This document shows positions 1 through 64,000 of a stretch of DNA of 64,000 nucleotides, piece by piece. This DNA comes from a candidate division LCP-89 bacterium B3_LCP (lineage in GTDB: Bacteria > Electryoneota > B3-LCP). The notes under the pieces are model-generated. The model was not told where the DNA came from and did no database searches. It worked only from the letters and a program-made list of their open reading frames with translations. The position numbers and the translations under genes are program-made. Position 1 is the stretch's first letter. Every line of letters starts with the position of its first letter. Where the stretch lies: contig NJBN01000006.1 in NCBI GenBank assembly GCA_005223185.1, forward strand, positions 62,001 to 126,000. Direction: 5' to 3'.

Positions 1-839
1 ATTTTCTTGGTATTGTGAGCTTCTGCCAGCGAGAAAGATCGATCCAGACCGATACGTAAATCCGCAAAAACAGCAGAACCGGATCTACGCAGTCGTAACT
101 GATCGACACTCAGAACGCCGTCAGTACCAAGCGTCAGAGTTGCTATTTTTTCAGCATATCCTTCGGGTACGCGATCTGCCAGAACGTCCACATTTCTTTT
201 TCCTAAACGAACGGCTAAGATCCCCACCCAGATTATCACCAATATGGCTGCCAATGCATCAGCCCAGATATATCCCAGAGACACTGCAGCCAAACCCAGC
301 AGAACAAAGCTGGAACTGATAATGTCAGAATAGAAGTGAAGGGCGTCCGCTTCAAGAGCCTGAGAACGGTGTTTTCTGGCGGTTTTAATTAAAGCGCGAT
401 ACCGGTACCAGTCAATTACAATAGCTGTTAGAACCACAGCAAAACTGTACACGTTCACCTGCGGCGGGCTCCCTGGATCACTGAACCGGTGAATCGCCTC
501 TTTTAAGATCCACAGGCATGTTATAATGAGTAGCAGAGATTCGAAGAGAGCTGATAGACTTTCGATTTTGCCGTGACCGTAATGGTGGGTCTTATCCGGG
601 GGGCGGTCAGCAGCACGTACAGCAAACATGGTAATTATGGAAGCGAACAGATCCAGACCGGAATGCGCAGCTTCGGAGATCAGAGCAAGCGATCCTGTCC
701 ATACACCCACAATTAGCTTGGCGCCGGTTAAAAAGAGAGCCGCCCCGACGGAAATCAGGGCGACCCGAAACTTTTCGACCGCAGCAAGTGTGTTCTTCTT
801 ATCGGTTCTGGTATCGATCACAAGAAGTTCTCTTCCCAT
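1..839 (-). CDS. Cation diffusion facilitator (CDF) family transporter, 3' end cut by window edge
   Basis: Inner-membrane divalent metal (Zn/Fe/Co/Mn class) cation/proton antiporter. Reading leftward, the translation shows the CDF motifs: EAAHSGLD in TM2, the HHYGHGKIESL loop after TM2, and ALHFYSDIISS in TM5, whose His and Asp residues are the usual metal ligands. A cytoplasmic C-terminal domain starts (VPEGYAEKIATLTLGTDGV) and runs off position 1. Two in-frame starts are possible: ATG at 839, or GTG at 821, which overlaps the stop of the upstream gene as GTGA with GGGAAGAG before it. Either way it is translationally coupled to the upstream acidic protein gene. Metal specificity cannot be read. 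Family call is secure; start uncertain. Confidence 0.88.
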   Translation of the reverse strand, partial: MGRELLVIDTRTDKKNTLAAVEKFRVALISVGAALFLTGAKLIVGVWTGSLALISEAAHSGLDLFASIITMFAVRAADRPPDKTHHYGHGKIESLSALFESLLLIITCLWILKEAIHRFSDPGSPPQVNVYSFAVVLTAIVIDWYRYRALIKTARKHRSQALEADALHFYSDIISSSFVLLGLAAVSLGYIWADALAAILVIIWVGILAVRLGKRNVDVLADRVPEGYAEKIATLTLGTDGVLSVDQLRLRRSGSAVFADLRIGLDRSFSLAEAHNTKK

Positions 840-1177
840 TCTGAATCTTCTAAGATCAATTCTTCACCATCAGTTTCATCCCCCATTGGCAGCGGATTTA
901 CGTACGATATCCAGTCCATAAAATCCTGCTTCCCTGAGAACTGATCTAAGAACTGATAAACTTCACACTCTTCGGCTTCGACAGTTTCACTGGCTTGTCT
1001 GCTGCCGCGGATCAGGTAGGAATCAACTTCACAGCCGTTTTCATCAGCCCAATCAGCTATCATCCTCTTCAGCGTCCACCAGTACATGCCAAAGTTCACA
1101 TAGGCTTCGGGGTTCAGCATCAACCCTTCGAAAATGACACTGAAGTCGAGTTGGGAATGATCGTCTAAGCTATTCAT
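818..1177 (-). CDS. Hypothetical small acidic protein
   Basis: I do not recognise this 119-residue protein. It is strongly acidic, rich in Glu, Asp, Trp and Tyr, has no signal peptide or membrane segment, and has no obvious metal-ligand cluster. Its stop codon overlaps the start of the CDF transporter, so the two are one operon and probably translationally coupled. A good sigma-70-like promoter lies 35 bases upstream of its ATG. It is likely a cytoplasmic protein; any link to metal handling is only inferred from the neighbour. Confidence 0.7.
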   Translation of the reverse strand: MNSLDDHSQLDFSVIFEGLMLNPEAYVNFGMYWWTLKRMIADWADENGCEVDSYLIRGSRQASETVEAEECEVYQFLDQFSGKQDFMDWISYVNPLPMGDETDGEELILEDSEWEENFL

Positions 1178-1211
1178 CGATGATGATTATGGGGTTTGGC
1201 TTTTTCCCCTT

Positions 1212-1240
1212 AATTTAATCATCAACCATATTCATGTCAA
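1212..1240 (-). promoter_or_regulatory. Sigma-70-like promoter of the acidic protein/CDF operon
   Basis: On the minus strand TTGACA (1235-1240), a 17-bp spacer, then TAAATT (1212-1217), 34 bases from the ATG at 1177. The -35 matches consensus fully and the -10 matches four of six. Spacing and placement make this a strong prediction. Confidence 0.65.
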
Positions 1241-1409
1241 GTAATTTTTTTCAGCAATATGGGTAAGGAGAGTACTGAATTATGAATTATGAAAAAAGGG
1301 GAGGTCGCACTCTGTAGGTTCAAGGGACTCCTATTGACAGAATGACATTTCTAACATCCGTAGGGTGTATCCGGTAGGCGCTATTACAGAGGAGAGTCGA
1401 CAGATGTAG

Positions 1410-1443
1410 AAAAAAGGCTAACCTCACGGTCAGCCTTTTTTTT
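1410..1443 (-). terminator. Intrinsic terminator of the pilus operon
   Basis: AAAAAGGCT and AGCCTTTTT arms flank a 12-base loop. T-runs stand on both sides, so it could work both ways; it lies about 23 bases after the pilC stop and fits as the end of the 13-gene pilus operon. Confidence 0.8.
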
Positions 1444-1466
1444 ATCATGCAATTATCTATTAGCAG

Positions 1467-2717
1467 TTACAACCCCGACCGCATAGCCATGCCAAGGTAG
1501 AAGATGGGCAGATAGAGCGCGATGATGATGACCAAAACCACAGAACCGATCAACACAATCAGGAGTGGTTCGATCAGAGAAGTCAGGCGGTCAACTATGG
1601 CGTCCAATTGCTTTTCATAAAATTCTGCCGCTTTATCCAGCAGGGCGTCAATTTCGCCGGTCTCTTCACCGGTGGCGGTTAGCTGTACCAAAGTCGGCGG
1701 AAACACCTGTGATTTCTTCATCGCTACGGAGATAGCAAAGCCGTCCTTTATCAGTACCTTCGATTCCCTAATGCCCTTTTCGATCACCTTGTTACCAACT
1801 ACCTTCTGGATCTGGGACAGGGAATCCAAGACCGGCACGCCAGCGCCCAATAGAACGCCGAACGTCTTGGAAAATTTGTTCATCACCGAATTGGTCAGAA
1901 GAGATCCGAAGACCGGGAAGCGGAGCTTAATGGAATCCATGATAAGTCCGCCCCTTTCAGTCATGGAGATCAACCAAATAACAACTATAAAAAGAAAGAC
2001 AATTCCTACGGTTAAAGGGAAATTATTCGATATGACCTTCGAAACCGCAATTAAGGTGCGGGTAGCAATGGGTAACTGCGCACCGAATTTCTCATAAACA
2101 TCCTGAAACAGCGGTACGATGTAAACTAAAAGCACGGTCAGGATCAGTATCAGGAAGCAAAGCGAAAAAACCGGATATGCCATTGCTGAGATCACCTTGC
2201 GGCGGGTTTCAGCGATAGATTCCAGGTAGTTGGAGAGATGCTCAAGCGTCACGTGAAGCGACCCTGAAATTTCACCAGCCCTCACCAAAGCGACGTATAG
2301 ATTAGAGAAGACACCGGGATGATTAGCCATAGAATCGGACAGAGCCATACCTTTTTTCAGATCATTCCCTACTTGAGCTAATACCTTGCGGAACTTCTTG
2401 TTCCTCTCTTCAAACATCAGATTAGCGATTGATTTTTCAATCGTTAGACCGGCGGAGAACATTGTGGCTAATTGCCTGGTAAAGAAAACCAGAATGCTCA
2501 AAGGTACGTGAGTGCGTAATTTAAAGAAGAATAGATTAATCTGTTCAGCGATAGTCAACCTTTCAGCCTGGAATTCTGATTTAACCTCACGAATGGAGAT
2601 GATTTCGGCGCCTTTGCGGCGGAGGCTCTCCATAGCTGCTTCAACGTTGGCAGCCCGGATATAATCCTCAAGCTTGTTGCCGGCGGTGTCTTTTATTACA
2701 TAGGCGAAATTAGGCAT
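1467..2717 (-). CDS. pilC: Type IV pilus/type II secretion inner-membrane platform protein PilC (GspF)
   Basis: Platform protein of the pilus assembly machine, sitting in the inner membrane above the PilB/PilT ATPases. At 416 residues it has the family length. It starts with the short N-domain (MPNFAYVIKDTAGNK) and then carries two T2SSF domains (about 75-200 and 280-405) with the usual three hydrophobic segments (about 181-203, 234-251 and 385-408). It is the last gene of the operon, 17 bases after pilB. GspF of a type II secretion system is the alternative reading; the neighbouring PilT and PilMNO favour pili. Confidence 0.93.
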   Translation of the reverse strand: MPNFAYVIKDTAGNKLEDYIRAANVEAAMESLRRKGAEIISIREVKSEFQAERLTIAEQINLFFFKLRTHVPLSILVFFTRQLATMFSAGLTIEKSIANLMFEERNKKFRKVLAQVGNDLKKGMALSDSMANHPGVFSNLYVALVRAGEISGSLHVTLEHLSNYLESIAETRRKVISAMAYPVFSLCFLILILTVLLVYIVPLFQDVYEKFGAQLPIATRTLIAVSKVISNNFPLTVGIVFLFIVVIWLISMTERGGLIMDSIKLRFPVFGSLLTNSVMNKFSKTFGVLLGAGVPVLDSLSQIQKVVGNKVIEKGIRESKVLIKDGFAISVAMKKSQVFPPTLVQLTATGEETGEIDALLDKAAEFYEKQLDAIVDRLTSLIEPLLIVLIGSVVLVIIIALYLPIFYLGMAMRSGL

Positions 2718-2734
2718 TCAGCACTCCCCTAAGC

Positions 2735-4501
2735 TTATACTTCTGTCACGGTGGAACGCAGAACTTCTTGAATAGTGGTGATTCCCTGTTCAATCTTCAT
2801 TATACCCGCTTCACGAAGTGAGACCATTCCTTGCTTTAGAGCCGCTTCTCGAATATCCTCCTGGTTGGCGTTATCGAAGACCAGTCGGCGGATATTCTGG
2901 CGCATTTCCAGCATCTCAAAGATACCGATCCTGCCATGATACCCAGTATCGCGACAATGGACACATCCTTTTCCACTAAAATACTTGATCGCTCTGCCCC
3001 GTTCGTTATTGAGTTCCAGAGCTTCCAATTGTTCATCTGTAGGTTCGTAAGGTTCTTTGCATTTCAAGCAGATACGCCGAACCAGGCGTTGAGCCATAAT
3101 CAGGTTCAAACACGATCCTACCAGGTAAGGGGGAACCCCAATATCAATTAAGCGGGTTATGGTTGAAGGTGCATCGTTGGCATGCAACGTGGTGAAAACG
3201 AGATGTCCTGTGAGGGAAAATTTTACTGCAATATCGGCAGTCTCTTCATCCCTGATCTCCCCGATAAGCAGCTTATCCGGGTCCTGGCGAAGGATGTGCC
3301 GTAGAGCAGTACTAAAGGTCAATCCGATATTTGGCTTTACCTGCACCTGGTTAACGCCATCCAGATGATACTCGACCGGATCCTCAACAGTAGTAATATT
3401 ATCATCCGGGCTCTTGATCTCTTTTAATGAAGCGTAGAGTGTGGTAGATTTACCTGAACCTGTCGGACCCGAAATGATCAACATACCATAAGGCTGTACA
3501 ATCCAACGGCGAAAGATCCTGAGCATTTCCGGCTCGAAACCTAACGTTTCCAGATTCATGGCAAAGCCGGTCTTATCCAACAGGCGAAGTACCGCTTTTT
3601 CGCCGTTGACCGCGGGTAGAATGCTGACCCGGACGTCAACCTCTTTGCCTGGGGCTCTTATGGTGAAACGACCATCCTGAGGAAGTCGTTTTTCGGCAAT
3701 GTTTAAGCGTGACAGGATTTTGATACGGGATATAATACCCGGATGAGCAGTTTTTGGCGGGGTCATGGCTTCCTGCAGAACCCCATCAATTCTATAACGT
3801 ACGGATACGTTATAGTCCTGCATTTCTATATGAATATCGGTGGAACGTTCTTTGATAGATTCAGCGAACATCATGTTGCACAGCTTGACGATGGGAGCAT
3901 CTTCGATGCCGGTTTCCACCTTGGACATATCGACCAAGCCCTCTTCATCTTCATCCGATTCAGTAAAAAACTGCAGGTCGCCGTATACTTCTGTGACCTC
4001 GTCTTCTTTGCGAATGCGAACGTAAAGCTGATCAATAGCGGCGATAATACCGTTCTTGGAAGCGAAGACAGTATCTATTTGACGTCCGGTGAGTTTCTGC
4101 AGTGAATCAACGGCGACGATATCATCAGGATCAGCCATGGCGACCTGAAGGGTGTTATCATCCGCACCAACCGGGATTAAGTTATGCTCCTTGGCAAACG
4201 GTTCGGGGACTAACCCAACAATAGATTCATGGGCGCTTAAAAGTTTCTCATTGGAAAGAAAAGGGATCCCCATCTGCCTGGAAAGTGCAAAAGCAATACT
4301 CTCTTCCACAATATACCCTAAGCCGACCATAATTCGGCCGAGTCTGCCCTTTTTCTCCTTCTGTTCAGCAAGGCTTTTTTCGAGTTGTTTATCGTTTATC
4401 AGCCCCTCATTTAGAAGAATCTCGCCGATCTTCTCGTATTGGGCTGTAGTGCTATCTTCAAACATGAGCCGTCTATCTTCTCTAAGCTGTGGCAGGCGCA
4501 C
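2735..4501 (-). CDS. pilB: Type IV pilus extension ATPase PilB (GspE)
   Basis: Hexameric cytoplasmic ATPase that powers pilus extension. It has an N-terminal MshEN-type domain (about 20-165), Walker A GPTGSGKST (345-353), a Walker B-like LLIGEIRDEE (411-420), His-box TLHANDA, and the zinc-binding Cys pairs C478/C481 and C513/C516 typical of PilB/GspE. The long frame starts with GTG at 4501, four bases after the SLBB gene stop. The in-frame ATG at 4465 (MFEDSTTAQ) has AGAGAAG upstream and gives an N-terminus more like the family, so it may be the true start. It sits directly before pilC. Confidence 0.94.
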   Translation of the reverse strand: MRLPQLREDRRLMFEDSTTAQYEKIGEILLNEGLINDKQLEKSLAEQKEKKGRLGRIMVGLGYIVEESIAFALSRQMGIPFLSNEKLLSAHESIVGLVPEPFAKEHNLIPVGADDNTLQVAMADPDDIVAVDSLQKLTGRQIDTVFASKNGIIAAIDQLYVRIRKEDEVTEVYGDLQFFTESDEDEEGLVDMSKVETGIEDAPIVKLCNMMFAESIKERSTDIHIEMQDYNVSVRYRIDGVLQEAMTPPKTAHPGIISRIKILSRLNIAEKRLPQDGRFTIRAPGKEVDVRVSILPAVNGEKAVLRLLDKTGFAMNLETLGFEPEMLRIFRRWIVQPYGMLIISGPTGSGKSTTLYASLKEIKSPDDNITTVEDPVEYHLDGVNQVQVKPNIGLTFSTALRHILRQDPDKLLIGEIRDEETADIAVKFSLTGHLVFTTLHANDAPSTITRLIDIGVPPYLVGSCLNLIMAQRLVRRICLKCKEPYEPTDEQLEALELNNERGRAIKYFSGKGCVHCRDTGYHGRIGIFEMLEMRQNIRRLVFDNANQEDIREAALKQGMVSLREAGIMKIEQGITTIQEVLRSTVTEV

Positions 4502-4505
4502 ACAT

Positions 4506-6299
4506 CTACTTCGTCGCCTGTGTAATTACCAGATATATAGTTGCCGATTGTGTGAGGATCAAGAGAACGTCCTTGACGACATCCCATGTGTTTACATAGG
4601 GTTTTTCAGGTACAAATACCGTGTCGCCTTCTTCAATTAAAGTTTTACCGGGTTTTAGCCATTTGCCTGAATTCGCCTTTATAACACGAACCTTGCCCTT
4701 TCGTGCATTCCAGGCATAACCGCCAGCTCTATTTACGTAATATTTGCTGGATTCCCCGGATATGTAAGAGATAAAACCGGGGTGATTAACCTGACCAATT
4801 ACTTTCACTGACCTCGATACGGGTGGAACGTAGAGTAGATCTCCATTTCGCAGGAAGATGTTCTGCGTAGAATCACCTTCGAGGAACAAAGCATAAAGAT
4901 CAGCAGCCACCTGCCCTTGCAGTTCACGGGTTTTCAAAAGGAAATACTGATATTCCAACGGGGTCATATCCCGAACCTGAGTCAGCAGCAGCCGTTCAAA
5001 TTCCGGATCATCCTCGTCGAAACCTGTATCTCTTGTCAGTACAGCTTCAGTAAGGCTGGCTCTGGGTGTAAAACCACCGGCTTTCATGACCACATCCAGC
5101 AGGGTAGTACTATCTTCCGTAATGGGATAGAACCCGGGCTTTAAGAATTCACCGCGCAGTTCGACCTGGTGAACCAGGTGATAGTTCTGCTTCTGTCTCA
5201 CAAATATGCGGTCGTCCGGCTCAAGCTGAAAGCCTTTAACCCTAAGATCATTAAGGTTGACAAAGATCGTATTATATTCACTGGTTTCACCGGTAAAGCG
5301 GGTGATTTCAACAGAATCTAACCGAGCTAGATCAGCAAGTCCCCCTGCTAAAGCGAGGGCACGCTCGATATTATCGCCTTCCACGAATTCCACCAGACAC
5401 TGCTGATTTACGGCTCCAAAGACACCCAGTACACCTGACCTGGGGTTTAAAGGCGGAATCAGAAGAAAATCACCATCCGAAACGTAGGGATTCCCTTCAG
5501 GAAGACCCGCCCTTAAGAAGAGCAACAGATCGACATTCTCCCTGCTGCCGTCCCGGTGAATCAGCTGCAAGCGCCGCGTGGAATAGGGGGGCAGTTTCAG
5601 ATCTTGAGCTTCTTCTCCCCTTCTCTCGATAACCAGCTCCGCTTCAATTGGCGCCGACTCCTCGAGAATCCTTTCCGGGTTGAGGAAACCGCCAGCTTGT
5701 TCCAGCAAAGCAGCGACTCTATCTGCTGCTGTTAATTCGTAGGTTCCGGGAGCAGGCACCATTCCACCAACAGAAGCTTTGAAGGAGCGCAATTCGATTA
5801 GCGATACTTCGATAACTCCGCTACGATACCGCTTCTCTGCTGCAGATAAGATCTCTTCTCTTAATTCTTTGAAAGAACGGTTTCTGGTATCAAATACGCC
5901 CAGAGAACTTATTCTGATCAAACCATCAGCAGAAATCCGCGCTAAAAGTTGATCTTCAATATCACCAAGCACGTAAACCGCCAAGAGGTCTCCGGGGCCC
6001 AGGCGATAGCTTTCAGGATCGATAGGTCCTTCAAGAGGCTGTCCTTCTCTGGGTATGCTTTCACGCAGCTTATCATCCAACGGGCCTTCCATTGGCGTTA
6101 CGTTTCTCGCCGATGAGGACTCTAATGGGCTGAATAAGTCCCTAGATTTTTGTTGCGCGAAAACTGAACCGTGCCCGGTATATAAATTACAAGTGAAAAT
6201 CCCCTGCAGCGCAGCGCCGATTAGGGGATGAATCACCAGACAAGCTAAGATGATCCCTAAAAACCACCCTGCCCGCTGAAATCGGTTAATCCCTGTCAT
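4506..6299 (-). CDS. SLBB-domain polysaccharide export protein (Wza-like) inside the pilus operon
   Basis: Secreted or outer-membrane protein of the polysaccharide export family. After an N-terminal hydrophobic segment (about 10-30) comes a poly-export domain (YRLGPGDLLAVYVLGD, about 98-113). Several SLBB-type blocks follow (GGMVPAPGTYEL, VFGAVNQQCLVEF, VELRGEFLKPGFYPI, KVIGQVNHPGFISY). A C-terminal hydrophobic stretch (VVKDVLLILTQSATIYLVI) could be the membrane-crossing helix of a Wza-like protein. At 597 residues it is longer than E. coli Wza. It lies between pilQ and pilB, which is not the usual pil gene order; a role in coupling exopolysaccharide to pili is inference. Confidence 0.85.
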   Translation of the reverse strand: MTGINRFQRAGWFLGIILACLVIHPLIGAALQGIFTCNLYTGHGSVFAQQKSRDLFSPLESSSARNVTPMEGPLDDKLRESIPREGQPLEGPIDPESYRLGPGDLLAVYVLGDIEDQLLARISADGLIRISSLGVFDTRNRSFKELREEILSAAEKRYRSGVIEVSLIELRSFKASVGGMVPAPGTYELTAADRVAALLEQAGGFLNPERILEESAPIEAELVIERRGEEAQDLKLPPYSTRRLQLIHRDGSRENVDLLLFLRAGLPEGNPYVSDGDFLLIPPLNPRSGVLGVFGAVNQQCLVEFVEGDNIERALALAGGLADLARLDSVEITRFTGETSEYNTIFVNLNDLRVKGFQLEPDDRIFVRQKQNYHLVHQVELRGEFLKPGFYPITEDSTTLLDVVMKAGGFTPRASLTEAVLTRDTGFDEDDPEFERLLLTQVRDMTPLEYQYFLLKTRELQGQVAADLYALFLEGDSTQNIFLRNGDLLYVPPVSRSVKVIGQVNHPGFISYISGESSKYYVNRAGGYAWNARKGKVRVIKANSGKWLKPGKTLIEEGDTVFVPEKPYVNTWDVVKDVLLILTQSATIYLVITQATK

Positions 6300-6375
6300 G
6301 CCACTTATTCTTGAATGCTCCTTCCCTTTCTATATACTTACATAAAGGAGAGCGTTTCGGTTCCGGGCTGGCGGA

Positions 6376-7812
6376 TCATTGCTCTTCTGGATTTTCCTCT
6401 TCTATGAGAACTAATTTCGGTGTAGTGCGTCCTTCCTCTTCAGTTTCCTGCGCCCTACCTGATAGTAATCTCTCTTGAGTCTCTTTGATGATATCAGGCA
6501 TTTCGTTGTGTGGATCATCCGCTGAGATAATTCTTGGTGTAACTTGAATGATAAGATCAGTCTTCTTAATATACTCAGATTTGTGCCTGAAAAGAGCACC
6601 GATCAGTGGTATATCTCCTAAGAATGGAAATTTATGCTGTGTGATCTTCCTATCAATGCCAAGTAAGCCGGCTATAATTATGGATTGACCGTCTTTTACG
6701 CGGATAGTTGTGGTGGACCTCCTCCTCACGACCCAGGGGATATTACTTTCCGGTCCGATCAACTGGAATACGGACGATACTTCCGGCGTTATTTCCGTGG
6801 TTATATATCCATCTGTATTAACATTGGGCTTAATAAGCAACTTAATGCCGACTTCTTCCTTCTGCACCTGCACCTGTCCGCCGACTCCACCCGCAGTAAG
6901 TATGTACGGGATAACGTCAATCACTTCGAGGGAGGCGGTGCGGTTGTTCATGGTGGCTAATTTGGAATTTGTCAGAATTTCAGCCCGGTTATTTTTAAGA
7001 AGCCAGTCCAGCACAACCTGGAAGATTGCAGGCTGCCGCGCCATATATCCGGCATCTAAAAATCCATCAACGGGGTAAAAGTTCAACTCATCGGGAAACT
7101 CCTTATAGCGTGTGGCTTCCGGCACCAGGGTGGGAGCGCCCCACTGATCCACCCCCGCTTCGCTGACCAACAAACTCAATTCGGAAAGCTTGCCCCAGTC
7201 GATACCCAATTGTTCCTCATCTTCGACTGCGACCTCGATCAACTGAGCTTCCAGCATAATCTGAAGGGCTGGCTTATCTATATCTTTTATAACTTTGTTG
7301 ATTTCATCTATGACCTTGGGGCTGGTGATGAGCAGCAATTTGTTGCCAGATACGTCCACCTGGATTTGAGCATTGAAATCCGCCAGGAGTTCCTTGACTT
7401 CGGTCGCCACTGCATATTGAAGTTCAATGACATAGGACGCCAGGCCGACTTCCTCTTTTAGTTTTTTGGCAGAAGCAACTAAGAAGGAATTCCCCAGTAT
7501 TTCGTAGGAAAGACCCGCAGCTCGAACGACCAAATTCATGGCTTGTTCTATCGGCGTGTTTTTCAGGTGTACGGAGACTCTCTCTTCCTTGTTCACTCCG
7601 GGTCCGGTGACGATGTTATAGCCACTTTCTGCAGCTAACACTGCCAATATTGACGGTAGAAAGGCATCTTCAGCGTCAATTGTGACTAACTTTTGCAAGT
7701 TAGGGTCAGTCTCAGACGTAGCGGATTGTCCTTCAGTCTCAAGATCCTGTGCGAAAGCCAGACAGGTTGTTAGAGTAAAGATAACTACGAAGATCGCAAT
7801 CATTCGATGCAT
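6376..7812 (-). CDS. pilQ: Outer-membrane secretin PilQ (GspD family)
   Basis: Forms the outer-membrane gate for the pilus. A signal peptide (MHRMIAIFVVIFTLTTCLAFAQ) is followed by an STN-like domain (DAEDAFLPSILAVLAAESGYNI), one N1-type repeat (about 125-185), and the secretin core with the conserved VPxLGDIPLIGxLF signature present as FPFLGDIPLIGALFRHK. About 478 residues is short for PilQ: AMIN domains and extra N-repeats are missing. ATG at 7812 is chosen because GGGAG lies just upstream; the frame is open to an ATG at 7836 with no ribosome site. PilP/PilO-like genes precede it. GspD is the alternative family name. Confidence 0.92.
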   Translation of the reverse strand: MHRMIAIFVVIFTLTTCLAFAQDLETEGQSATSETDPNLQKLVTIDAEDAFLPSILAVLAAESGYNIVTGPGVNKEERVSVHLKNTPIEQAMNLVVRAAGLSYEILGNSFLVASAKKLKEEVGLASYVIELQYAVATEVKELLADFNAQIQVDVSGNKLLLITSPKVIDEINKVIKDIDKPALQIMLEAQLIEVAVEDEEQLGIDWGKLSELSLLVSEAGVDQWGAPTLVPEATRYKEFPDELNFYPVDGFLDAGYMARQPAIFQVVLDWLLKNNRAEILTNSKLATMNNRTASLEVIDVIPYILTAGGVGGQVQVQKEEVGIKLLIKPNVNTDGYITTEITPEVSSVFQLIGPESNIPWVVRRRSTTTIRVKDGQSIIIAGLLGIDRKITQHKFPFLGDIPLIGALFRHKSEYIKKTDLIIQVTPRIISADDPHNEMPDIIKETQERLLSGRAQETEEEGRTTPKLVLIEEENPEEQ

Positions 7813-7874
7813 TATTTTCTCCCAGGCATTAGTCATTTCGCTGTTGCGGAATGAAGAATGTTGCTTTAAATGCT

Positions 7875-8459
7875 TTAATAATTTCCACGATTTATAGTTG
7901 TATCAGGTTTTTCTATGGTGATAATACCTTCGCTTAGAAGTTTCTCTCTCTCTAAAGTTTCTGGAGCTTTCTGAGTTATTAAGTTCAGTGTTTCTCCAAA
8001 ACCTCTAAGCTTAGCGCGCCCTTTACCGATCTCAACAATTTCGTATCCGTCAATGACGTCGCCAACGCGCAGGATTCTGGATTTCCCGTGATACTTGATA
8101 ACTGCGGCCGGTTCTTCGGCTATTACTGTGCATGACAAGCGCATGATATTCTGGGATTCTAACGATTCGGTGAAGCCTAAATTTGCTAAGAAACGCCTTC
8201 CCTGAACGACTTGTGTCAAGTCCAAAGGATCTTGCTCTATGGTGAAGGAATAATCCAGCCTGTTGCGCAGGTTGGTCTCCAAGTCTTCGACTGTTTGACG
8301 AAGTTGGGGATCTTCAGAACCCAGAGTTTCCTGCTTCATCGCTTCTTTATATTCACGCACCTGGCGTCCCATACGGTAGGCATTGTACCCCACATATCCA
8401 GCAATGATGAGGAGCAGAATAATCATAACACTCCATAACAACCGTTCCCGTTCTTTCAT
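7875..8459 (-). CDS. PilP/GspC-like inner-membrane periplasmic protein
   Basis: Position between pilO and pilQ is that of PilP, the lipoprotein linking the PilNO complex to the secretin. This 194-residue protein has an N-terminal membrane anchor (about 8-26) in place of a lipobox and a C-terminal beta-rich segment (GKSRILRVGDVIDGYEIVEI...GRAKLRGFGETLNL). That segment looks like the homology region shared by PilP and GspC. It is therefore better described as GspC/PilP-like. Start ATG 8459 follows pilO by 13 bases. Confidence 0.75.
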   Translation of the reverse strand: MKERERLLWSVMIILLLIIAGYVGYNAYRMGRQVREYKEAMKQETLGSEDPQLRQTVEDLETNLRNRLDYSFTIEQDPLDLTQVVQGRRFLANLGFTESLESQNIMRLSCTVIAEEPAAVIKYHGKSRILRVGDVIDGYEIVEIGKGRAKLRGFGETLNLITQKAPETLEREKLLSEGIITIEKPDTTINRGNY

Positions 8460-8472
8460 GAATACTCCAGGC

Positions 8473-9027
8473 TTACATCCTCTTTATTAATGTGAGGGTC
8501 GATATCTGCATTTCGAAAATGTGGTCTTCAGGATCACGAAAATCTCTAGTGGCAGTTGCCTGCCGAAATCCGTTATCTACAGCGAAAGACTCAAGCGTAA
8601 TTAACCTCTCAGATTTTTCCAGCAGTGCAACCAACTTCCCGAATTCATAGTAGGTACATTCGATGGTCATGAAATAGGGAGTTTTTATGTAATCAACCTG
8701 TGCCCTTCGTTTTTTGGGTTCCAGGACAATCAGCTTGATTTCCAAATCCTGAAGCATGTTTGTTACGAAATTCAGGAAAGGCATAGAAGCGTCTTCAGCC
8801 AGAGAATCCTTCGTCGATAAAGCCAGATTCCGTTCAATGAGCCTGGCCACTAAATCCATTTCCTGAGCTAATATCTCAGCAGATATCAATTCTTCATTCT
8901 TGATATTAATCTCCCGATCAAGGTTGGCAATATCTTGCGGGTACTTGGGGAATAAGAAATTATGGTACAGCCAGAATCCACCGCCAAACACAACTGCAAT
9001 TAAAACTAAGATGAGTACTTTTCGCAT
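8473..9027 (-). CDS. pilO: Type IV pilus alignment protein PilO
   Basis: Bitopic inner-membrane protein that pairs with PilN to form the periplasmic alignment ring. 184 residues: short cytoplasmic tail, one TM helix (about 4-25), a coiled-coil stretch (about 35-70), then a ferredoxin-like periplasmic domain ending in IFEMQISTLTLIKRM. Order PilM-N-O-P-Q is conserved around it. Sequence conservation of PilO is low, so the call leans on topology and order. Confidence 0.85.
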   Translation of the reverse strand: MRKVLILVLIAVVFGGGFWLYHNFLFPKYPQDIANLDREINIKNEELISAEILAQEMDLVARLIERNLALSTKDSLAEDASMPFLNFVTNMLQDLEIKLIVLEPKKRRAQVDYIKTPYFMTIECTYYEFGKLVALLEKSERLITLESFAVDNGFRQATATRDFRDPEDHIFEMQISTLTLIKRM

Positions 9028-9055
9028 AAAATCCTCACTTAAAATCAGAAAGCTG

Positions 9056-9691
9056 CTATTGCCCTAACGACCTTTCTAATCTGGTATTTCTTGTGCCCCT
9101 TTTCCTGCTCACAGCGGTCTTCGGTTTATCTATAGTACAGGTGATTGTGATCGCCAATATTGCCTGTTTCTCAACAGTTATACGATGTGATTCGCTAAAG
9201 CGGATATTGGTAAATTCTCGATAGAAAAAAGGCGTGGATTTGAGCATGTTCATAAATTCCGACACCTTATCAAATTCTCTCTCGTCATACATGATCTTAC
9301 TGATAGCCTTAATACGGAGTTCACGGTTGCGGTATTCTAAAAACGTCAGTACTACGTCTTCAGGTAAAATGTCCGCAAGAACTTTCAGCTTACTTGCCCA
9401 TAGAAAGCGCTCTTTTTCCATTTGCGCTAAGGTAAGTACGTCGTCTTTGGAGATGTTCTTGCCGACACTTTGAAGCTCATCAAGCCGTTCCTGGATCTCG
9501 GATATTTTATCCTCCTTATCCGAAATGATACTACCCAAAGCCTGATGATTTCGCAGTGTATAGAGAGACAAAATTATGAAAATTACCAGAAAGAGACCGA
9601 TAACGATGGCTTCCCGTCTCTTGCGCCAGCGCGCCTCTTTTTCAGCGTGCCCTTCTGATTTGTTGAGATTGATACTAAAAACTTTAACCAT
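9056..9691 (-). CDS. pilN: Type IV pilus assembly protein PilN
   Basis: Inner-membrane partner of PilO; its cytoplasmic tail binds PilM. The tail begins MVKVFSINLNKSE, close to the conserved INLLP-type PilM-binding motif, followed by a TM helix (about 29-48), a coiled coil and a ferredoxin-like domain. The C-terminus has an extra basic tail (KTAVSRKRGTRNTRLERSLGQ region). GGAG lies 8 bases before the ATG. It follows pilM by five bases. Confidence 0.86.
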   Translation of the reverse strand: MVKVFSINLNKSEGHAEKEARWRKRREAIVIGLFLVIFIILSLYTLRNHQALGSIISDKEDKISEIQERLDELQSVGKNISKDDVLTLAQMEKERFLWASKLKVLADILPEDVVLTFLEYRNRELRIKAISKIMYDEREFDKVSEFMNMLKSTPFFYREFTNIRFSESHRITVEKQAILAITITCTIDKPKTAVSRKRGTRNTRLERSLGQ

Positions 9692-9696
9692 GAGGA

Positions 9697-10764
9697 TTAC
9701 TCCACGCGAAGAGCTAAACCGATTGCGACAGCTAACTGTGTACCTTCCGGAATTTCACTATCGACACCTTCCAAACCGGCACATGGATTGTACAAAGTCG
9801 CGGAGATATTGAATTTTTTCTCCAGATATTCGTCCAAGCCGGGAAGCCTGGCAGAACCGCCGGTAAGCTTGATACTGTTGAAGAATGCCTGCCCTGTTTC
9901 TTTTACATAATATCTCAGCGAACGATTGATCTCGTCCCCTAAGCGTTCTAATGAACTTTTTTCAGCAAGCCGCAGCCCCTGATCGCCATTTTCAGATTCC
10001 GCCAAGGGGAGATCGGGTTGTAAACCTTCAGTCCGTTTCACTTTTTCAGCGTCATCGTAACTCAACCCGTACTTTTTCATCAATTCCTGCGTAAAGGCAA
10101 ATCCGGCAATGGGGATATCACGGGTGAAGAAAAGACTTTTACGGCCCACAACCGAAAGGGTAGTTTGGCGACAGCCGATGTTTACGAACAGATCCACTCC
10201 ATCATCGGGGAGGTCATTAAGAGACATATAGGAATTCAAGAGTGCCAAAGGATCGATGTCCACAATACCTGGTTTTAATTCTATGTCGCGCAATATCTCC
10301 AGGTGATTTTGGAACTGCTTGCGGGTGGCAGCCACCAAGAGAACGCGCACTTTATCAGATTCTTGTGGGTCATCGCCTAAAATCTGGTAATCGACGATAG
10401 TTTCACTCCCATCCAAGGGCAGGTGCTTGCGAGCTTCCAACAGCAAGGAAGAATCCATCTCATCGTCCGTCATCTGAACCGATTTGATCTCCTTGGCTGC
10501 GACAGCCTGTCCGCCTATGGAAGAAGTTAAAAACTTGATCCGACGCGGCACCTGTCCCATATCGTTAAAGGCACTCATAAGTCTGGGAACAGTTATCGAC
10601 CTCTTAGGTCCGTCGGGATCGAAGGTTTCACCTTCAGAATAGATCGGAACTATGAGATACTTGGCTAACCGATAATGCGCACCGGATTTTTCCAGCGCGG
10701 CAATTTTTATACTGTGCGTGCCAATGTCCAGACCTATGCGTTGCTGGCTTCCGAATTTGATCAT
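9697..10764 (-). CDS. pilM: Type IV pilus assembly ATPase-fold protein PilM
   Basis: Actin-like cytoplasmic protein that anchors PilN and organises the inner-membrane complex. 355 residues with the actin/FtsA fold signatures: IGLDIGTHSIKIAALEK near the N-terminus, DLFVNIGCRQTTLSVV in the middle, and IKLTGGSARLPGLDEYL near the C-terminus. AGGT stands upstream of the ATG. A 142-bp gap to the preceding PilX-like gene is the largest inside the operon and could hold a secondary promoter; a TATAAT hexamer lies in it without a clear -35. Confidence 0.9.
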   Translation of the reverse strand: MIKFGSQQRIGLDIGTHSIKIAALEKSGAHYRLAKYLIVPIYSEGETFDPDGPKRSITVPRLMSAFNDMGQVPRRIKFLTSSIGGQAVAAKEIKSVQMTDDEMDSSLLLEARKHLPLDGSETIVDYQILGDDPQESDKVRVLLVAATRKQFQNHLEILRDIELKPGIVDIDPLALLNSYMSLNDLPDDGVDLFVNIGCRQTTLSVVGRKSLFFTRDIPIAGFAFTQELMKKYGLSYDDAEKVKRTEGLQPDLPLAESENGDQGLRLAEKSSLERLGDEINRSLRYYVKETGQAFFNSIKLTGGSARLPGLDEYLEKKFNISATLYNPCAGLEGVDSEIPEGTQLAVAIGLALRVE

Positions 10765-10906
10765 TTTACCTGATCTTAAGAATTATAATTAGAACTTGGC
10801 GTTTTTTTAGGATAATTATGCGGTCAGGAATCCTAAAGTAGCTGTTTTTCAAATTACTGTCGGAGCGTCCTCGATTATGAAGTAAATCCGTCGGGGACTG
10901 TTAACG

Positions 10907-12436
10907 TCACCGCAGATCCCAACTGATTACTTCGAATAGGGCGTGACCTTCCGAGTCGGTGGCTTCGATGAAATACGGGGGTGACATCTGACTTAAACGT
11001 TTATCGAAATTATAATGCTTGCCGTAGCCAGTGCCTCCTTGATTGGATCGGTGTACGTAACCTCGTCTTTTCTGGGTTATTGCGCCATGCATAAAAATAT
11101 CCCCGCGCTCATCGCGTGCTGGATTACCATTTATCATGAAATTATAAGTGCCATTCCAGAATTCCCAGGGGGTGCAGGTACCGGGGTCTTCATTCTGATC
11201 CTCGAAGGAAAAGCTCTCGCCCAGCGCCACCATGGCTGCAGTTATGACAATATGGCAGCTATCCGGGTTGAAGTTGGTCCTGAATTTCCCATCCTGGCGC
11301 CCGTTCGCCCAGGTATCGCCAATGGTGATATTCTGTTCGGATACGATGCCCAGGATATCAGCCGGCGCATTGGCAGTGCTGTCGTTAAACGCCCCGGTGT
11401 TGGGGTTGGCAAAGTAATAGCGAATGTCATCCACTAATCTTATACAATGGTAGCCCAAGAAAGTTGGGTTATAATGTCCATGAGCTCCCACTGTTACCTG
11501 TCCCCGCACTACACCTTGAAGTTCAAGGTATCCATCCACCCAGATCGCTTGCCATGCGGGAGGACTTCCCGTGGCAACCACGGCGGAACTGTCAAAAGGT
11601 GTACCGAAAGGCCATTGATACAGTCTCCAACCGCTCCTATCAAGGAATACCAAACGACTGGCCCAGTAACCGTTGGCATCCCCGAAGTAGGTGCCTCCCG
11701 CAGAAGCGGCATTGCGGATTTCCGTGGCTTCTTCGGGGAGATATATTTCCCTGTATTCAAAAATAGGATCATAATTAACAAATTGAGGATTAAACCCGAT
11801 AGCTTCGAAAAAGATCGGTGCGGTGGTAGTGACTCGATCGTAGAAGACCGGATTGTTCATAATGGCGATGGTATCGTTGGAATGTACCCAGCCATCCAAA
11901 GTATCTTCCTGCCAGAACTTTATGACCTCGCCGAAAATAGTTGTTTCTATGTCTGTGAGATACAAGAAATTAGCTAAGCCCATGAGTTGTATCTTCATCT
12001 TAGAAGTATCATAGACGGTGTAACTCTTTCCATCATATCCTTTAATTTCCACACGCCCCACGGAGATGATATCCAGATAGTTATAATCAGCCATAGCCGT
12101 CCCCATCACGTTGACGTCCGGGGCGCGGATCACCTCGTGGACATAAGAAGTGGTATTTCCTTCATAATCGGTGATTATCCCTCCGCCCAGAATAACCGGT
12201 TCCGGTGGGATGGCGTTTGGTGAAAGGGATCTGAGGTCAGTGAAACCTATGTCAAAGACACCTCCGTGCGCAGCATAATAAGCCTGGAGTTGAGCGCGTT
12301 CGTAAGCAACTTCCAAACCTTCATCGGAACCCCATTTCATGTATCCAAAACCTGTGAAGACAAGCAAACCGATCATAATGATAGCGAGAATTGGAAAGCT
12401 GCCATCTTCCCCCATGATCTTTTTGAAAGTTTCCAT
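10907..12436 (-). CDS. PilX-like large pilus-associated protein
   Basis: About 509 residues with a short N-terminus, a prepilin-like hydrophobic segment (GEDGSFPILAIIMIGLLVF, about 10-28) and a long secreted region rich in Tyr, Trp and Asn. The place after two pilin-like genes is that of PilX, whose family also has a Gly-preceded hydrophobic start without the Glu at +5. The secreted part contains no domain I recognise, though wording such as DDIRYYFANPNTGAF suggests beta-structure. It may cap the pilus tip or act as an adhesin; that is inference. ATG 12436 is preferred over GTG 12442 because GAGGTG precedes it closely. Confidence 0.65.
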   Translation of the reverse strand: METFKKIMGEDGSFPILAIIMIGLLVFTGFGYMKWGSDEGLEVAYERAQLQAYYAAHGGVFDIGFTDLRSLSPNAIPPEPVILGGGIITDYEGNTTSYVHEVIRAPDVNVMGTAMADYNYLDIISVGRVEIKGYDGKSYTVYDTSKMKIQLMGLANFLYLTDIETTIFGEVIKFWQEDTLDGWVHSNDTIAIMNNPVFYDRVTTTAPIFFEAIGFNPQFVNYDPIFEYREIYLPEEATEIRNAASAGGTYFGDANGYWASRLVFLDRSGWRLYQWPFGTPFDSSAVVATGSPPAWQAIWVDGYLELQGVVRGQVTVGAHGHYNPTFLGYHCIRLVDDIRYYFANPNTGAFNDSTANAPADILGIVSEQNITIGDTWANGRQDGKFRTNFNPDSCHIVITAAMVALGESFSFEDQNEDPGTCTPWEFWNGTYNFMINGNPARDERGDIFMHGAITQKRRGYVHRSNQGGTGYGKHYNFDKRLSQMSPPYFIEATDSEGHALFEVISWDLR

Positions 12437-12460
12437 GATCACCTCGTGCGCTAAACCTGA

Positions 12461-13126
12461 TTATTCACGACTCATCAAGGTATTCTTCATATATGCAGAA
12501 ACTCGGTATTCTTTTTTCAGAATGTACTCGATTGATTCCTTTTTGACGTTTTTCTTTCGAGAATATTCTATATTAAGGATGACCTGTGGCATAGCATCGT
12601 TAAAGGATGGTGATAACATGGGATTATTCCAATCAACGAATTTAAATCCGGTAATCTTGAAATTGTGATCCTCACCCCAGCCATCCGGTGGAAAGTGTTC
12701 CTTATGATTTGTACGAAAACTGTAAAATTCTTCAGGCGCTGTATTCCCTATACCCACGAAAACACCCTGTTCAGGATGGGCAGAGAAGTTATAAGCGGTG
12801 GAATCCGCAACGCGGATGGGATAATCTGTGAGGTTCATTGTGTAAATCGTGAAGCTGCGCAGTTCACTCTGAGAAGGAATCTCAGTTATCCTGCCACCCA
12901 CCCGTAGTTGATCCTCTATGAATGCCAATACGTCATTGGCATACTGATCAACCAATCGGATTCCCCAGGAACGGAACATCCATTCGCGAAAGGCTAATAT
13001 TGTAATAGTAAACCCCAGGAAAACAACCGTCAGCAGCACTACAGAATATACAGCTTCAATGAAGGTCCAACCTTCATCGGCAGATACAGGCTTCAAAGAG
13101 AGACTTTGCCTGATTTTCTGAAGCAT
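12461..13126 (-). CDS. PilW-like minor pilin (prepilin-type N-terminus)
   Basis: Minor pseudopilin of 221 residues. The prepilin peptidase site is DEG/WTFIEAVYSVVLL (about residue 18), followed by the long hydrophobic N-helix; Glu at +5 is kept. The +1 residue after the cleavage Gly is Trp rather than Phe, which is rare. The C-terminal globular part has a PilW-like beta-rich look (FVGIGNTAPEEFYSF). It precedes the PilX-like gene and follows another minor pilin with a 3-base gap, so all are co-made. Likely part of the pilus-tip priming complex. Confidence 0.8.
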   Translation of the reverse strand: MLQKIRQSLSLKPVSADEGWTFIEAVYSVVLLTVVFLGFTITILAFREWMFRSWGIRLVDQYANDVLAFIEDQLRVGGRITEIPSQSELRSFTIYTMNLTDYPIRVADSTAYNFSAHPEQGVFVGIGNTAPEEFYSFRTNHKEHFPPDGWGEDHNFKITGFKFVDWNNPMLSPSFNDAMPQVILNIEYSRKKNVKKESIEYILKKEYRVSAYMKNTLMSRE

Positions 13127-13129
13127 GGT

Positions 13130-13684
13130 TTAGCTCGGTTTCTGAGAATAGGTTGTCAATGAGATTTCATTACCTAAGTCTTTGCAAAATCTCTGCACAG
13201 ATTTTCCGTGAGGTTCCACCCATTCAGCCCACACCGTAATTGCATAATAAGCGACTTTCAATTCACCTAATTCGTTAATATAGGTCGGATCGGTCTTTCT
13301 TTCCTGTATAGGTCCGTAGAACAGGTTTACCATTATGGGTGAACCGGGTTCTAAAGGTACGACTTTATAAGGATATTCAGTGCTGCCTTTCATCGTCTGG
13401 TCTATGGGCCAGGGTTCGTTCTGGTTATCCCGGGTATGGGTGTACATCTGCCCGATCCAGTATTCAAGTTCCACCTGCACAATTCGCAGAACCTGCTGTT
13501 TATGCATGTTAACGTCGAGGAAGCGGTTTCCGAAAAACATTGTTTGAGCCGTGATTACAGCAGCAGCGACCAGCATAACAAAGGTGACTAAAACTTCTAT
13601 AAAGGTTACGCCGTCATCTTTTTTTAGCAGTCGTCTGCAATCAAACCATCTCAATGTAATCGTATTTCGGGATGAGAAATTCAT
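13130..13684 (-). CDS. PilV-like minor pilin (prepilin-type N-terminus)
   Basis: Minor pseudopilin of 184 residues with a long 26-residue leader, the prepilin site DDG/VTFIEVLVTFVML and hydrophobic helix to about residue 48. Glu at +5 is present; the +1 residue is Val. The remainder is a small beta-rich domain without Cys pairs. It lies three bases after pilT's stop and three before the next pilin-like gene. Name by order (PilV/PilW/PilX) rather than by sequence match. Confidence 0.8.
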   Translation of the reverse strand: MNFSSRNTITLRWFDCRRLLKKDDGVTFIEVLVTFVMLVAAAVITAQTMFFGNRFLDVNMHKQQVLRIVQVELEYWIGQMYTHTRDNQNEPWPIDQTMKGSTEYPYKVVPLEPGSPIMVNLFYGPIQERKTDPTYINELGELKVAYYAITVWAEWVEPHGKSVQRFCKDLGNEISLTTYSQKPS

Positions 13685-13687
13685 TGT

Positions 13688-14752
13688 TTAACCCGCTAAG
13701 TTCACATCAAAAAGCTTGGGATTTTCTGCTATGTGCTTGGCAACCTCGCGGTCAATCGTACCCTTATGCAGCAATCTCATCAGATCCTGATCCAAAGACT
13801 GCATCCCTTCTTTTCCGCCCGCTTGAATTACTGAGGGGATCTGATAAATCTTATCTTCCCGAATCAGGTTGCGTACCGCAATATTAGCGACCATGACCTC
13901 CATGGCGGCTACCCGTCCGCTGGCATTTTTAAGAGGCAACAGTTTCTGGGCAATAACCGCTTCTAAAGATTCAGCCAGCATGGAACGCACCTGCGTCTTC
14001 TGCGATGAAGGGAAGATGTCGATAATCCGGTCAATGGTCTTCGCGGCGCTGGAAGTATGCAGCGTAGCCAAGACTAAATGACCCGTTTCCGCGGCCGTTA
14101 ATGCTAAAGCTATGGTCTCCAGATCACGCATTTCACCCACCAGTATCACATCCGGATCTTCACGTAATGCAGCTCGCAAGGCATTGGCAAATGAATGGGT
14201 GCTGGCGCCCAATTCTCGCTGGTTGATCAGGCAATTTCGGCTTTCATGGAAAAATTCTACCGGATCTTCAATGGTTATGATGTGCAGTTCCTTGTACTCA
14301 TTGATGTGATCCACCATTGTCGCCAGCGTAGTGGATTTCCCGCTGCCAGTGGGACCTGTAAGGAGAACCAAACCCCGATCCCGAAGCGCCAGTTCCTTCA
14401 TGATTTGAGGCAATCCCAATTCCTCGAAGGACTTGATCTCGGCAGGTATAGTTCTGAAAACAGCAGCCATACCCTGGATCTGCTGGAAGACATTGACTCG
14501 GAACCGGGCAATTTTCTCTAACTTATAGGAGAAGTCAATCTCTTTAACCTCTTCCAAGCGCTCGCGCTGAGATTGTTCCAGAATAGGGAAGACTAATCTC
14601 TCCAACACTTCCTGAGTCATCAGGGGCAACTTCATTTTCCGCATGGTGCCGTGAACACGGATCATGGGAATCGAACCGGTAGAAATGTGAAGATCTGATG
14701 CATCCTGTTCGACGGAGAAGTTCAGCAGTTGGTTGATATCATTGATTTCCAA
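13688..14752 (-). CDS. pilT: Type IV pilus retraction ATPase PilT
   Basis: Hexameric motor that depolymerises pili for twitching motility. 354 residues, standard for PilT. It has a PAS-like N-domain (about 1-100), Walker A GPTGSGKST (133-141), Walker B VILVGEMRD, His box TLHTSSAAKTIDRIID, and the PilT-specific C-terminal AIRNLIRE-type motif as AVRNLIREDKIYQI. Its presence marks the cluster as retractile pili rather than a pure type II secretion system. The start read is TTG at 14752 with AAGGG about nine bases upstream; there is no in-frame ATG nearby. Confidence 0.95.
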   Translation of the reverse strand: MEINDINQLLNFSVEQDASDLHISTGSIPMIRVHGTMRKMKLPLMTQEVLERLVFPILEQSQRERLEEVKEIDFSYKLEKIARFRVNVFQQIQGMAAVFRTIPAEIKSFEELGLPQIMKELALRDRGLVLLTGPTGSGKSTTLATMVDHINEYKELHIITIEDPVEFFHESRNCLINQRELGASTHSFANALRAALREDPDVILVGEMRDLETIALALTAAETGHLVLATLHTSSAAKTIDRIIDIFPSSQKTQVRSMLAESLEAVIAQKLLPLKNASGRVAAMEVMVANIAVRNLIREDKIYQIPSVIQAGGKEGMQSLDQDLMRLLHKGTIDREVAKHIAENPKLFDVNLAG

Positions 14753-14777
14753 AGCATTCGCCCTTAACTGTTAACTA

Positions 14778-15206
14778 TCAATCGAATCCCTGGTCAGAAG
14801 GCAGACCGTAACCGGTAAATCTGCCTGTACGAACTTCAAAGATAATCACGTGTCCCGCACCACCCTTCATCTTTTCGGTTGAAGTGGCCATAATTTGATC
14901 TAACTGATCGCCAGCGCCCACAATCTGGAATTCCCACTGGTTAAGAGTAGCCAGGTCAATTTCCAGATATTCAAAGTTTTCTAACTCATCTACATCAGTG
15001 GGGTATTCACTGTTATCCTGATAGTACATTTTGCAGGAATTGTAGATAGCTCCGATTGTAGCCTGCGGATCAGCAGCCCGTGCTCCTTCCACATATTGCA
15101 CATAAATAGGCACTGATATCGCCGCCAGGATAGCTACGATGACCACCACAATCAAGACTTCGATCAACGTGAAGCCTTCATCAGCTCTGAAGAACTTTTT
15201 CAGCAT
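14778..15206 (-). CDS. pilA: Major type IV pilin
   Basis: Structural pilin of 142 residues. The classic prepilin signal ADEG/FTLIEVLIVVVIVAILA cleaves after Gly11, giving N-methyl-Phe at +1 and Glu at +5, followed by the polymerising helix. The mature domain is small and has one Cys only, so it lacks the disulfide loop of many T4a pilins. It resembles short GspG-like pilins of FCB and deltaproteobacterial lineages. It opens the operon with AGAGGT before the ATG and an AT-rich promoter zone upstream. Confidence 0.9.
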   Translation of the reverse strand: MLKKFFRADEGFTLIEVLIVVVIVAILAAISVPIYVQYVEGARAADPQATIGAIYNSCKMYYQDNSEYPTDVDELENFEYLEIDLATLNQWEFQIVGAGDQLDQIMATSTEKMKGGAGHVIIFEVRTGRFTGYGLPSDQGFD

Positions 15207-15252
15207 GTCAACTACCTCTTTTCTCTATAGTTCCATTTATCATATCTTATAT

Positions 15253-15265
15253 AATATAACGAATT
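15253..15265 (-). promoter_or_regulatory. 13-bp element upstream of the pilin gene, probable promoter core
   Basis: Minus strand AATTCGTTATATT, 47 bases from the pilin ATG. The TATATT part can serve as a -10, with TTGCAT 16 bases before it. Exactly the same 13 bases occur upstream of the ECF sigma gene (16633-16645). The match may mark a promoter class shared by both. Confidence 0.5.
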
Positions 15266-15375
15266 TTTCTTAAGATGCAACAACTGAATTAAAAAAAATA
15301 CGCATTTTATCGGAAAATATGGTAGATATGAATACAGTTTGCATCTGAATGTAAAATGCAAGATACATACCAAAC

Positions 15376-15403
15376 AAAAAGAACCGCTTAAACGGTTCTT
15401 TTA
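15376..15403 (-). terminator. Intrinsic terminator after the anti-sigma gene
   Basis: Ten-base arms AAAAGAACCG and CGGTTCTTTT around a six-base loop, with a short T-run on the minus strand. It separates the sigma/anti-sigma operon from the pilus operon, so the pilin gene needs its own promoter. Confidence 0.8.
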
Positions 15404-15459
15404 TTGAATTTACAAAATGCTTGCCTGCAAGTGGTGAATCAGTTGCGCATATGTTGCAC

Positions 15460-15993
15460 TTATCCCTTAAACGCTTTGACCATCTGCCATAAGCCCCAGC
15501 AGAAAATTACGCCTGCTATAAACAGATTCAGTGCCATTATTTCGTTGCCACTGAGTATTTCCAACGCTCCACCTGATTTTGAGAATATCTCGATTTCTTT
15601 AAAACTGCCTAAAACGTCCTTATCGGATCCAAACTTGCTAAGTTTCAACAAAACATCTTTAAGGAACGGGGTTGCCCATTTACCTAAAGAGAATCCGGCA
15701 AAAACTATGATCAATCCCAGTGCTAAAGCCTGCAACCAATCAGGCAGAGATCGCTGTGACGTTACGGGTGTCAACTTGGGGGTAAGTCGCGCTATGAAGC
15801 CCGCTGGCGCTCTTTGGAGAGTATGTAATTGAAAAAGTTCATCGATCCTGTTCTCACGCTCCAATACAGTGCGACAGGACTGGCACGACCCGATATGCTC
15901 CTCAAAATCAGTCCGCTGAGTGATTTTTAGTTCACCGTGAAGATAATCTTCAAATATTTCTATCGCCGGACATTCCATATTCAGCAATCTCAC
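15460..15993 (-). CDS. Membrane anti-sigma factor with zinc-finger domain
   Basis: Likely holds the ECF sigma factor inactive at the inner membrane. The N-terminal anti-sigma domain has the ZAS zinc motif HIGSCQSC (His-x3-Cys-x2-Cys) with an upstream Cys in MECP. Hydrophobic segments follow at about 85-105 (LQALALGLIIVFAGFSLG) and 150-172 near the C-terminus. The start is GTG at 15993, overlapping the sigma stop as GTGA; ATG at 15978 (MECPAIEIFEDYL) is the alternative. No periplasmic sensor domain is large enough to name, so the signal is unknown. Confidence 0.85.
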   Translation of the reverse strand: MRLLNMECPAIEIFEDYLHGELKITQRTDFEEHIGSCQSCRTVLERENRIDELFQLHTLQRAPAGFIARLTPKLTPVTSQRSLPDWLQALALGLIIVFAGFSLGKWATPFLKDVLLKLSKFGSDKDVLGSFKEIEIFSKSGGALEILSGNEIMALNLFIAGVIFCWGLWQMVKAFKG

Positions 15994-16556
15994 ACATTCA
16001 GCAAAGATTCAGCCACAATACGCATTCTGGCTCTGGCACGATGCAGATAAGCTTTTACCGTTCCCACCGGATGCCCTAAGATCGTTGAAATCTCCTTGCA
16101 ATCCAAGCCTTCAAGGTAGAACAGCACCACTATCCCCTGATAAACTGGAGGTAACTCGTTTATCAATCTATTTACCAGATCGCGTTTTTCAAAGTTCGAT
16201 TCGATGGACTTCTTGAACCATCCGGGTATTTTCAAGGCATCGAAATCTTCTTCTGGCAGGAGGTCTTCAGACCTGCCCCGTTTTCGTAATTCGCTATAGC
16301 AAACGTTTACAGTTATCCGATAAAGCCAACTGGAGAATTGTGATTTTTCTTTAAAGGAAGAGATCGCTTTCCAGGCGCGCACGAAGGCATCTTGCGCCAT
16401 ATCTTCTGCACGCACAGGATCGCTGAGGGTTCTGCATGCCAGCGTATATACCATATCCTGGTAACGTTCAACCAGCAAGCTGAATGCTTTTACGTCTCCC
16501 CTCTTGGCGCGAGCAACCAGTTCCTGGTCAGAAACTGGGTCATTCTCTATGGCCAT
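15990..16556 (-). CDS. RNA polymerase ECF-type sigma factor
   Basis: 188-residue alternative sigma factor. Region 2 covers about 20-90 (VERYQDMVYTLACRTLSD, AEDMAQDAFVRAWKAISSF, SSWLYRITVNVCYSELR) and region 4 about 125-180 (LPPVYQGIVVLFYLEGLDCKEISTILGHPVGTVKAYLHRARA). It is followed and overlapped by its anti-sigma gene, the usual pair. The pilus operon starts 254 bases beyond the anti-sigma gene, and a shared 13-bp upstream element suggests that it may control both itself and the pilin promoter. Confidence 0.94.
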   Translation of the reverse strand: MAIENDPVSDQELVARAKRGDVKAFSLLVERYQDMVYTLACRTLSDPVRAEDMAQDAFVRAWKAISSFKEKSQFSSWLYRITVNVCYSELRKRGRSEDLLPEEDFDALKIPGWFKKSIESNFEKRDLVNRLINELPPVYQGIVVLFYLEGLDCKEISTILGHPVGTVKAYLHRARARMRIVAESLLNV

Positions 16557-16632
16557 CTGTATAATAAGACTCCGGACAGTCAGCGAAGGTTGCAGGGAAT
16601 AAAGAATATTTTGATAATAAGCAGCTATAGGG

Positions 16633-16645
16633 AATATAACGAATT
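16633..16645 (-). promoter_or_regulatory. 13-bp element upstream of the ECF sigma gene
   Basis: Minus strand AATTCGTTATATT, 77 bases before the sigma ATG and identical to the element upstream of the pilin gene. No TTGACA-like -35 stands 17 bases before its TATATT (TCCAAT is there), which fits an alternative sigma or activator. A CGT-type core is common in ECF -10 elements. Confidence 0.45.
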
Positions 16646-16700
16646 AGTTTGACGTATTGGACTGTTTTTTGCAGAAATTCTTCACGATTTCACAATGTAC

Positions 16701-16729
16701 TTGACTTTTAGTAAAAAAATGCTTATCTT
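16701..16729 (+). promoter_or_regulatory. Sigma-70-like promoter of the secreted-protein run
   Basis: TTGACT (16701-16706), 17-bp spacer, TATCTT (16724-16729), 76 bases before the ATG at 16806. Five of six -35 and four of six -10 positions match consensus. Confidence 0.6.
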
Positions 16730-16805
16730 GAGTTATTATCAAAAGCTGCAACCAATCGTAATTCAATAGAAAGTTAAATAATAACCACAGAAAAACGGAG
16801 ATGCC

Positions 16806-19751
16806 ATGAGAAGGTTTACAGAAATTTTATCCATTTTACTGCTGCTGACATGTGTGATATATCTATCACCGGCTCTGGCTGCGCAGGTAAGGAGTTCGGA
16901 TACAGCAGTTTCGATCATTGAAACCAGACTTCTGGACGGAAAAAGCGATGATGTAGTAATCCAGGTTTGGGGTCCAGTGGGGCCCAATACCGAAGTGCGC
17001 TCTACACAGAAATTAATAATGAGAACGCCGGAAGCAGGTTACGTCATCTACATAGATGACTTCCCCACTGCGAACTTGTTTCATCCCGTGCGATATGCAT
17101 TTGTAAGTGAAACTGATGGCGAGGTTACGGTTAAGAACGCCCAGAGCTCACCGCTAAACTTCAGGGATTTCCATCAAGTCAAGACTGCTATTGGTGATGT
17201 GTTAGGTGCTGCTGAGAATCGCAGAGCGCCGCTGCCCAGTGGTTCACCTGATCCGACAAGGTCAGATCGTTGGGCTGTTCTGATGAATGGCGGTCATAAT
17301 CAGGGAAACAATCACGTGCGTTACTGGAATGATCTATCCAACATCTACATTGCACTCAACTGGACGTACGGTTTTGCGGATGATCACATTATCGTTCTCT
17401 GTTCTGATGGTCTAAATCCTGCACCGGATCAATCCAACGGATTAAATTCCGATCCGGATCTGGACGGTGATGGTGATGATGACATCATGTATTCCTGCAC
17501 GCTATCTGACGTGGACTTCGTCTTCGGAGAACTGGTTAACATGCTGGCGGCAGATGACAAACTCTTCATCTTCGCTACAGACCACGGCAGCAGCGTCAGC
17601 GGTTGGAGTACTCTGTTTAACCTGTGGAACATGGAATCGCTCTATGATTACCATTTCGCCTCACTGTTGGATGCCCTACCCCAGTGTGAAATCATCTGCA
17701 CCTTCGAACCTTGTTATTCTGGCGGATTTTTAGATGACATAGCAGTACCTCCGGGACCTCGCGTGGCGTCTTCTGCCTGCAGTTACGACCAGGTATCCTA
17801 TGCAATGCCGCCGGATTACATGTACGACACTTACGTATTCCACTGGACTGCGGCGGTTAAAGGCGAAGACGCTTATGGCGTACCGGTTGATGCAGACTAT
17901 AATAGTGATGGTATGGTGACCATGGATGAGGCGTTTTATTACGCGGAAACGCACGATCAGTCAAATGAAGATCCGCAGTACGCAGAGTATCCGGTGGGCA
18001 TAGGAGCAGGAATTTCATTGTGGCCCACTGGTTCAGGACCGTTCCTGGTTGTAGCCGACAAGGAAATTGACGATATTGGCGGTAACAACAACGGAGCAGC
18101 CGATCCTGGTGAAACGATTTCCATGGTGCTGACTCTAAGTAATGCAGGTAGTGGCACCGCCAGCAACATCGTCGGTACGCTCTCAACTACAGATCCCTAT
18201 CTCACAGTAACTCAGAATACAGCAACCTTCCCGGATCTGGCGCATTTTGAACAGGGTCAGGGGACTCCCCCATATCAGATCGATATAAGCAGTTCCTGCC
18301 CTCAGGGACAATCGGTAAGCTGTGATCTGCACATTGAAGCCGATAGCGCTTATACAAATGACCTGATCGTGTCCTTCATCGTGGGTGATCCGATGTACGC
18401 TCCTGTAGGACCAGATGCATACGGTTACTATGCTTACGACATTTTAGACGTTCCTCTGGGACCAACCTACGACTGGGTGGAGATCAGTGCGGATTCTGGC
18501 GGACCGGGAACTATGGTTAACTTCACTGCGGATGATCAGGTTTTCCATTTTGCACTGCCGTTTGGTTTCCAGTTTTACGGGGCTACCTATGACAGTTTCA
18601 CTGTGGCTGCCAATGGTTGGATCGGAATGGGAACCATCACCGAAGATGATTATTCCAATTCCGGAATTCCTGACGCAGACGGTCCCCCGTCCATGATAGC
18701 AATATATTGGGAAGATCTTTCTCCTCAGCGGGCAAATTCCGGGAAGGTGTGGAGTTGGTACGATGAAACCAATCACCGCCAGATCGTGGAATACAATCAC
18801 ATCGAACAGTTCGCTCCGACGGGATCCTTTGAAACTTTCCAGGTAATACTACTGGATGCGGTTTATTATCCCACAGCAACGGGTGACGGCCAAATCCTCT
18901 TCCAATATAAGGAACCTTCACCAACAGTACAGGCAGAAGGCACTATTGGAATCGAGAATTCTGCAGAGACTATCGGACTGCAGTACGTATATGATGGAGC
19001 ATACGATGAACATGCTGCTCCGATAGACAGAGGGATGGCTATCCTATTCACGGCATTAGAAGCAAATCCATTTGTGGTTGTTGAGCTATATCCAGTAAAC
19101 CCACCAATACAGATACCGGCAACTGGAGGAATATTCGGCTACAGCATCATGGTGGCAAACAATGAGGGTACCAGCCAGAATGTGGACTTGTGGATCGATG
19201 TCACCCTGCCGTCAGGTTCACCTTATGGACCGGTAGTGGGACCGTTGAACTTAACTCTCCCAGCCGGTTTTGCAAACGACAGGGATCGTGAACAGGCTGT
19301 ACCGATTAATGCTCCTGCGGGCACATATCAATACAACGCCTATTTAGGTTTGTATCCCACGCCGATATATTCGACTTCCAGCTTCGATTTTGAGAAGTTG
19401 GCTACGGGAGATGGCGAACCAGTGTCAGGATGGGCTAATTGGGGTGAGTCTTTTGAGCTGCTATCGGCAAATGAGACTGAACTACCTGATAAATTCGCCC
19501 TGCTCGGCTGCTATCCCAACCCCTTCAATCCCACGACAGTTCTCAGATTCCAGATGCCAGATGCAAGCCTGGTTAATCTGACGATTTTCGATATTTCTGG
19601 CCGAAAAGTCGCAGAATTAATCAGCGGCTGGCGGGATGCTGGGGTGCATGAAGTAACCTTTGACGGTACTGGATTGGCTTCAGGGATATATATCTACCAA
19701 CTTGATATCGGCAGCCATTCTGCTTCCAGTAAAATGGTAATGATGAAGTAA
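16806..19751 (+). CDS. Secreted caspase/legumain-like (clan CD) cysteine peptidase with C-terminal sorting domain
   Basis: 981-residue exported protein. Signal peptide about 1-26. A clan CD protease-like domain follows (about 150-400) with the probable catalytic His260 in FATDHGSS and Cys303 in FEPCYSGGF; this resembles peptidase C13. Two EF-hand/dockerin-like Asp loops are seen (DPDLDGDGDDD, DADYNSDGMVTMDE). Next come a CARDB-like beta-domain (DNNNGAADPGETI-like region near 430), a nidogen-like block (LPFGFQFYGATYDSFTVAANGW, about 590) and a sorting domain from about 900 (YPNPFNPTTVLRF ... SGIYIYQL). Start ATG has GGAG five bases upstream. Cell-surface or secreted protease; substrate unknown. 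Confidence 0.85.
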   Translation: MRRFTEILSILLLLTCVIYLSPALAAQVRSSDTAVSIIETRLLDGKSDDVVIQVWGPVGPNTEVRSTQKLIMRTPEAGYVIYIDDFPTANLFHPVRYAFVSETDGEVTVKNAQSSPLNFRDFHQVKTAIGDVLGAAENRRAPLPSGSPDPTRSDRWAVLMNGGHNQGNNHVRYWNDLSNIYIALNWTYGFADDHIIVLCSDGLNPAPDQSNGLNSDPDLDGDGDDDIMYSCTLSDVDFVFGELVNMLAADDKLFIFATDHGSSVSGWSTLFNLWNMESLYDYHFASLLDALPQCEIICTFEPCYSGGFLDDIAVPPGPRVASSACSYDQVSYAMPPDYMYDTYVFHWTAAVKGEDAYGVPVDADYNSDGMVTMDEAFYYAETHDQSNEDPQYAEYPVGIGAGISLWPTGSGPFLVVADKEIDDIGGNNNGAADPGETISMVLTLSNAGSGTASNIVGTLSTTDPYLTVTQNTATFPDLAHFEQGQGTPPYQIDISSSCPQGQSVSCDLHIEADSAYTNDLIVSFIVGDPMYAPVGPDAYGYYAYDILDVPLGPTYDWVEISADSGGPGTMVNFTADDQVFHFALPFGFQFYGATYDSFTVAANGWIGMGTITEDDYSNSGIPDADGPPSMIAIYWEDLSPQRANSGKVWSWYDETNHRQIVEYNHIEQFAPTGSFETFQVILLDAVYYPTATGDGQILFQYKEPSPTVQAEGTIGIENSAETIGLQYVYDGAYDEHAAPIDRGMAILFTALEANPFVVVELYPVNPPIQIPATGGIFGYSIMVANNEGTSQNVDLWIDVTLPSGSPYGPVVGPLNLTLPAGFANDRDREQAVPINAPAGTYQYNAYLGLYPTPIYSTSSFDFEKLATGDGEPVSGWANWGESFELLSANETELPDKFALLGCYPNPFNPTTVLRFQMPDASLVNLTIFDISGRKVAELISGWRDAGVHEVTFDGTGLASGIYIYQLDIGSHSASSKMVMMK

Positions 19752-19759
19752 TAAAATAA

Positions 19760-19790
19760 GGGGCGGCTGAAAGGTCGCCCCATTTTAATT
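19760..19790 (+). terminator. GC-rich hairpin after the first secreted-protein gene
   Basis: GGGGCGGC and GTCGCCCC pair around loop TGAAAG, followed by ATTTTAATTT. The same 22-base hairpin recurs unchanged after the next gene. With its T-rich tail this copy is a fair intrinsic terminator; its position 9 bases after the stop and just before the next ribosome site also allows an RNA-processing role. Confidence 0.7.
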
Positions 19791-19806
19791 TCAAAAGGAG
19801 GTTATT

Positions 19807-21267
19807 ATGTACAGGATACTCGTATTGCTACTATTTGTAGGATTGTCAGTTGCAACGTCAATTCATGCTCAGCCGCCGGATACGCTGTGGACGAATACAT
19901 TCGGAGGAAGCAATGGAGATTATGGAAGAAGCGTTCAGCAGACCGTAGATGGCGGATATATCATCGCAGGATGGACTTATTCCTACGGCGCTGGCAATGC
20001 TGATGTTTATCTGATCAAGACGGACATGGCGGGCAGCGAAGTGTGGAGTCAAACCTTCGGAGGAAGTGAAGAAGATTATGGCTACAGTGTTCAGCAGACA
20101 ACCGACGGCGGCTATATCATCGTCGGAGAGACTTATACCTACAGCGCTGGTGGTAATGATGTTTATCTTATCAAGACGAACGCAGCGGGTACCGAAGAGT
20201 GGTATAAAACCTTCGGCGGAAGCTCTAATGATTATGGCTACAGCGTTCGCCAGACCATTGACGGCGGCTATATCATCGCAGGATATACTTGGTCCTACGG
20301 CGCCGGTAATACTGATGTTTATCTGATCAAGACGAACGCGGCGGGAAACGAGGTTTGGTATCAAACCTTCGGCGGAAGCTCTCATTATTATGGCCACAGC
20401 GTTCAGCAGACCACTGACGGCGGCTATATCATCGCAGGATATACTTGGTCCTACGGCGCCGGTAATACTGATGTTTATCTGATCAAGACGAACGCGGCGG
20501 GCAGCGAAGTGTGGTATCAAACCTTTGGGGAAAGCAGCAATGAAATTGGTTACAGCGTTCAGCAAACCACCGATGGTGGCTATATCATCGCAGGATTTAC
20601 TTCTTCCTACGATCCCTACGACGCTAATGTTTATCTGATCAAGACGAATGCTGCGGGCAGCGAAGTGTGGAGTCAAACCTTCGGAGGAAGCGGCGAAGAT
20701 ATTGGCAAAAGCATTCAGCAGACCACCGACGGTGGCTATATCATCGCAGGATATACTTATTCCTACGGCGCCGGTGAAAGAGATGTATATCTGCTCAAGA
20801 CGGACGCGGCGGGCAGTGAAGTGTGGAGTCAAACCTTCGGTGGAGGCGCCTATGAACATGGCTACAGTGTTCAGCAGACTGCCGACGGCGGCTATATCAT
20901 CGCAGGAAATACTATTTCCTACGGCGCCGGTGGATATGATGTTTGGTTGATTCGTGTTGATAGTGAAGGCACCTATGTTGAAAGTTCAATGCCTAATCAG
21001 CCTCTCAGTTTCAGCCTGCTAGGCTGTTATCCAAACCCCTTCAACCCCACGACAGTTCTCAGATTCCAGTTGCAAGATGCAAGTAAGGTGAATCTGGCGA
21101 TTTTCGATATTTCGGGACGGAAAGTGGTAGAACTTATAAACGGCTGGCGGGATGCTGGGGTGCATGAGGTTACCTTTAATGGATCAGGATTAGCTTCAGG
21201 AATATATATCTACCAGCTTCATGCTGGAGGCTTCACAGCTTCTGGTAAAATGGTACTGATGAAGTGA
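19807..21267 (+). CDS. Secreted seven-repeat propeller-like protein with C-terminal sorting domain
   Basis: 486-residue exported protein. Signal peptide about 1-21 (ends SIHAQ). Residues about 31-394 are seven tandem 52-residue repeats of the form TFGGSxxDYGxSVQQTxDGGYIIAG ending in DVYLIKTxAxGxEVW. The count of seven fits a closed beta-propeller; each repeat supplies one blade. A sorting domain follows from about 405 (CYPNPFNPTTVLRFQ...). AAAAGGAGG stands before the ATG. There is no catalytic motif; a binding or adhesive surface role is inferred. At DNA level some units are almost identical. Confidence 0.85.
   Translation: MYRILVLLLFVGLSVATSIHAQPPDTLWTNTFGGSNGDYGRSVQQTVDGGYIIAGWTYSYGAGNADVYLIKTDMAGSEVWSQTFGGSEEDYGYSVQQTTDGGYIIVGETYTYSAGGNDVYLIKTNAAGTEEWYKTFGGSSNDYGYSVRQTIDGGYIIAGYTWSYGAGNTDVYLIKTNAAGNEVWYQTFGGSSHYYGHSVQQTTDGGYIIAGYTWSYGAGNTDVYLIKTNAAGSEVWYQTFGESSNEIGYSVQQTTDGGYIIAGFTSSYDPYDANVYLIKTNAAGSEVWSQTFGGSGEDIGKSIQQTTDGGYIIAGYTYSYGAGERDVYLLKTDAAGSEVWSQTFGGGAYEHGYSVQQTADGGYIIAGNTISYGAGGYDVWLIRVDSEGTYVESSMPNQPLSFSLLGCYPNPFNPTTVLRFQLQDASKVNLAIFDISGRKVVELINGWRDAGVHEVTFNGSGLASGIYIYQLHAGGFTASGKMVLMK
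19897..20988 (+). repeat. Seven in-frame 156-bp tandem repeats
   Basis: Unit starts fall every 156 bases (for example 19897, 20053, 20209), each coding 52 residues. Units three and four share long runs of identical DNA (GGATATACTTGGTCCTACGG and onward), showing recent duplication or correction between units. All remain in frame inside the propeller gene. Confidence 0.9.
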
Positions 21268-21275
21268 CAAATTAA

Positions 21276-21297
21276 GGGGCGGCTGAAAGGTCGCCCC
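21276..21297 (+). terminator. Copy two of the GC-rich intergenic hairpin
   Basis: Same GGGGCGGC/TGAAAG/GTCGCCCC hairpin as after the previous gene, but followed by TGTTCGTTAATC, a poor T-tract. It may terminate weakly or act as a 3'-end stabiliser. Confidence 0.5.
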
Positions 21298-21322
21298 TGT
21301 TCGTTAATCAGGGGAGGAAAAA

Positions 21323-23200
21323 ATGTTCAGAAATATCTTGATTGTTCTTACTCAAGGATTGCTGGTAGCTTCAATCGCTTCAGCTCAGACAATTATTCCC
21401 GGAGGGCATGTCTCCGGCATCTGGGATACTGCAGGTTCTCCTTACATGATCGAAGGAAATATCACTATTCCTAGTAGTGAAACTCTTATTGTTGACCCCG
21501 GCGTTGAAGTCTATTTTCAGGGACGGTATGAGTGGATGGTCAATGGCTGGCTGGAAGCCATTGGAACAGTAACCGATTCAATTCTCATAACAGCTCAGGA
21601 TACCAGCAATCGCTGGTTAGGAATTACCTTCGATAGTGCACCCGATAGCAGTTATCTTGAATATTGCATCATTGAATATACAACCTATATCTACCCTACA
21701 GCACAGTGCGGCGGCATAGTCTGTGGCCAGTCTACGGTCATCTCCCACTGCACCATCAGGTTCAATATCGGCTTTGAAGGCGCTGCGATCGGTTGCGGGG
21801 GCAGTTCGAGAATTACCCACAATGACATTATTTACAACGGGAGTGAAGCGCAAACGAAGCAGGGTGGCGGTATCCTCATAGGGGGTGGTTCACCCATTAT
21901 TATGTTCAACAACATAAGTGAAAATATTGCTTACTGTGAGGGCGGAGGAATCTGGATGGATAAGGGCTGTGATGCCATGATTAAAGGAAACTACATCACT
22001 GGTAACACTGTGAGCTCCAGCCATGCTCATGGAGGTGGTATCTATTGTTCAGGCTATTCTTCTCCTACTATGATAATAAGTGAGAACATTATTGTCGGTA
22101 ATACAGCAATAGCTAACTGCTTTGCCAGGGGGGGAGGACTTTGCGGTGGTGACATGAATATCGGTAAAAACACTATCTATAATAATTCCGCTAGGGGCTA
22201 CGACACCGTTTATGGGGGAGGAATTTGCACTTATGTAATGGGCAATACTGTCACCAGTTCGATCTTTTGGAGTAATTCTCCAGATCAAATTTATAGCTAT
22301 GGCTCTACTAGTGGAGTAACCTATTCTGACATTCAAGATGGTTGGCCTGGGATCGGCAACATTGCTGAAAACCCCATGTTCATCAATCCTGAATTGTACG
22401 ACTTTCGCCTCCAATGGGGCTCCCCCTGCATCGATGCGGGCGATCCTGATCCTCAGTATAACGATGCGGACGGCACAAGAGCAGATATGGGGGCATTTTA
22501 CTATGATCAGAGCATCCCGGTGCGGGTACTGTCAACGCGGCACGATTGGTCGATTGTCATCCCTCCCGAGGGTGACAGTTTCGAATACACACTCACTTTT
22601 ACCTGTATAGATCCGCAAGCACCGCGGTTTACTACCTGGATGGATGTAACTCTGCCGAATGGCACTATCTTCGGACCAGTTATGGGTCCGGTCGAAGCGG
22701 AACTGGATTCGGGTGTAACGGTCCGTCGCGAGAGGACGCAAGTGGTACCGGCAGGCGCCGAAAGGGGTCTTTATTCTTATAACTCCTACGCTGTCGTTGA
22801 GTCGGACACTTCCTTCGACAGTTTCGAATTCTTCAAACTCGGTTCGGACGGATCGGATGGGAAATCAGGTTGGACGAATACAGGTGAACCATTAGATTTC
22901 TCGATTTATGATGAACATCAAAGTTCCATACTACCTGAAGAGTACAAGTTATTTAGTGTGTTTCCCAACCCCTTCAATCCAAATACAGTTATTAGTTTCG
23001 AGTTGCGAGTTTCGAGTTTAGTAAACCTCGCAATCTACGACATCTCCGGCCGTCTGGTAGCCGAACTTGTCAACGGCTGGCGTGATGCGGGAACCCACGA
23101 AGTAACTTTCGATGGATCAAACCTGGCTTCTGGAATATATATCTACCAGCTTGATGCTGGAGGCTTCACAGCTTCTGGTAAAATGGTGATGATGAAGTAA
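21323..23200 (+). CDS. Secreted parallel beta-helix protein with C-terminal sorting domain
   Basis: 625-residue exported protein. Signal peptide about 1-21 (ends ASAQT). A right-handed beta-helix follows (about 90-340) made of PbH1-type rungs such as GGGIYCSGYSSPTMIISENIIVGNTA. It closes with the typical NPMFINPELYDFRLQWGSPCIDAGDPDP stretch, then a beta-sandwich (about 400-510) and the sorting domain (FPNPFNPNTVISFEL...). Start has GGGGAGG upstream. Such helices bind or cut polysaccharides in other proteins, but no catalytic residues can be assigned. The last 120-bp block is shared exactly with the next gene. Confidence 0.86.
   Translation: MFRNILIVLTQGLLVASIASAQTIIPGGHVSGIWDTAGSPYMIEGNITIPSSETLIVDPGVEVYFQGRYEWMVNGWLEAIGTVTDSILITAQDTSNRWLGITFDSAPDSSYLEYCIIEYTTYIYPTAQCGGIVCGQSTVISHCTIRFNIGFEGAAIGCGGSSRITHNDIIYNGSEAQTKQGGGILIGGGSPIIMFNNISENIAYCEGGGIWMDKGCDAMIKGNYITGNTVSSSHAHGGGIYCSGYSSPTMIISENIIVGNTAIANCFARGGGLCGGDMNIGKNTIYNNSARGYDTVYGGGICTYVMGNTVTSSIFWSNSPDQIYSYGSTSGVTYSDIQDGWPGIGNIAENPMFINPELYDFRLQWGSPCIDAGDPDPQYNDADGTRADMGAFYYDQSIPVRVLSTRHDWSIVIPPEGDSFEYTLTFTCIDPQAPRFTTWMDVTLPNGTIFGPVMGPVEAELDSGVTVRRERTQVVPAGAERGLYSYNSYAVVESDTSFDSFEFFKLGSDGSDGKSGWTNTGEPLDFSIYDEHQSSILPEEYKLFSVFPNPFNPNTVISFELRVSSLVNLAIYDISGRLVAELVNGWRDAGTHEVTFDGSNLASGIYIYQLDAGGFTASGKMVMMK
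22963..23082 (+). repeat. 120-bp block identical to 25511-25630
   Basis: Covers the sorting-domain segment from PNPFNPNTV to NGW. By direct comparison all 120 bases match the block in the next gene, while flanking bases diverge at once. Such sharp limits suggest gene conversion between the paralogous gene ends. Confidence 0.9.
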
Positions 23201-23212
23201 AGAATATAATAG

Positions 23213-23234
23213 GGGGCGGCTTTCAGTTCGCCCC
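23213..23234 (+). terminator. Copy three (variant) of the GC-rich intergenic hairpin
   Basis: GGGGCG and CGCCCC arms around GCTTTCAGTT, the loop altered from the first two copies, followed by TGTTAATTC. Weak T-tract. Confidence 0.5.
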
Positions 23235-23264
23235 TGTTAATTCAATACAAGTACGGAGGTTATC

Positions 23265-25748
23265 ATGAGAAAGCTACTATCTACTTTAGTCTGCTTAATT
23301 GTACTATATCCAGCAGTTGTTTTTGCAGACTTCATATTTGTCTCAGGTGAGACAACCGGTATCTGGTCAGCAGATACCATCTTAGTGGTAGGAGACGTTC
23401 GTGTACCGCAAGAGGATTCTCTGCTCATCGAACCGGGTGTGAAGGTACTGTTCGCAATGGATTGTTGTATACTTGTGGATACCAATGCTACACTAACGGC
23501 GATTGGCACAGAAACCGAGCCCATCCTCTTCGATCAATACCAACCACTGGTTCACATGAAAGGGCTAAGGCTCTGGTATGCGTCATCCCGCACTCAATTA
23601 CAATACTGTACGTTTAAGCGGGGTCATGCTACCGGTGGAGGTTCAGATAACAACGGCGGCGCTATTTACTGCTATCACACCAATCCCACCATTACCAACT
23701 GCATAATCGACAGTTGCGTTGCGAGTAGCTCAGGAGGGGCGATATACTGTGATAATGCCAGCCCAACCATCAGCTATAATGAAATAATAAGAAATTCAGC
23801 TAACGACGGCGGTGCTATTTATTGTTATTATTCATCGCCGGTGATCTCGGAGAACGTCATCATAGAGAATGGATGTAGTAGTCTTGCTGCCGGAATATAC
23901 TGTAATAATTCAGATGCAACCATTTTGGGAAATACTATTCAGGATAATATTTCCGGGAATGACGTCGGTGGAATATACTGCACTAATAGTGACGGTACAG
24001 TAATCAATGGCAACAATATCAGCGGTAACTCAGCTCAGGATGATTGCGGTGGGGTATATTTCTATAATTCCGATGTAACCCTGAGTGAAAATATCATCCA
24101 AGGCAATTCCGCGTGGGACCATTGTGGTGGTATTTACTGCGATGATAGTGAAGCCATTATCACCGGTAATTACATAAGTTCCAACACTTCTAATGACAAC
24201 TCAGGCGGAATCTACATCGAAGGCTCCCCAAGCCCGATATTAACAAATAACACGATAACCTTAAATTATTCAGGTAATTACTGTGGCGGCATTTATTGTA
24301 ATAGTGCTGCAAAGATATGCGGTAACATAATCAGTGAAAATTCCTCCCTCCGCAGCGGTGCAGGGATTTACCTTAACGGTCAGGAGGCTATAATAGAAAA
24401 CAATGATATCACTACCAATTTCGTCGCCAATGCACTTGAATACGATGGTGGTGGCATCTATGTCAATGGCAATAACAACACGATTGTTGGCAATACAATC
24501 CGCTTTAATTTAGCCCGTTACGGCGGTGGTATCTACTTCAACAATAATGCTGATGGACTGGTTTTGACTGGAAATGAAGTCAGTTTGAATATCGCTTCCA
24601 GGGGTGGAGGTTTTTACTTCAATGATCTGGAAGACTGCCAAATTGAAAACAATACAGTCATTCAAAACGAGGCTGTGTACGGTGGGGCTTTCTACTTCAC
24701 CAATTTCAATTCGTTCGTGTTCAATAACACCATCTACAGCAATACCGCCGACCGTGGCGCTGCCGTTTACAGCATCGATTCGGACCCCCAGTTGATCAAC
24801 TGCATCATCTGGGATCATTACGATTACCAGATTTACCTGGTCTATTCACCGGGTTTCTCAATCACCTACTCTGACATTCAGGGAGGCTGGTTCGGCGTGG
24901 GCAATATCGATGCGGAACCCGCCTTCATCAATACTCAGCAGAATGATTTTCGGCTTCAGTGGGGATCACCCTGTATCGATGTTGGACATCCCCATGTCCG
25001 CTTGATAGATCCTGATAGCACCCAATCGGATATGGGAGCCTTTTTCTACGATCAGAGCCACCTCGTTCGCATTCTGTTGACGCCATATTCAGCCCCAATT
25101 CAGATACCCGCAGCAGGTGGCAATTTCACCTATGATATAATCCTCACCAACATTGGTGTTGACACACTGGAGGCTTCGGTTTCGTGCGAAGTAACCCTGC
25201 CAAACGGAAACCAGCATGGACCGGTTTACGGACCAGTTAATGAAGTAATTCCTCCCGGTGAGACCATCATCCAGAACCGAATTCAGGACGTTCCGGAATA
25301 TGCTCCAATAGGATCATACTCATACCATGGTGCGGCAGCAGTTGGGGGAAATACCTCCTATGATAGATTCGGCTTTAAAAAGGCAGGTTCAGGCAACAGC
25401 ATTACATCAGGTATAGGTGGATGGTCAAACTGGACGACGGACATCGGCAGCATTCAAGGCTACCAGGCTGATCAAACATCACCACTAACCTACGCACTCC
25501 ATCAGAACTATCCCAACCCCTTCAATCCAAATACAGTTATTAGTTTCGAGTTGCGAGTTTCGAGTTTAGTAAACCTCGCAATCTACGACATCTCCGGCCG
25601 TCTGGTAGCCGAACTTGTCAACGGCTGGCGGGATGCGGGTGTGCATGAGGTGACGTTTGATGGGTCGGACTTGGCTTCGGGGATATATTTTGCACGACTT
25701 GAGGTGGGTGATATCAGCATGACTAAAAAGATGATGCTTATAAAATGA
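23265..25748 (+). CDS. Large secreted parallel beta-helix protein with C-terminal sorting domain
   Basis: 827-residue exported protein. Signal peptide about 1-23 (ends VVFAD). A long right-handed beta-helix (about 110-540) shows more than a dozen rungs of about 22-26 residues with Asn/Gly/Cys-rich turns (GGIYCTNSDGTVINGNNISGN and relatives). It ends with the DFRLQWGSPCIDVGHPHV closing strand, a beta-sandwich (about 600-715) and the sorting domain. ACGGAGG lies before the ATG. The 3' end is a mosaic: 25511-25630 matches the upstream gene and 25611-25690 matches the downstream peptidase gene. Function unknown; surface binding likely. Confidence 0.86.
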   Translation: MRKLLSTLVCLIVLYPAVVFADFIFVSGETTGIWSADTILVVGDVRVPQEDSLLIEPGVKVLFAMDCCILVDTNATLTAIGTETEPILFDQYQPLVHMKGLRLWYASSRTQLQYCTFKRGHATGGGSDNNGGAIYCYHTNPTITNCIIDSCVASSSGGAIYCDNASPTISYNEIIRNSANDGGAIYCYYSSPVISENVIIENGCSSLAAGIYCNNSDATILGNTIQDNISGNDVGGIYCTNSDGTVINGNNISGNSAQDDCGGVYFYNSDVTLSENIIQGNSAWDHCGGIYCDDSEAIITGNYISSNTSNDNSGGIYIEGSPSPILTNNTITLNYSGNYCGGIYCNSAAKICGNIISENSSLRSGAGIYLNGQEAIIENNDITTNFVANALEYDGGGIYVNGNNNTIVGNTIRFNLARYGGGIYFNNNADGLVLTGNEVSLNIASRGGGFYFNDLEDCQIENNTVIQNEAVYGGAFYFTNFNSFVFNNTIYSNTADRGAAVYSIDSDPQLINCIIWDHYDYQIYLVYSPGFSITYSDIQGGWFGVGNIDAEPAFINTQQNDFRLQWGSPCIDVGHPHVRLIDPDSTQSDMGAFFYDQSHLVRILLTPYSAPIQIPAAGGNFTYDIILTNIGVDTLEASVSCEVTLPNGNQHGPVYGPVNEVIPPGETIIQNRIQDVPEYAPIGSYSYHGAAAVGGNTSYDRFGFKKAGSGNSITSGIGGWSNWTTDIGSIQGYQADQTSPLTYALHQNYPNPFNPNTVISFELRVSSLVNLAIYDISGRLVAELVNGWRDAGVHEVTFDGSDLASGIYFARLEVGDISMTKKMMLIK
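25511..25690 (+). repeat. Mosaic sorting-domain end shared with both neighbours
   Basis: Bases 25511-25630 are identical to 22963-23082 (120 bp) and 25611-25690 to 29919-29998 (80 bp). The two blocks overlap by 20 bases over the conserved NGW region, so the crossover lies there. Confidence 0.9.
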
Positions 25749-25829
25749 GTGCTGAATAAGAATTCTACGGGTTAATCACTATTAAATCGTAATAGCCGGG
25801 CTACCAGAAATAATAATGTGAGGTGTATT

Positions 25830-28800
25830 ATGTCGAATACAACAGATCTGCAATACTTCTGGAAGAAAAGTCTTTCAATTACCACACTATTGGCTGCTTT
25901 ATGCGTTTTCCTAATGGTGAAACAACCAGTATACGCAGATATCATCACATTCGAGGATAACTGGGCAGAAGGTGGAATTAACCTCGTCAGTCAGAATATG
26001 ACAGGCGTGGACATCGTCTTTTCCATACCAAGAATGGAAGTTGTGGAGGTTGATATCAATGGGGAAAGGATGCAGACTGTGGCAATTCCCGGCGTTATTT
26101 TGCCAAATGAAGCAGGAGCGCCTGATCTTCCCTGCATTAGCCGCTTTATCGCCATTCCGCAAGGATCCCGGGTTCGATGTGAAATTGTTGAATCCCGTAT
26201 CGAAGTGCTGCCAAACATGAACATCGCGCCGGCTTATGAGATTCCCCGCGATGACAGCCGATCTGTGTTGAAATATGAAAAAAATCCGGAAATCTACGAC
26301 CAGAATGTGTTTTATCCTGAGGAAGTAGTCAGAATCAGTGGTAAGAAACAGATGCGTGGAGTGGATGTCGTCATCGTGAGCATCACTCCCTTCCAATTCA
26401 ATCCCGTGAGCAAAGATTTACGCATCTACAAGGATATTAGGATGCGCATTGATTTCGTTGGTGGCAGCGGCTATTTCGGTGAAGACAGGCTGCGCAGCCG
26501 CTGGTGGGAACCGGTGTTGCAGCAAAATTTAATTAACTACGCTTCATTACCAAAAGTCGACTTTGATCGAAGGAACCAGATCGATGAGGATAATGTCGAA
26601 TATATTATCATTGTGCCCGATCATCCCGTATACATTGCCTGGGCTGATACCCTAAAACGATGGCGCAATGAACAGGGCATTCTAACCGGAATTACAACTA
26701 TTGGAGAAATCGGCGGCAACGATTCGGTGCTCATTGAGGATTACATTAACGACGCCTACACTAACTGGGAAATTCCGCCCGTAGCTGTGTTGTTATTCAG
26801 CGATTATAGCGATCCATATCTCTTTGGTATCTGCGCTCCGCATTATTTTTATGATGACAGCACGTTAGTCTGTGTATCCGATAATTTCTACGCCGACGTG
26901 GATAATGATAGCCTACCAGACCTCACAATCGCCCGTATTTGCACTCCCGGCGGCGATGATACGCTACCAGCAATAATTATTACGAAAATATTAGATTACG
27001 AACGCCAACCCTATACAAATCCATATTTTTACCAAAATCCGCTTTTATCCGGCGGCTGGCAAACCAGTCGCTGGTTTCTCCTCTTCACTGAAGTTCTCTA
27101 TGGTTATTTTGCCAACCAACAGGGCAAAACTCCGGTTCGTGAATATGATGTATATATATATCCCGGGCCAGGTACAATCTGGTCAACTGCCACTAACACC
27201 AGCACGGTTGTTAATTATTTCGGACCGCTGCCGTGGGGTTTGAATTATATTTCGTCAACTCCGTCCTATCTGGCCAGCATGATGACGGGCACGACTGCCG
27301 GAATCACCAATGCGATAAACAACGGTGCTTTTTTCGCCTTACACCGAGATCACGGAATTGACACCTCGTGGGTGACACCCTGGTATCCCAAATCCATAGT
27401 CGCCGGATTGACCAATCCCATGCATCCTTATGTCTTTTCGCTGAATTGTTCTACCGGGCGCTTTGACGCCGGTTCTCCCGGTTTAGCTGAAGTGTTTCAG
27501 ATGATTCCTAACGGAGGCGTGGGTATCATGGCGCCATCCGGAACTTCTTTCTCTTTCGTAAATGATACGTTCGGCTGGGGCGTTTTCGATTCGATGTGGC
27601 CTGACTTCGATCCTCTCTACGGGACGGATCCGGTCGGGGAACCCATTTTACGGCCTGCATTCGCCAATGTCAGCGGTAAATTCTACCTTGAAGCTTCTAG
27701 CTGGCCCAACAATCCAAACAGAAAAGCCGACACCTACTTTCTCTTCCATCATCTGGGTGATGCGTTCACTACTATTTATTCCGAAGTGCCTGAAAGTCTT
27801 ACAGTAGCTCATGACAGCACGATTCCTTACGGCACAACCTCCTTCAATGTAACGGCAAATGCCAGTTCTCTGATTGGTCTAAGCCTCGATGGAGAAATGA
27901 TCGGCAGTGCCAACGGAACAGGAGTACCTGTTAATTTCACACTTCCTGATCTTATACCGGGTGATACGGTCAGGGTTACGGTTACCAAGGCTAACTATTT
28001 TCGTTATATCACCGATGTGCCCGTGCCCGGTACCGCAATATTTGAAGGAGATGTAACCGGAGTATGGGCGGATTCCACTTCGCCGTATTATATTTTCGGT
28101 GAGATCACGGTGGCCAGTTCGAATGATACATTATGGATTGAACCGGGTGTAGAGGTTCTCTTCCAGGGGCACTATAAACTGAATGTGGAAGGTACTCTCT
28201 TCGCGATAGGAACGGAAACCGATTCGATTTTATTCACCGCCACGGATACTACCGAAGGCTGGCATGGTATACGGTTTATAGCTGGCTATCAAAGTAACCT
28301 TTCATACTGCATCATCCAGTATGGAAAGGCTTCAGGACCTTCGATGGATAGTTACGGAGGTGGTATTTACAGTAATGTTTATCCCGGTCCGAGTATTACT
28401 CACTGTACTATCCGGTGGAATTCGGCCAATAGCGGTGCAGGTGGTGGTATTTATTGCAGGGACACGGACGCCATAATAAGCTACAGCAGTATCATTGAGA
28501 ATTCAGCTCTGGATGGTGGTGGTATCGGCTGTATGGGGGATCCAATCATCAGTCATTGCATGATTACAAGGAATTCGGTTCTTCCTACTTCTACCGGCGG
28601 CGGCGGTGGAATTTTCTGTGTGCTTGTTCCAGTCCCCTCGATCTCTAATTGCACAATTACTGGAAATTCAGCACCTGGGAATGGCGGTGGAATTAGTTGC
28701 TTTTCTACAGAACCCTTTAATATCGTGAATACAATCGTGGAAGGTAATTCAGGCGGTGGTATCCGTTTTATAAATTGCTACAATATTGGAGTGTCCTATG

Positions 28801-30080
28801 GTGATTTTTACAATAATGCGGGTGGCGATTTCACCGGCGAGGTACCGCCAGGTTTGGGTGTGATAAATGCTGTCAATACCAATGGTGATTCCTGCGACAC
28901 ATTCTCTAACATCTTCCTCGATCCGCGTTTCCTTTACCCTACCGCCGATAATTATAATTTAAGTTCGAATTCGCCTTGCATCGATGCCGGCAACCCAAAT
29001 TCGCCCTCAGATCCGGACAGCACTGTAGCGGATATCGGTGCATTGTTCTACGACCAACTCTCGCCAGCACCCAATTGTTCAGTATCAACGGCCCTGGTGG
29101 ATTTTGGAGAGGTAATCATCGGTAACCAGCTAAATTTACCTCTCACCATTTACAACCAAGGATCTGTAATGCTGGTTATATACGACATTGCCACAAGTGA
29201 ACCTTCGTTTACTACTGACTTTAATCCGGCGGACAGTCTCATCAACCCAGGAAACTCATTGCTGGTTACGGTCTCGTTTTCTCCCGGAATAACTGCAATT
29301 TATGATGATGTTTTAGTGGTTTACAACAACGACAAACGGATGGATGTGCAACTGCAGGGCACTGGTGTATCTCTGGTGCAGGTCATATTAATGCCGGAAA
29401 ATCCGCCTATAACCGTCCCTTCCTCGGGGGGAAGTTTCGGCTTCGATATCAGCTGTGTCAATCACGCCACAAGTTCCATGAATTTCGATATCTGGACGGA
29501 CATAACCAAGACCAATGGACAGCTTACGCCTCCTTTAATCGGCCCGCTGAACCTCACCTTCTCTGCGGGAGATTCCATCGGTCGGGGACGGACTCAAAAC
29601 GTTCCCGGATTCGCTCCACCCGGACTCTATTCCTATAATGCCTATGTTGGCAACTATCCGGATTCAGTTGGGAGCAGTGATTCGTTCACGTTTGAAAAAC
29701 TCGAGACTGGGGAAGGAGAACTTATTAACGATTGGAACAATACCGGCGAGAGCTTTGGCCAATGGTTATCCGAGTTGACTACTCCAATACCAGACAGATT
29801 CGCTTTGCATGTCGCCCACCCCAACCCCTTCAATCCCACGACAGTTCTCAGATTCCAGTTGCAAGATGCAAGTTTGGTGAAGCTGTCGGTTTACGATATT
29901 TCGGGACGGAAAGTGGTAGAACTTGTCAACGGCTGGCGGGATGCGGGTGTGCATGAGGTGACGTTTGATGGGTCGGACTTGGCTTCGGGGATATATTTGT
30001 ATCGTCTGGAAGCGTCAGGGTCAGGGGCGCCCCCGACTACGGAATACATAGCATCAGGGAAGATGGTGATGGTCAAATAA
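25830..30080 (+). CDS. Gingipain-like (C25) peptidase fused to a beta-helix, with C-terminal sorting domain
   Basis: About 1416 residues. Signal segment about 13-37, a propeptide-like region, then a peptidase C25 domain (about 250-630) with probable catalytic His508 in ALHRDHG and Cys540 in SLNCSTG. Next are an Ig-like domain (about 650-725), a PbH1 beta-helix (about 760-1075), an ASPM/SPD2/Hydin-like domain (LVDFGEVIIGNQLNLPLTIYN), a beta-sandwich and the sorting domain. ATG 25830 is chosen because GAGGTG lies just before it; the frame is open to GTG 25818. C25 enzymes such as gingipain and PorU act with the type IX system; substrate here is unknown. Confidence 0.87.
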   Translation: MSNTTDLQYFWKKSLSITTLLAALCVFLMVKQPVYADIITFEDNWAEGGINLVSQNMTGVDIVFSIPRMEVVEVDINGERMQTVAIPGVILPNEAGAPDLPCISRFIAIPQGSRVRCEIVESRIEVLPNMNIAPAYEIPRDDSRSVLKYEKNPEIYDQNVFYPEEVVRISGKKQMRGVDVVIVSITPFQFNPVSKDLRIYKDIRMRIDFVGGSGYFGEDRLRSRWWEPVLQQNLINYASLPKVDFDRRNQIDEDNVEYIIIVPDHPVYIAWADTLKRWRNEQGILTGITTIGEIGGNDSVLIEDYINDAYTNWEIPPVAVLLFSDYSDPYLFGICAPHYFYDDSTLVCVSDNFYADVDNDSLPDLTIARICTPGGDDTLPAIIITKILDYERQPYTNPYFYQNPLLSGGWQTSRWFLLFTEVLYGYFANQQGKTPVREYDVYIYPGPGTIWSTATNTSTVVNYFGPLPWGLNYISSTPSYLASMMTGTTAGITNAINNGAFFALHRDHGIDTSWVTPWYPKSIVAGLTNPMHPYVFSLNCSTGRFDAGSPGLAEVFQMIPNGGVGIMAPSGTSFSFVNDTFGWGVFDSMWPDFDPLYGTDPVGEPILRPAFANVSGKFYLEASSWPNNPNRKADTYFLFHHLGDAFTTIYSEVPESLTVAHDSTIPYGTTSFNVTANASSLIGLSLDGEMIGSANGTGVPVNFTLPDLIPGDTVRVTVTKANYFRYITDVPVPGTAIFEGDVTGVWADSTSPYYIFGEITVASSNDTLWIEPGVEVLFQGHYKLNVEGTLFAIGTETDSILFTATDTTEGWHGIRFIAGYQSNLSYCIIQYGKASGPSMDSYGGGIYSNVYPGPSITHCTIRWNSANSGAGGGIYCRDTDAIISYSSIIENSALDGGGIGCMGDPIISHCMITRNSVLPTSTGGGGGIFCVLVPVPSISNCTITGNSAPGNGGGISCFSTEPFNIVNTIVEGNSGGGIRFINCYNIGVSYGDFYNNAGGDFTGEVPPGLGVINAVNTNGDSCDTFSNIFLDPRFLYPTADNYNLSSNSPCIDAGNPNSPSDPDSTVADIGALFYDQLSPAPNCSVSTALVDFGEVIIGNQLNLPLTIYNQGSVMLVIYDIATSEPSFTTDFNPADSLINPGNSLLVTVSFSPGITAIYDDVLVVYNNDKRMDVQLQGTGVSLVQVILMPENPPITVPSSGGSFGFDISCVNHATSSMNFDIWTDITKTNGQLTPPLIGPLNLTFSAGDSIGRGRTQNVPGFAPPGLYSYNAYVGNYPDSVGSSDSFTFEKLETGEGELINDWNNTGESFGQWLSELTTPIPDRFALHVAHPNPFNPTTVLRFQLQDASLVKLSVYDISGRKVVELVNGWRDAGVHEVTFDGSDLASGIYLYRLEASGSGAPPTTEYIASGKMVMVK
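29919..29998 (+). repeat. 80-bp block identical to 25611-25690
   Basis: Covers ELVNGWRDAGVHEVTFDGSD and the SGIY segment of the sorting domain. Direct comparison gives 80 of 80 matches, with mismatches starting immediately on both sides. Confidence 0.9.
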
Positions 30081-30113
30081 AGTATAAATTCTAAAGTATA
30101 AGGGATAAAATAT

Positions 30114-30143
30114 GGGCGTTCCGCAGTAACGGAACGCCCTTTT
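30114..30143 (+). terminator. Terminator closing the secreted-protein run
   Basis: Perfect ten-base arms GGGCGTTCCG and CGGAACGCCC around CAGTAA, then TTTTC. ATATTTTATCC on the other side means it may also end the leftward methyltransferase operon. Confidence 0.88.
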
Positions 30144-30171
30144 CATATTCAAAATTGTTCTACTCTAACTC

Positions 30172-30846
30172 CTAAGACTTTACCACTTCACAAAAAACGC
30201 TGGATTTATCTACTTCAGTTATCTGTGCAGTTAATCCCAATTGGGATGTTAAAGCGATGAAATCATCAGGAAGTACCGTGGTGGCGCGGAATCCGTCCTT
30301 GCATACGATCACGCCATCGCCGGTTGACCCCCAGTCGATCTCTCCCAATAGCCCTTCTTTAGCCTGCATATCGAACCACTCCAGGCGGACATCCCAGAAT
30401 TTGGCAGAATAGCTGGAAAGCAAAACCTTCCCGCCGAGGCGCGTCGCGCGGATACTCTCGCGGATCAGTTCAAGTTGATCGACCTTGAAGGCGGACAGTC
30501 CGTTTTGCAGGCAGAGGGTAACGTCGAATGTACCATCCGGGAATGCTAGATGAGCGGCATCCATCTGTAAGAACAGGATATTGTCATCAGCATCCAGATA
30601 GGTCTGGGCCATTTTCAGACTGGCGGAAGATGTATCCATCCCCACCACTCTGCGGGCTTTACCGACAAGTTCTCGCAATATCCGCCCATATCCGCAGCCC
30701 AATTCCAGAATTGTATCGCCCGGATGTAACCGGCTTATTACATGCTGAATCTCCGCTTGAAGATACTGGTGTATTCGTGGAGACGCTATTTCGTAACAGC
30801 GCTGCAACTGCTCAGCGGATAACTTTTCGGAATAATAATCATTCAT
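30172..30846 (-). CDS. Class I SAM-dependent methyltransferase
   Basis: 224-residue cytoplasmic enzyme. SAM-binding motif I is ILELGCGYGRIL (about 47-58), motif II VVGMDTSSASLKMA, and motif IV-like GTFDVTLCLQNGLSAF. The substrate cannot be told: the family covers small molecules and proteins. It starts eight bases inside the end of the EamA transporter gene, so the two are translated together; a methylated small molecule exported by the transporter is possible but only inferred. Confidence 0.85.
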   Translation of the reverse strand: MNDYYSEKLSAEQLQRCYEIASPRIHQYLQAEIQHVISRLHPGDTILELGCGYGRILRELVGKARRVVGMDTSSASLKMAQTYLDADDNILFLQMDAAHLAFPDGTFDVTLCLQNGLSAFKVDQLELIRESIRATRLGGKVLLSSYSAKFWDVRLEWFDMQAKEGLLGEIDWGSTGDGVIVCKDGFRATTVLPDDFIALTSQLGLTAQITEVDKSSVFCEVVKS

Positions 30847-31732
30847 TCTTGCTGTATTTCGGTATATTTATCAAGTACACTGCAATCAGGGCTAAAATCC
30901 CACCGATGATGGTAGTCATTTTTATCCTCTCATCCAGTACTATCCAGCTTATCAGAACAGCACTGGTGGGAACCAGGAAGATGAACGAACCCGCCCTCTG
31001 TGAACCCAGACGGCTTGATGCAGCAAAATAGATAGTGGTGGCGATTGTCGTAGCACCGACAGACAGAAAAAGTAAGTTCGACCAGAATAACCAGCCTTCA
31101 TTGAAAACGTCCCAGATTCCAAGAGGAAGCGCTAACACAAAATCGATCAAGGCAGCTAATCCGAAAACGTAGAAACTGAAAATTAGAGGCGAAGTGCTGC
31201 CCTTACATTTTTCGCTGGTAAGCGTTAAAAGCGCCCAGGACGTCGAAGCAAGGAGAAAATACGCATTACCGCTTGAAACCAGTCTCTCGAAGTTGATGGA
31301 CCAGGCTTCCAAAAGAACAGCCCCACCTAAAAAGCCCATCACCAAGCCTATCAACGCCATTCGGCTAATATGATTCCAGAAGATGATAATGGAGAATAAA
31401 TAGATCAAGATGGGATTCATGGTAGTGACCAGAACCCCGCCCACGTTTGCATAGCCATAGCGCAAGCCCAAAAAGAAGCATTTGTTATAAGAGACGATGA
31501 AGATTGATCCCAGAATAATCAGAAAAAGGGATTTTCTGTTTATGCGGATGGATCTCCTTAAGAAAAGCAATACAGGAATCATGGATAGAAATGTGAAGAA
31601 GAACCGCCAGAAGATTATAACTTCCGGCGCAGCCATGTAGGTTATCAACTTGGCGGAAGTCCAGGTTGCTCCCCAGATGATCATGGTGAGGAAAAGCAGT
31701 AATATCAGAATAGAATTTGAACCGGTCTTCAT
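30839..31732 (-). CDS. EamA/DMT family transporter
   Basis: 297-residue inner-membrane protein with about ten hydrophobic helices in two EamA repeats (about 8-140 and 150-290). The first carries the typical start IWGATWTSAKLITYMAAPEVIIFWRF pattern. Family members export amino acids, metabolites or drugs; substrate unknown. Driven by a promoter at 31765-31793 and overlapped by the methyltransferase gene. Confidence 0.88.
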   Translation of the reverse strand: MKTGSNSILILLLFLTMIIWGATWTSAKLITYMAAPEVIIFWRFFFTFLSMIPVLLFLRRSIRINRKSLFLIILGSIFIVSYNKCFFLGLRYGYANVGGVLVTTMNPILIYLFSIIIFWNHISRMALIGLVMGFLGGAVLLEAWSINFERLVSSGNAYFLLASTSWALLTLTSEKCKGSTSPLIFSFYVFGLAALIDFVLALPLGIWDVFNEGWLFWSNLLFLSVGATTIATTIYFAASSRLGSQRAGSFIFLVPTSAVLISWIVLDERIKMTTIIGGILALIAVYLINIPKYSKNE

Positions 31733-31764
31733 GAAATATTTCCAAATTACTCTCCAGCCAGTTT

Positions 31765-31793
31765 AATATACCATCAGCGGGAACTTTTCGCAA
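31765..31793 (-). promoter_or_regulatory. Promoter of the EamA/methyltransferase operon
   Basis: Minus strand TTGCGA (31788-31793), 17-bp spacer, TATATT (31765-31770), 32 bases before the ATG at 31732. Confidence 0.6.
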
Positions 31794-31859
31794 TGCCAAT
31801 CAGACGTTCTTTCAATCGGCTGGATTAAGTTTGAAATTAAGCGAATCACAAAAAAGCGC

Positions 31860-31888
31860 TTGCATTCGTTAAATGGAAATTGTATTAT
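31860..31888 (+). promoter_or_regulatory. Promoter of the aldehyde dehydrogenase gene
   Basis: TTGCAT (31860-31865), 17-bp spacer, TATTAT (31883-31888), 34 bases before the ATG at 31923. An overlapping TATAAT three bases on is an alternative -10. Confidence 0.55.
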
Positions 31889-31922
31889 AATCGGCAAGAG
31901 ATAGACTGAAACAGAGGTAGTT

Positions 31923-33350
31923 ATGAAGAGTGAATACAAGCTATTGATCGATGGGAGCTGGGGTGATGGTTCCCAAATTAAGCCGGTGGTAAATCCTTAC
32001 GATGGCAGTACGGTAGCGGATGTGCATAGGGCGGATGCAGCGCAGGTCGAAGAGGCGATAGTTGCCGCTCAGAAAGGCTTTGAGAAGTTCCGCAAAATGG
32101 CAGCTCACGAACGACAGACCATCCTGGAACAGGCTAGTCAACTTATCAAAGATAGAACCGAAGAGCTTGCGCTGACGATTGCTTCAGAAGCGGGTAAACC
32201 GATCAAGGATGCTCGCGTTGAAGTGGAACGAGCCGCCACTACATTTTCCCTGGCGGCAGGCGAATCCGTCCGCATTCATGGAGAAGTGCTGCCGTTGGAC
32301 ATCAACCGCTTGGCCGGAGACCGATTAGCCTTAGTGCAGCGTTTTCCTCTGGGCGTGGTATCGGCTATCAGTCCCTTTAATTTCCCACTGAATTTAGTGG
32401 CGCACAAAGTGGCACCGGCTCTGGCGGCGGGAAACAGCGTGGTACTAAAACCCTCATCAAGCACACCCATAACGGCGCTGATGCTGGGTGAGATATTACT
32501 GGATGCAGGTTTACCTGAAGGCGCTTTCCACGTAGTGCCGTGTTCACCGAAACATGCCCAACCGCTGTTGTCTCATCCTGCCGTGAAGATGGTTACCTTC
32601 ACGGGCAGTCCCGTTGTGGGATGGGACATGAAATCCCGCTGTGGAAGAGCGCGCATCTGTCTGGAATTGGGCGGCAACTCCGGAGCAATTGTGGATGCAG
32701 ACGCCGACATCGACCATGCTGTCACCAGATGCGTCATCGGTGGCTATTCGTATGCAGGACAGATCTGCATATCATTGCAAAGATTATACCTGCATGAAAC
32801 CATTGCTGACCGATTTTTAGATGCTTTTATAAAAGGTGTGAAAGCGCTTGAGGTCGGCGATCCCCTTAAGGACGAGACCCAGATGGGACCGATGATAGAT
32901 GAAGCGGCTGCAGTAAAAGCGGAAAGCTGGATCAACCAGGCGGTGGAAGCGGGTGGCAAGATTCTGTGCGGCGGAAAACGGCAGGGTAATATGTTAGAAC
33001 CGACCATATTGATAGACGTTCCCCCGGATCAGCCGGTTTCCTGTGAGGAGGTATTTGCACCAGTAGTAGTGATCTACAGATATTCGGATTTTGAGGCAGC
33101 TGTAAACGCAGTCGATACGGGCGAATACGGTCTGCAGGCGGGCGTTTTCACCAAGGACATCAGCAAGATACTGATGGCTTTCAACCGCATCGAAGTGGGG
33201 GGATTGATCGTCAATGATATTCCCACCTATCGAGCTGATAACTATCCTTATGGAGGCGTTAAAGCTTCAGGATTGGGGCGGGAAGGCGTACGCTATGCGG
33301 TTGAAGAGATGACGGAGATGAGGACGCTGGTTATCAACAACAACCGCTAA
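31923..33350 (+). CDS. NAD(P)-dependent aldehyde dehydrogenase
   Basis: 475-residue soluble enzyme oxidising an aldehyde to an acid. Catalytic Cys282 lies in AGQICIS, the general base Glu248 in LELGGNSG, and Asn153 in SPFNFP; the cofactor site shows LKPSSSTP and FTGSPVVG. It is closest in feel to the lactaldehyde/succinate-semialdehyde/phosphonoacetaldehyde group (DGxW, VVNPYDGSTVADV at the start). AGAGGTAG precedes the ATG. It stands alone with its own promoter, so the substrate is not shown by context. It ends five bases from the convergent spmB stop with no terminator between. Confidence 0.93.
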   Translation: MKSEYKLLIDGSWGDGSQIKPVVNPYDGSTVADVHRADAAQVEEAIVAAQKGFEKFRKMAAHERQTILEQASQLIKDRTEELALTIASEAGKPIKDARVEVERAATTFSLAAGESVRIHGEVLPLDINRLAGDRLALVQRFPLGVVSAISPFNFPLNLVAHKVAPALAAGNSVVLKPSSSTPITALMLGEILLDAGLPEGAFHVVPCSPKHAQPLLSHPAVKMVTFTGSPVVGWDMKSRCGRARICLELGGNSGAIVDADADIDHAVTRCVIGGYSYAGQICISLQRLYLHETIADRFLDAFIKGVKALEVGDPLKDETQMGPMIDEAAAVKAESWINQAVEAGGKILCGGKRQGNMLEPTILIDVPPDQPVSCEEVFAPVVVIYRYSDFEAAVNAVDTGEYGLQAGVFTKDISKILMAFNRIEVGGLIVNDIPTYRADNYPYGGVKASGLGREGVRYAVEEMTEMRTLVINNNR

Positions 33351-33355
33351 AGGGA

Positions 33356-33901
33356 TCATCCAAACACCAACCTGCAGAACCAAACCGCCGCTAACAGCCC
33401 GGCAACGTCAGCAATCAGTCCGGCGTACAGAGCATGCCTCACCTTGGTTACTCCCACCGATCCGAAGTAAACTGCCAGTACGTAGAAGGTCGTCTCGGTC
33501 GAACCCATCATGGTGGAAACCACTCGGCCTACGAAGGAATCCGCACCGTGAGTACTGATAGTGTCGGACATGACGCCCAGGGCGCCGCTACCGGAAAGGG
33601 GTCGTACCAGAGCCATTGGCAACGTTTCCGGGGGCATTCCTATCAGGTTGGTCAGCGGCGAAATGACCGTCATCAGAAGTTCCATGGCGCCCGAAGCGCG
33701 AAAGAATGCTATAGCGCAGAGGATTGCCACTAAGTAGGGGATAATGCGAACGCCCACATTGAAGCCCTCTTTTGCTCCTTCGATGAAAGCTTCATAAAGC
33801 GGCACGCGGCGGGTTAGAGCTAATAACACTATCCCACCTGCCAAAAGCGGAATCGCCCAGTTGGATATGGTTCCAATTAGACCGGAGAAAAGATCAGCCA
33901 T
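33356..33901 (-). CDS. spmB: Spore maturation protein B-like membrane protein
   Basis: 181-residue membrane protein of the nucleoside-recognition (Gate) family, with the core PLSGSGALGVMSDTISTHGADSF and STMMGSTETTFYVLAVYFGSVG. ATG 33901 is chosen because AAGGAG lies six bases upstream; the open frame extends to 33925. It overlaps spmA by eight bases. In Bacillus the pair affects spore core dehydration, but it is widespread in non-spore-formers, where its job is unknown; transport of a nucleoside-like compound is a guess from the family name. Confidence 0.9.
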   Translation of the reverse strand: MADLFSGLIGTISNWAIPLLAGGIVLLALTRRVPLYEAFIEGAKEGFNVGVRIIPYLVAILCAIAFFRASGAMELLMTVISPLTNLIGMPPETLPMALVRPLSGSGALGVMSDTISTHGADSFVGRVVSTMMGSTETTFYVLAVYFGSVGVTKVRHALYAGLIADVAGLLAAVWFCRLVFG

Positions 33902-34502
33902 TTTGTTCTCCTTCCGGTTTGACACGGAAAATCGTCAGCCTTTCCAGCAGTTTCACCGCAGTGATAGCTACAACCGTCGAAACAGCAGTAGTGAGGATAA
34001 TTACTCCAATCACTTCAGCGGGATTCGCCGATCCCGCTGAAGCACGTATGGCGATGACCGTAGCTGGGATTATGGTAACCGATGAGGTGTTAATCGCCAG
34101 AAAAGTGCACATGGCGTTGCTGGCGGTTTTCTTGTCGGGATTCAATCGCTGCAGTTCGATCATGGCTTTTAAGCCCAACGCTGTAGCGGAATTGCCCAGA
34201 CCCAACATGTTGGCAGCTAAGTTGGCTACGATATTGCCCAGCGCCGGATCGTCTGCAGGGATATCGGGAAAGAGGGGTTTAAGAACCGGCTTCAATAGCC
34301 TGGACAGATAGCGCACCAGACCAGCTTCTTCCGCCAGACGCATCAATCCCAGCCAGAACGCCATGATGCCAATCAAGCCGATAGCCAGTTCAACCGATCC
34401 TTTGGCAGCATCCATGACCGCCTGAGTGCATTCGGACATGCGCCCGTTGATGGCAGCTACAAATACTCCGCCCAAGATGAGAAAAGACCAGATGTAGTTC
34501 AA
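33894..34502 (-). CDS. spmA: Spore maturation protein A-like membrane protein
   Basis: 202-residue membrane protein, the usual partner of SpmB. It has the conserved Gate-domain stretch NIVANLAANMLGLGNSATALGLKAM and AMCTFLAINTSSVTIIPATVIAIRA. Several TM helices are visible. It overlaps rnhA by four bases (ATGA type) and spmB by eight, so rnhA-spmA-spmB form an operon. No sporulation genes are visible in the window. Confidence 0.92.
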   Translation of the reverse strand: MNYIWSFLILGGVFVAAINGRMSECTQAVMDAAKGSVELAIGLIGIMAFWLGLMRLAEEAGLVRYLSRLLKPVLKPLFPDIPADDPALGNIVANLAANMLGLGNSATALGLKAMIELQRLNPDKKTASNAMCTFLAINTSSVTIIPATVIAIRASAGSANPAEVIGVIILTTAVSTVVAITAVKLLERLTIFRVKPEGEQNG

Positions 34503-35143
34503 GATTCCTCCACTTCGCGTAATGCGGCGACTAAATCTTCGATAAGCTTCTGTAGATGGATGGCATCTATTTTAATTTCAGTAGGGATATCTATCATAAC
34601 GTCTCCCGATGATTTCAGAGCAATCTTCACGGCAACTGGCTTGCCCTTATGTTTCACTAGTTTCACGGCAGGCGTTGCTGATGCCGCCCTTATCCTGGCA
34701 GTTCCCGACGTGATGATCTTACCCTTCATGGCATCCTGAACCAGTTTATCCACACGATTGTTATTAGGATCATCGGCGTGGCCACGTACCCAGTTCCATT
34801 TGATCTTATGAAGCTGGGAGAACTGCTGTAATTTCTGCCATATTTCCACGTTCTTAACAGGGGAACCGTCCTTCAGCTTCCAGCCTCGCTTGTACCAGCC
34901 GAAGATCCATTCCTTCATCCCGCGCACTAAGTACTGGCTGTCGCTGAAGAGTTCAACGTCAGTAGAGTTCTGCAGGCTCTCCAGAGCTTGCACAGCGGCC
35001 ATGAGTTCCATGCGGTTGTTAGTGGTGCTTTCCACCCTGCCGCTTCGTTCGGTGATCTCATCACCGTCTATGATGCGGAACGCCCAACCGCCGGTTCCAC
35101 CGGGGTTTTTATCGCATCCGCCGTCAGTGTAAATTTTAATCAT
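34499..35143 (-). CDS. rnhA: Ribonuclease HI with C-terminal extension
   Basis: Degrades RNA in RNA-DNA hybrids. Catalytic acids are D7 (YTDGGCDKNPG), E46 (NNRMELMAA), D68 (FSDSQYLV) and D132 (NNRVDKL), with His122 in VRGHADDP. The RNase H domain ends near residue 140; the remaining 74 residues are an added, weakly basic then acidic domain (KLVKHKGKPVAVKIALKSSG, ending LIEDLVAALREVEES) that is absent from E. coli RNase HI. First gene of an operon with spmA and spmB. Confidence 0.92.
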   Translation of the reverse strand: MIKIYTDGGCDKNPGGTGGWAFRIIDGDEITERSGRVESTTNNRMELMAAVQALESLQNSTDVELFSDSQYLVRGMKEWIFGWYKRGWKLKDGSPVKNVEIWQKLQQFSQLHKIKWNWVRGHADDPNNNRVDKLVQDAMKGKIITSGTARIRAASATPAVKLVKHKGKPVAVKIALKSSGDVMIDIPTEIKIDAIHLQKLIEDLVAALREVEES

Positions 35144-35316
35144 TACTTCTTAAATGCAGCTCCGATTAGGTTGTTTTTCTCTATCGATTTCATTTATAAG
35201 ACTATAATATTTAAATTCTTCACAGAAATTAAAGTAGATGATGAAAATTATTCAGAATATAGAATTGTTGTTAAATATCAATTGAAATCAAACTGAATCA
35301 AACCAAGGTTTCCTCA

Positions 35317-36381
35317 TCATCTATTCTTCCCCCTCTTCTTCATCTCCGAATGTATGAACCGTCCGAAAGCTTTGTCCTTCTTGCGTTTTTCAGTATAGGA
35401 CATTTCGTAGAATTCCGATTCTTTCTTCAACTTCAGGTAATTATGATAACTCTCTTTCTCCAGCTCCCCGTCTTCCACAGCCTTCAAAACCGCGCATCCC
35501 GGTTCATTCGTATGACCGCAATCGTCGAACCTGCATTTTGCGGAGCGCCTTTTGATCTCTGCGAAACAGTCGTCTATCCTTCCATCTACGCTCATTATTC
35601 CCAATTCGCGCATCCCTGGTGTATCAATCAGCATAGCGCCATTTCCCAGTGTAATAAGCTGTCGGCGAACGGTGGTGTGCTTCCCTTTACCGGTTTCACC
35701 TACGGGTTTGGTTTTATATTCGGGACGACCGAGCAGGGTATTTATCAGCGTGGTCTTCCCCACTCCCGAAGACCCGATGAGACAATGGGTTTTACCTGCT
35801 TTCAGGACGCGCCTGATTTGGTCGGTTCCGTCTCCGCTTATGTTGCTGAGAGGGATGATCTTGGAGCTTATCCCTGCGTTCCACACTTGCGAGATCATTT
35901 GTTCAAGTATATCGATCTTGATCATATCCGTCTTCGTCAGAATTATCATCGGTTCAATATTGCCTTCTTTTACCATCACCAGGTAGCGTTCCATCCTGCG
36001 CACGTTGAAGTTGTCATCGCATGACTGAACGATGAATGCGATATCTATGTTAGAAGCTATCATCTGAAATTCGATATCTTTACCTGGGGATTTCCGGCGA
36101 AGAAAGGATTTTCGCGGTATGATTTTATGAATAAAGGCAAAATCTTCCGAATCAAAGTCCTGTGTGAGAATCCAATCCCCGACACAAGGGAGTTCTTCAG
36201 ACGATTCAGCAGCATATGAAAATTTTCCCGTGAGTTGGGCTGGAATCTCTCCCTTCTCATTCGTCACCATGTACCTTCCGCGATCTACAGCAGTAACACG
36301 GGCTATCTTCATTTCCGGACGGAACAACTCCCGCGTGTGATTTTCGAACCAACCGTCAAATCCTAATTCTTTCAGGTTCAT
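35317..36381 (-). CDS. rsgA: Ribosome small-subunit-dependent GTPase RsgA
   Basis: Checks late 30S subunit assembly. The circularly permuted GTPase order is seen: an OB-fold N-domain (about 25-100), G4 LTKTD, G1 GSSGVGKTTL, then G3 DTPGMRELG. The C-terminal zinc domain has CRFDDCGHTNEPGC. 354 residues is normal length. It follows the methyltransferase gene by 24 bases and is probably the last gene of the polysaccharide operon. Confidence 0.95.
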   Translation of the reverse strand: MNLKELGFDGWFENHTRELFRPEMKIARVTAVDRGRYMVTNEKGEIPAQLTGKFSYAAESSEELPCVGDWILTQDFDSEDFAFIHKIIPRKSFLRRKSPGKDIEFQMIASNIDIAFIVQSCDDNFNVRRMERYLVMVKEGNIEPMIILTKTDMIKIDILEQMISQVWNAGISSKIIPLSNISGDGTDQIRRVLKAGKTHCLIGSSGVGKTTLINTLLGRPEYKTKPVGETGKGKHTTVRRQLITLGNGAMLIDTPGMRELGIMSVDGRIDDCFAEIKRRSAKCRFDDCGHTNEPGCAVLKAVEDGELEKESYHNYLKLKKESEFYEMSYTEKRKKDKAFGRFIHSEMKKRGKNR

Positions 36382-36405
36382 TAACCGATTCTCTATTATA
36401 CACTA

Positions 36406-37182
36406 TCATTCATTTGACACTGCGTTCAAAAGAATTCCTGCTGCAACCGCTAGATTAAGAGATTCTGTTTTCCCTCTTCCTCCCACTCGAACTGTTTCAG
36501 TACAAATCGAGAGAATGTCATCAGGTATGCCTTTAGTTTCGTGTCCCATTACCAGACCACGCAGTCCGCTTTGCGGCAGTTCCCCAGGAAGAAGCTGTCC
36601 TCCAGTAGTGGCAGCATAGAGTTTTCTACCTGACTTAGTCTCTCGTTTTATTATTGCCTTTGTATCGTTAGCTGATTCAACCTTGAGACGAAAAATAGAT
36701 CCGGCAGAAGCCCTGACTACTTTGGGAGCGAAAGGATCTGCAGAACCTTCCCCCAATATCACCCTTCCAATTCCAAACCAGTCTGCAGTACGCAGGATAG
36801 TCCCCAGGTTACCCGGATCCGATATGCAGGTGCAGATGACGATTATTTCGGGTTCTTCTTCTGAATTCACCCTTGATACCGGTTCCCTGTACCGGGCAAG
36901 CGCTATTGCACCCTGAGGTGTTTTCGTTTCCGATATTCTGCCCATATCGCTGTTGGAACAGAGGTAATAGGGAACGTCGGCAAGGTCAATCAGCTTTATT
37001 AATTCTTTCCCGGCATGGCTCTCTTCGACAAAAGAATGAGTGATCTGGACTTCTTCCAGGGGCCATCCTTCCCGCAGAGCTTCCTTAATCAGTTCCGGAC
37101 CCTCAACCAGGAATAAACCTCTTTCGTCTCTGCCGCCAGCTTTATGTAAGCTTCTGTACAGTTTTATACGGTTCTTTTCCAT
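36406..37182 (-). CDS. SpoU/TrmH family RNA 2'-O-methyltransferase
   Basis: 258-residue knotted (SPOUT) methyltransferase. Motif 1 is SDPGNLGTILRTADWFGI, motif 2 GLVMGHETKGIP, motif 3 ESLNLAVAAGILLNAV; an N-terminal substrate-binding domain precedes (FLVEGPELIKEAL). Target rRNA or tRNA position cannot be read. It lies between an EamA gene and rsgA, a pairing that suits ribosome work. Confidence 0.92.
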   Translation of the reverse strand: MEKNRIKLYRSLHKAGGRDERGLFLVEGPELIKEALREGWPLEEVQITHSFVEESHAGKELIKLIDLADVPYYLCSNSDMGRISETKTPQGAIALARYREPVSRVNSEEEPEIIVICTCISDPGNLGTILRTADWFGIGRVILGEGSADPFAPKVVRASAGSIFRLKVESANDTKAIIKRETKSGRKLYAATTGGQLLPGELPQSGLRGLVMGHETKGIPDDILSICTETVRVGGRGKTESLNLAVAAGILLNAVSNE

Positions 37183-37186
37183 AGGG

Positions 37187-38068
37187 TCAGGCTTTCTCCG
37201 TCCGAAAGGCGAAGGCTACAGCTATAATCAGCATCACAGCTCCTAAATAGAGAAATGAAGAAGGTTGCTCTTTAAATAGCAGCCAGGCCAGAAAGGTAGC
37301 TCCTATAGGTTCGACAGCTATGCTTATATTCACAGTGAACGCCTTCATGTAACGCAGAGCCCAATTATAGAGAGAATGTCCGATCAGTGTGGGAATCAGA
37401 GTCAGCATGAAGATCCAGAAATAAGCATTACTTGAAAGAGACAATAAGGGCGATTCAGCTATAATACAGAGGGGGAGCAGCGCCAGAGCCGCCACGCTAT
37501 AAATCAGCGTAATATAGGGTAGAATATGAATTTTACCCCGCACACTTCTACCAGCCAGCAGATAAAAGGCAGCCATCAGAGCTCCACTGAAAGCTAAAAA
37601 ATCACCCCAGAGATATTCTGAGCCCAGCTCAAGGTCTCCCCCACCCATTAAACCCGCTCCAAACAATGTAAATATTATAGCGTAAACCACAGATCGGTTT
37701 ATCCTCTCTTTTAAGAAAAAATGCGCCAGCACTGCCAGCATAACTGGTTGTGTAATTATCAAGAAAGCTGCTGAAGCTATGGTGGTCTTGGTAACTGCGG
37801 TCACCCACAAGAACATGTGAATGCCTAAGAAGAATCCTGCAGCGATTACCCTCCAGCGCTCACCCGGGGTTAATGCCCGCCATGCAGGGGGTACTTTTGT
37901 ACCGGCAATCGGCCAGAGGATCAATGATGCTAGAAACAAGCGGAGAAAAGCGATGGACAGCCCATCAGCCTGGGCGTAGCGAATGAAAATTGCCGGGAAG
38001 GATAGGGCAGTTACCGCAATAATCAATCCGATCTTCGGCGGAAATAGAGGATTGTTCATCTGATGCAA
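37187..38068 (-). CDS. EamA/DMT family transporter
   Basis: 293-residue inner-membrane protein with about ten helices in two EamA repeats (ALSFPAIFIRYAQADGLSIAFLRLF at the start of the first). It overlaps the glycosyltransferase gene by 13 bases. Substrate unknown; a different branch from the EamA protein at 30839-31732. Confidence 0.88.
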   Translation of the reverse strand: MHQMNNPLFPPKIGLIIAVTALSFPAIFIRYAQADGLSIAFLRLFLASLILWPIAGTKVPPAWRALTPGERWRVIAAGFFLGIHMFLWVTAVTKTTIASAAFLIITQPVMLAVLAHFFLKERINRSVVYAIIFTLFGAGLMGGGDLELGSEYLWGDFLAFSGALMAAFYLLAGRSVRGKIHILPYITLIYSVAALALLPLCIIAESPLLSLSSNAYFWIFMLTLIPTLIGHSLYNWALRYMKAFTVNISIAVEPIGATFLAWLLFKEQPSSFLYLGAVMLIIAVAFAFRTEKA

Positions 38069-39210
38069 TCTCTCATGACGTCAAGGTAACGAGGCACGAT
38101 TTTCGACCAGTCATGTTCTTCAGCCCAAATACGCCCCCGCTTCCCCAGCTTTCTACGAAGAGCTTCATCAGCATATAGTTTCTCTATTGCCGATGCGATA
38201 GCCGCCGGATCTTCCGGATCAACCAGGAATCCGGTTTCACCATCTTTTACAGCATCCGGAACGCCACCAGTGTTGCCCGCAATGACAGGAAGACCACAGG
38301 CGTTGGCTTCTAAGAAAACTATGCCGAAGCCTTCGCCCGGTTTCGACCGACAGTTGAGAATGAACAGGTCTGAAACTCGCAGAAGATCAGGAACATCAGA
38401 ATGTTCGAGGTGTCCCAAAAAGGCGACTTGCTCGGATACATGGTGCATTTTCACCAGCGACTTCAATTTATTTTCCTCGGGCCCTGAACCAGCTATCAGA
38501 TAGACCAAATTTGAGACGCGTTTTGTCAATTGAGCGAACGCTCTAATAACATTAGCGTGCCCCTTATGTGAATATAATGATGATACCGAACATATAACAA
38601 ACTTATCTCTTAGTTCGATCCCGGCACGCTTTGACCACTTTTCAAGGTCGCTAACTCCCATCGAGAACAAGTTTACATCTACTCCGTTGGGTACAATGGT
38701 TGGTGGGATCGCAGAAGGCGCTACTCGTTTAACCTGTTCTGCAATATAGCCGCTGACGCTGAAAATGGCTTGTGAGCCTTCAAGCGTCTTTCTGCCGATC
38801 CACCGTCCCAGTTTATTTTTTCCATTAGAATCGACTAACCTGTTGATATCGGATCCATGACTTCCTACCACATAGGGAATTCCATGTTTGCGAGCAGCAT
38901 TCTCTACGAAAATCCCGTAAGGATGAACCGAAGCTAAAAAGATAACGTCTGGCTTCCATTCTAATAGAATTTTAGCAAGTGGTTTTTTAATTGCTACTCT
39001 TCTCAATTTTCCTAATAGAGTATATTCTCTGGAATATATCACATCGAATTCGGAAGATCGCGGGGTAGGATCCGATCTATTAGTCAATACCTTTACGTCA
39101 GTCCCGTGGCACATGAAATTACGGCAGAGCTCCTGAGAAAACACAGATATTCCTCCCTGAACCGGAGGGAAATTATGGGTAACGAATAGCAGACGTTTTA
39201 TGTCAGACAT
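38056..39210 (-). CDS. GT4-family glycosyltransferase
   Basis: 384-residue retaining glycosyltransferase with GT-B fold. The N-domain begins LFVTHNFPPVQGGISVFSQEL with the glycine-rich acceptor loop; the C-domain holds VPNGVDVNLF and the nucleotide-sugar site EGFGIVFLEANACGLPVIAGNTGG. Sits one base after the flippase gene, so it likely adds a sugar to the polysaccharide made by this operon. Confidence 0.92.
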   Translation of the reverse strand: MSDIKRLLFVTHNFPPVQGGISVFSQELCRNFMCHGTDVKVLTNRSDPTPRSSEFDVIYSREYTLLGKLRRVAIKKPLAKILLEWKPDVIFLASVHPYGIFVENAARKHGIPYVVGSHGSDINRLVDSNGKNKLGRWIGRKTLEGSQAIFSVSGYIAEQVKRVAPSAIPPTIVPNGVDVNLFSMGVSDLEKWSKRAGIELRDKFVICSVSSLYSHKGHANVIRAFAQLTKRVSNLVYLIAGSGPEENKLKSLVKMHHVSEQVAFLGHLEHSDVPDLLRVSDLFILNCRSKPGEGFGIVFLEANACGLPVIAGNTGGVPDAVKDGETGFLVDPEDPAAIASAIEKLYADEALRRKLGKRGRIWAEEHDWSKIVPRYLDVMRDCIR

Positions 39211-39211
39211 G

Positions 39212-40798
39212 TCACTCAGCTCCCAAATCGGGCGGTCTATCTGAAATCGTACTCTTGCGTAACTTCTCTATGATGAATTCCAATGCGGGTACGCGCAATA
39301 AATGTAGAATTAGCAGGTAGATAAAAACAGCTATCGCAGATAACAACACCAATCCCAGTATTTGACTGAAGAAACTGTCAACCCAACGTTGGGTTTCTAC
39401 AAACTTCCAGATTCTACTGAGACCCCACCCTAATGATAGTGCCAGAAAAATCCCGATAAAGAGCATCTTGAGGTTCATAAAGGAAAGTCCTTGAGGAAGT
39501 TTGCGTGTGAATAATACGTACACCAACACCAAATTCAGAAGGTAGCCGATTGCCGTCGCCAGCGCTAATCCATGAATTCCCATCGGTCCAATCAGCATGA
39601 AATCAGCGATGATCATTACAATTACCGAAATGACGGTTGTGATAACCGGTGTGCGGGTGTTGCCCAACGCGTGGAAGCCGCGTATCATTACAACCAACAG
39701 AGCTTGGGCGAAAAAGGCAACAGTATAATAGACGACCAGACTGGCTGTGAGTTGCGATGCTTCCTCTGTGAAGGCTCCCCGTTCCAGTAGTATTTTCACC
39801 ATGGGGAGCGAAAAACATATTATCAGTGATCCGGCAATGGATAACATGAGAACCACGCTCTGTACAGCCATGGAAAAATTCCGAAAGAATTCACTTTTAT
39901 CCCGTCGAACTGCCAGCGAAGAGAACACCGGGAATATGACGGTACCAACGGTTCCAATCAAAAAGTCAGAGAACATCCGTACCAACCGGTAGGCATAACC
40001 CTGCGCGGAGAGTGCTCCTTCAGGCAGCCCGGATGCCAGCGCTCGATCAACGAAAAGCTGCACCTGTTCAAATGAAACTGCAATAAACAGCGGTATCAGA
40101 AGCGCACTATAACGGGATACTCCGGGATCATCCTTGCCACATTCAAGGCGCGTGGTATCACTTCTATGGGGAAGTAGAAAATACAAGACAATGACATAAG
40201 CCAAAAAACCTAAGGATATACCGGAAGCCAGTGAAACAATCCCTGCCCTGGAGGCAAAAATAACCAGGACTGCGATGGTTATGACATTTAACAATAAGGG
40301 TGCAAAAGCTATTGCAGTATAGCGAAAAAAGCAGGTGTGAAGTCCCACATAGTACCTGTGCAATATTATTCCAAACCCGCCCACGGCAAACCAACGCAGC
40401 ATCGTAGCCGAGAGATCCACTTTTTCAGCGCTGAAACCCGGTGCTACCAATGAAACCAAAGAGTGCGCCCAGATGAACACAGCGATGCAGATGAGAATGG
40501 TAAAGACGTTCAGTCTTGTAGTGATAACACGGATGGATCTTAAGGCAGCTTCCATCCCGTTTTCCTTCTTCTGTTGAAAATAGGTTGGGACTATGGGCGT
40601 ATGAAACTGTTCGGCGAAAAGCTGGCGCATCGAAGTAACAAACGTGAAGGAGAGGTTGAAGCAATCCATCCCTCTACCAGCACCGAAGAAGGAGGCAGCC
40701 AGCACTTCACGCCCTAAACCCAAAATACGACTTAGAATACGTCCCAAGAACAACAGAGCTGTGCCACGTAGAGCGGACTGAGGTTCAACAGATTTCAT
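39212..40798 (-). CDS. murJ: MurJ/MviN-type lipid-linked sugar flippase
   Basis: 528-residue inner-membrane protein with about 14 TM helices. The start ALRGTALLFLGRILSRILGLGREVLAASFFGAG and GFHALGNTRTPVITTVISVIVMI are typical of MurJ. It is one gene among polysaccharide genes (Wzy-like before, GT4 after), so it may act as a dedicated Wzx-like flippase rather than the housekeeping lipid II flippase. The stop overlaps nothing; the Wzy-like stop overlaps its ATG by one base. Confidence 0.9.
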   Translation of the reverse strand: MKSVEPQSALRGTALLFLGRILSRILGLGREVLAASFFGAGRGMDCFNLSFTFVTSMRQLFAEQFHTPIVPTYFQQKKENGMEAALRSIRVITTRLNVFTILICIAVFIWAHSLVSLVAPGFSAEKVDLSATMLRWFAVGGFGIILHRYYVGLHTCFFRYTAIAFAPLLLNVITIAVLVIFASRAGIVSLASGISLGFLAYVIVLYFLLPHRSDTTRLECGKDDPGVSRYSALLIPLFIAVSFEQVQLFVDRALASGLPEGALSAQGYAYRLVRMFSDFLIGTVGTVIFPVFSSLAVRRDKSEFFRNFSMAVQSVVLMLSIAGSLIICFSLPMVKILLERGAFTEEASQLTASLVVYYTVAFFAQALLVVMIRGFHALGNTRTPVITTVISVIVMIIADFMLIGPMGIHGLALATAIGYLLNLVLVYVLFTRKLPQGLSFMNLKMLFIGIFLALSLGWGLSRIWKFVETQRWVDSFFSQILGLVLLSAIAVFIYLLILHLLRVPALEFIIEKLRKSTISDRPPDLGAE

Positions 40799-42195
40799 TA
40801 TGAATCGGTAAGATATTGTGCACTCAATTGATCCTGAATGCCTAACAGAGTGATAAAGATGAGATTTTCGAACAGGTAACCATGAGGAATGGCGAAGTCA
40901 ACTTCAAAGATACTGCGTACAAATCCCGCTAACATAAGCGCACAAATCGCAGCAAGAACAGGGAAAGCAGAAGTATTGCGCAACCTTCTCCATAAAATGG
41001 CACTTCTGCGGAGAAAGAGGCAATACATGGATAACAGCAATAATGGACCTAAAATTCCCAGATCTACGCCTATCTGAAAGAGAGAGTTGTGAAAACCTAT
41101 TTGGTTGGCTATCTTAGATATGCCTCCTTCGGTAAAAGCCGAAAGAAAGAAGAAACGACTGGTAAATCCGCCAGGTCCTGTTCCAAGGATGGGATTCTCT
41201 GCTATCATCTGGCTGGCGATGTACCACAATTCTTCCCGCCCCGCCAAGCCTGATTCCGGGCGTATTATTGGTTCTGAAAAGAGAAGCACCGAAGGCAGAT
41301 AGAGTATCAATAAGACTGCTACGGCAATTCCACTCCACAGAAGTATCCGCCTGCTGACATGATGAGTCAGCATCAGGAATAGGACGCTTACTAAGATTGC
41401 CAACAGGGCGCTGCGTGACATATTTAACAGTGCAGTGCTCAGTAATAACACTAATGTTGGTATCATCCATAGCAGGTGGGTTTTCTTCTTATTATACTGT
41501 ATTAATACCAACAAGAGTGGAATCCCCATCATGGGATATAACGCCCATGAGTTGGCGTTAAAACCTTTAACAGCAGGTCGAAGACTGCTTATAAGCAATC
41601 CTGCCATCGAAAGAATGCCACGCATGGAATAGAGGTATATTACAGAGCATAGAATAGCACCTAAGATCAAGGTAATCAGTAAACGTTGGAGATTTTGATG
41701 TGATAATGCCTGAGTCAGCATCCAGTAAATAAATATAAGTGCAATACATTGAGTCAAGCTTGACATTGAAGCAGAAGAGATGTTTCCGCTTGCGATAACC
41801 GACAGAATAACGAGAAGCGCATAGAGAATAAGTGGCAGACTATAATGGGTTTTTACCTTTGCCCCGGTCCATCCTTCTGAACAAAATTGAATGAATGTGA
41901 TCATAAATAGACCGATCAACCACATCATTGTTACCGCTATTACAGAAATTCCCGAGAAGGCAGGCGCAACGACGAAGACAAACGGAAGAAGGAAAAAGTG
42001 GATCTCAAGCATATCAGGGCGAAACAGAATCAGAATAATCAAAACCGCCGCCGTTAACAAAAAACCGAACCCTAAATAGACGTTTATGTTGCATATAACC
42101 GCAATTAAAGTCGAAATCACGGTAACGATCAACGCGACAACGAAGAACAAGGTTTTTGTAGATTTTGTGTTTATCCCTGAAATTGTATCCGGCAT
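40798..42195 (-). CDS. O-antigen polymerase/ligase-like protein (Wzy/WaaL)
   Basis: 465-residue membrane protein with about 12 helices and the large periplasmic loop of the Wzy_C family, including NSWALYPMMGIPLLL and GLAGREELWYIASQMIAENPILGTGPGGF. Members join O-units or ligate polysaccharide to lipid; which one cannot be told. It lies between the chain-length regulator and the flippase. Confidence 0.87.
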   Translation of the reverse strand: MPDTISGINTKSTKTLFFVVALIVTVISTLIAVICNINVYLGFGFLLTAAVLIILILFRPDMLEIHFFLLPFVFVVAPAFSGISVIAVTMMWLIGLFMITFIQFCSEGWTGAKVKTHYSLPLILYALLVILSVIASGNISSASMSSLTQCIALIFIYWMLTQALSHQNLQRLLITLILGAILCSVIYLYSMRGILSMAGLLISSLRPAVKGFNANSWALYPMMGIPLLLVLIQYNKKKTHLLWMIPTLVLLLSTALLNMSRSALLAILVSVLFLMLTHHVSRRILLWSGIAVAVLLILYLPSVLLFSEPIIRPESGLAGREELWYIASQMIAENPILGTGPGGFTSRFFFLSAFTEGGISKIANQIGFHNSLFQIGVDLGILGPLLLLSMYCLFLRRSAILWRRLRNTSAFPVLAAICALMLAGFVRSIFEVDFAIPHGYLFENLIFITLLGIQDQLSAQYLTDS

Positions 42196-42212
42196 GAATT
42201 ATTTAAAGTGGG

Positions 42213-43460
42213 TTATTTTATACGCAATCCCAACAACCGCCTCAGCCAATTCAGATCAGCTTTTAATCGCTTCGTGGATTCCTCAATCCAGTGATAGTCT
42301 TCAGTACCTTTACTGCGCTCAACGTAGTCAACGAAGTACAACAACAACAGAACAATAAATATAGCACTGAAGGAAGCGATGACCATGAGGATGAGTCTTT
42401 TAGGTTTGTGTTTATAGATCGGCACTTTTCCCCAATCGACAACGCGCAAGGCTGGGGTGTCCTTCAGTTCCTGCATTTTTGCCTGTTCATACTGCTGCAT
42501 CAAAATAGTCTGGATGGAACTTAACGTCGATACGCGCCTCTGCAGGCGGCTGTAGCGCATCCTGATCTCCGGCGCTATACCCAAGGGCAGCATAAGCGTG
42601 GTATCTTCTGTTGGTTGCTGAAATTGCAGGAGTTGCTTCTCAAGTTCGTTTAATTCTAAATGTGCCTTGCGCAATTCTGGATGATCAGGTTGAAAGAGCT
42701 TTTCTAGTACTCGAACGGTTATGCGCGCTTCTACGATTTTCTCTTCCAAGGCGATCGCGGCAGCTACCGTTCCTTTAATCTGAGTTCCTAACTCTGCTAT
42801 CCCATACTGTTCCTGAAAACTACGCAGTGAATCTTCAATTTGAGCCAGTTCTTCCGTAGTCTGCTTGAGACTAATTTCGACATACTGTTTGCGCAATTCA
42901 GCACCACGCCTGCTGATTTCCGTGTAGATTTTATCCCACTCTCTGACGACCGTGTTTACCATTTCCGCGCAGAATTCCGGGTCTTTATCCAGAACAGACA
43001 CAGCCATAGCGATTATCGTCACAGCGCCGAAACTGGCTTCACTCTCAAGCTCAACCCGCAGATGATCCTCAAAAGCCAAATAAGCTCTCTCCATATCAGG
43101 TTGTTCATAATGTTCCATAAGGTCAATCCGGTTGTGCACTGAATCTTTCAACCCCCTACTGCGAAGCAGGGTGATGAGTCCGGATGCGGGCACTTCATTT
43201 CCGCCGAAGATGTCTATCGATACGCCTTCTAAGAACGCCAACGGCGAACGGTTCTCATAAGGTGGGAGAACCAGTGCTGTTGACCTAAACGTCTTGGGAA
43301 TTAACGATCCCACAATGAAGGTTAAAATCGCCGCGGCTAAAGGTATTCCAATTAGAATCCAGCGCCAGCGAATCCATAGTGATATGTGATCGGTCAATTT
43401 TTTGGGACTTTGAGCCATGAGAGAACCCCGATATTTGGGTAAAATTAAATCGCTTGCCAT
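42213..43460 (-). CDS. Wzz-like polysaccharide chain-length regulator
   Basis: About 415 residues. Two TM helices (about 32-55 and 370-390) flank a large periplasmic coiled-coil domain (VDKDPEFCAEMVNTVVREWDK region; KQTTEELAQIEDSLRSFQEQYG), the layout of Wzz/PCP proteins. The proline-rich segment KVPIYKHKPKRLILM precedes TM2, as in the family. No kinase domain is attached. ATG 43460 is chosen because AGGA stands seven bases upstream; the open frame continues to 43490, and ATG 43418 (MAQSPKKLT) is another option. Confidence 0.9.
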   Translation of the reverse strand: MASDLILPKYRGSLMAQSPKKLTDHISLWIRWRWILIGIPLAAAILTFIVGSLIPKTFRSTALVLPPYENRSPLAFLEGVSIDIFGGNEVPASGLITLLRSRGLKDSVHNRIDLMEHYEQPDMERAYLAFEDHLRVELESEASFGAVTIIAMAVSVLDKDPEFCAEMVNTVVREWDKIYTEISRRGAELRKQYVEISLKQTTEELAQIEDSLRSFQEQYGIAELGTQIKGTVAAAIALEEKIVEARITVRVLEKLFQPDHPELRKAHLELNELEKQLLQFQQPTEDTTLMLPLGIAPEIRMRYSRLQRRVSTLSSIQTILMQQYEQAKMQELKDTPALRVVDWGKVPIYKHKPKRLILMVIASFSAIFIVLLLLYFVDYVERSKGTEDYHWIEESTKRLKADLNWLRRLLGLRIK

Positions 43461-43521
43461 GCACCATCCTAAAAGAACAATTATTACCACTCACTTTTAT
43501 GCGGTGATGGCTGTAACTGTA

Positions 43522-43550
43522 ATTTTACTAATAATTTCTCTAAAAGTCAA
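43522..43550 (-). promoter_or_regulatory. Promoter of the polysaccharide operon
   Basis: Minus strand TTGACT (43545-43550), 17-bp spacer, TAAAAT (43522-43527), 61 bases before the Wzz-like ATG. Divergent from the rarA promoter. Confidence 0.65.
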
Positions 43551-43604
43551 CCTCTTTTACTACTGCAATGCCTTGAAATTTCCCGCCTTCGGCAAATATT
43601 CTGC

Positions 43605-43633
43605 TTGACTAACGTGTTTATAATTGGTAAATT
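43605..43633 (+). promoter_or_regulatory. Promoter of rarA
   Basis: TTGACT (43605-43610), 17-bp spacer, TAAATT (43628-43633), 30 bases before the rarA ATG. Confidence 0.65.
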
Positions 43634-43663
43634 TGCTTTATCACCGTAACGGAGCATAAAATT

Positions 43664-45016
43664 ATGGATCTTTTTGCCGACCCAAACCATATCACTGACA
43701 ACCCCAGACCGTTAGCCGAACGCATGCGCCCGCAAACCTTGAACCGAATATTGGGACAGCAGCATCTGCTGGGTGAGAACGGTACACTCACGCGTGCGTT
43801 ATCTGAAAAAATCCTGCCGTCAAGCATATTCTGGGGTCCACCGGGCACGGGTAAAACCACATGCGCCCGGCTTCTGGCGGAAGCTCTGGAAACTAACTTC
43901 CAGACGCTTTCTGCAGTAACTTCCGGTGTTAAGGAGCTGAAATTGATGTTAGCCCAAGCAAAACATCATCGCCAGAGCGGCGTTCAGACACTCCTCTTCA
44001 TCGATGAAATACATAGATATAATAAAGCCCAACAGGATGCACTCCTGCACGCTGTGGAAGATGGGACCGTCACCTTTGTGGGTGCGACCACCGAGAATCC
44101 TTCCTTTGAAGTAGTGGGACCGCTGCTTTCACGGTGTCTCGTCCTGCGCTTCGATCCTCTTTCAGCTACGGAACTTTCTCTGCTTCTGGATAGAGCGCTT
44201 TCGGAAGATGAAGAGCTTGGAGAGCTCCAGCTCACTTTGGAGGAAAGGGCTAAAGACCGGTTATGTGCACATTCTGGTGGTGATGCGAGGCGACTGTTAA
44301 ACGCACTGGAACTCGCCGGACACACAACCCATCCGGATAGTAACGGCGCCAGGACAATCAAACCGGAGGATGTGGATCAGGCTCTGGAAGGGCGCAGCTA
44401 TCTATACGACAAGCAGGGTGATGCTCACTACGACACCATATCCGCTTTCATCAAGAGCGTGCGTGCTTCTGATCCTGATGCTGCTGTCTATTATCTGGCG
44501 CGCATGCTGGAAGCGGGCGAAGATCCCAAGTTCATTGCCCGGCGGCTGGTGATACTGGCTTCAGAGGATATCGGCAACGCCTCGCCGATGGGTTTGGTTA
44601 TCGCTACATCAGCATTTGATGCCGTCCATCAGATAGGCATGCCAGAAGCTCGGATTGTCTTGTCTCAGGCTACGACATATCTGGCATCCTGCCCCAAGTC
44701 GAATGCCTCCTATATGGCGATAACTGAGGCGATGAACGATCTCAAGAAAATGGGACCACAGCCGGTGCCGTTGAAACTGCGCAATCCCGTTACTAAGCTG
44801 ATGAAAGATGAGAAGTACGGTGATGGTTACGAATATGCTCACGACCACGAAGGCGGCTTTTCCGGAATGGAATGCCTGCCGGATGCTCTGAAAGACCGCA
44901 TATACTACAAACCCACTGATCATGGACACGAGAAGGGGATCAAGGAGAGGCTGGAAGGTTGGTGGGAGAAGAGGAGGGGGAAGGATACCACCTCAGAATA
45001 TCCAAAGGACTCCTAA
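43664..45016 (+). CDS. rarA: Replication-associated recombination protein A (AAA+ ATPase)
   Basis: 450-residue DNA-repair ATPase (MgsA/WRNIP1 family) acting at stalled forks. It has the family start PLAERMRPQTLNRILGQQHLL, Walker A GPPGTGKTTC, Walker B LFIDEIHRYNKAQQDA, sensor 1 VGATTENPSF, Arg-rich GDARRLLNALE, and the C-terminal RarA domain (DPDAAVYYLARMLEAGEDPKFIARRL). The last codons and stop lie inside an intergenic-type repeat (45001-45062). Single-gene unit with its own promoter. Confidence 0.96.
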   Translation: MDLFADPNHITDNPRPLAERMRPQTLNRILGQQHLLGENGTLTRALSEKILPSSIFWGPPGTGKTTCARLLAEALETNFQTLSAVTSGVKELKLMLAQAKHHRQSGVQTLLFIDEIHRYNKAQQDALLHAVEDGTVTFVGATTENPSFEVVGPLLSRCLVLRFDPLSATELSLLLDRALSEDEELGELQLTLEERAKDRLCAHSGGDARRLLNALELAGHTTHPDSNGARTIKPEDVDQALEGRSYLYDKQGDAHYDTISAFIKSVRASDPDAAVYYLARMLEAGEDPKFIARRLVILASEDIGNASPMGLVIATSAFDAVHQIGMPEARIVLSQATTYLASCPKSNASYMAITEAMNDLKKMGPQPVPLKLRNPVTKLMKDEKYGDGYEYAHDHEGGFSGMECLPDALKDRIYYKPTDHGHEKGIKERLEGWWEKRRGKDTTSEYPKDS

Positions 45017-45062
45017 GGAGAATTCTGAGGTTGAAACCAATCAAGATCACTGAAGTGATCGT
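45001..45062. repeat. Dispersed palindromic repeat overlapping the rarA 3' end
   Basis: Bases 45001-45032 match the reverse complement of 46506-46537 at about 25 of 32 positions (core AAGGACTCCT..GGAGAATTC). Bases 45043-45062, AAGATCACTGAAGTGATCGT, are identical to 46423-46442 and form a hairpin (GATCACT/AGTGATC). The first module supplies the codons for the final Lys-Asp-Ser and stop of RarA. Confidence 0.75.
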
Positions 45063-45177
45063 CTTGGAAAGAAACACGTTTCGTCTCATTTGCAGCGATC
45101 CAGAAACATACTACACTTATATCGCTACATCAGATCTTGGCTCCCTTTATAGAAAGTGTGATCTGACTTTCAAATTG

Positions 45178-45211
45178 TAAAAACAAACGGTCGACTGTAG
45201 GGAGTTGACCG
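45178..45211 (-). terminator. Terminator of the guanylate-kinase-like gene
   Basis: On the minus strand CGGTCAACT and AGTCGACCG pair (one G-T) around CCCTAC, followed by TTTGTTTTT. It lies 46 bases after the stop at 45257. Confidence 0.75.
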
Positions 45212-45256
45212 AATGTGTAAACTCTTCTTTCATAATAACCGTCATAACCTACCGTG

Positions 45257-46177
45257 TTAGAGCGCAGCTTTGGTCTCGTTGGTGCGAATAGCGTTGTTAG
45301 CCCATTTAATACGTTTTTCGATGAATTCCGTCATACATTCCGCACCTTTGGATACGGGGGAATCATAACCATTTTCCATCAACAGATCAAATGAAGAAAC
45401 AACTAAATCTTTACATCTTGAAATGTATTTATTTTGTAATTTCATCTCCATGATTCTTCTTATCTGCTCATCGTTATTCATGAGATGTCTCCTATAAATC
45501 CGCTGTTCCAGAATATCTGAATCTGCATTAATCAGTATTGTTAAAGGGATACGATTATAATCTAACAACACTTTCCTTTTTATTTCTAGCATATTTTCAA
45601 ATCTTCCATATATACATGCCAGATGTCGTGCAGTTTCACTCTCGCTTTTTAAGTGCTTTGAAGAAAATGCGTATGAGCAGTCGTAAAGCGAATATCCAAG
45701 AGCGCAATCAGCGCTTTGCTCCATTTCTTCAATACTTTCAAAATATTTGTAATTGCCACTCGGCTCAAAATTTCGACTTTGTTCATTTTGCCCTTCATAT
45801 CCACGTCTAGGTCTTGTTGTATATTTCTGGCAATATACAAGATTTAGTCCTTTGAGATAGAGATCTTGTTTTGCATATGACGCCAATGTATCTTTTCCAG
45901 ATGCACTTGGTCCGCAAATCATGAATAAGGTGCGACCTTTGGTTAAAAAATAAATTGCACTGGTGAGTATATCCTTTTGAGCTGCAGAAAAGGCAGAACA
46001 GGATTCTGGATCAAGAAAAGGAACTATGCCCGGGAGCAAGTCGTCCTTAGAAACAATCTCAAATAAGCTCTTCTCAGCAATGTCCTTGCCAGTGAGAGCA
46101 GAAACAATAGCTGATGCCTTTGCATCATTTTTTACATAGGCATTAATTGAAAGCTTTATTCTCTTAAGTATATCCAT
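45257..46177 (-). CDS. Guanylate-kinase-like/PhnN-like P-loop protein
   Basis: About 306 residues. An unknown N-terminal domain of about 85 residues precedes a P-loop GPSASGKDTL (about 89-98) and a guanylate-kinase-like core with YTTRPRRGYEG, the GMP/substrate loop of that family, followed by a C-terminal helical tail. The Lys-Asp-Thr P-loop is also like ribose-1,5-bisphosphokinase PhnN. At 306 residues it is far longer than either enzyme (about 200). ATG 46177 follows AAGGAGTGGAG; the frame is open to 46216. No operon partner. Its substrate is unclear, and it is unlikely to be the housekeeping Gmk. Confidence 0.7.
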   Translation of the reverse strand: MDILKRIKLSINAYVKNDAKASAIVSALTGKDIAEKSLFEIVSKDDLLPGIVPFLDPESCSAFSAAQKDILTSAIYFLTKGRTLFMICGPSASGKDTLASYAKQDLYLKGLNLVYCQKYTTRPRRGYEGQNEQSRNFEPSGNYKYFESIEEMEQSADCALGYSLYDCSYAFSSKHLKSESETARHLACIYGRFENMLEIKRKVLLDYNRIPLTILINADSDILEQRIYRRHLMNNDEQIRRIMEMKLQNKYISRCKDLVVSSFDLLMENGYDSPVSKGAECMTEFIEKRIKWANNAIRTNETKAAL

Positions 46178-46357
46178 CGAAACTCCACTCCTTACCGAAT
46201 TCGTTGTTCTATTCATCTTCCCTTCTATTCAAAGATGTACTTTAGAATCCTATAAACCTGACTAAACGCAGAGCAGTTTGGTGTCCGTGCCGAGCACAAT
46301 CTATAGAAGCGTCGTCATTCTGACAAACGTAGTGCGTCCAGAATCTGACGGCGTACT

Positions 46358-46410
46358 AGTGCTACCGACTCCTCGCAGTCGGCAGTTGCACTCCAGAATA
46401 AATTCTGGAG
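46358..46410. repeat. Two adjacent inverted repeats
   Basis: First: AGTGC-ta-CCGACT-cctcgc-AGTCGG-cagtt-GCACT (46358-46392). Second: CTCCAGAAT-AA-ATTCTGGAG (46391-46410), a perfect nine-base-arm palindrome. They share two bases. Neither has a T-run, so they are not simple terminators. Confidence 0.8.
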
Positions 46411-46422
46411 CTCAAACTTCCT

Positions 46423-46442
46423 AAGATCACTGAAGTGATCGT
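46423..46442. repeat. Copy of the 20-bp AAGATCACTGAAGTGATCGT palindrome
   Basis: Identical to 45043-45062; hairpin arms GATCACT and AGTGATC with two central bases. Followed here by TTTTTCC on the plus strand, so this copy could act as a weak plus-strand terminator. Confidence 0.85.
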
Positions 46443-46476
46443 TTTTCCGTTGCGCCAAACTCAGCTTCAGGGTACA

Positions 46477-46492
46477 TCCCGCTTGAGCGGGA
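46477..46492. repeat. Small inverted repeat TCCCGCT/AGCGGGA
   Basis: Seven-base arms with two central bases, lying between the 20-bp palindrome and the T-shaped element. Confidence 0.7.
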
Positions 46493-46504
46493 TAGACATT
46501 AAGA

Positions 46505-46546
46505 AGCCCGGGAATTCTCCGCAGGAGTCCTTCGGACATTCCCGGG
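46505..46546 (-). repeat. T-shaped (three-way) palindromic element after the protease gene
   Basis: Outer arms CCCGGGAAT (46507-46515) and ATTCCCGGG (46538-46546) enclose two small hairpins, CTCC-gca-GGAG and GTCC-ttc-GGAC, which share one base. It lies 9 bases after the subtilisin stop. The same plan (outer nine-base stem plus two inner hairpins) occurs at 52043-52090. Lacks a T-tract. Confidence 0.75.
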
Positions 46547-46554
46547 ACATTTCC

Positions 46555-48270
46555 CTAATCCCCCCCCAAAAAATCCACCTCTTCTGAAGGCGGGACGACT
46601 ATAGTTTCAAAAGCGGATGTGCCTCCATCCTTCCAAACCACCTGCAGACGAACCGTACCCCACTTCAGGTTGGAAAAGCGGTAAAAACCATATTCGCCTG
46701 AAACTACTCTTAGCGTTTCCTCTTCTCCGAACAGTTGAAGTTTGATACCTCCCATACCTATCCCGTCCGAATCGGTGATCCAACCGGAAATGGAAGGATA
46801 GTGAATGGCTTCTTCTAAGTTGATTAATCCCCAACCCCAGTCGTTGTCAGGGCGTTCAGCATGCGATGCAGTTTCACGCGTGGCTTCGTAAATCTGTGCT
46901 GGTGTCCAATCAGGGTGGTCAGCTAAAAGCAACGCCATACACCCCGCTACAACTGGACAGGAGAGGGAGGTTCCATTCCAGAAAGCGTAACGATCCCAAC
47001 TTCCCGGACGCACAGCAGCAACGCGCACTCCCTGCCCGCAGACGTCCGGCTTAATGCGACCATCGGCGGTGGGACCGCGTGAGGAGAAGCCTGCCAGATC
47101 CCCATTAGGACGTACAGCACCGATTGATAGAACGCCTTCAGCATCGGTGGGCGCTCCGATGGTCATAGCGCCCGGACCTTCATTGCCCGCGCTAGTGCAG
47201 AGAATCATCCCAAGCTCGTAAGCGATCTGAGCTGCCCTGCTGGTTATGGGAATTTCGCCATCATAATCTGAAAGCTCATACCATTTCTGGTAGGATAGGG
47301 AACTGGAAAGCACGTCCGCACCCAGGCTTTCAGCCCATTCAACCGCCCGCACCCAGTTGTCCTCTTCCACTACAGTTTCATTGGAAGTGTCCTCAGTTTT
47401 ACAGAGTATGAAACTGGCTTCATGCGCCAGCCCAATCAAATTGCCGGGCATATAACCACCGATAACGGACATGCAACCCGTTCCGTGTGCTGGCTGCCCG
47501 CGACGATCCTGAGTTGGATCATAATCACAGTCATCGTCATCATTGATAAAATCGTACTGTGCAATAACATCCAGGTGCCGGAAAGCTTCATGCCCTAACT
47601 GATAGCCGCCGTCCAACACCACTATACGAATGCCGTGTCCATGATTCCCGCGGTAGTGCGCTTCTAAGGCGTTTGTCTGACGAACCTGGTTCAATGAAGG
47701 CCCGTACCAGGCACGATCCGAGCGCCAGTAGGGTGCGTCCGGGTCAGGCTGTGTTCCTTTTAATTGATCATATTCACCCCAGCGTTCGTTCACAGTAGCG
47801 CGTCTGTATTCTGTCATGGATTCGATATCATCCAACCTGGAAGTTGTCTTCATACGGGCGACAGGCTGGGTTGAGTGAACGAAAGGAAACGCGGTAATCG
47901 TTTGTAGAGCAGCAGAATCAGCCTTGATGCTAAGTGCATTCAACCATCGGCTTTCACCGCGAAGGGACACACCGGGAATTGCCAGGATAGCCTCTTTATA
48001 ACGATCCGCGACCGGTAGATCGAATTGGCTCCCATCACCGTGGATGCCTCTAACAAGGCGGCGTTCTATAGCATAAGGATCAAGATGGGATATATCCGTT
48101 ACTGCCCCGTCGTGATCGCGAAGAAAGACCCAGTAGGGATGCGATTCTTCCGAAGAGAAGGCAGGATTAGTCGTGAATACTAAACAGCATATTGTCAGGA
48201 ATACCAATAATGAGATTCCTGGTCTTTGCTTCATATTGACCATTCGTTCAAAGTAAGAGGATTTTAACAT
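46555..48270 (-). CDS. Secreted subtilisin-like serine protease (S8)
   Basis: 571-residue exported protease. Signal peptide (MKQRPGISLLVFLTICCLVF..., ending near FSSEES), an I9-like prodomain region, then the S8 catalytic triad Asp220 (VVLDGGYQLGHEAF), His262 (AHGTGCMSV) and Ser435 (WNGTSLSCPVVAG), with the oxyanion Asn in SAGNEGPG. A carboxypeptidase-regulatory-like beta-domain (ISGWITDSDGIGMGGIKLQLFG) ends the protein; no FNPTT sorting domain is present. The long frame starts at 48270 in a TAATG overlap with the propeller lipoprotein gene; ATG 48234 gives the cleaner signal peptide. Confidence 0.92.
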   Translation of the reverse strand: MLKSSYFERMVNMKQRPGISLLVFLTICCLVFTTNPAFSSEESHPYWVFLRDHDGAVTDISHLDPYAIERRLVRGIHGDGSQFDLPVADRYKEAILAIPGVSLRGESRWLNALSIKADSAALQTITAFPFVHSTQPVARMKTTSRLDDIESMTEYRRATVNERWGEYDQLKGTQPDPDAPYWRSDRAWYGPSLNQVRQTNALEAHYRGNHGHGIRIVVLDGGYQLGHEAFRHLDVIAQYDFINDDDDCDYDPTQDRRGQPAHGTGCMSVIGGYMPGNLIGLAHEASFILCKTEDTSNETVVEEDNWVRAVEWAESLGADVLSSSLSYQKWYELSDYDGEIPITSRAAQIAYELGMILCTSAGNEGPGAMTIGAPTDAEGVLSIGAVRPNGDLAGFSSRGPTADGRIKPDVCGQGVRVAAVRPGSWDRYAFWNGTSLSCPVVAGCMALLLADHPDWTPAQIYEATRETASHAERPDNDWGWGLINLEEAIHYPSISGWITDSDGIGMGGIKLQLFGEEETLRVVSGEYGFYRFSNLKWGTVRLQVVWKDGGTSAFETIVVPPSEEVDFLGGD

Positions 48271-49532
48271 TATAGATACACCAACCAGATGCTATCGTTG
48301 AAGGAGTAAACCAACAGTGATCCATCGGGAGAGATGTCCGGTTGCGATCCGTTGGCGCTGCGGTTAGTGGCAATGCCCCCGTATAAACTCACTGTATATA
48401 CACCCAGCGATTCCGTACCGCTCATCCCGTGAAATGCCAGGATGCCGGTTGAAGACAGTGATGGTTCGGCAGCGCCTGTTAGAAGCGTGACTGGAACCCC
48501 ACCGGAAGCTGACACAGAACAGATAGTCATACCCATACTGTAGCTCATGTAATCATATACCAGAGTAGTACCATCGCTGGTCCACTTGAAGTGGAGACAA
48601 TTATCAGCGAGGGTTATCTCTAAACCACCGGAAGCGGACACCGATTTCAGATCATAAGCTTGACTGGAACCCGGATTGCGAAAAGCGATGCGGGTGCCAG
48701 TAGAATTAAATTGGGATTCGATCCCGCTTCCAGTCAGTTGAACTAAACTGGTATCTACAAAGTTAAGTTGAAACAGCCCATAAGTAGCCGACTGATTATC
48801 CTCTTCGGCGAAAACGATACCAGTGCCATCCGGAATCCAGCATGGTGAATGCCCGGTGGAATGCCACCAGACCGGTTGCGAACCGTCCAAGGCGACTGTA
48901 AAAATCCCAGCCTGAATAGTACTGGTAGGGCCGGCGCCGCCAAAAGCTATCTGATCACTCTGCGGCGACCATTTGTAATCCCAGCGGTGGGGATGGGTAT
49001 CATCGGTTATCTGTTCCGTGTTGCCGCTCAGTCGGTAGTAAACCCAAAGTCCAACATTTACTCCCTGCCCGCCGAACAGAACCTTATCCCCATCAGGAGA
49101 CCAACGGGGAAGGCTTCCAAAACTGGATATCTGAACGCCCGAAATTGATGAAGTAGCGAAAGTCCAGGTGGGACCTTCGGTTACCTCTCCAGTACCGTCT
49201 TTAGCGTCAACCTTCCAATAGTATATAGTGTTGGGAGACAAACTCAAGGGACTGTACAAAGCACTCCCAACGTTTTCCACAACAAGCGGCGGCGGATTCG
49301 CATCCCCCAGATAGACATCATATATCAGCGAATCACCATCGGGATCGACAGCGGTCCAGGACAGTACCGGAAACATGGAAACGTTTGCTAATCCGTCATA
49401 CGGCGTTGGGTTGGAAGGTGCTCCCGGAGGGTTATTGATGATTTCCGGCTCTACTGGTGTTTTGGTAGCGCAGGATATCACCAGAATAACAGTCGCCAGA
49501 ATGAAATAACTAAAAAATCTATCCGCTTTCAT
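48270..49532 (-). CDS. Lipoprotein with fibronectin-like domain and TolB-like propeller
   Basis: 420 residues. Lipobox VISCA near residue 21 marks a lipoprotein. A fibronectin-III-like domain (about 33-125; PSNPTPYDGLANVSMFPVLSW ... YYWKVDAKDGTG) precedes a WD40/TolB-like beta-propeller with repeated PRWSPDG, YKWSPQSDQIAFGG and DISPDG motifs. It is a paralog of the next protein (49580-50563) over the propeller. Binding partner unknown. TAATG coupling to the protease gene suggests joint use, perhaps as inhibitor or partner (inference). Confidence 0.82.
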   Translation of the reverse strand: MKADRFFSYFILATVILVISCATKTPVEPEIINNPPGAPSNPTPYDGLANVSMFPVLSWTAVDPDGDSLIYDVYLGDANPPPLVVENVGSALYSPLSLSPNTIYYWKVDAKDGTGEVTEGPTWTFATSSISGVQISSFGSLPRWSPDGDKVLFGGQGVNVGLWVYYRLSGNTEQITDDTHPHRWDYKWSPQSDQIAFGGAGPTSTIQAGIFTVALDGSQPVWWHSTGHSPCWIPDGTGIVFAEEDNQSATYGLFQLNFVDTSLVQLTGSGIESQFNSTGTRIAFRNPGSSQAYDLKSVSASGGLEITLADNCLHFKWTSDGTTLVYDYMSYSMGMTICSVSASGGVPVTLLTGAAEPSLSSTGILAFHGMSGTESLGVYTVSLYGGIATNRSANGSQPDISPDGSLLVYSFNDSIWLVYL

Positions 49533-49579
49533 CGGATTATCTACTCTTTGAATAGTGCTAGTAAATATAGGTAGAAACT

Positions 49580-50563
49580 CTAAATCGTCACCAGCCAGAT
49601 TCCATCAACGCGCGCATAAGCTATTAACATACCGTCAGATGTTATGCTAGGATGTGATCCAGAACCACTGACAATGACGTTATCTGATCCGTCCAAATTG
49701 ACGATATATATTCCGGCTGTGAGATCACCGTTAACGCCATGATAGGCGATCCGTCCATTGACAGACACCGATGGTTGGCCTGCGTTCATCACGATCTTGA
49801 AGGGGATTCCTCCTCCTGAGGAAACCGAACAGATACGGTAACCGGCATCGCCGCCCTGATAGGACATGTAGTCATACACTAAGTCTATTCCATCGGCAGT
49901 CCAGGCAAAGGTCAGGCAGGTATCAGCAATGACAACAGGCACGCCGCCCACGATGGAAATTACCCTCAACTCATACGCCAGCGTACTCCCCGGTTCACGG
50001 TAGGCAACTGTGGTTCCCAATGAATTGTACTGAGGAGCTATACCGCTGTTGGTGAGTATAGTCAAAGAGGTATCAGACAGCGAAAGCAGGCGGATTCCGT
50101 ACGAACCGGACTGGTCATTATCAGCAAAGACCAGACTCTGACCGTCTGGTGACCAGCAGGGAGATTCCCCAGTCGGATACCAGCGCACTGGATCGGAACC
50201 ATCCAGAACAACCGTATAGATGCCGGAAGTGCTGTCAATGATAGCTCCAGCGCCGCCGAAAGCCAATTGGTCACTGAATGGCGACCAGTTATAGTCGTAC
50301 AAATGAGGGTGGTCAGCATCGGTAACCTGAGTGAAATTTCCATTAGACCGGTCATATACCCATATCCCCATCTGCGTTCCATCAGCTCCGAAAGCTAACT
50401 TCTGCCCATCCGGAGACCAGCGCGGTTGGCTGCCGTAGTTTATCAGTTGTTCAGAAGGAGAAGGTCCCGGAGGTCCAGCGCTGCCTCCCCCACAACCGAT
50501 CCAGATAGCGGTTGTCAGAGATAAACACGCCAACAAACTGAGGTACTTAAATTTTTGTTTCAT
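49580..50563 (-). CDS. TolB-like beta-propeller lipoprotein
   Basis: 327 residues. Lipobox WIGCG near residue 24. The rest is a TolB/WD40-like propeller with QPRWSPDGQKLAFG, YNWSPFSDQLAFGGAG, SPCWSPDGQSLVFA, AQPSVSVNGRIAYHG and HPSITSDGMLIAYA blade motifs. Clearly duplicated from or to the preceding lipoprotein, but without the fibronectin domain. Likely anchored in the outer membrane; function unknown. Third in the run after the DUF4139-like gene. Confidence 0.82.
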   Translation of the reverse strand: MKQKFKYLSLLACLSLTTAIWIGCGGGSAGPPGPSPSEQLINYGSQPRWSPDGQKLAFGADGTQMGIWVYDRSNGNFTQVTDADHPHLYDYNWSPFSDQLAFGGAGAIIDSTSGIYTVVLDGSDPVRWYPTGESPCWSPDGQSLVFADNDQSGSYGIRLLSLSDTSLTILTNSGIAPQYNSLGTTVAYREPGSTLAYELRVISIVGGVPVVIADTCLTFAWTADGIDLVYDYMSYQGGDAGYRICSVSSGGGIPFKIVMNAGQPSVSVNGRIAYHGVNGDLTAGIYIVNLDGSDNVIVSGSGSHPSITSDGMLIAYARVDGIWLVTI

Positions 50564-50614
50564 GATGGCTGACGATTGATGAACTTTTCTAATTACTTGC
50601 TTTTAAGGGATACT

Positions 50615-51976
50615 TTAATACCCATACTCTACAACGTAGCGAAGAGTTTTGGATTCTCCAGGCGATATCTCCAGATCGAATTCCACCTTGTTGGAATGTA
50701 CGGTTCTGAATGACGCCGGATCATCTCCCCATGCCGATTCCATAATCTCCCAGAATCCGTATAACCTCTCCCGCACGGTAATTTTGGAATTGCTATCACG
50801 GGAACTGACGAAGGTTATCTCGATGGTATCACGAGTGCGATTGCGGGATATACGCTGGTGCGAAACGCGCTTACGGTCAACCCGCAGGTCGAAAGCCTTT
50901 CCGATAATCAGCTCAACTTCATCCCCCGGGGATGAGGCTTCCAGATGATCTTCACCCAAGAACTGCACCCTGTCATCATCGAACTGGTACAGCAGCAGGT
51001 CACCTTCGGGCAGCCCGATTCCCAGACCGGAAGATTCCAGGTTCTCAAAGGTCAAGCGCACCAGTACTTCCTCTTCGCTGGAAGATCCGTCGTAAAAGAA
51101 TGCTTTTTCGCAGGACACATCAGCAACCGTGATGAACGGAACTCCCTTGGTTTGTGAGGCATGCAGATCTGTGCGTTCCGGCAGGCTGTAGCGGCGGTAT
51201 TCGAAGAATCTGGTTTCCTTCTCCGAGGGAATTACGCCCGGAACGCCAAACTCATCTTCCCCGCCTAAAGGTCTGCGGTCATAGGACCGATGGGGATCGC
51301 CGGCTATCATGTCCAGGGAAACATCCTGAAAATCCATATCCAGGGAATTCGTCAAGGTGATGTTGCCTTCCAGTTGAATCCTGTCAGAGTTTCTAAGGTA
51401 GGCTGTGTAATCAGCCTGCCAGGTCATGCCGTCTGCAAGATAGGATATCTCTACTTCGACATTGGACCGTTTCCGGCTGGAATTGACCGTCCAAACAACC
51501 TCAGGGTGAAGTACCAAACCTTCCGGCAGAGATTCGAAGGTCATGTCTTCTATGCCTGAACGACTGACCAAAGCAACAGATCCCGGTTGGTCTTCAAGTT
51601 CCAGATATATGCGGTCATCATCGAAGTTAAGCAGGATACCGGAATACAGACTATCATCTTTGGTGAATTCGAAATGCTTGCCTAAGAATTTCTTCCAGAT
51701 GCGATCTCGATCGGCAAGGTCATATTCATAACTCTGTTCAACCGTGCTGATCCCTTTTGTGTTCTTTGTGGGATTAATACGTAGGGTGCTCTCATATATT
51801 GCCGGCGCAATATCAGTAAAACTGATCTTGTTTATGCCTCTGGAGAGATCCACTTCACGTGTATCACGAATCAACACCAAATCGCGCTGATAAACGGTGA
51901 GAGACACTTCTGCACAAACTGCCGATGCGAACAGAATTATCCCCAAACAAGAAATGATTAAGTGCTTCGCTTTCAA
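50615..51976 (-). CDS. Exported DUF4139-like beta-sandwich protein
   Basis: 453 residues with a signal peptide (about 1-22, ending VCAEV). It opens with VSLTVYQRDLVLIRDTREVDLSRGINKISFTDIAP, the pattern seen in DUF4139 proteins, and has SRKRSNVEVEISYLADGMTWQADYTAYL in the middle and KVEFDLEISPGESKTLRYVVEYGY at the end. Function of this family is not known. No obvious promoter upstream; the T-shaped element at 52043-52090 lies between it and the phosphatase-like gene. Confidence 0.8.
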   Translation of the reverse strand: MKAKHLIISCLGIILFASAVCAEVSLTVYQRDLVLIRDTREVDLSRGINKISFTDIAPAIYESTLRINPTKNTKGISTVEQSYEYDLADRDRIWKKFLGKHFEFTKDDSLYSGILLNFDDDRIYLELEDQPGSVALVSRSGIEDMTFESLPEGLVLHPEVVWTVNSSRKRSNVEVEISYLADGMTWQADYTAYLRNSDRIQLEGNITLTNSLDMDFQDVSLDMIAGDPHRSYDRRPLGGEDEFGVPGVIPSEKETRFFEYRRYSLPERTDLHASQTKGVPFITVADVSCEKAFFYDGSSSEEEVLVRLTFENLESSGLGIGLPEGDLLLYQFDDDRVQFLGEDHLEASSPGDEVELIIGKAFDLRVDRKRVSHQRISRNRTRDTIEITFVSSRDSNSKITVRERLYGFWEIMESAWGDDPASFRTVHSNKVEFDLEISPGESKTLRYVVEYGY

Positions 51977-52042
51977 AACAGCCTCATATGGTTGTTATTT
52001 ATTTTGGAATTTTTTCCTTGATATGTATTAAGATTGTACCTC

Positions 52043-52090
52043 GCCGGGACATCCTGACTTCGTCAGCCCCTTCGGGGAAGCTGTCCCGGC
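52043..52090 (-). repeat. T-shaped (three-way) palindromic element between genes
   Basis: Outer arms GCCGGGACA (52043-52051) and TGTCCCGGC (52082-52090) enclose CTGAC-ttc-GTCAG and CCCC-ttc-GGGG. It lies 55 bases after the stop of the leftward gene at 52145, the same placement and plan as the element at 46505-46546. No T-run follows. Confidence 0.8.
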
Positions 52091-52144
52091 CACCCGGGGG
52101 ATTGCTTTATTCGGATTGGTATCTTAAGATCGATTGAAAGATAA

Positions 52145-54061
52145 CTAATTTACATAACCCAACGCGCGGATCTGTTCGCGTACCTGGGCGTCGGCATCTG
52201 AGCGGGTGATGGATGAAACCCGGCGCCCCGTTTCGTAAGTCTTGATTTGCTGTGGTGGATAAATATCCAAGAAGTCCGCATCTATGACGTCAGTTAGAAC
52301 CTGGCCATCCATGTCTTCCGCCACCGGAAGTCCGTAGAGATGCAGTAATGTCGGGGTAATGTCCAGAACGTTAATTTCATCCAGTTCCAGCCCATTCTGA
52401 AAATGAGGCCCGGATGCCACAAATATTCCATGTAGGCGGTGTTCACCGGTTCTGAATGACACTCTAGGATTAAGATCAAAACCGAAACCATGATCGGATA
52501 GAATTAGCACGTCCGTACCTGGTTCTAAAACATTTAAAAATTCTCCTAAGATTTCGTCCATGTAGCGATAGGTTTCAGGAAGCACGTTACCGAAACGAGC
52601 AACGTCATTTTCCGGCACCGAAACGAATTCATCCGGTCTATGATACTGCCAGAAGAAATGCGAAATCATATCCACAGCCTGGAAATAGACGGTGAAAAAC
52701 GCGGGGCGGTACTTCTGGTAGAGATACAATCCAGCGCCCCGATAAGATTCTGCGGCAGTATAAGCCAACTCAAACTGATAGAGCGGATTCCAGTCTTCGT
52801 ACTGGTCCTCGTCCCAGTCATCCGGGTAAGCTTGTTTACCGCCGGTGGCTGGCATAAAACGAGAACGTTCTTCATCAGTGATGCTATCGGGCAGTCGGCA
52901 GAAAGCGCTCAGTTCGTTCAGCAGTTCCGAGGGATATGTCTGCCCCTGCTTGAGTGATTTGATGGATGACCGGGGATTGAAAAGAGTGTAGGTAAAGCGA
53001 TCGGACACTACAAACCCGTTGACTGCTTCAGCAGGCCAGGAAGCCCAGTATCCGATCAATCCCACGGATAGATTCGCTTCGGAAAGTATATTCCAGATAG
53101 CTTTGCAGCGTCGCGTGGTACTGGTTACGGGCAAATCAGCCTGACTCATGAAGCGGCTGATCAAGCGATAAAGCCCCAGACCATCAGGATATTCGGCGAA
53201 ATTGTTCACCATTCCGGGAAACTGGAATGAACCGAAATCTTCAATTCCGTGCTTACTGGGAAGCTTTCCGGTGGCTATGCTGGTCCAGACCAAAGGCGAC
53301 TTGGTAGAAGGCAAGCTTTTGAACGGTGCGGATACTCCTTCTTCGATCAAGCTGCGCAAATTAGGAAGATCCCCCTTGGCTAATAAATCCTGAACGATAG
53401 ACCATTCTGCGCCATCCCAGCCGACGATAGCGATGCGCATATCATCGTTGACATTCTTCATTGAAGCCTTTATCTCTTCCGGGTCTCCATAGTCCACATC
53501 ACTATCAGACACAGAAGCCGTAAAAAGCGTATAACTGAAAATAACTACGAAATAAAGCGCTGTAATACCAAAGAATTTAGGTAGAGTGACGTTTCGCCGA
53601 CGGTTGCCGGTTAGATGTGTTTTCGGTTGTAAGCTGCGTATGAGAAGCCACCCAAAAGCAATTATACTCAGGTAATACCCGATAAGGATGAAATTATCGA
53701 AATTACCGGAGCGCAGATCTTGGCGAGTCAGTGCAAGATATATGAAGATGAGACCCGAAAGCACACAGTAGAGAACAATCCAGGGTTTGACAAATTTCCT
53801 CCCTGCGAAGTCCTTGCCAAGTATCCGGGATAATATAAAAAACAACACCCAGAAAAGTATGCCCACAATGAGCCCTAAAATTGCATAGAGATACGACGTT
53901 GAGAGGAGAAGAAAGAAGGTACTCTGGAGGTTGGTGGTAAGATCTGGGTTCCAGTTGAGGATTCGCAATCCCAGCAGGAATCCCAACAAGGAACAGAAAC
54001 CGATCCCGAGTAAAATCGAAAGGGGAAGGTCCTTTAATCTGGTTCTGGATGTATCTGACAT
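52145..54061 (-). CDS. Membrane-anchored alkaline-phosphatase-superfamily enzyme (phosphodiesterase/phosphoglycerol-transferase-like)
   Basis: 638 residues. About five TM helices (about 13-190) precede a periplasmic type I phosphodiesterase/nucleotide pyrophosphatase domain. Metal-site Asp in AIVGWDGAEW, likely nucleophile in VWTSIATGKLPSKHG, metal ligands in LSDHGFGFD and a final His in TGEHRLHG. C-terminus ends ...EQIRALGYVN, similar to the tandem partner. It is 17 bases after the paralogous gene. Substrate (phosphodiester, phosphonate, lipid head group) cannot be told. Confidence 0.86.
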   Translation of the reverse strand: MSDTSRTRLKDLPLSILLGIGFCSLLGFLLGLRILNWNPDLTTNLQSTFFLLLSTSYLYAILGLIVGILFWVLFFILSRILGKDFAGRKFVKPWIVLYCVLSGLIFIYLALTRQDLRSGNFDNFILIGYYLSIIAFGWLLIRSLQPKTHLTGNRRRNVTLPKFFGITALYFVVIFSYTLFTASVSDSDVDYGDPEEIKASMKNVNDDMRIAIVGWDGAEWSIVQDLLAKGDLPNLRSLIEEGVSAPFKSLPSTKSPLVWTSIATGKLPSKHGIEDFGSFQFPGMVNNFAEYPDGLGLYRLISRFMSQADLPVTSTTRRCKAIWNILSEANLSVGLIGYWASWPAEAVNGFVVSDRFTYTLFNPRSSIKSLKQGQTYPSELLNELSAFCRLPDSITDEERSRFMPATGGKQAYPDDWDEDQYEDWNPLYQFELAYTAAESYRGAGLYLYQKYRPAFFTVYFQAVDMISHFFWQYHRPDEFVSVPENDVARFGNVLPETYRYMDEILGEFLNVLEPGTDVLILSDHGFGFDLNPRVSFRTGEHRLHGIFVASGPHFQNGLELDEINVLDITPTLLHLYGLPVAEDMDGQVLTDVIDADFLDIYPPQQIKTYETGRRVSSITRSDADAQVREQIRALGYVN

Positions 54062-54078
54062 TTTGTTAAGCTATCCCT

Positions 54079-56118
54079 CTAATTTGTATACCCCAGCGCC
54101 CTCAGTCTCTCTTTATAATTATCATCGATATCCGACTCTATCAATCGTCTGGAGGCTCTGCGACCGGTTTCATACGTGGGTATGTTGGATACCGGTATAT
54201 CTTCGGTGAAAATCTCTTCCAGCACTCGACCGTCAAAGTCATCAGCAACAGGCATTCCTAAGACATGTAGAATGGTAGGAGTAATATCATAGACATGAGC
54301 ATCGTTCACCTTTGTATTCTGATGTATGCCTGGGCCTGCTGCGATAAAGACGCCTGCAGGTGATGCCATATGGTTGTAATGTCCTGTCGGCAGCATAATT
54401 TCATCGAATCCGTGATCGCTGACCACCATGAAAATGGTATTGGGATCAGCCACTTCCATTAAGGAACCGATAACTTCATCTATGTAAACGTAATAATTGT
54501 CTATGAGGTCGCGGTATCTCTCAACGTTCTCCGGAATTAATTTATCACTATGTAGTTCTTCGAAGTAGTATTTTAAGTACTGGTGTTCCATTGAATCGGT
54601 GCCTTTTAAATAAACGCTGAAATATTCCGGCTGTCTGGTCTGAATCAGGTAGCGTGCTGCAGAAGCGAAAGTGACGTCTTCCGGATAGCTGTATTTCAGC
54701 ATAGACGCTTCATAAGCGATATCTAAATAATCATAAGTGTCAATCGCTTTGAACTCATCGATGAAGGTGGAATCTTCTACATTAAGAAAACGCCTAATCT
54801 CACTTTCGGTTACATCCTCAGGACCGTGAGCGAATTGTATCAATTCCTCTAACAGTTCGAATGGATAAATATCACCCGCGGTGATGCCTTCTCGATCCCT
54901 GTAGTTCTGCATGATATAAGATTTGTTGTACAAGCAATGATCGGTAACGACGAAGCCGTTTACTTCGTGCGCGGGCCATGATACCCACCAGTTAACGGTG
55001 CCGACCTTTACGTTCTGGTCAGAAAGCATCAGCCAGATGGGAGTAGCATCCAAGAACTGGTTAGTTATGGGCGCTTCTATTACTAAATCCGACCGCATCC
55101 AGTTCATTTCAGCGGTGATTTTCGGAGTTACAAAACAGGGAACGGTGAAACCGGACCAGGGGAATTTCCAGACAAGAAAGGCGGTAACGCCGTGTTTTTC
55201 AGGACTCTTGCCGGTTGTCATGCTGGTCCATATTGCTGCGGAGAACGTGGGGAAAAGTGTTTCCAGGAAACCAGAAGTGCCGCTTTCTATTAAATTTTGC
55301 AAATTGGGGAGGCGATCCTGTTCCAGCAAAGGATCGATTATCTTCCACCACATGCCGTCTATACCAATCAGGACGACCTTCACATCGGTGGAGCGGCGTT
55401 CTATCTGCAAATCAGTAACGGTTTCGGCTTGTCCAGGCTGGGGTGCCAGTAGATAGTATGCGCCTCCGACAACCGTCAGAACGATCAGAAAAACCACGCC
55501 AATGGAATAGAATACCTTCACAGGGAGTTTGAAAAATGCCTTCATGAAGATGCGGAAAGCGGCTAAAATGAGCAGTCCCCAGAAGATGGTAAATACTATG
55601 TCCATAGTGTTTGAATTGGAGAGGGGCAGGAGTGGATTGACGATAAAATGCTGCCTGACCCACTGCCAGGAATAATTGAATAGCACCGAGGTGAAAAAGA
55701 CCGCGAAATAGAGGCGGGCTAAAGGTGGACGAAGACCGTGAACCGCGATGAAGACCAACGTCGCCAAGAACATCCCGGCAGCCACTCCTACAGGTTCACC
55801 AATTATTAGATACACCAGCAGAAAAGTCAGCGCGCTGATTCCATAAGATGCCATTATCCCTAATTTGCGGTTTACCGAACCGCTACGGATGATAATCCCC
55901 CCGATAACTCCGAGCACCAATCCGAATATAAGTCCCAGAATAAGGTACATGGGGATGAAGTTGAGAGTAAACGGGTAAGCATATCGGAAGGTATGTAGTC
56001 CCTCATTTATGCCGATCATCTTCAGATTGAAGATGAATCCCACAGCGAGACTGAACAAAAGTCCAGCTATCAGCGATGCACCGATGTGCTTAGAGAATGT
56101 ATATTGTGAATCAGCCAT
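54079..56118 (-). CDS. Membrane-anchored alkaline-phosphatase-superfamily enzyme, tandem paralog
   Basis: 679 residues. About six TM helices (about 12-220) then a phosphodiesterase/pyrophosphatase domain with LIGIDGMWWKII, WTSMTTGKSPEKHGV, VVSDHGFDE and GHYNHMASP. The C-terminal ERLRALGYTN matches the partner's end, evidence of duplication. Own promoter at 56163-56191. The metal-site motif IDG-MWW replaces the common DGLR/DGxxx. Function inferred by fold only. Confidence 0.87.
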   Translation of the reverse strand: MADSQYTFSKHIGASLIAGLLFSLAVGFIFNLKMIGINEGLHTFRYAYPFTLNFIPMYLILGLIFGLVLGVIGGIIIRSGSVNRKLGIMASYGISALTFLLVYLIIGEPVGVAAGMFLATLVFIAVHGLRPPLARLYFAVFFTSVLFNYSWQWVRQHFIVNPLLPLSNSNTMDIVFTIFWGLLILAAFRIFMKAFFKLPVKVFYSIGVVFLIVLTVVGGAYYLLAPQPGQAETVTDLQIERRSTDVKVVLIGIDGMWWKIIDPLLEQDRLPNLQNLIESGTSGFLETLFPTFSAAIWTSMTTGKSPEKHGVTAFLVWKFPWSGFTVPCFVTPKITAEMNWMRSDLVIEAPITNQFLDATPIWLMLSDQNVKVGTVNWWVSWPAHEVNGFVVTDHCLYNKSYIMQNYRDREGITAGDIYPFELLEELIQFAHGPEDVTESEIRRFLNVEDSTFIDEFKAIDTYDYLDIAYEASMLKYSYPEDVTFASAARYLIQTRQPEYFSVYLKGTDSMEHQYLKYYFEELHSDKLIPENVERYRDLIDNYYVYIDEVIGSLMEVADPNTIFMVVSDHGFDEIMLPTGHYNHMASPAGVFIAAGPGIHQNTKVNDAHVYDITPTILHVLGMPVADDFDGRVLEEIFTEDIPVSNIPTYETGRRASRRLIESDIDDNYKERLRALGYTN

Positions 56119-56162
56119 GGTATTTCCGGATTAGCACTTTACGTGATTGCCGTGAAAATGTT

Positions 56163-56191
56163 AATATAACATATTTTACGTAAAAAACCAA
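56163..56191 (-). promoter_or_regulatory. Promoter of the phosphatase-like/surface-protein operon
   Basis: Minus strand TTGGTT (56186-56191), 17-bp spacer, TATATT (56163-56168), 44 bases before the ATG at 56118. Confidence 0.55.
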
Positions 56192-56245
56192 GATATTTTT
56201 GGATTGCTGAGGTGTTTGATCATACCAGAATGAATTTGAGAGTTA

Positions 56246-56977
56246 TCACCCGGCCGCCAATCGATGTTGGTTCAGCAACGTCTTGTCGGTAAGAATGCCA
56301 TTAATATCGCCTGATGCAATCTGCTTCCCGGATGATATCAATATACATTTGGAACAGACATGGCGCGCCAATTCCAAATCATGGGTGGCTATTATCCGTG
56401 CCTCTGTATAGGCAGAAAGATAGTCCATCAGTTCCTGCCGGGAAGCGGGATCTAAATTGCTGGTGGGCTCATCCAGCAGTAAAATACGGGCTCTCTGAGC
56501 GATGGCAGTCGCCAGAGCCGCGCGCCGCTTCTCACCGAAGCTTAAATGGTGCGGAGGACGCTTCCGTTTTTCCCATAGACGCATCAGAGTCAAAGCGTTC
56601 TTCACACGCGCCTGGACTTCCTCTTCATTCAATCCCATGTTAGCGGGCCCGAAAGCAACATCCTCATCAAGGGTAGGCATAAAAAGCTGATCGTCGGGAT
56701 CCTGAAAGACCAAAGCCAACTTCCTGCGCAGAGTCCTCTCGTTATCAGTTGTCATCTCCTCACCTTCGATCAACACCTGACCGCTGCCGTGAAGAAGTCC
56801 GGCTAAACAGAGCAGCAGAGTGCTCTTGCCAGCTCCATTGGGTCCTATTACCGCTAAAGCTTCACCCGCCTTCACACTGAAATTAATGTCCGCCAGAGCT
56901 TCAGTGCCGTCCGAATACCTAAAGGCGAAATTCTTCACTTCCAGAGCGGGAACTTCTAAAATGTTCTCAGCAGCCAT
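56246..56977 (-). CDS. cbiO: Nickel/cobalt ECF importer ATPase
   Basis: 243-residue ABC ATPase of the energy-coupling factor transporter. Walker A GPNGAGKST, Q-loop VFQDPDDQLF, signature LSFGEKRR, Walker B ILLLDEPTSNLD and H-loop IIATHDLEL are all present. It overlaps the cbiQ gene by 22 bases, ending the metal-importer operon. Substrate (Ni or Co) is not set by this subunit. Confidence 0.95.
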   Translation of the reverse strand: MAAENILEVPALEVKNFAFRYSDGTEALADINFSVKAGEALAVIGPNGAGKSTLLLCLAGLLHGSGQVLIEGEEMTTDNERTLRRKLALVFQDPDDQLFMPTLDEDVAFGPANMGLNEEEVQARVKNALTLMRLWEKRKRPPHHLSFGEKRRAALATAIAQRARILLLDEPTSNLDPASRQELMDYLSAYTEARIIATHDLELARHVCSKCILISSGKQIASGDINGILTDKTLLNQHRLAAG

Positions 56978-57720
56978 AAACCAACCAAACAGATTATCAT
57001 CGAAAGTAATACCATGAGGTCCCTTCTCTGCAGGGGAAAAGCGGGCAGCAACTTTATTTCACCGTTCCAGCCGCGTGCTATCATAGCAAACTGAACCATC
57101 TCAGCACGCTGAAAGGATCTCAGGAACAGAGAACTTATCATACTACCCATTATACCAACCTGCCGCTTCCAATATCCACCATAATAGCGCATATTGCGAG
57201 CTCGCTGCATGCGTTCAACTTCGTCCCAGAGTAGATATAAAAAGCGATAGAAGAACGAAAGCAGCATGATGAACAGAGCTGGCACTTTCAGTCGGCGCAT
57301 TCCTTTTAGCAGGCTGTCAAAGGGAGTGGTGTTCACTAAGAGTATCATTGCGGAAACTGCAATCCACGAACGTAAAAGCAGGATCAATGCGTTTGACATA
57401 CCTTCTGAGGAGAGACGTAAAGGTCCCCACTGCCATAGAATATCGTCAGAGGAGGAACTGAATGCATAAGACAGCGCCGCAAAACCAGCGAATGGGATAA
57501 TTATCAACGACCTTATCAGAAGATATGAAATAGGGATGCGACCGATGAAGCAGAGAAAAAGAGGAATTGATGCACCGACAGTGAGAAAAACACTCCCCGG
57601 CGATGGGGTCACCGCGATCAGTACGACAAACAGAATGCTGGAGATGATCTTGGTGCGCGCATCGAGCCGGTGCAGAGGACTGTTATGACGGGCGTATTTA
57701 TCGATGTAGGAATGGTGCAA
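56956..57720 (-). CDS. cbiQ: Energy-coupling factor transmembrane protein CbiQ
   Basis: 254-residue membrane coupling protein. N-terminal HHSYIDKYARHNSPLHRLDARTKI and the family motif in the C-terminal coupling helices (ERMQRARNMRYYGG, FAMIARGWNG) identify the T-component. It links the CbiM/N substrate unit to the CbiO ATPase. Confidence 0.94.
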   Translation of the reverse strand: MHHSYIDKYARHNSPLHRLDARTKIISSILFVVLIAVTPSPGSVFLTVGASIPLFLCFIGRIPISYLLIRSLIIIPFAGFAALSYAFSSSSDDILWQWGPLRLSSEGMSNALILLLRSWIAVSAMILLVNTTPFDSLLKGMRRLKVPALFIMLLSFFYRFLYLLWDEVERMQRARNMRYYGGYWKRQVGIMGSMISSLFLRSFQRAEMVQFAMIARGWNGEIKLLPAFPLQRRDLMVLLSMIICLVGLWLLRTF

Positions 57721-57724
57721 GGGA

Positions 57725-57997
57725 TCACTTTCTCTGGAAGAAGTACAGTATGAATGGAACCCCGAAACAGATTAATGTACCTACCAGTCCGGCGATTCCT
57801 GTTGACCAGCGTGATTGTCCCAGAGCCGGTACGGAATAATCAGGGAATGGAGAGTCAACGCAAGGCTCGACTTCTAAAGAATCACAATGGTGGTCACCTG
57901 CCACTCTCTCTAAACCATCTGGGAACGATGAAGCGAAGGGAGAAATCAGTCCAGCTATAGCCAAGGCTATTACTAAGAAAGGCAGTACTCGTTTCAT
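57725..57997 (-). CDS. CbiN-like small membrane subunit with PDGLE motif
   Basis: 90-residue protein with two TM helices (about 4-24 and 66-86) and the PDGLE motif (SSFPDGLERVA) after the first, the mark of the small N-type subunit of Ni/Co importers. It has a His/Asp/Cys-rich loop (GDHHCDSLEVEPCVD) that could bind metal. Position between cbiM and cbiQ is the usual one. Confidence 0.88.
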   Translation of the reverse strand: MKRVLPFLVIALAIAGLISPFASSFPDGLERVAGDHHCDSLEVEPCVDSPFPDYSVPALGQSRWSTGIAGLVGTLICFGVPFILYFFQRK

Positions 57998-58003
57998 TCT
58001 ACA

Positions 58004-58639
58004 TCAAAACTTCTGCATGGTCATGAATTCCGGTTTTACACGCCATATTGCAGCCAATGCGCTCGCCGTTATGAAAGCTTCACCCAGACCGATCAAAGCG
58101 TGCGAACCTAACATAGCAGGTAATCCCAGCGACAATTTGATTGTCCCCGAAATTGATAGCTCAACTGCTGCAAAAGCTGCCGCCAGCATGACGCTCGTCC
58201 AGGACGCGAAGGCATAAGCTACAGGCCGGGTGCGGTCGCCCCAGAACAGTAAGCGGAAGAAAAAGTACAAATAAAAACCGCCTACCGATCCGATTAATCC
58301 CATATTGAATATATTAGCACCTAAAGCTGTCAAGCCTCCATCTTGAAACAATAAACACTGAATTGTCAATACCAGGGACATGGTGATGAATCCAGTCCAG
58401 GGACCTAACAAAATACAACAGAAGACTCCACCCATAAAATGCCCCGAAGTCCCACCAGCTACCGGAAAATTGAGCATTTGCGCGGCGAAAACGAAGGCAG
58501 CAGTCATGCCGATCACGGGAATGCGCTGCAGAAGTGGGTCGCGCTTTAAGCCTCTTAACGCTCCGGCTAAAATTCCACCGGAGATCAGAGACATGCTGAC
58601 CCATGTCTTAGTATCTAATAAACCATCAGGTATGTGCAT
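58004..58639 (-). CDS. cbiM: Nickel/cobalt ECF importer substrate-binding permease
   Basis: 211-residue membrane S-component. The mature N-terminus MHIPDGLL is the conserved metal-binding loop of CbiM/NikM, where His2 is a ligand; six to seven TM helices follow, with the motif GGTSGHFMGGVF. No B12-riboswitch box or NikR palindrome was seen upstream, so cobalt and nickel cannot be told apart. Confidence 0.94.
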   Translation of the reverse strand: MHIPDGLLDTKTWVSMSLISGGILAGALRGLKRDPLLQRIPVIGMTAAFVFAAQMLNFPVAGGTSGHFMGGVFCCILLGPWTGFITMSLVLTIQCLLFQDGGLTALGANIFNMGLIGSVGGFYLYFFFRLLFWGDRTRPVAYAFASWTSVMLAAAFAAVELSISGTIKLSLGLPAMLGSHALIGLGEAFITASALAAIWRVKPEFMTMQKF

Positions 58640-58660
58640 ACGAATCTCGCACTTTAACCT

Positions 58661-59230
58661 TTATTTAAATGTATCAGGCACAACGTATCCGCTGGCGCGC
58701 AGCAGCGCCAATATTTCCGATCTTGTGTCGCGGAAATCAGGCATGAAAATGTCTCTACAAGCTGCGATTGAAGCATTCTCAGATGCTAACAGAGCTGCGA
58801 AAGATAAACAGGTCTGTTGACCGCACTTCTTGCAATTGGTTCCTGGAAGCAATCTGACAATATCCAGAACCGTCAAACGGTCTCTGCGATCGTAATTTGG
58901 ATTGATGGTCGATTGCTTGAGGTGGCAGTCGTTTATCAGTTTAACCAGCCAGTTGACGGTCTCTTGCGCATCCTCCAGACCATTTATCTTGGCTGCAGAA
59001 ACATGCTTGGAATGCAGCGTGATTAACCGCCCATCCTTGCGAATTGTTAGAGTCCTTCCGGCATGGTTGTATATGGCAGACTTCACCACGGTATTCAGAT
59101 AAGGAAAGACGTCGGACACATCCTGCTGGAAATCTGCGGTGAAGCGTATTTTTTTCGGATCAGCCAGACAGGGAATTACTTGAGTAATCTCAATATTTTG
59201 CAGGAGAGGCTGATCAGATTGTTTTATCAC
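58661..59230 (-). CDS. 4Fe-4S cluster protein with CODH/ACS-type cluster motif
   Basis: 189 residues. The C-terminal half has LPGTNCKKCGQQTCLSFA...ACRD, a Cys-x2-Cys-x4-Cys plus distal Cys motif of the small 4Fe-4S domain found in corrinoid/CODH proteins. The N-terminal half (about 1-110) is a separate unrecognised domain. It stands first in the Ni/Co importer operon. A link to nickel- or cobalt-enzyme maturation is inference. Confidence 0.8.
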   Translation of the reverse strand: MIKQSDQPLLQNIEITQVIPCLADPKKIRFTADFQQDVSDVFPYLNTVVKSAIYNHAGRTLTIRKDGRLITLHSKHVSAAKINGLEDAQETVNWLVKLINDCHLKQSTINPNYDRRDRLTVLDIVRLLPGTNCKKCGQQTCLSFAALLASENASIAACRDIFMPDFRDTRSEILALLRASGYVVPDTFK

Positions 59231-59380
59231 CTTTTATCTGCTTTCCACCGGATTAATCTTGAAACTTAAATGTGCGAAAAAGAGAACCAAAAGTCAAGTG
59301 AAAAGGAGGGGGGATTGGGTGGGGGGATGGAAGGAAGTATCAACGAACAACTGGAGAAATTTGGATTTGTTGAGGTAAGC
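59231..59380. other. Intergenic region with a G-rich tract
   Basis: Holds a purine-rich plus-strand tract (59304-59333) with G-runs of 6, 3 and 6. On the minus strand TTGACT at 59291-59296 could be the -35 of the importer operon, but no good -10 follows. No riboswitch or NikR motif found. Confidence 0.5.
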
Positions 59381-60202
59381 TCAGTTTGGATAATCGGGAA
59401 GGGCGTCTCTTAGAGCGTCATATCTTCCCACAAAACCAGAATCGTGGAGAATTTTGTGACATGATTCAATTATCGCCTCAAATCCCCCGCAATATTCTTT
59501 ATTATCTGAATGCATACACTTTATATTATTTCTTATATCCACTACCCTGTCAACAAAAGACTTATGTTGATAGAATTCAATACCCATCCTCTCCTTATCT
59601 AACCGATCTAAACTCGCTTTAAGTTCATTGAGGTAGTCTTCAACATTTCCTCTGATTTCTGCATTGGTTTCACCACGTAATTTCCAACTACCGTGATATG
59701 TGAGTGTTAGGTAGCCTTCAATTGCAGAGCTAGCAGTGATAGTTGTGACGAACTTCTTGGTAGTTCTCGCCATTTTCTCTGCATTCCTTAAGTTCTTTTG
59801 AGATTGAGTGAGAAGATAAATTCCAGCAGACACCAATATGAACGTGAATAATTGAAACAGAAAAGCAATTGTACTTGAATCCAGTAAACCTTTGGTATTA
59901 CATTCAAGACGATGAAGGGAATTTTCGATAAACGTTGAATCCGCGGATGTCAATTTGCCACCAGTCACATCTGCAGTTTTATTAATTATATCTGATATTT
60001 GAAGGCAAGTTTGTTCTACCATGTCATTAGCCAGGCGAAGACTACCATATCCAGAAAGTATCGCTAAGGTACTAATAAACAAGACAATAACGAAACTTAT
60101 TATCAACAGGGTATACCCTAATCCTTCCATAATATATTTGAACTTGGGTATCTTCTTTGTTTCTAAAATGAGCATGTCTTTGAATTTCATTTTATCAGCC
60201 AT
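59381..60202 (-). CDS. Two-TM membrane protein of the signalling operon
   Basis: 273 residues, not recognised. TM helices at about 30-53 and 110-133 flank an extracytoplasmic loop of about 57 residues; the cytoplasmic C-terminal part (about 135-273) is helical and charged and could form a coiled coil (RGNVEDYLNELKASLDRLDKE). The loop contains two Cys (C64? region EQTCLQI and LECNTKG). It starts eight bases inside the receiver gene end with GGAAGAG upstream. An output or sensor subunit for the kinase and receiver is the likeliest role, inferred from operon. Confidence 0.7.
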   Translation of the reverse strand: MADKMKFKDMLILETKKIPKFKYIMEGLGYTLLIISFVIVLFISTLAILSGYGSLRLANDMVEQTCLQISDIINKTADVTGGKLTSADSTFIENSLHRLECNTKGLLDSSTIAFLFQLFTFILVSAGIYLLTQSQKNLRNAEKMARTTKKFVTTITASSAIEGYLTLTYHGSWKLRGETNAEIRGNVEDYLNELKASLDRLDKERMGIEFYQHKSFVDRVVDIRNNIKCMHSDNKEYCGGFEAIIESCHKILHDSGFVGRYDALRDALPDYPN

Positions 60203-60644
60203 TTCTCTTCCTTTCTAACATATTATCAATTGCCTGTATATGTCTAATAATCTGTTCTGCAGTACTTGCGGAATCACTCTTAGGGACAAGACGAATACCT
60301 TCCAATTTTTCGTCTCCCACATCTTCTCTGAGATCATTTATGTACCTTGAATAAATTATAGTACGCTTTCTCATGGTTGCATCCTTTGTAAGAACGTAAT
60401 CACTCAGCCAAACCCAACCGGCCAAGAGACCATCTTGGGATCGTTTTTTTTGTTCTGTACTAAAACCAACTGGAATTACATTTAGGTCAACTATCATACA
60501 GTCAATCCTGTAATTATCCGATTCCCATATACTCTGTGCATCTCCCGTATTGTAAGCATCAAAAACCTCATGGCCCTCTTTCTGCAGATAATCAGTCATA
60601 TAGAATGAGACTGATCCGCGATTTTCCAGTGTTAGAATGTTCAT
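60195..60644 (-). CDS. Stand-alone response-regulator-like receiver protein
   Basis: 149 residues, receiver fold only. Probable phosphate acceptor Asp53 in CMIVDLNV, switch Ser99 in TIIYSRY and Lys122 in LVPKSDS. The usual acidic pair near residue 8 is reduced to a single Glu7 (LTLENRG), so metal binding may be weak. An insert (about 58-90) enlarges the loop after the Asp. No DNA-binding or enzyme domain. It overlaps the kinase gene by four bases (ATGA). Confidence 0.75.
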   Translation of the reverse strand: MNILTLENRGSVSFYMTDYLQKEGHEVFDAYNTGDAQSIWESDNYRIDCMIVDLNVIPVGFSTEQKKRSQDGLLAGWVWLSDYVLTKDATMRKRTIIYSRYINDLREDVGDEKLEGIRLVPKSDSASTAEQIIRHIQAIDNMLERKRNG

Positions 60645-62890
60645 TTTTTCTCCTTCATCTTGGCGGGGATAGTAACCGTAAATGTTACTTTATAAGTTGG
60701 TTCATTTATGGATGATTTCAAAGTACCAATAGTAGGTTTTGAATACCTTATTGTTTTCGTTTTGAAATATTTGGCAACTACTTCGTCATACTCATTAAAT
60801 TTATTAAGTTCATTATAGTTTTTTATCAAAAGATCTGCCAATTCGCCATCATTTCCATCAAATTCCTCATCTATATAAGCTCTAATCAAAGGGACATTAT
60901 ATGGTGATATCTCTGTACAAGAGTGTCCAATTGATCCACCATGAGAGGTAGCAATTTGTTTAGCAAGGTAAAGGCCTATACCTTGACCTTCCTCTCCTGA
61001 AACGTCGCTACTACGGTAATAAAGTCTATAGGGTGCTTCTCCTTCCTCGATTTTTATGCCAAAATTTGTTACTGTAAGAATGTGTGGACTAGATGGATGA
61101 GTGGCCTGTTTCCTACAATCGATCAGAATATTAGTTCCTCTATGACAATATTTAACCGCATTATTCAGCAGGTTATATACTAATTGTTCCAGCAGGATGG
61201 GATCGGCATAGACAGGTGGTCGTTCAGGATCATCCGCTTCAGGATAATTCAGATCAAACCAGAGGCTCTTCTTTTCTGCCTCCATACGATAAGTATGTTT
61301 CCATTTGAATAAGAATTCACCGAATGCGTGGAATTCAGTTTTACTGGGCTTGGGAATTTCGAGACTCATCCTCGCTTGTGTTGACAGGAAATGTGTCTGC
61401 TTGAGGTATCCATCAACATCACGGTTGATTACTTGTAACTTATCGGCTGACAACTTTTGCATTTTCTCCACACTGGATAGATACGTTAATCTAAGCCAGT
61501 CAAGACCAGCGGTCAACTGTCCCAATTCATGACCAAAAATACGTAATGCCCTCTCTAAGTTGTTCTTCGCAGTTGCAGCTAAAATTGACGAATGAGTAGT
61601 GGCCACCAGAGAATAAAGGATCTGCATATTTCGATCAATTTCCCACCCTCTATATTTATCCTCTGGATTATTTGGATTCCATATTTTAGTATCAAATCCT
61701 ATCCAAATCACTATCGTACTTAAAGGTGAAGGTGAAGCGGGCAGAATTCGAATGAAATTATTACATTTATCATCTGTGCTAAGCCCTGGGATACCTTCAA
61801 GAATCATAGGATACTTTACGCTATGCAAGCGATCAGCAGACATGTCCTCGGGGATTTTATCAAGATTATAATTAATCTCCTCAATTGAATTTCTCAGTTT
61901 ATTCGGTAAAACACCCGCTGATGCAGCTATTGGAAGTTTTGTGGGCATGTCTTTCTGGTCAGTTATTGTTCCGAAAATATGAATATTTCTTACTTGAAAA
62001 CCACTCCTTATTTTTTCAATACGTTCACTAACAATCGCCCAAAGATTCTTTAGACCTTCATCACCAGTACGATTTTCTGCTTTTAAACTCAATATACCCT
62101 GATGAAAGTCACGTATACTCCTTCTGACAACAAATGTAATATATTCCTGGATTTGTTTCTCATTTTCTTTCTCTAGAATATCCTCCATTTTTTTTACATC
62201 ATTTACTGCAATTCGCTTTAACCTGTTAAATAAAGCACCACTGAGAACAGGCCTATTATTTTTTACCCATTTCTTATGTAGTGAGAGGATGTCTGGAATT
62301 TCATTTCCGTATTTTTTAATAGCTTTTTTTTGAATTCTCTCGATAGCTTCTAATCTGTAATCAGGGCATAATTGCCCTACATAAATTATACCTATAACTC
62401 TTTTCTGAAAAAATACAGGAAAGACAAGGACTGAGTATCCCAATATTGGACAATTAGTAATACCAATGATGCGACTTTCATATCTTGTAATCACGAATTG
62501 GAAATCCTTATCTTCATAAAACTTATCTAATTCTTTACTTTGTTTTATCCTTTCATGTATTTGCACATTGAACTTTGATTCACTTAGATTTCGGAACAGA
62601 TTTGCTATTTTATTTTCTACCCGACTACAGTGAACTCCATCGGTTTCATAACGAAACTTCATACATGCTGCGCTTTCCTGATAATCATGGGTTGTTATCC
62701 GCGTCCGAAATGGCATCTCCTTCGAATTAACAGGGAATTCCATCATTGAAACTGGCTTTTCTATTTGGTTGGCAAGCGGAGTCAGAATTCCTTTCAGATG
62801 ATTACTGGAGATGATCCCAGTTCCCTTTAATATATCCTCTCTATCATTAGTAATATGATCTGGCTTAAATGGCCAGGGATTATCACTCAT
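60641..62890 (-). CDS. Soluble histidine kinase with PocR-like sensor domain
   Basis: 749 residues, no TM helix. A Cys-rich N-terminal domain (about 45-200; Cys77, 88, 147, 175; CPILGYSVLVFPVF...VIGIIYVGQLC) resembles PocR-type ligand domains. The middle (about 280-420) may be a second GAF-like domain. The kinase core has H-box FGHELGQL with His454, N-box LVYNLLNNAVKYC (Asn577) and G-box GEEGQGIGLYLAKQI. A 90-residue tail follows. Its own promoter is at 62952-62980. It heads an operon with the receiver and two-TM protein. The ligand is unknown. Confidence 0.82.
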   Translation of the reverse strand: MSDNPWPFKPDHITNDREDILKGTGIISSNHLKGILTPLANQIEKPVSMMEFPVNSKEMPFRTRITTHDYQESAACMKFRYETDGVHCSRVENKIANLFRNLSESKFNVQIHERIKQSKELDKFYEDKDFQFVITRYESRIIGITNCPILGYSVLVFPVFFQKRVIGIIYVGQLCPDYRLEAIERIQKKAIKKYGNEIPDILSLHKKWVKNNRPVLSGALFNRLKRIAVNDVKKMEDILEKENEKQIQEYITFVVRRSIRDFHQGILSLKAENRTGDEGLKNLWAIVSERIEKIRSGFQVRNIHIFGTITDQKDMPTKLPIAASAGVLPNKLRNSIEEINYNLDKIPEDMSADRLHSVKYPMILEGIPGLSTDDKCNNFIRILPASPSPLSTIVIWIGFDTKIWNPNNPEDKYRGWEIDRNMQILYSLVATTHSSILAATAKNNLERALRIFGHELGQLTAGLDWLRLTYLSSVEKMQKLSADKLQVINRDVDGYLKQTHFLSTQARMSLEIPKPSKTEFHAFGEFLFKWKHTYRMEAEKKSLWFDLNYPEADDPERPPVYADPILLEQLVYNLLNNAVKYCHRGTNILIDCRKQATHPSSPHILTVTNFGIKIEEGEAPYRLYYRSSDVSGEEGQGIGLYLAKQIATSHGGSIGHSCTEISPYNVPLIRAYIDEEFDGNDGELADLLIKNYNELNKFNEYDEVVAKYFKTKTIRYSKPTIGTLKSSINEPTYKVTFTVTIPAKMKEKK

Positions 62891-62951
62891 CTGTCAGATT
62901 GTCCTTTCTAAGTAATCTTGTGTAAATGTGGGCTGATATGAAACCTGAATA

Positions 62952-62980
62952 AATATAAGAAAAACTATATTCAAAGTCAA
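62952..62980 (-). promoter_or_regulatory. Promoter of the kinase/receiver operon
   Basis: Minus strand TTGACT (62975-62980), 17-bp spacer, TATATT (62952-62957), 61 bases before the kinase ATG. Confidence 0.65.
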
Positions 62981-63002
62981 CAGGAATATCAAAAAAACTT
63001 CT

Positions 63003-63032
63003 TTTAATAAAAATAGGGCACACGGAGTGCCC
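63003..63032 (-). terminator. Terminator after the pyruvate phosphate dikinase gene
   Basis: Arms GGGCAC and GTGCCC around five bases; on the minus strand the hairpin is followed by TATTTTTATTAAAAG. It lies about 36 bases after the ppdK stop and upstream of the kinase operon promoter. Confidence 0.85.
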
Positions 63033-63068
63033 CATCAATGTAAAAGGTTGTAGATCTAGTTCTTACCC

Positions 63069-64000
63069 TTACTTCGCCTTCAACGCCGCCTGCGCTGCAG
63101 CTAACCGGGCGATAGGTATCCGGAATGGTGAACAGGAAACATAATCCAGCTTCACTTCATGGCAGAATTCCACCGATGAGGGTTCACCGCCGTGTTCACC
63201 ACAGATTCCGACCTTAAGCTTCGGTCTCGTCTGCCTCCCCTTCTTCACTCCTATCTTAATCAACTGCCCCACTCCCTTTCTATCCAACACCTGGAAGGGA
63301 TCATGCCTGAGAATCTTCTTATCTATGTATTCAGGCAGGAACTTACCCGCGTCATCACGGGAAAAACCGAAGGTGGTCTGGGTCAAGTCGTTCGTACCGT
63401 AGCTGAAGAATTCCGCCACGTCGGCGATCTGATCGGCGGTCAGAGCAGCGCGGGGCAGCTCTATCATAGTTCCAACCAGATAGCTAATTTTAACATTCGT
63501 CTCCTTCATTATCTGATCAGCGATTTTTCTGGTTATATCAGCCTGAATCTTTAGTTCATTGACATGACCGACCAGCGGTATCATAATTTCAGGGACTGGC
63601 TTTATCCCTCTCTTCATGACGTTAGCCGCCGCCTCGAAGATAGCTCGCACCTGCATTTCAGTAATTTCCGGATAGACAATTCCCAAACGGCAACCACGAT
63701 GCCCTAACATCGGGTTCATCTCGTGAAGGTTATGAACTTTCACTTTGAGGGTTTCAGCAGATATTCCCGATTTGGCTGCAAGTTCCGCAATTTCCCTGTC
63801 GTCCTGAGGCAGAAATTCATGCAGGGGAGGATCAAGTGTCCTGATGGTAACCGGCAGACCGTCCATAGCTTCGAAGATGCCTTCGAAATCACTACGCTGC
63901 ATGGGTAATAACTTATTTAAAGCAATGCGGCGACCGGTTTCGTCTTCAGCCAGAATCATCTCGCGCACGGCATTTATGCGATCTCCCTCGAAGAACATGT
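63069..64000 (-). CDS. ppdK: Pyruvate phosphate dikinase, C-terminal part (5' end beyond window)
   Basis: Interconverts pyruvate, ATP and phosphate with PEP, AMP and pyrophosphate. The visible part is the PEP/pyruvate-binding C-terminal domain: [45 protein letters not shown] and the catalytic Cys in VGICGEHGG. The frame is open through the right edge, so the true start is outside the window; the ATG at 63998 is internal. Confidence 0.96.

What the first reader, a model, noticed from the sequence alone, without database searches (positions are those of the whole stretch)
22963..30080. Sorting-domain gene ends are mosaics of perfectly shared DNA blocks
Seen directly: 22963-23082 equals 25511-25630 over 120 bp, and 25611-25690 equals 29919-29998 over 80 bp, with divergence starting at once on both sides. 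The 3' end of the gene at 23265 is thus a join of its upstream and downstream neighbours, with the switch inside a 20-bp overlap. The gene at 19807 also shares exact stretches of 31-39 bp with the one at 25830. This suggests that the C-terminal sorting domain spreads or is kept uniform by gene conversion, so new cargo may be fitted with the export tag by recombination.
Basis: partly seen in the sequence, partly recalled or inferred. Interest (0 to 1): 0.72.

Follow-up and report, generated by a model that had tools for sequence, protein, structure and literature searches.

The report
Export tags swap DNA, host hairpin repeats
In this uncultured bacterium the short C-terminal export tag carried by more than 200 genes is patched together from pieces exchanged between neighbouring genes on the same strand, and it is also essentially the only protein-coding sequence in the genome in which a family of tiny mobile hairpin repeats sits in frame, so a secretion signal has become a hot zone of recombination and repeat insertion.

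Summary
The exact blocks of 120, 80, 39 and 31 bp lie where stated, inside the C-terminal T9SS sorting domains of five consecutive same-strand genes, and the switch falls in a 20-bp overlap. They are far beyond chance. I compared 203 tags of the genome. Same-strand tags under 10 kb apart share exact runs of 40 nt or more in 21 of 239 pairs, against 0 of 45 opposite-strand neighbours, 8 of 17,953 pairs on different contigs, and 0.39 expected by permutation. Fifteen of 43 same-strand clusters show it. The effect decays with distance and also occurs between tags on unrelated cargo. Local recombination between directly repeated tags is well supported. Genome-wide homogenisation is not (mean tag identity 53%), and fitting new cargo with a tag is not shown. 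Less expected: three families of GTAG-type REP palindromes, two with flanked RAYT genes, sit in frame in two loops of these tags. Of 82 genomic REP places 38 are inside tags (about 2 expected) and essentially none is in any other convincing gene. Gene 25818 carries one at about 30014-30040. The same loop holds the same REPs in two other genera. A new variant of known kinds.

The parts
16806..19751 (+). gene 1: 981 aa, Peptidase_C13-like region, C-terminal sorting tag (about 19512-19748)
   Evidence: TIGR04183 35.8 bits, cut-off 23; PF18962, PF01650
19807..21267 (+). gene 2: 486 aa, delta-60/SBBP-type repeats (156-bp unit) plus sorting tag
   Evidence: TIGR02608, TIGR04183 40.2 bits
21323..23200 (+). 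gene 3: 625 aa, beta-helix/NosD-like cargo plus sorting tag
23265..25748 (+). gene 4: 827 aa, right-handed beta-helix cargo plus sorting tag; its tag joins the two shared blocks
25818..30080 (+). gene 5: 1420 aa (alternative ATG at 25830), C25 peptidase with propeptide, beta-helix, Ig-like domain and sorting tag
22963..23082 (+). block A copy 1 (120 bp, identical to 25511-25630)
   Evidence: p=0.00025
25511..25630 (+). block A copy 2; contains heptamer-type repeat TTTCGAGTTGCGAGTTTCGAG
25611..25690 (+). block B copy 1 (80 bp, identical to 29919-29998); overlaps block A by 20 bp
29919..29998 (+). block B copy 2
29820..29873 (+). gene 5 tag start: 39-bp exact matches to gene 1 (29820-29858 = 19515-19553) and gene 2 (29835-29873 = 21046-21084)
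29894..29924 (+). 31-bp exact match to gene 2 (21105-21135)
21221..21254 (+). 34-bp exact match to gene 3 (23154-23187)
30014..30040 (+). in-frame GTAG-type REP palindrome (family C, reads out as SGSGAPPTT) in the last beta-hairpin loop of the gene 5 tag (site II); foot CTAC at 30036-30039
   Evidence: (C4:92014); loop 91-97 in model

Best explanation
The five genes encode type IX secretion cargo that share a type-A C-terminal sorting domain of about 88 aa. Because a tag ends each gene of a same-strand run, the run is a string of short direct repeats a few kb apart. Recombination between misaligned neighbouring tags (short gene-conversion tracts or template switching, probably bounded by short DNA anchors shared by many tags, such as CCCAAYCCCTTCAA = NPFN, GTCAACGGCTGGCGGG = VNGWRDAG and AAGATGGTGTTGATGAA = KMVLMK) copies 30-150 bp pieces from tag to tag. 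The tag of gene 23265 therefore matches its upstream neighbour on one side of a 20-bp anchor and its downstream neighbour on the other. Shown: exact blocks, sharp edges, same-strand and short-distance dependence, recurrence in 15 clusters. Inferred: conversion or template switching as the chemistry, and anchors as tract ends. A second, separate process acts on the same DNA: RAYT-associated GTAG REP palindromes have inserted repeatedly, in frame, in two loops of the tag.
For: Exact blocks; tags at all five gene ends; T9SS present: SprA 2117-aa frame and several PorV-family genes. Exact run >=40 nt: 21/239 near same-strand pairs, 0/45 near opposite-strand, 8/17,953 different contigs; permutation null mean 0.39, maximum 4 in 2,000; without REP-bearing tags 17 against 0.28; 15 of 43 clusters. 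Codon-run test conditioned on pair similarity: p<0.001 in 24/329 same-strand pairs under 20 kb, 0/90 opposite-strand, 9/1,500 different contigs; share with p<0.01 falls 25%, 17%, 11%, 4% with distance. Runs >=30 nt between tags without cargo homology: 11/140 against 25/12,674. Other-genus relatives: runs >=40 nt in 3/17 near same-strand pairs against 2/430 (Fisher p=0.0004). Anchors.
Against: Direction of transfer and donor/recipient roles could not be set; no same-genus genome was found. 125 of 329 near same-strand pairs have cargo homology (genes 3-4: 33% over 493 aa; genes 4-5: 37% over 251 aa), so part of the signal is old tandem duplication. The orientation contrast is significant overall (p=0.007 for runs >=30, 0.03 for >=40) but not in the no-homology subset alone (0.125), as opposite-strand neighbours are few. 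Pairs within a cluster are not independent. The relatives test used stretches chosen for REPs, and REPs inflate shared runs there.
Confidence: 0.78

Rival explanations
1. Tandem duplication of whole tagged genes followed by faster divergence of the cargo; the tags look alike because they are younger copies under stronger constraint, with no exchange.
For: 125 of 329 near same-strand pairs have detectable cargo homology; one pair (C12_146477/148244) is identical over 500 bp including 188 bp beyond the end of the coding sequence, a plain recent duplication.
Against: Sharing is in blocks: the codon-run test is conditional on each pair's overall similarity and on column conservation and still gives p<0.001 in 7.3% of near same-strand pairs against 0.6% of distant ones. 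Pairs without cargo homology show it. The gene 4 tag matches different neighbours on the two sides of one 20-bp point.
Confidence: 0.12
2. Codon-level selection or mutation bias makes tags converge on the same codons.
For: Some tag motifs are strongly conserved in DNA across the genome (CCCAATCCCTTCAA in 50 of 226 tags).
Against: Selection would not depend on strand or distance; sharing does. Identity over 120 bp (39 codons) exceeds every run seen in 17,953 different-contig pairs, of which only three reach 60 nt and the longest is 106 nt.
Confidence: 0.03
3. The blocks record capture of the tag by newly arrived cargo: a gene inserted in the cluster received its 3' end by copying a neighbour's tag.
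For: Neighbours with unrelated cargo share tag blocks; blocks in several pairs run to or past the stop codon (for example C16_119272/122482 to +3 and C7_439028/442920 to +3).
Against: In this window the shared blocks start at the NPFN motif or further inside the tag, and both genes have full tags outside them, so they replaced part of an existing tag; no untagged orthologue was found to show a before-state.
Confidence: 0.07

Closest known systems
T9SS type A sorting domain (TIGR04183 / PF18962 Por_Secre_tail)
   Same: All five proteins score above cut-off at their extreme C-terminus; the genome has SprA and PorV-family genes.
   Different: At least 203 tags in one 3.8 Mb genome, with block exchange and in-frame REP inserts in two loops, which I found reported nowhere in the library.
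Domain rearrangement and allelic exchange in P. gingivalis surface proteins (PMC5266723)
   Same: Recombination reshuffles parts of T9SS-exported surface proteins.
   Different: There the exchanged parts are alleles and adhesin/catalytic domains compared between strains; here it is the sorting tag itself, exchanged among non-allelic neighbours in one genome.
GTAG REPs and RAYTs / REPtrons (PMC3733652, PMC2817692, PMC8266576)
   Same: Perfect palindromes with a GTAG foot, dispersed copies, and a RAYT gene flanked by inverted copies of the same REP (C18:282928-283468; NF047646 97 bits over cut-off 80).
   Different: REPs are mostly extragenic, and intragenic ones were reported in varied genes, many for replication and repair. 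Here intragenic copies are confined to one domain family, at two fixed loops.
Rickettsia palindromic elements (RPEs)
   Same: Palindromic repeats inserted in frame in coding sequences and read as short peptides (as cited in PMC3733652).
   Different: RPEs occur in many unrelated genes; here only in sorting tags, with RAYT genes present.

Membership tests
T9SS type A sorting domain (TIGR04183) | HMM score above the curated cut-off | tested here: met
   32.1-41.4 bits against 23 in all five
T9SS type A sorting domain (TIGR04183) | At the extreme C-terminus of an exported protein | tested here: met
   domain ends within a few residues of the stop in four genes; in gene 5 the match ends 20 residues short because of the insert
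T9SS type A sorting domain (TIGR04183) | Genome encodes the T9SS translocon | tested here: met
   SprA 2117-aa open frame, 819 bits with neighbours; nine PorV-family hits over cut-off
T9SS type A sorting domain (TIGR04183) | Tag directs secretion and is cleaved or attached | not testable with these tools
   needs an experiment; no cultured strain known
Gene-conversion tract | Exact tract with sharp edges inside diverged homologues | tested here: met
Gene-conversion tract | Both partner genes retained, exchange between non-allelic copies | tested here: met
   genes 3, 4 and 5 all intact open frames
Gene-conversion tract | Non-reciprocal transfer with identifiable donor | tested here: inconclusive
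   no relative of the same genus; polarity not set
GTAG REP | Short palindrome with GTAG at one foot | tested here: met
   GTAGGGGCGAGGCATGCCTCGCC, GTAGGGGTCGGTCTTGCGCCGACCC, GTAGTCGGGGTCGCCCCTGACCCCGAC
GTAG REP | Many dispersed copies | tested here: met
   7 + 28 + 47 places in this genome, reversed control 0
GTAG REP | Cognate RAYT flanked by inverted REPs | tested here: met
   family B: RAYT over cut-off between inverted copies. Family C: a shorter RAYT, 79.3 bits against cut-off 80. Family A: none found
GTAG REP | Extragenic location | tested here: not met
   38 of 82 places in frame inside tags; so these are intragenic REPs, a known but minor class

The most novel reading that the evidence does not exclude
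The sorting tag is a preferred target of the REP/RAYT system, and REPs and tags have co-evolved: REP insertion at two fixed loops, at the linker before the tag (seen in G003) and just behind the stop codon could diversify tags, seed recombination between them, or even move tag segments as REP-bounded cassettes onto new cargo.
Probability: 0.12. Interest if true: 0.85.

Novelty: new variant of a known kind. Interest (0 to 1): 0.6.

Why it matters
Lineages with hundreds of T9SS cargo raise the question of how one sorting domain came to sit on so many unrelated proteins and how the copies stay functional. Strand- and distance-dependent block exchange gives a measurable process, local recombination between tags used as direct repeats, which also predicts duplication and loss of the cargo gene between two tags. 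Confinement of in-frame REPs to two loops of this domain is a natural experiment in which parts of the sorting signal tolerate foreign peptides, and it offers a system for asking whether RAYT insertion is targeted or merely filtered by selection.

Tried and rejected
Genome-collection search for relatives gave one usable contig (record titled 'Candidatus Eisenbacteria bacterium', 47% identity), too far for polarity. Heptamer repeats (TTTCGAG/TTGCGAG) as a separate mobile element: of 21 places most lie in tags, two lie directly after a tag stop codon and one (C4:158353) lies outside any tag; left open. GTAG already present at the uninserted site as a target: GTA codon 48/165 at that V against 274/1,437 over all V codons counted in uninserted tags, a modest excess, not claimed as mechanism. 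PDB sequence search: no hit. Foldseek with the modest model (pLDDT 74, pTM 0.64): no match under 0.001; best are FlgD hook-cap and a DUF3244 protein, in keeping with the weak FlgD_ig Pfam hits; used only to place the loops. Literature searches found no paper joining RAYT/REP with T9SS, or gene conversion with sorting tags apart from PMC5266723; the library is incomplete.
Full report
WHAT IS IN THE WINDOW. Five consecutive + strand genes (16806-19751, 19807-21267, 21323-23200, 23265-25748, 25818-30080) each end in a T9SS type A sorting domain (TIGR04183 and PF18962) on different cargo: a C13-like peptidase, a delta-60/SBBP-type repeat protein, two beta-helix proteins and a gingipain-type C25 peptidase. 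The genome (3.79 Mb, 18 contigs) has at least 150 scored matches to TIGR04183, the listing being capped with 338 first-look candidates. It also has SprA and several PorV-family genes, so a T9SS is present.

THE OBSERVATION. Two more short blocks link genes 1-5 and genes 2-3. The switch point of the gene 4 tag is the 20-mer GAACTTGTCAACGGCTGGCG. The core of this region, GTCAACGGCTGGCG, occurs in 21 of 226 tags, and AACGGCTGGCGGGATGCGGG in 17.

IS IT MORE THAN CHANCE? I took stretches around all listed tag hits, found 203 C-terminal tags and compared all pairs on a codon alignment. Mean identity is 53%. Same-strand pairs are more alike the closer they are (62% under 3 kb, 60% at 3-6 kb, 59% at 6-10 kb, 55% at 10-20 kb, then background); opposite-strand neighbours are at background at every distance. 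Exact runs of 40 nt or more: 21/239 near same-strand, 0/45 near opposite-strand, 8/17,953 different contigs. Shuffling tags over positions gives 0.39 on average and never more than 4 in 2,000 shuffles; leaving out REP-bearing tags gives 17 against 0.28; 15 of 43 same-strand clusters are involved. A run test in codon units, with column-specific match probabilities and a per-pair relatedness term, gives p<0.001 in 24/329 same-strand pairs under 20 kb, 0/90 opposite-strand and 9/1,500 distant pairs, and the window's two main pairs are at the floor.

DUPLICATION OR EXCHANGE? 125 of 329 near same-strand pairs have cargo homology, including genes 3-4 and 4-5, so tandem duplication is part of the history. 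It cannot be all of it: tags on cargo with no detectable homology still share long runs (>=30 nt 11/140 against 25/12,674), and the excess clusters in blocks after overall similarity is allowed for. The simplest reading is recombination between tags as direct repeats. The lack of signal in opposite-strand pairs favours template switching or direct-repeat recombination over orientation-blind conversion, but there are only 45 such pairs under 10 kb. Direction is unknown: relatives in the same family are other genera at about 55% protein identity.

WHERE THE EVIDENCE LED: REPS IN THE TAGS. Several tags hold in-frame inserts at two places. The inserts are palindromes of three main families: A GGCGAGGCATGCCTCGCC, B GGGTCGGTCTTGCGCCGACCC, C GTCGGGGTCAGGGGCGACCCCGAC. 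Genome-wide they occur at 7, 28 and 47 places (reversed-pattern control 0). I fetched every place: 7/7, 17/28 and 14/47 lie inside tags. Tags are at most 2.4% of the genome, so about 2 of 82 are expected; P is about 1e-39 (this treats places as independent, which copies spread by tag exchange are not). Outside tags, the places called 'other ORF' are short frames, the RAYT itself, or (C18:148155) a stretch upstream of the likely true start. In the tag set not chosen for REPs, 23 of 207 tags carry one.

ANATOMY OF THE INSERTS. Site I follows the motif [FY]D.xGRxV, in the beta-hairpin before G-H-x-I/V-T-F; site II is the last beta-hairpin loop before GKMVLMK (residues 91-97 of the gene 5 model). 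Site I holds seven arrangements: B+ (12 tags), B- (4), A then C (4), A (3), A then B- (3), C (2) and a longer fourth palindrome (1); site II holds C in one orientation (8 tags). Peptides read VGVGLAPTR, VGSAQDRPLR, VGARHASP, SGSGATPTT. On a quick 67-column tag tree without these columns, presence at site I needs at least 10 changes and site II 7; recombination blurs that tree. Four neighbouring genes at C16:99-108 kb carry the same B+ insert, so some copies were spread by tag exchange or duplication.

THE MOBILE SOURCE. Two copies of family B, inverted, flank a REP-associated tyrosine transposase at C18:283068-283370 (NF047646, 97 bits over a cut-off of 80), and two copies of family C flank a shorter one at C18:285179-285358 (79.3 bits, just under). 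With the GTAG foot this matches the published REPtron (PMC3733652; PMC8266576). That these RAYTs moved the copies now in tags is inference.

CONSERVATION. In two other genera of the family (G001, G003) the same REPs sit in frame in the same tag loop (3 of 6 family A places in G001, and 8 and 3 family B places in G001 and G003, one of the G001 cases being at a loop nearer the C-terminus). In G003 family A copies more often lie within about 100 bp behind the tag's stop codon or in the linker before the tag (GEACLAPT). So REP association with tags is a family-wide habit, not an accident of one assembly.

HOW THE TWO FIT. The window's shared blocks do not contain the REP of gene 5, and the block signal survives removal of REP-bearing tags, so REPs are not needed for exchange. 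I think the tag is a many-copy, loop-tolerant, 3'-terminal module that both recombines and accumulates in-frame REPs because most insertions elsewhere in genes are purged. Targeting by RAYT is possible but unproven (one search gives only a weak hint).

Noticed in passing
30014-30040: Gene 5 tag contains an in-frame, slightly decayed GTAG-type REP of family C (SGSGAPPTT), one of 38 REP places inside tags in this genome.
   Followed up: yes
G000 C18:282928-283468 and C18:285021-285433 (L103): Two RAYT genes flanked by inverted copies of REP families B and C, the likely mobilisers of the repeats found in tags.
   Followed up: partly
22996-23016, 25544-25564 and 17 of 226 tags: Heptamer-type repeat TTTCGAGTTGCGAGTTTCGAG within tags; a second one, TTGCAAGATGCAAG, in 33 tags. 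Two genomic copies begin exactly after a tag's stop codon (C9:139452, C18:297004).
   Followed up: partly
19930-21009: Gene 2 cargo is built of 156-bp (52-aa) units, with an 87-bp exact repeat (20259-20345 = 20415-20501), so recombination between repeats also acts inside cargo.
   Followed up: no
19757-19781 and 21273-21297: Identical 25-bp hairpin (TAAGGGGCGGCTGAAAGGTCGCCCC) just after the stop codons of genes 1 and 2, terminator-like and also similar to REPs.
   Followed up: no
L191:1423 and 1743 (G003): A tag bracketed by two family A type REPs, one in the linker before the tag and one 38 bp after the stop; would fit a REP-bounded tag cassette, but only one clear case was seen.
   Followed up: no
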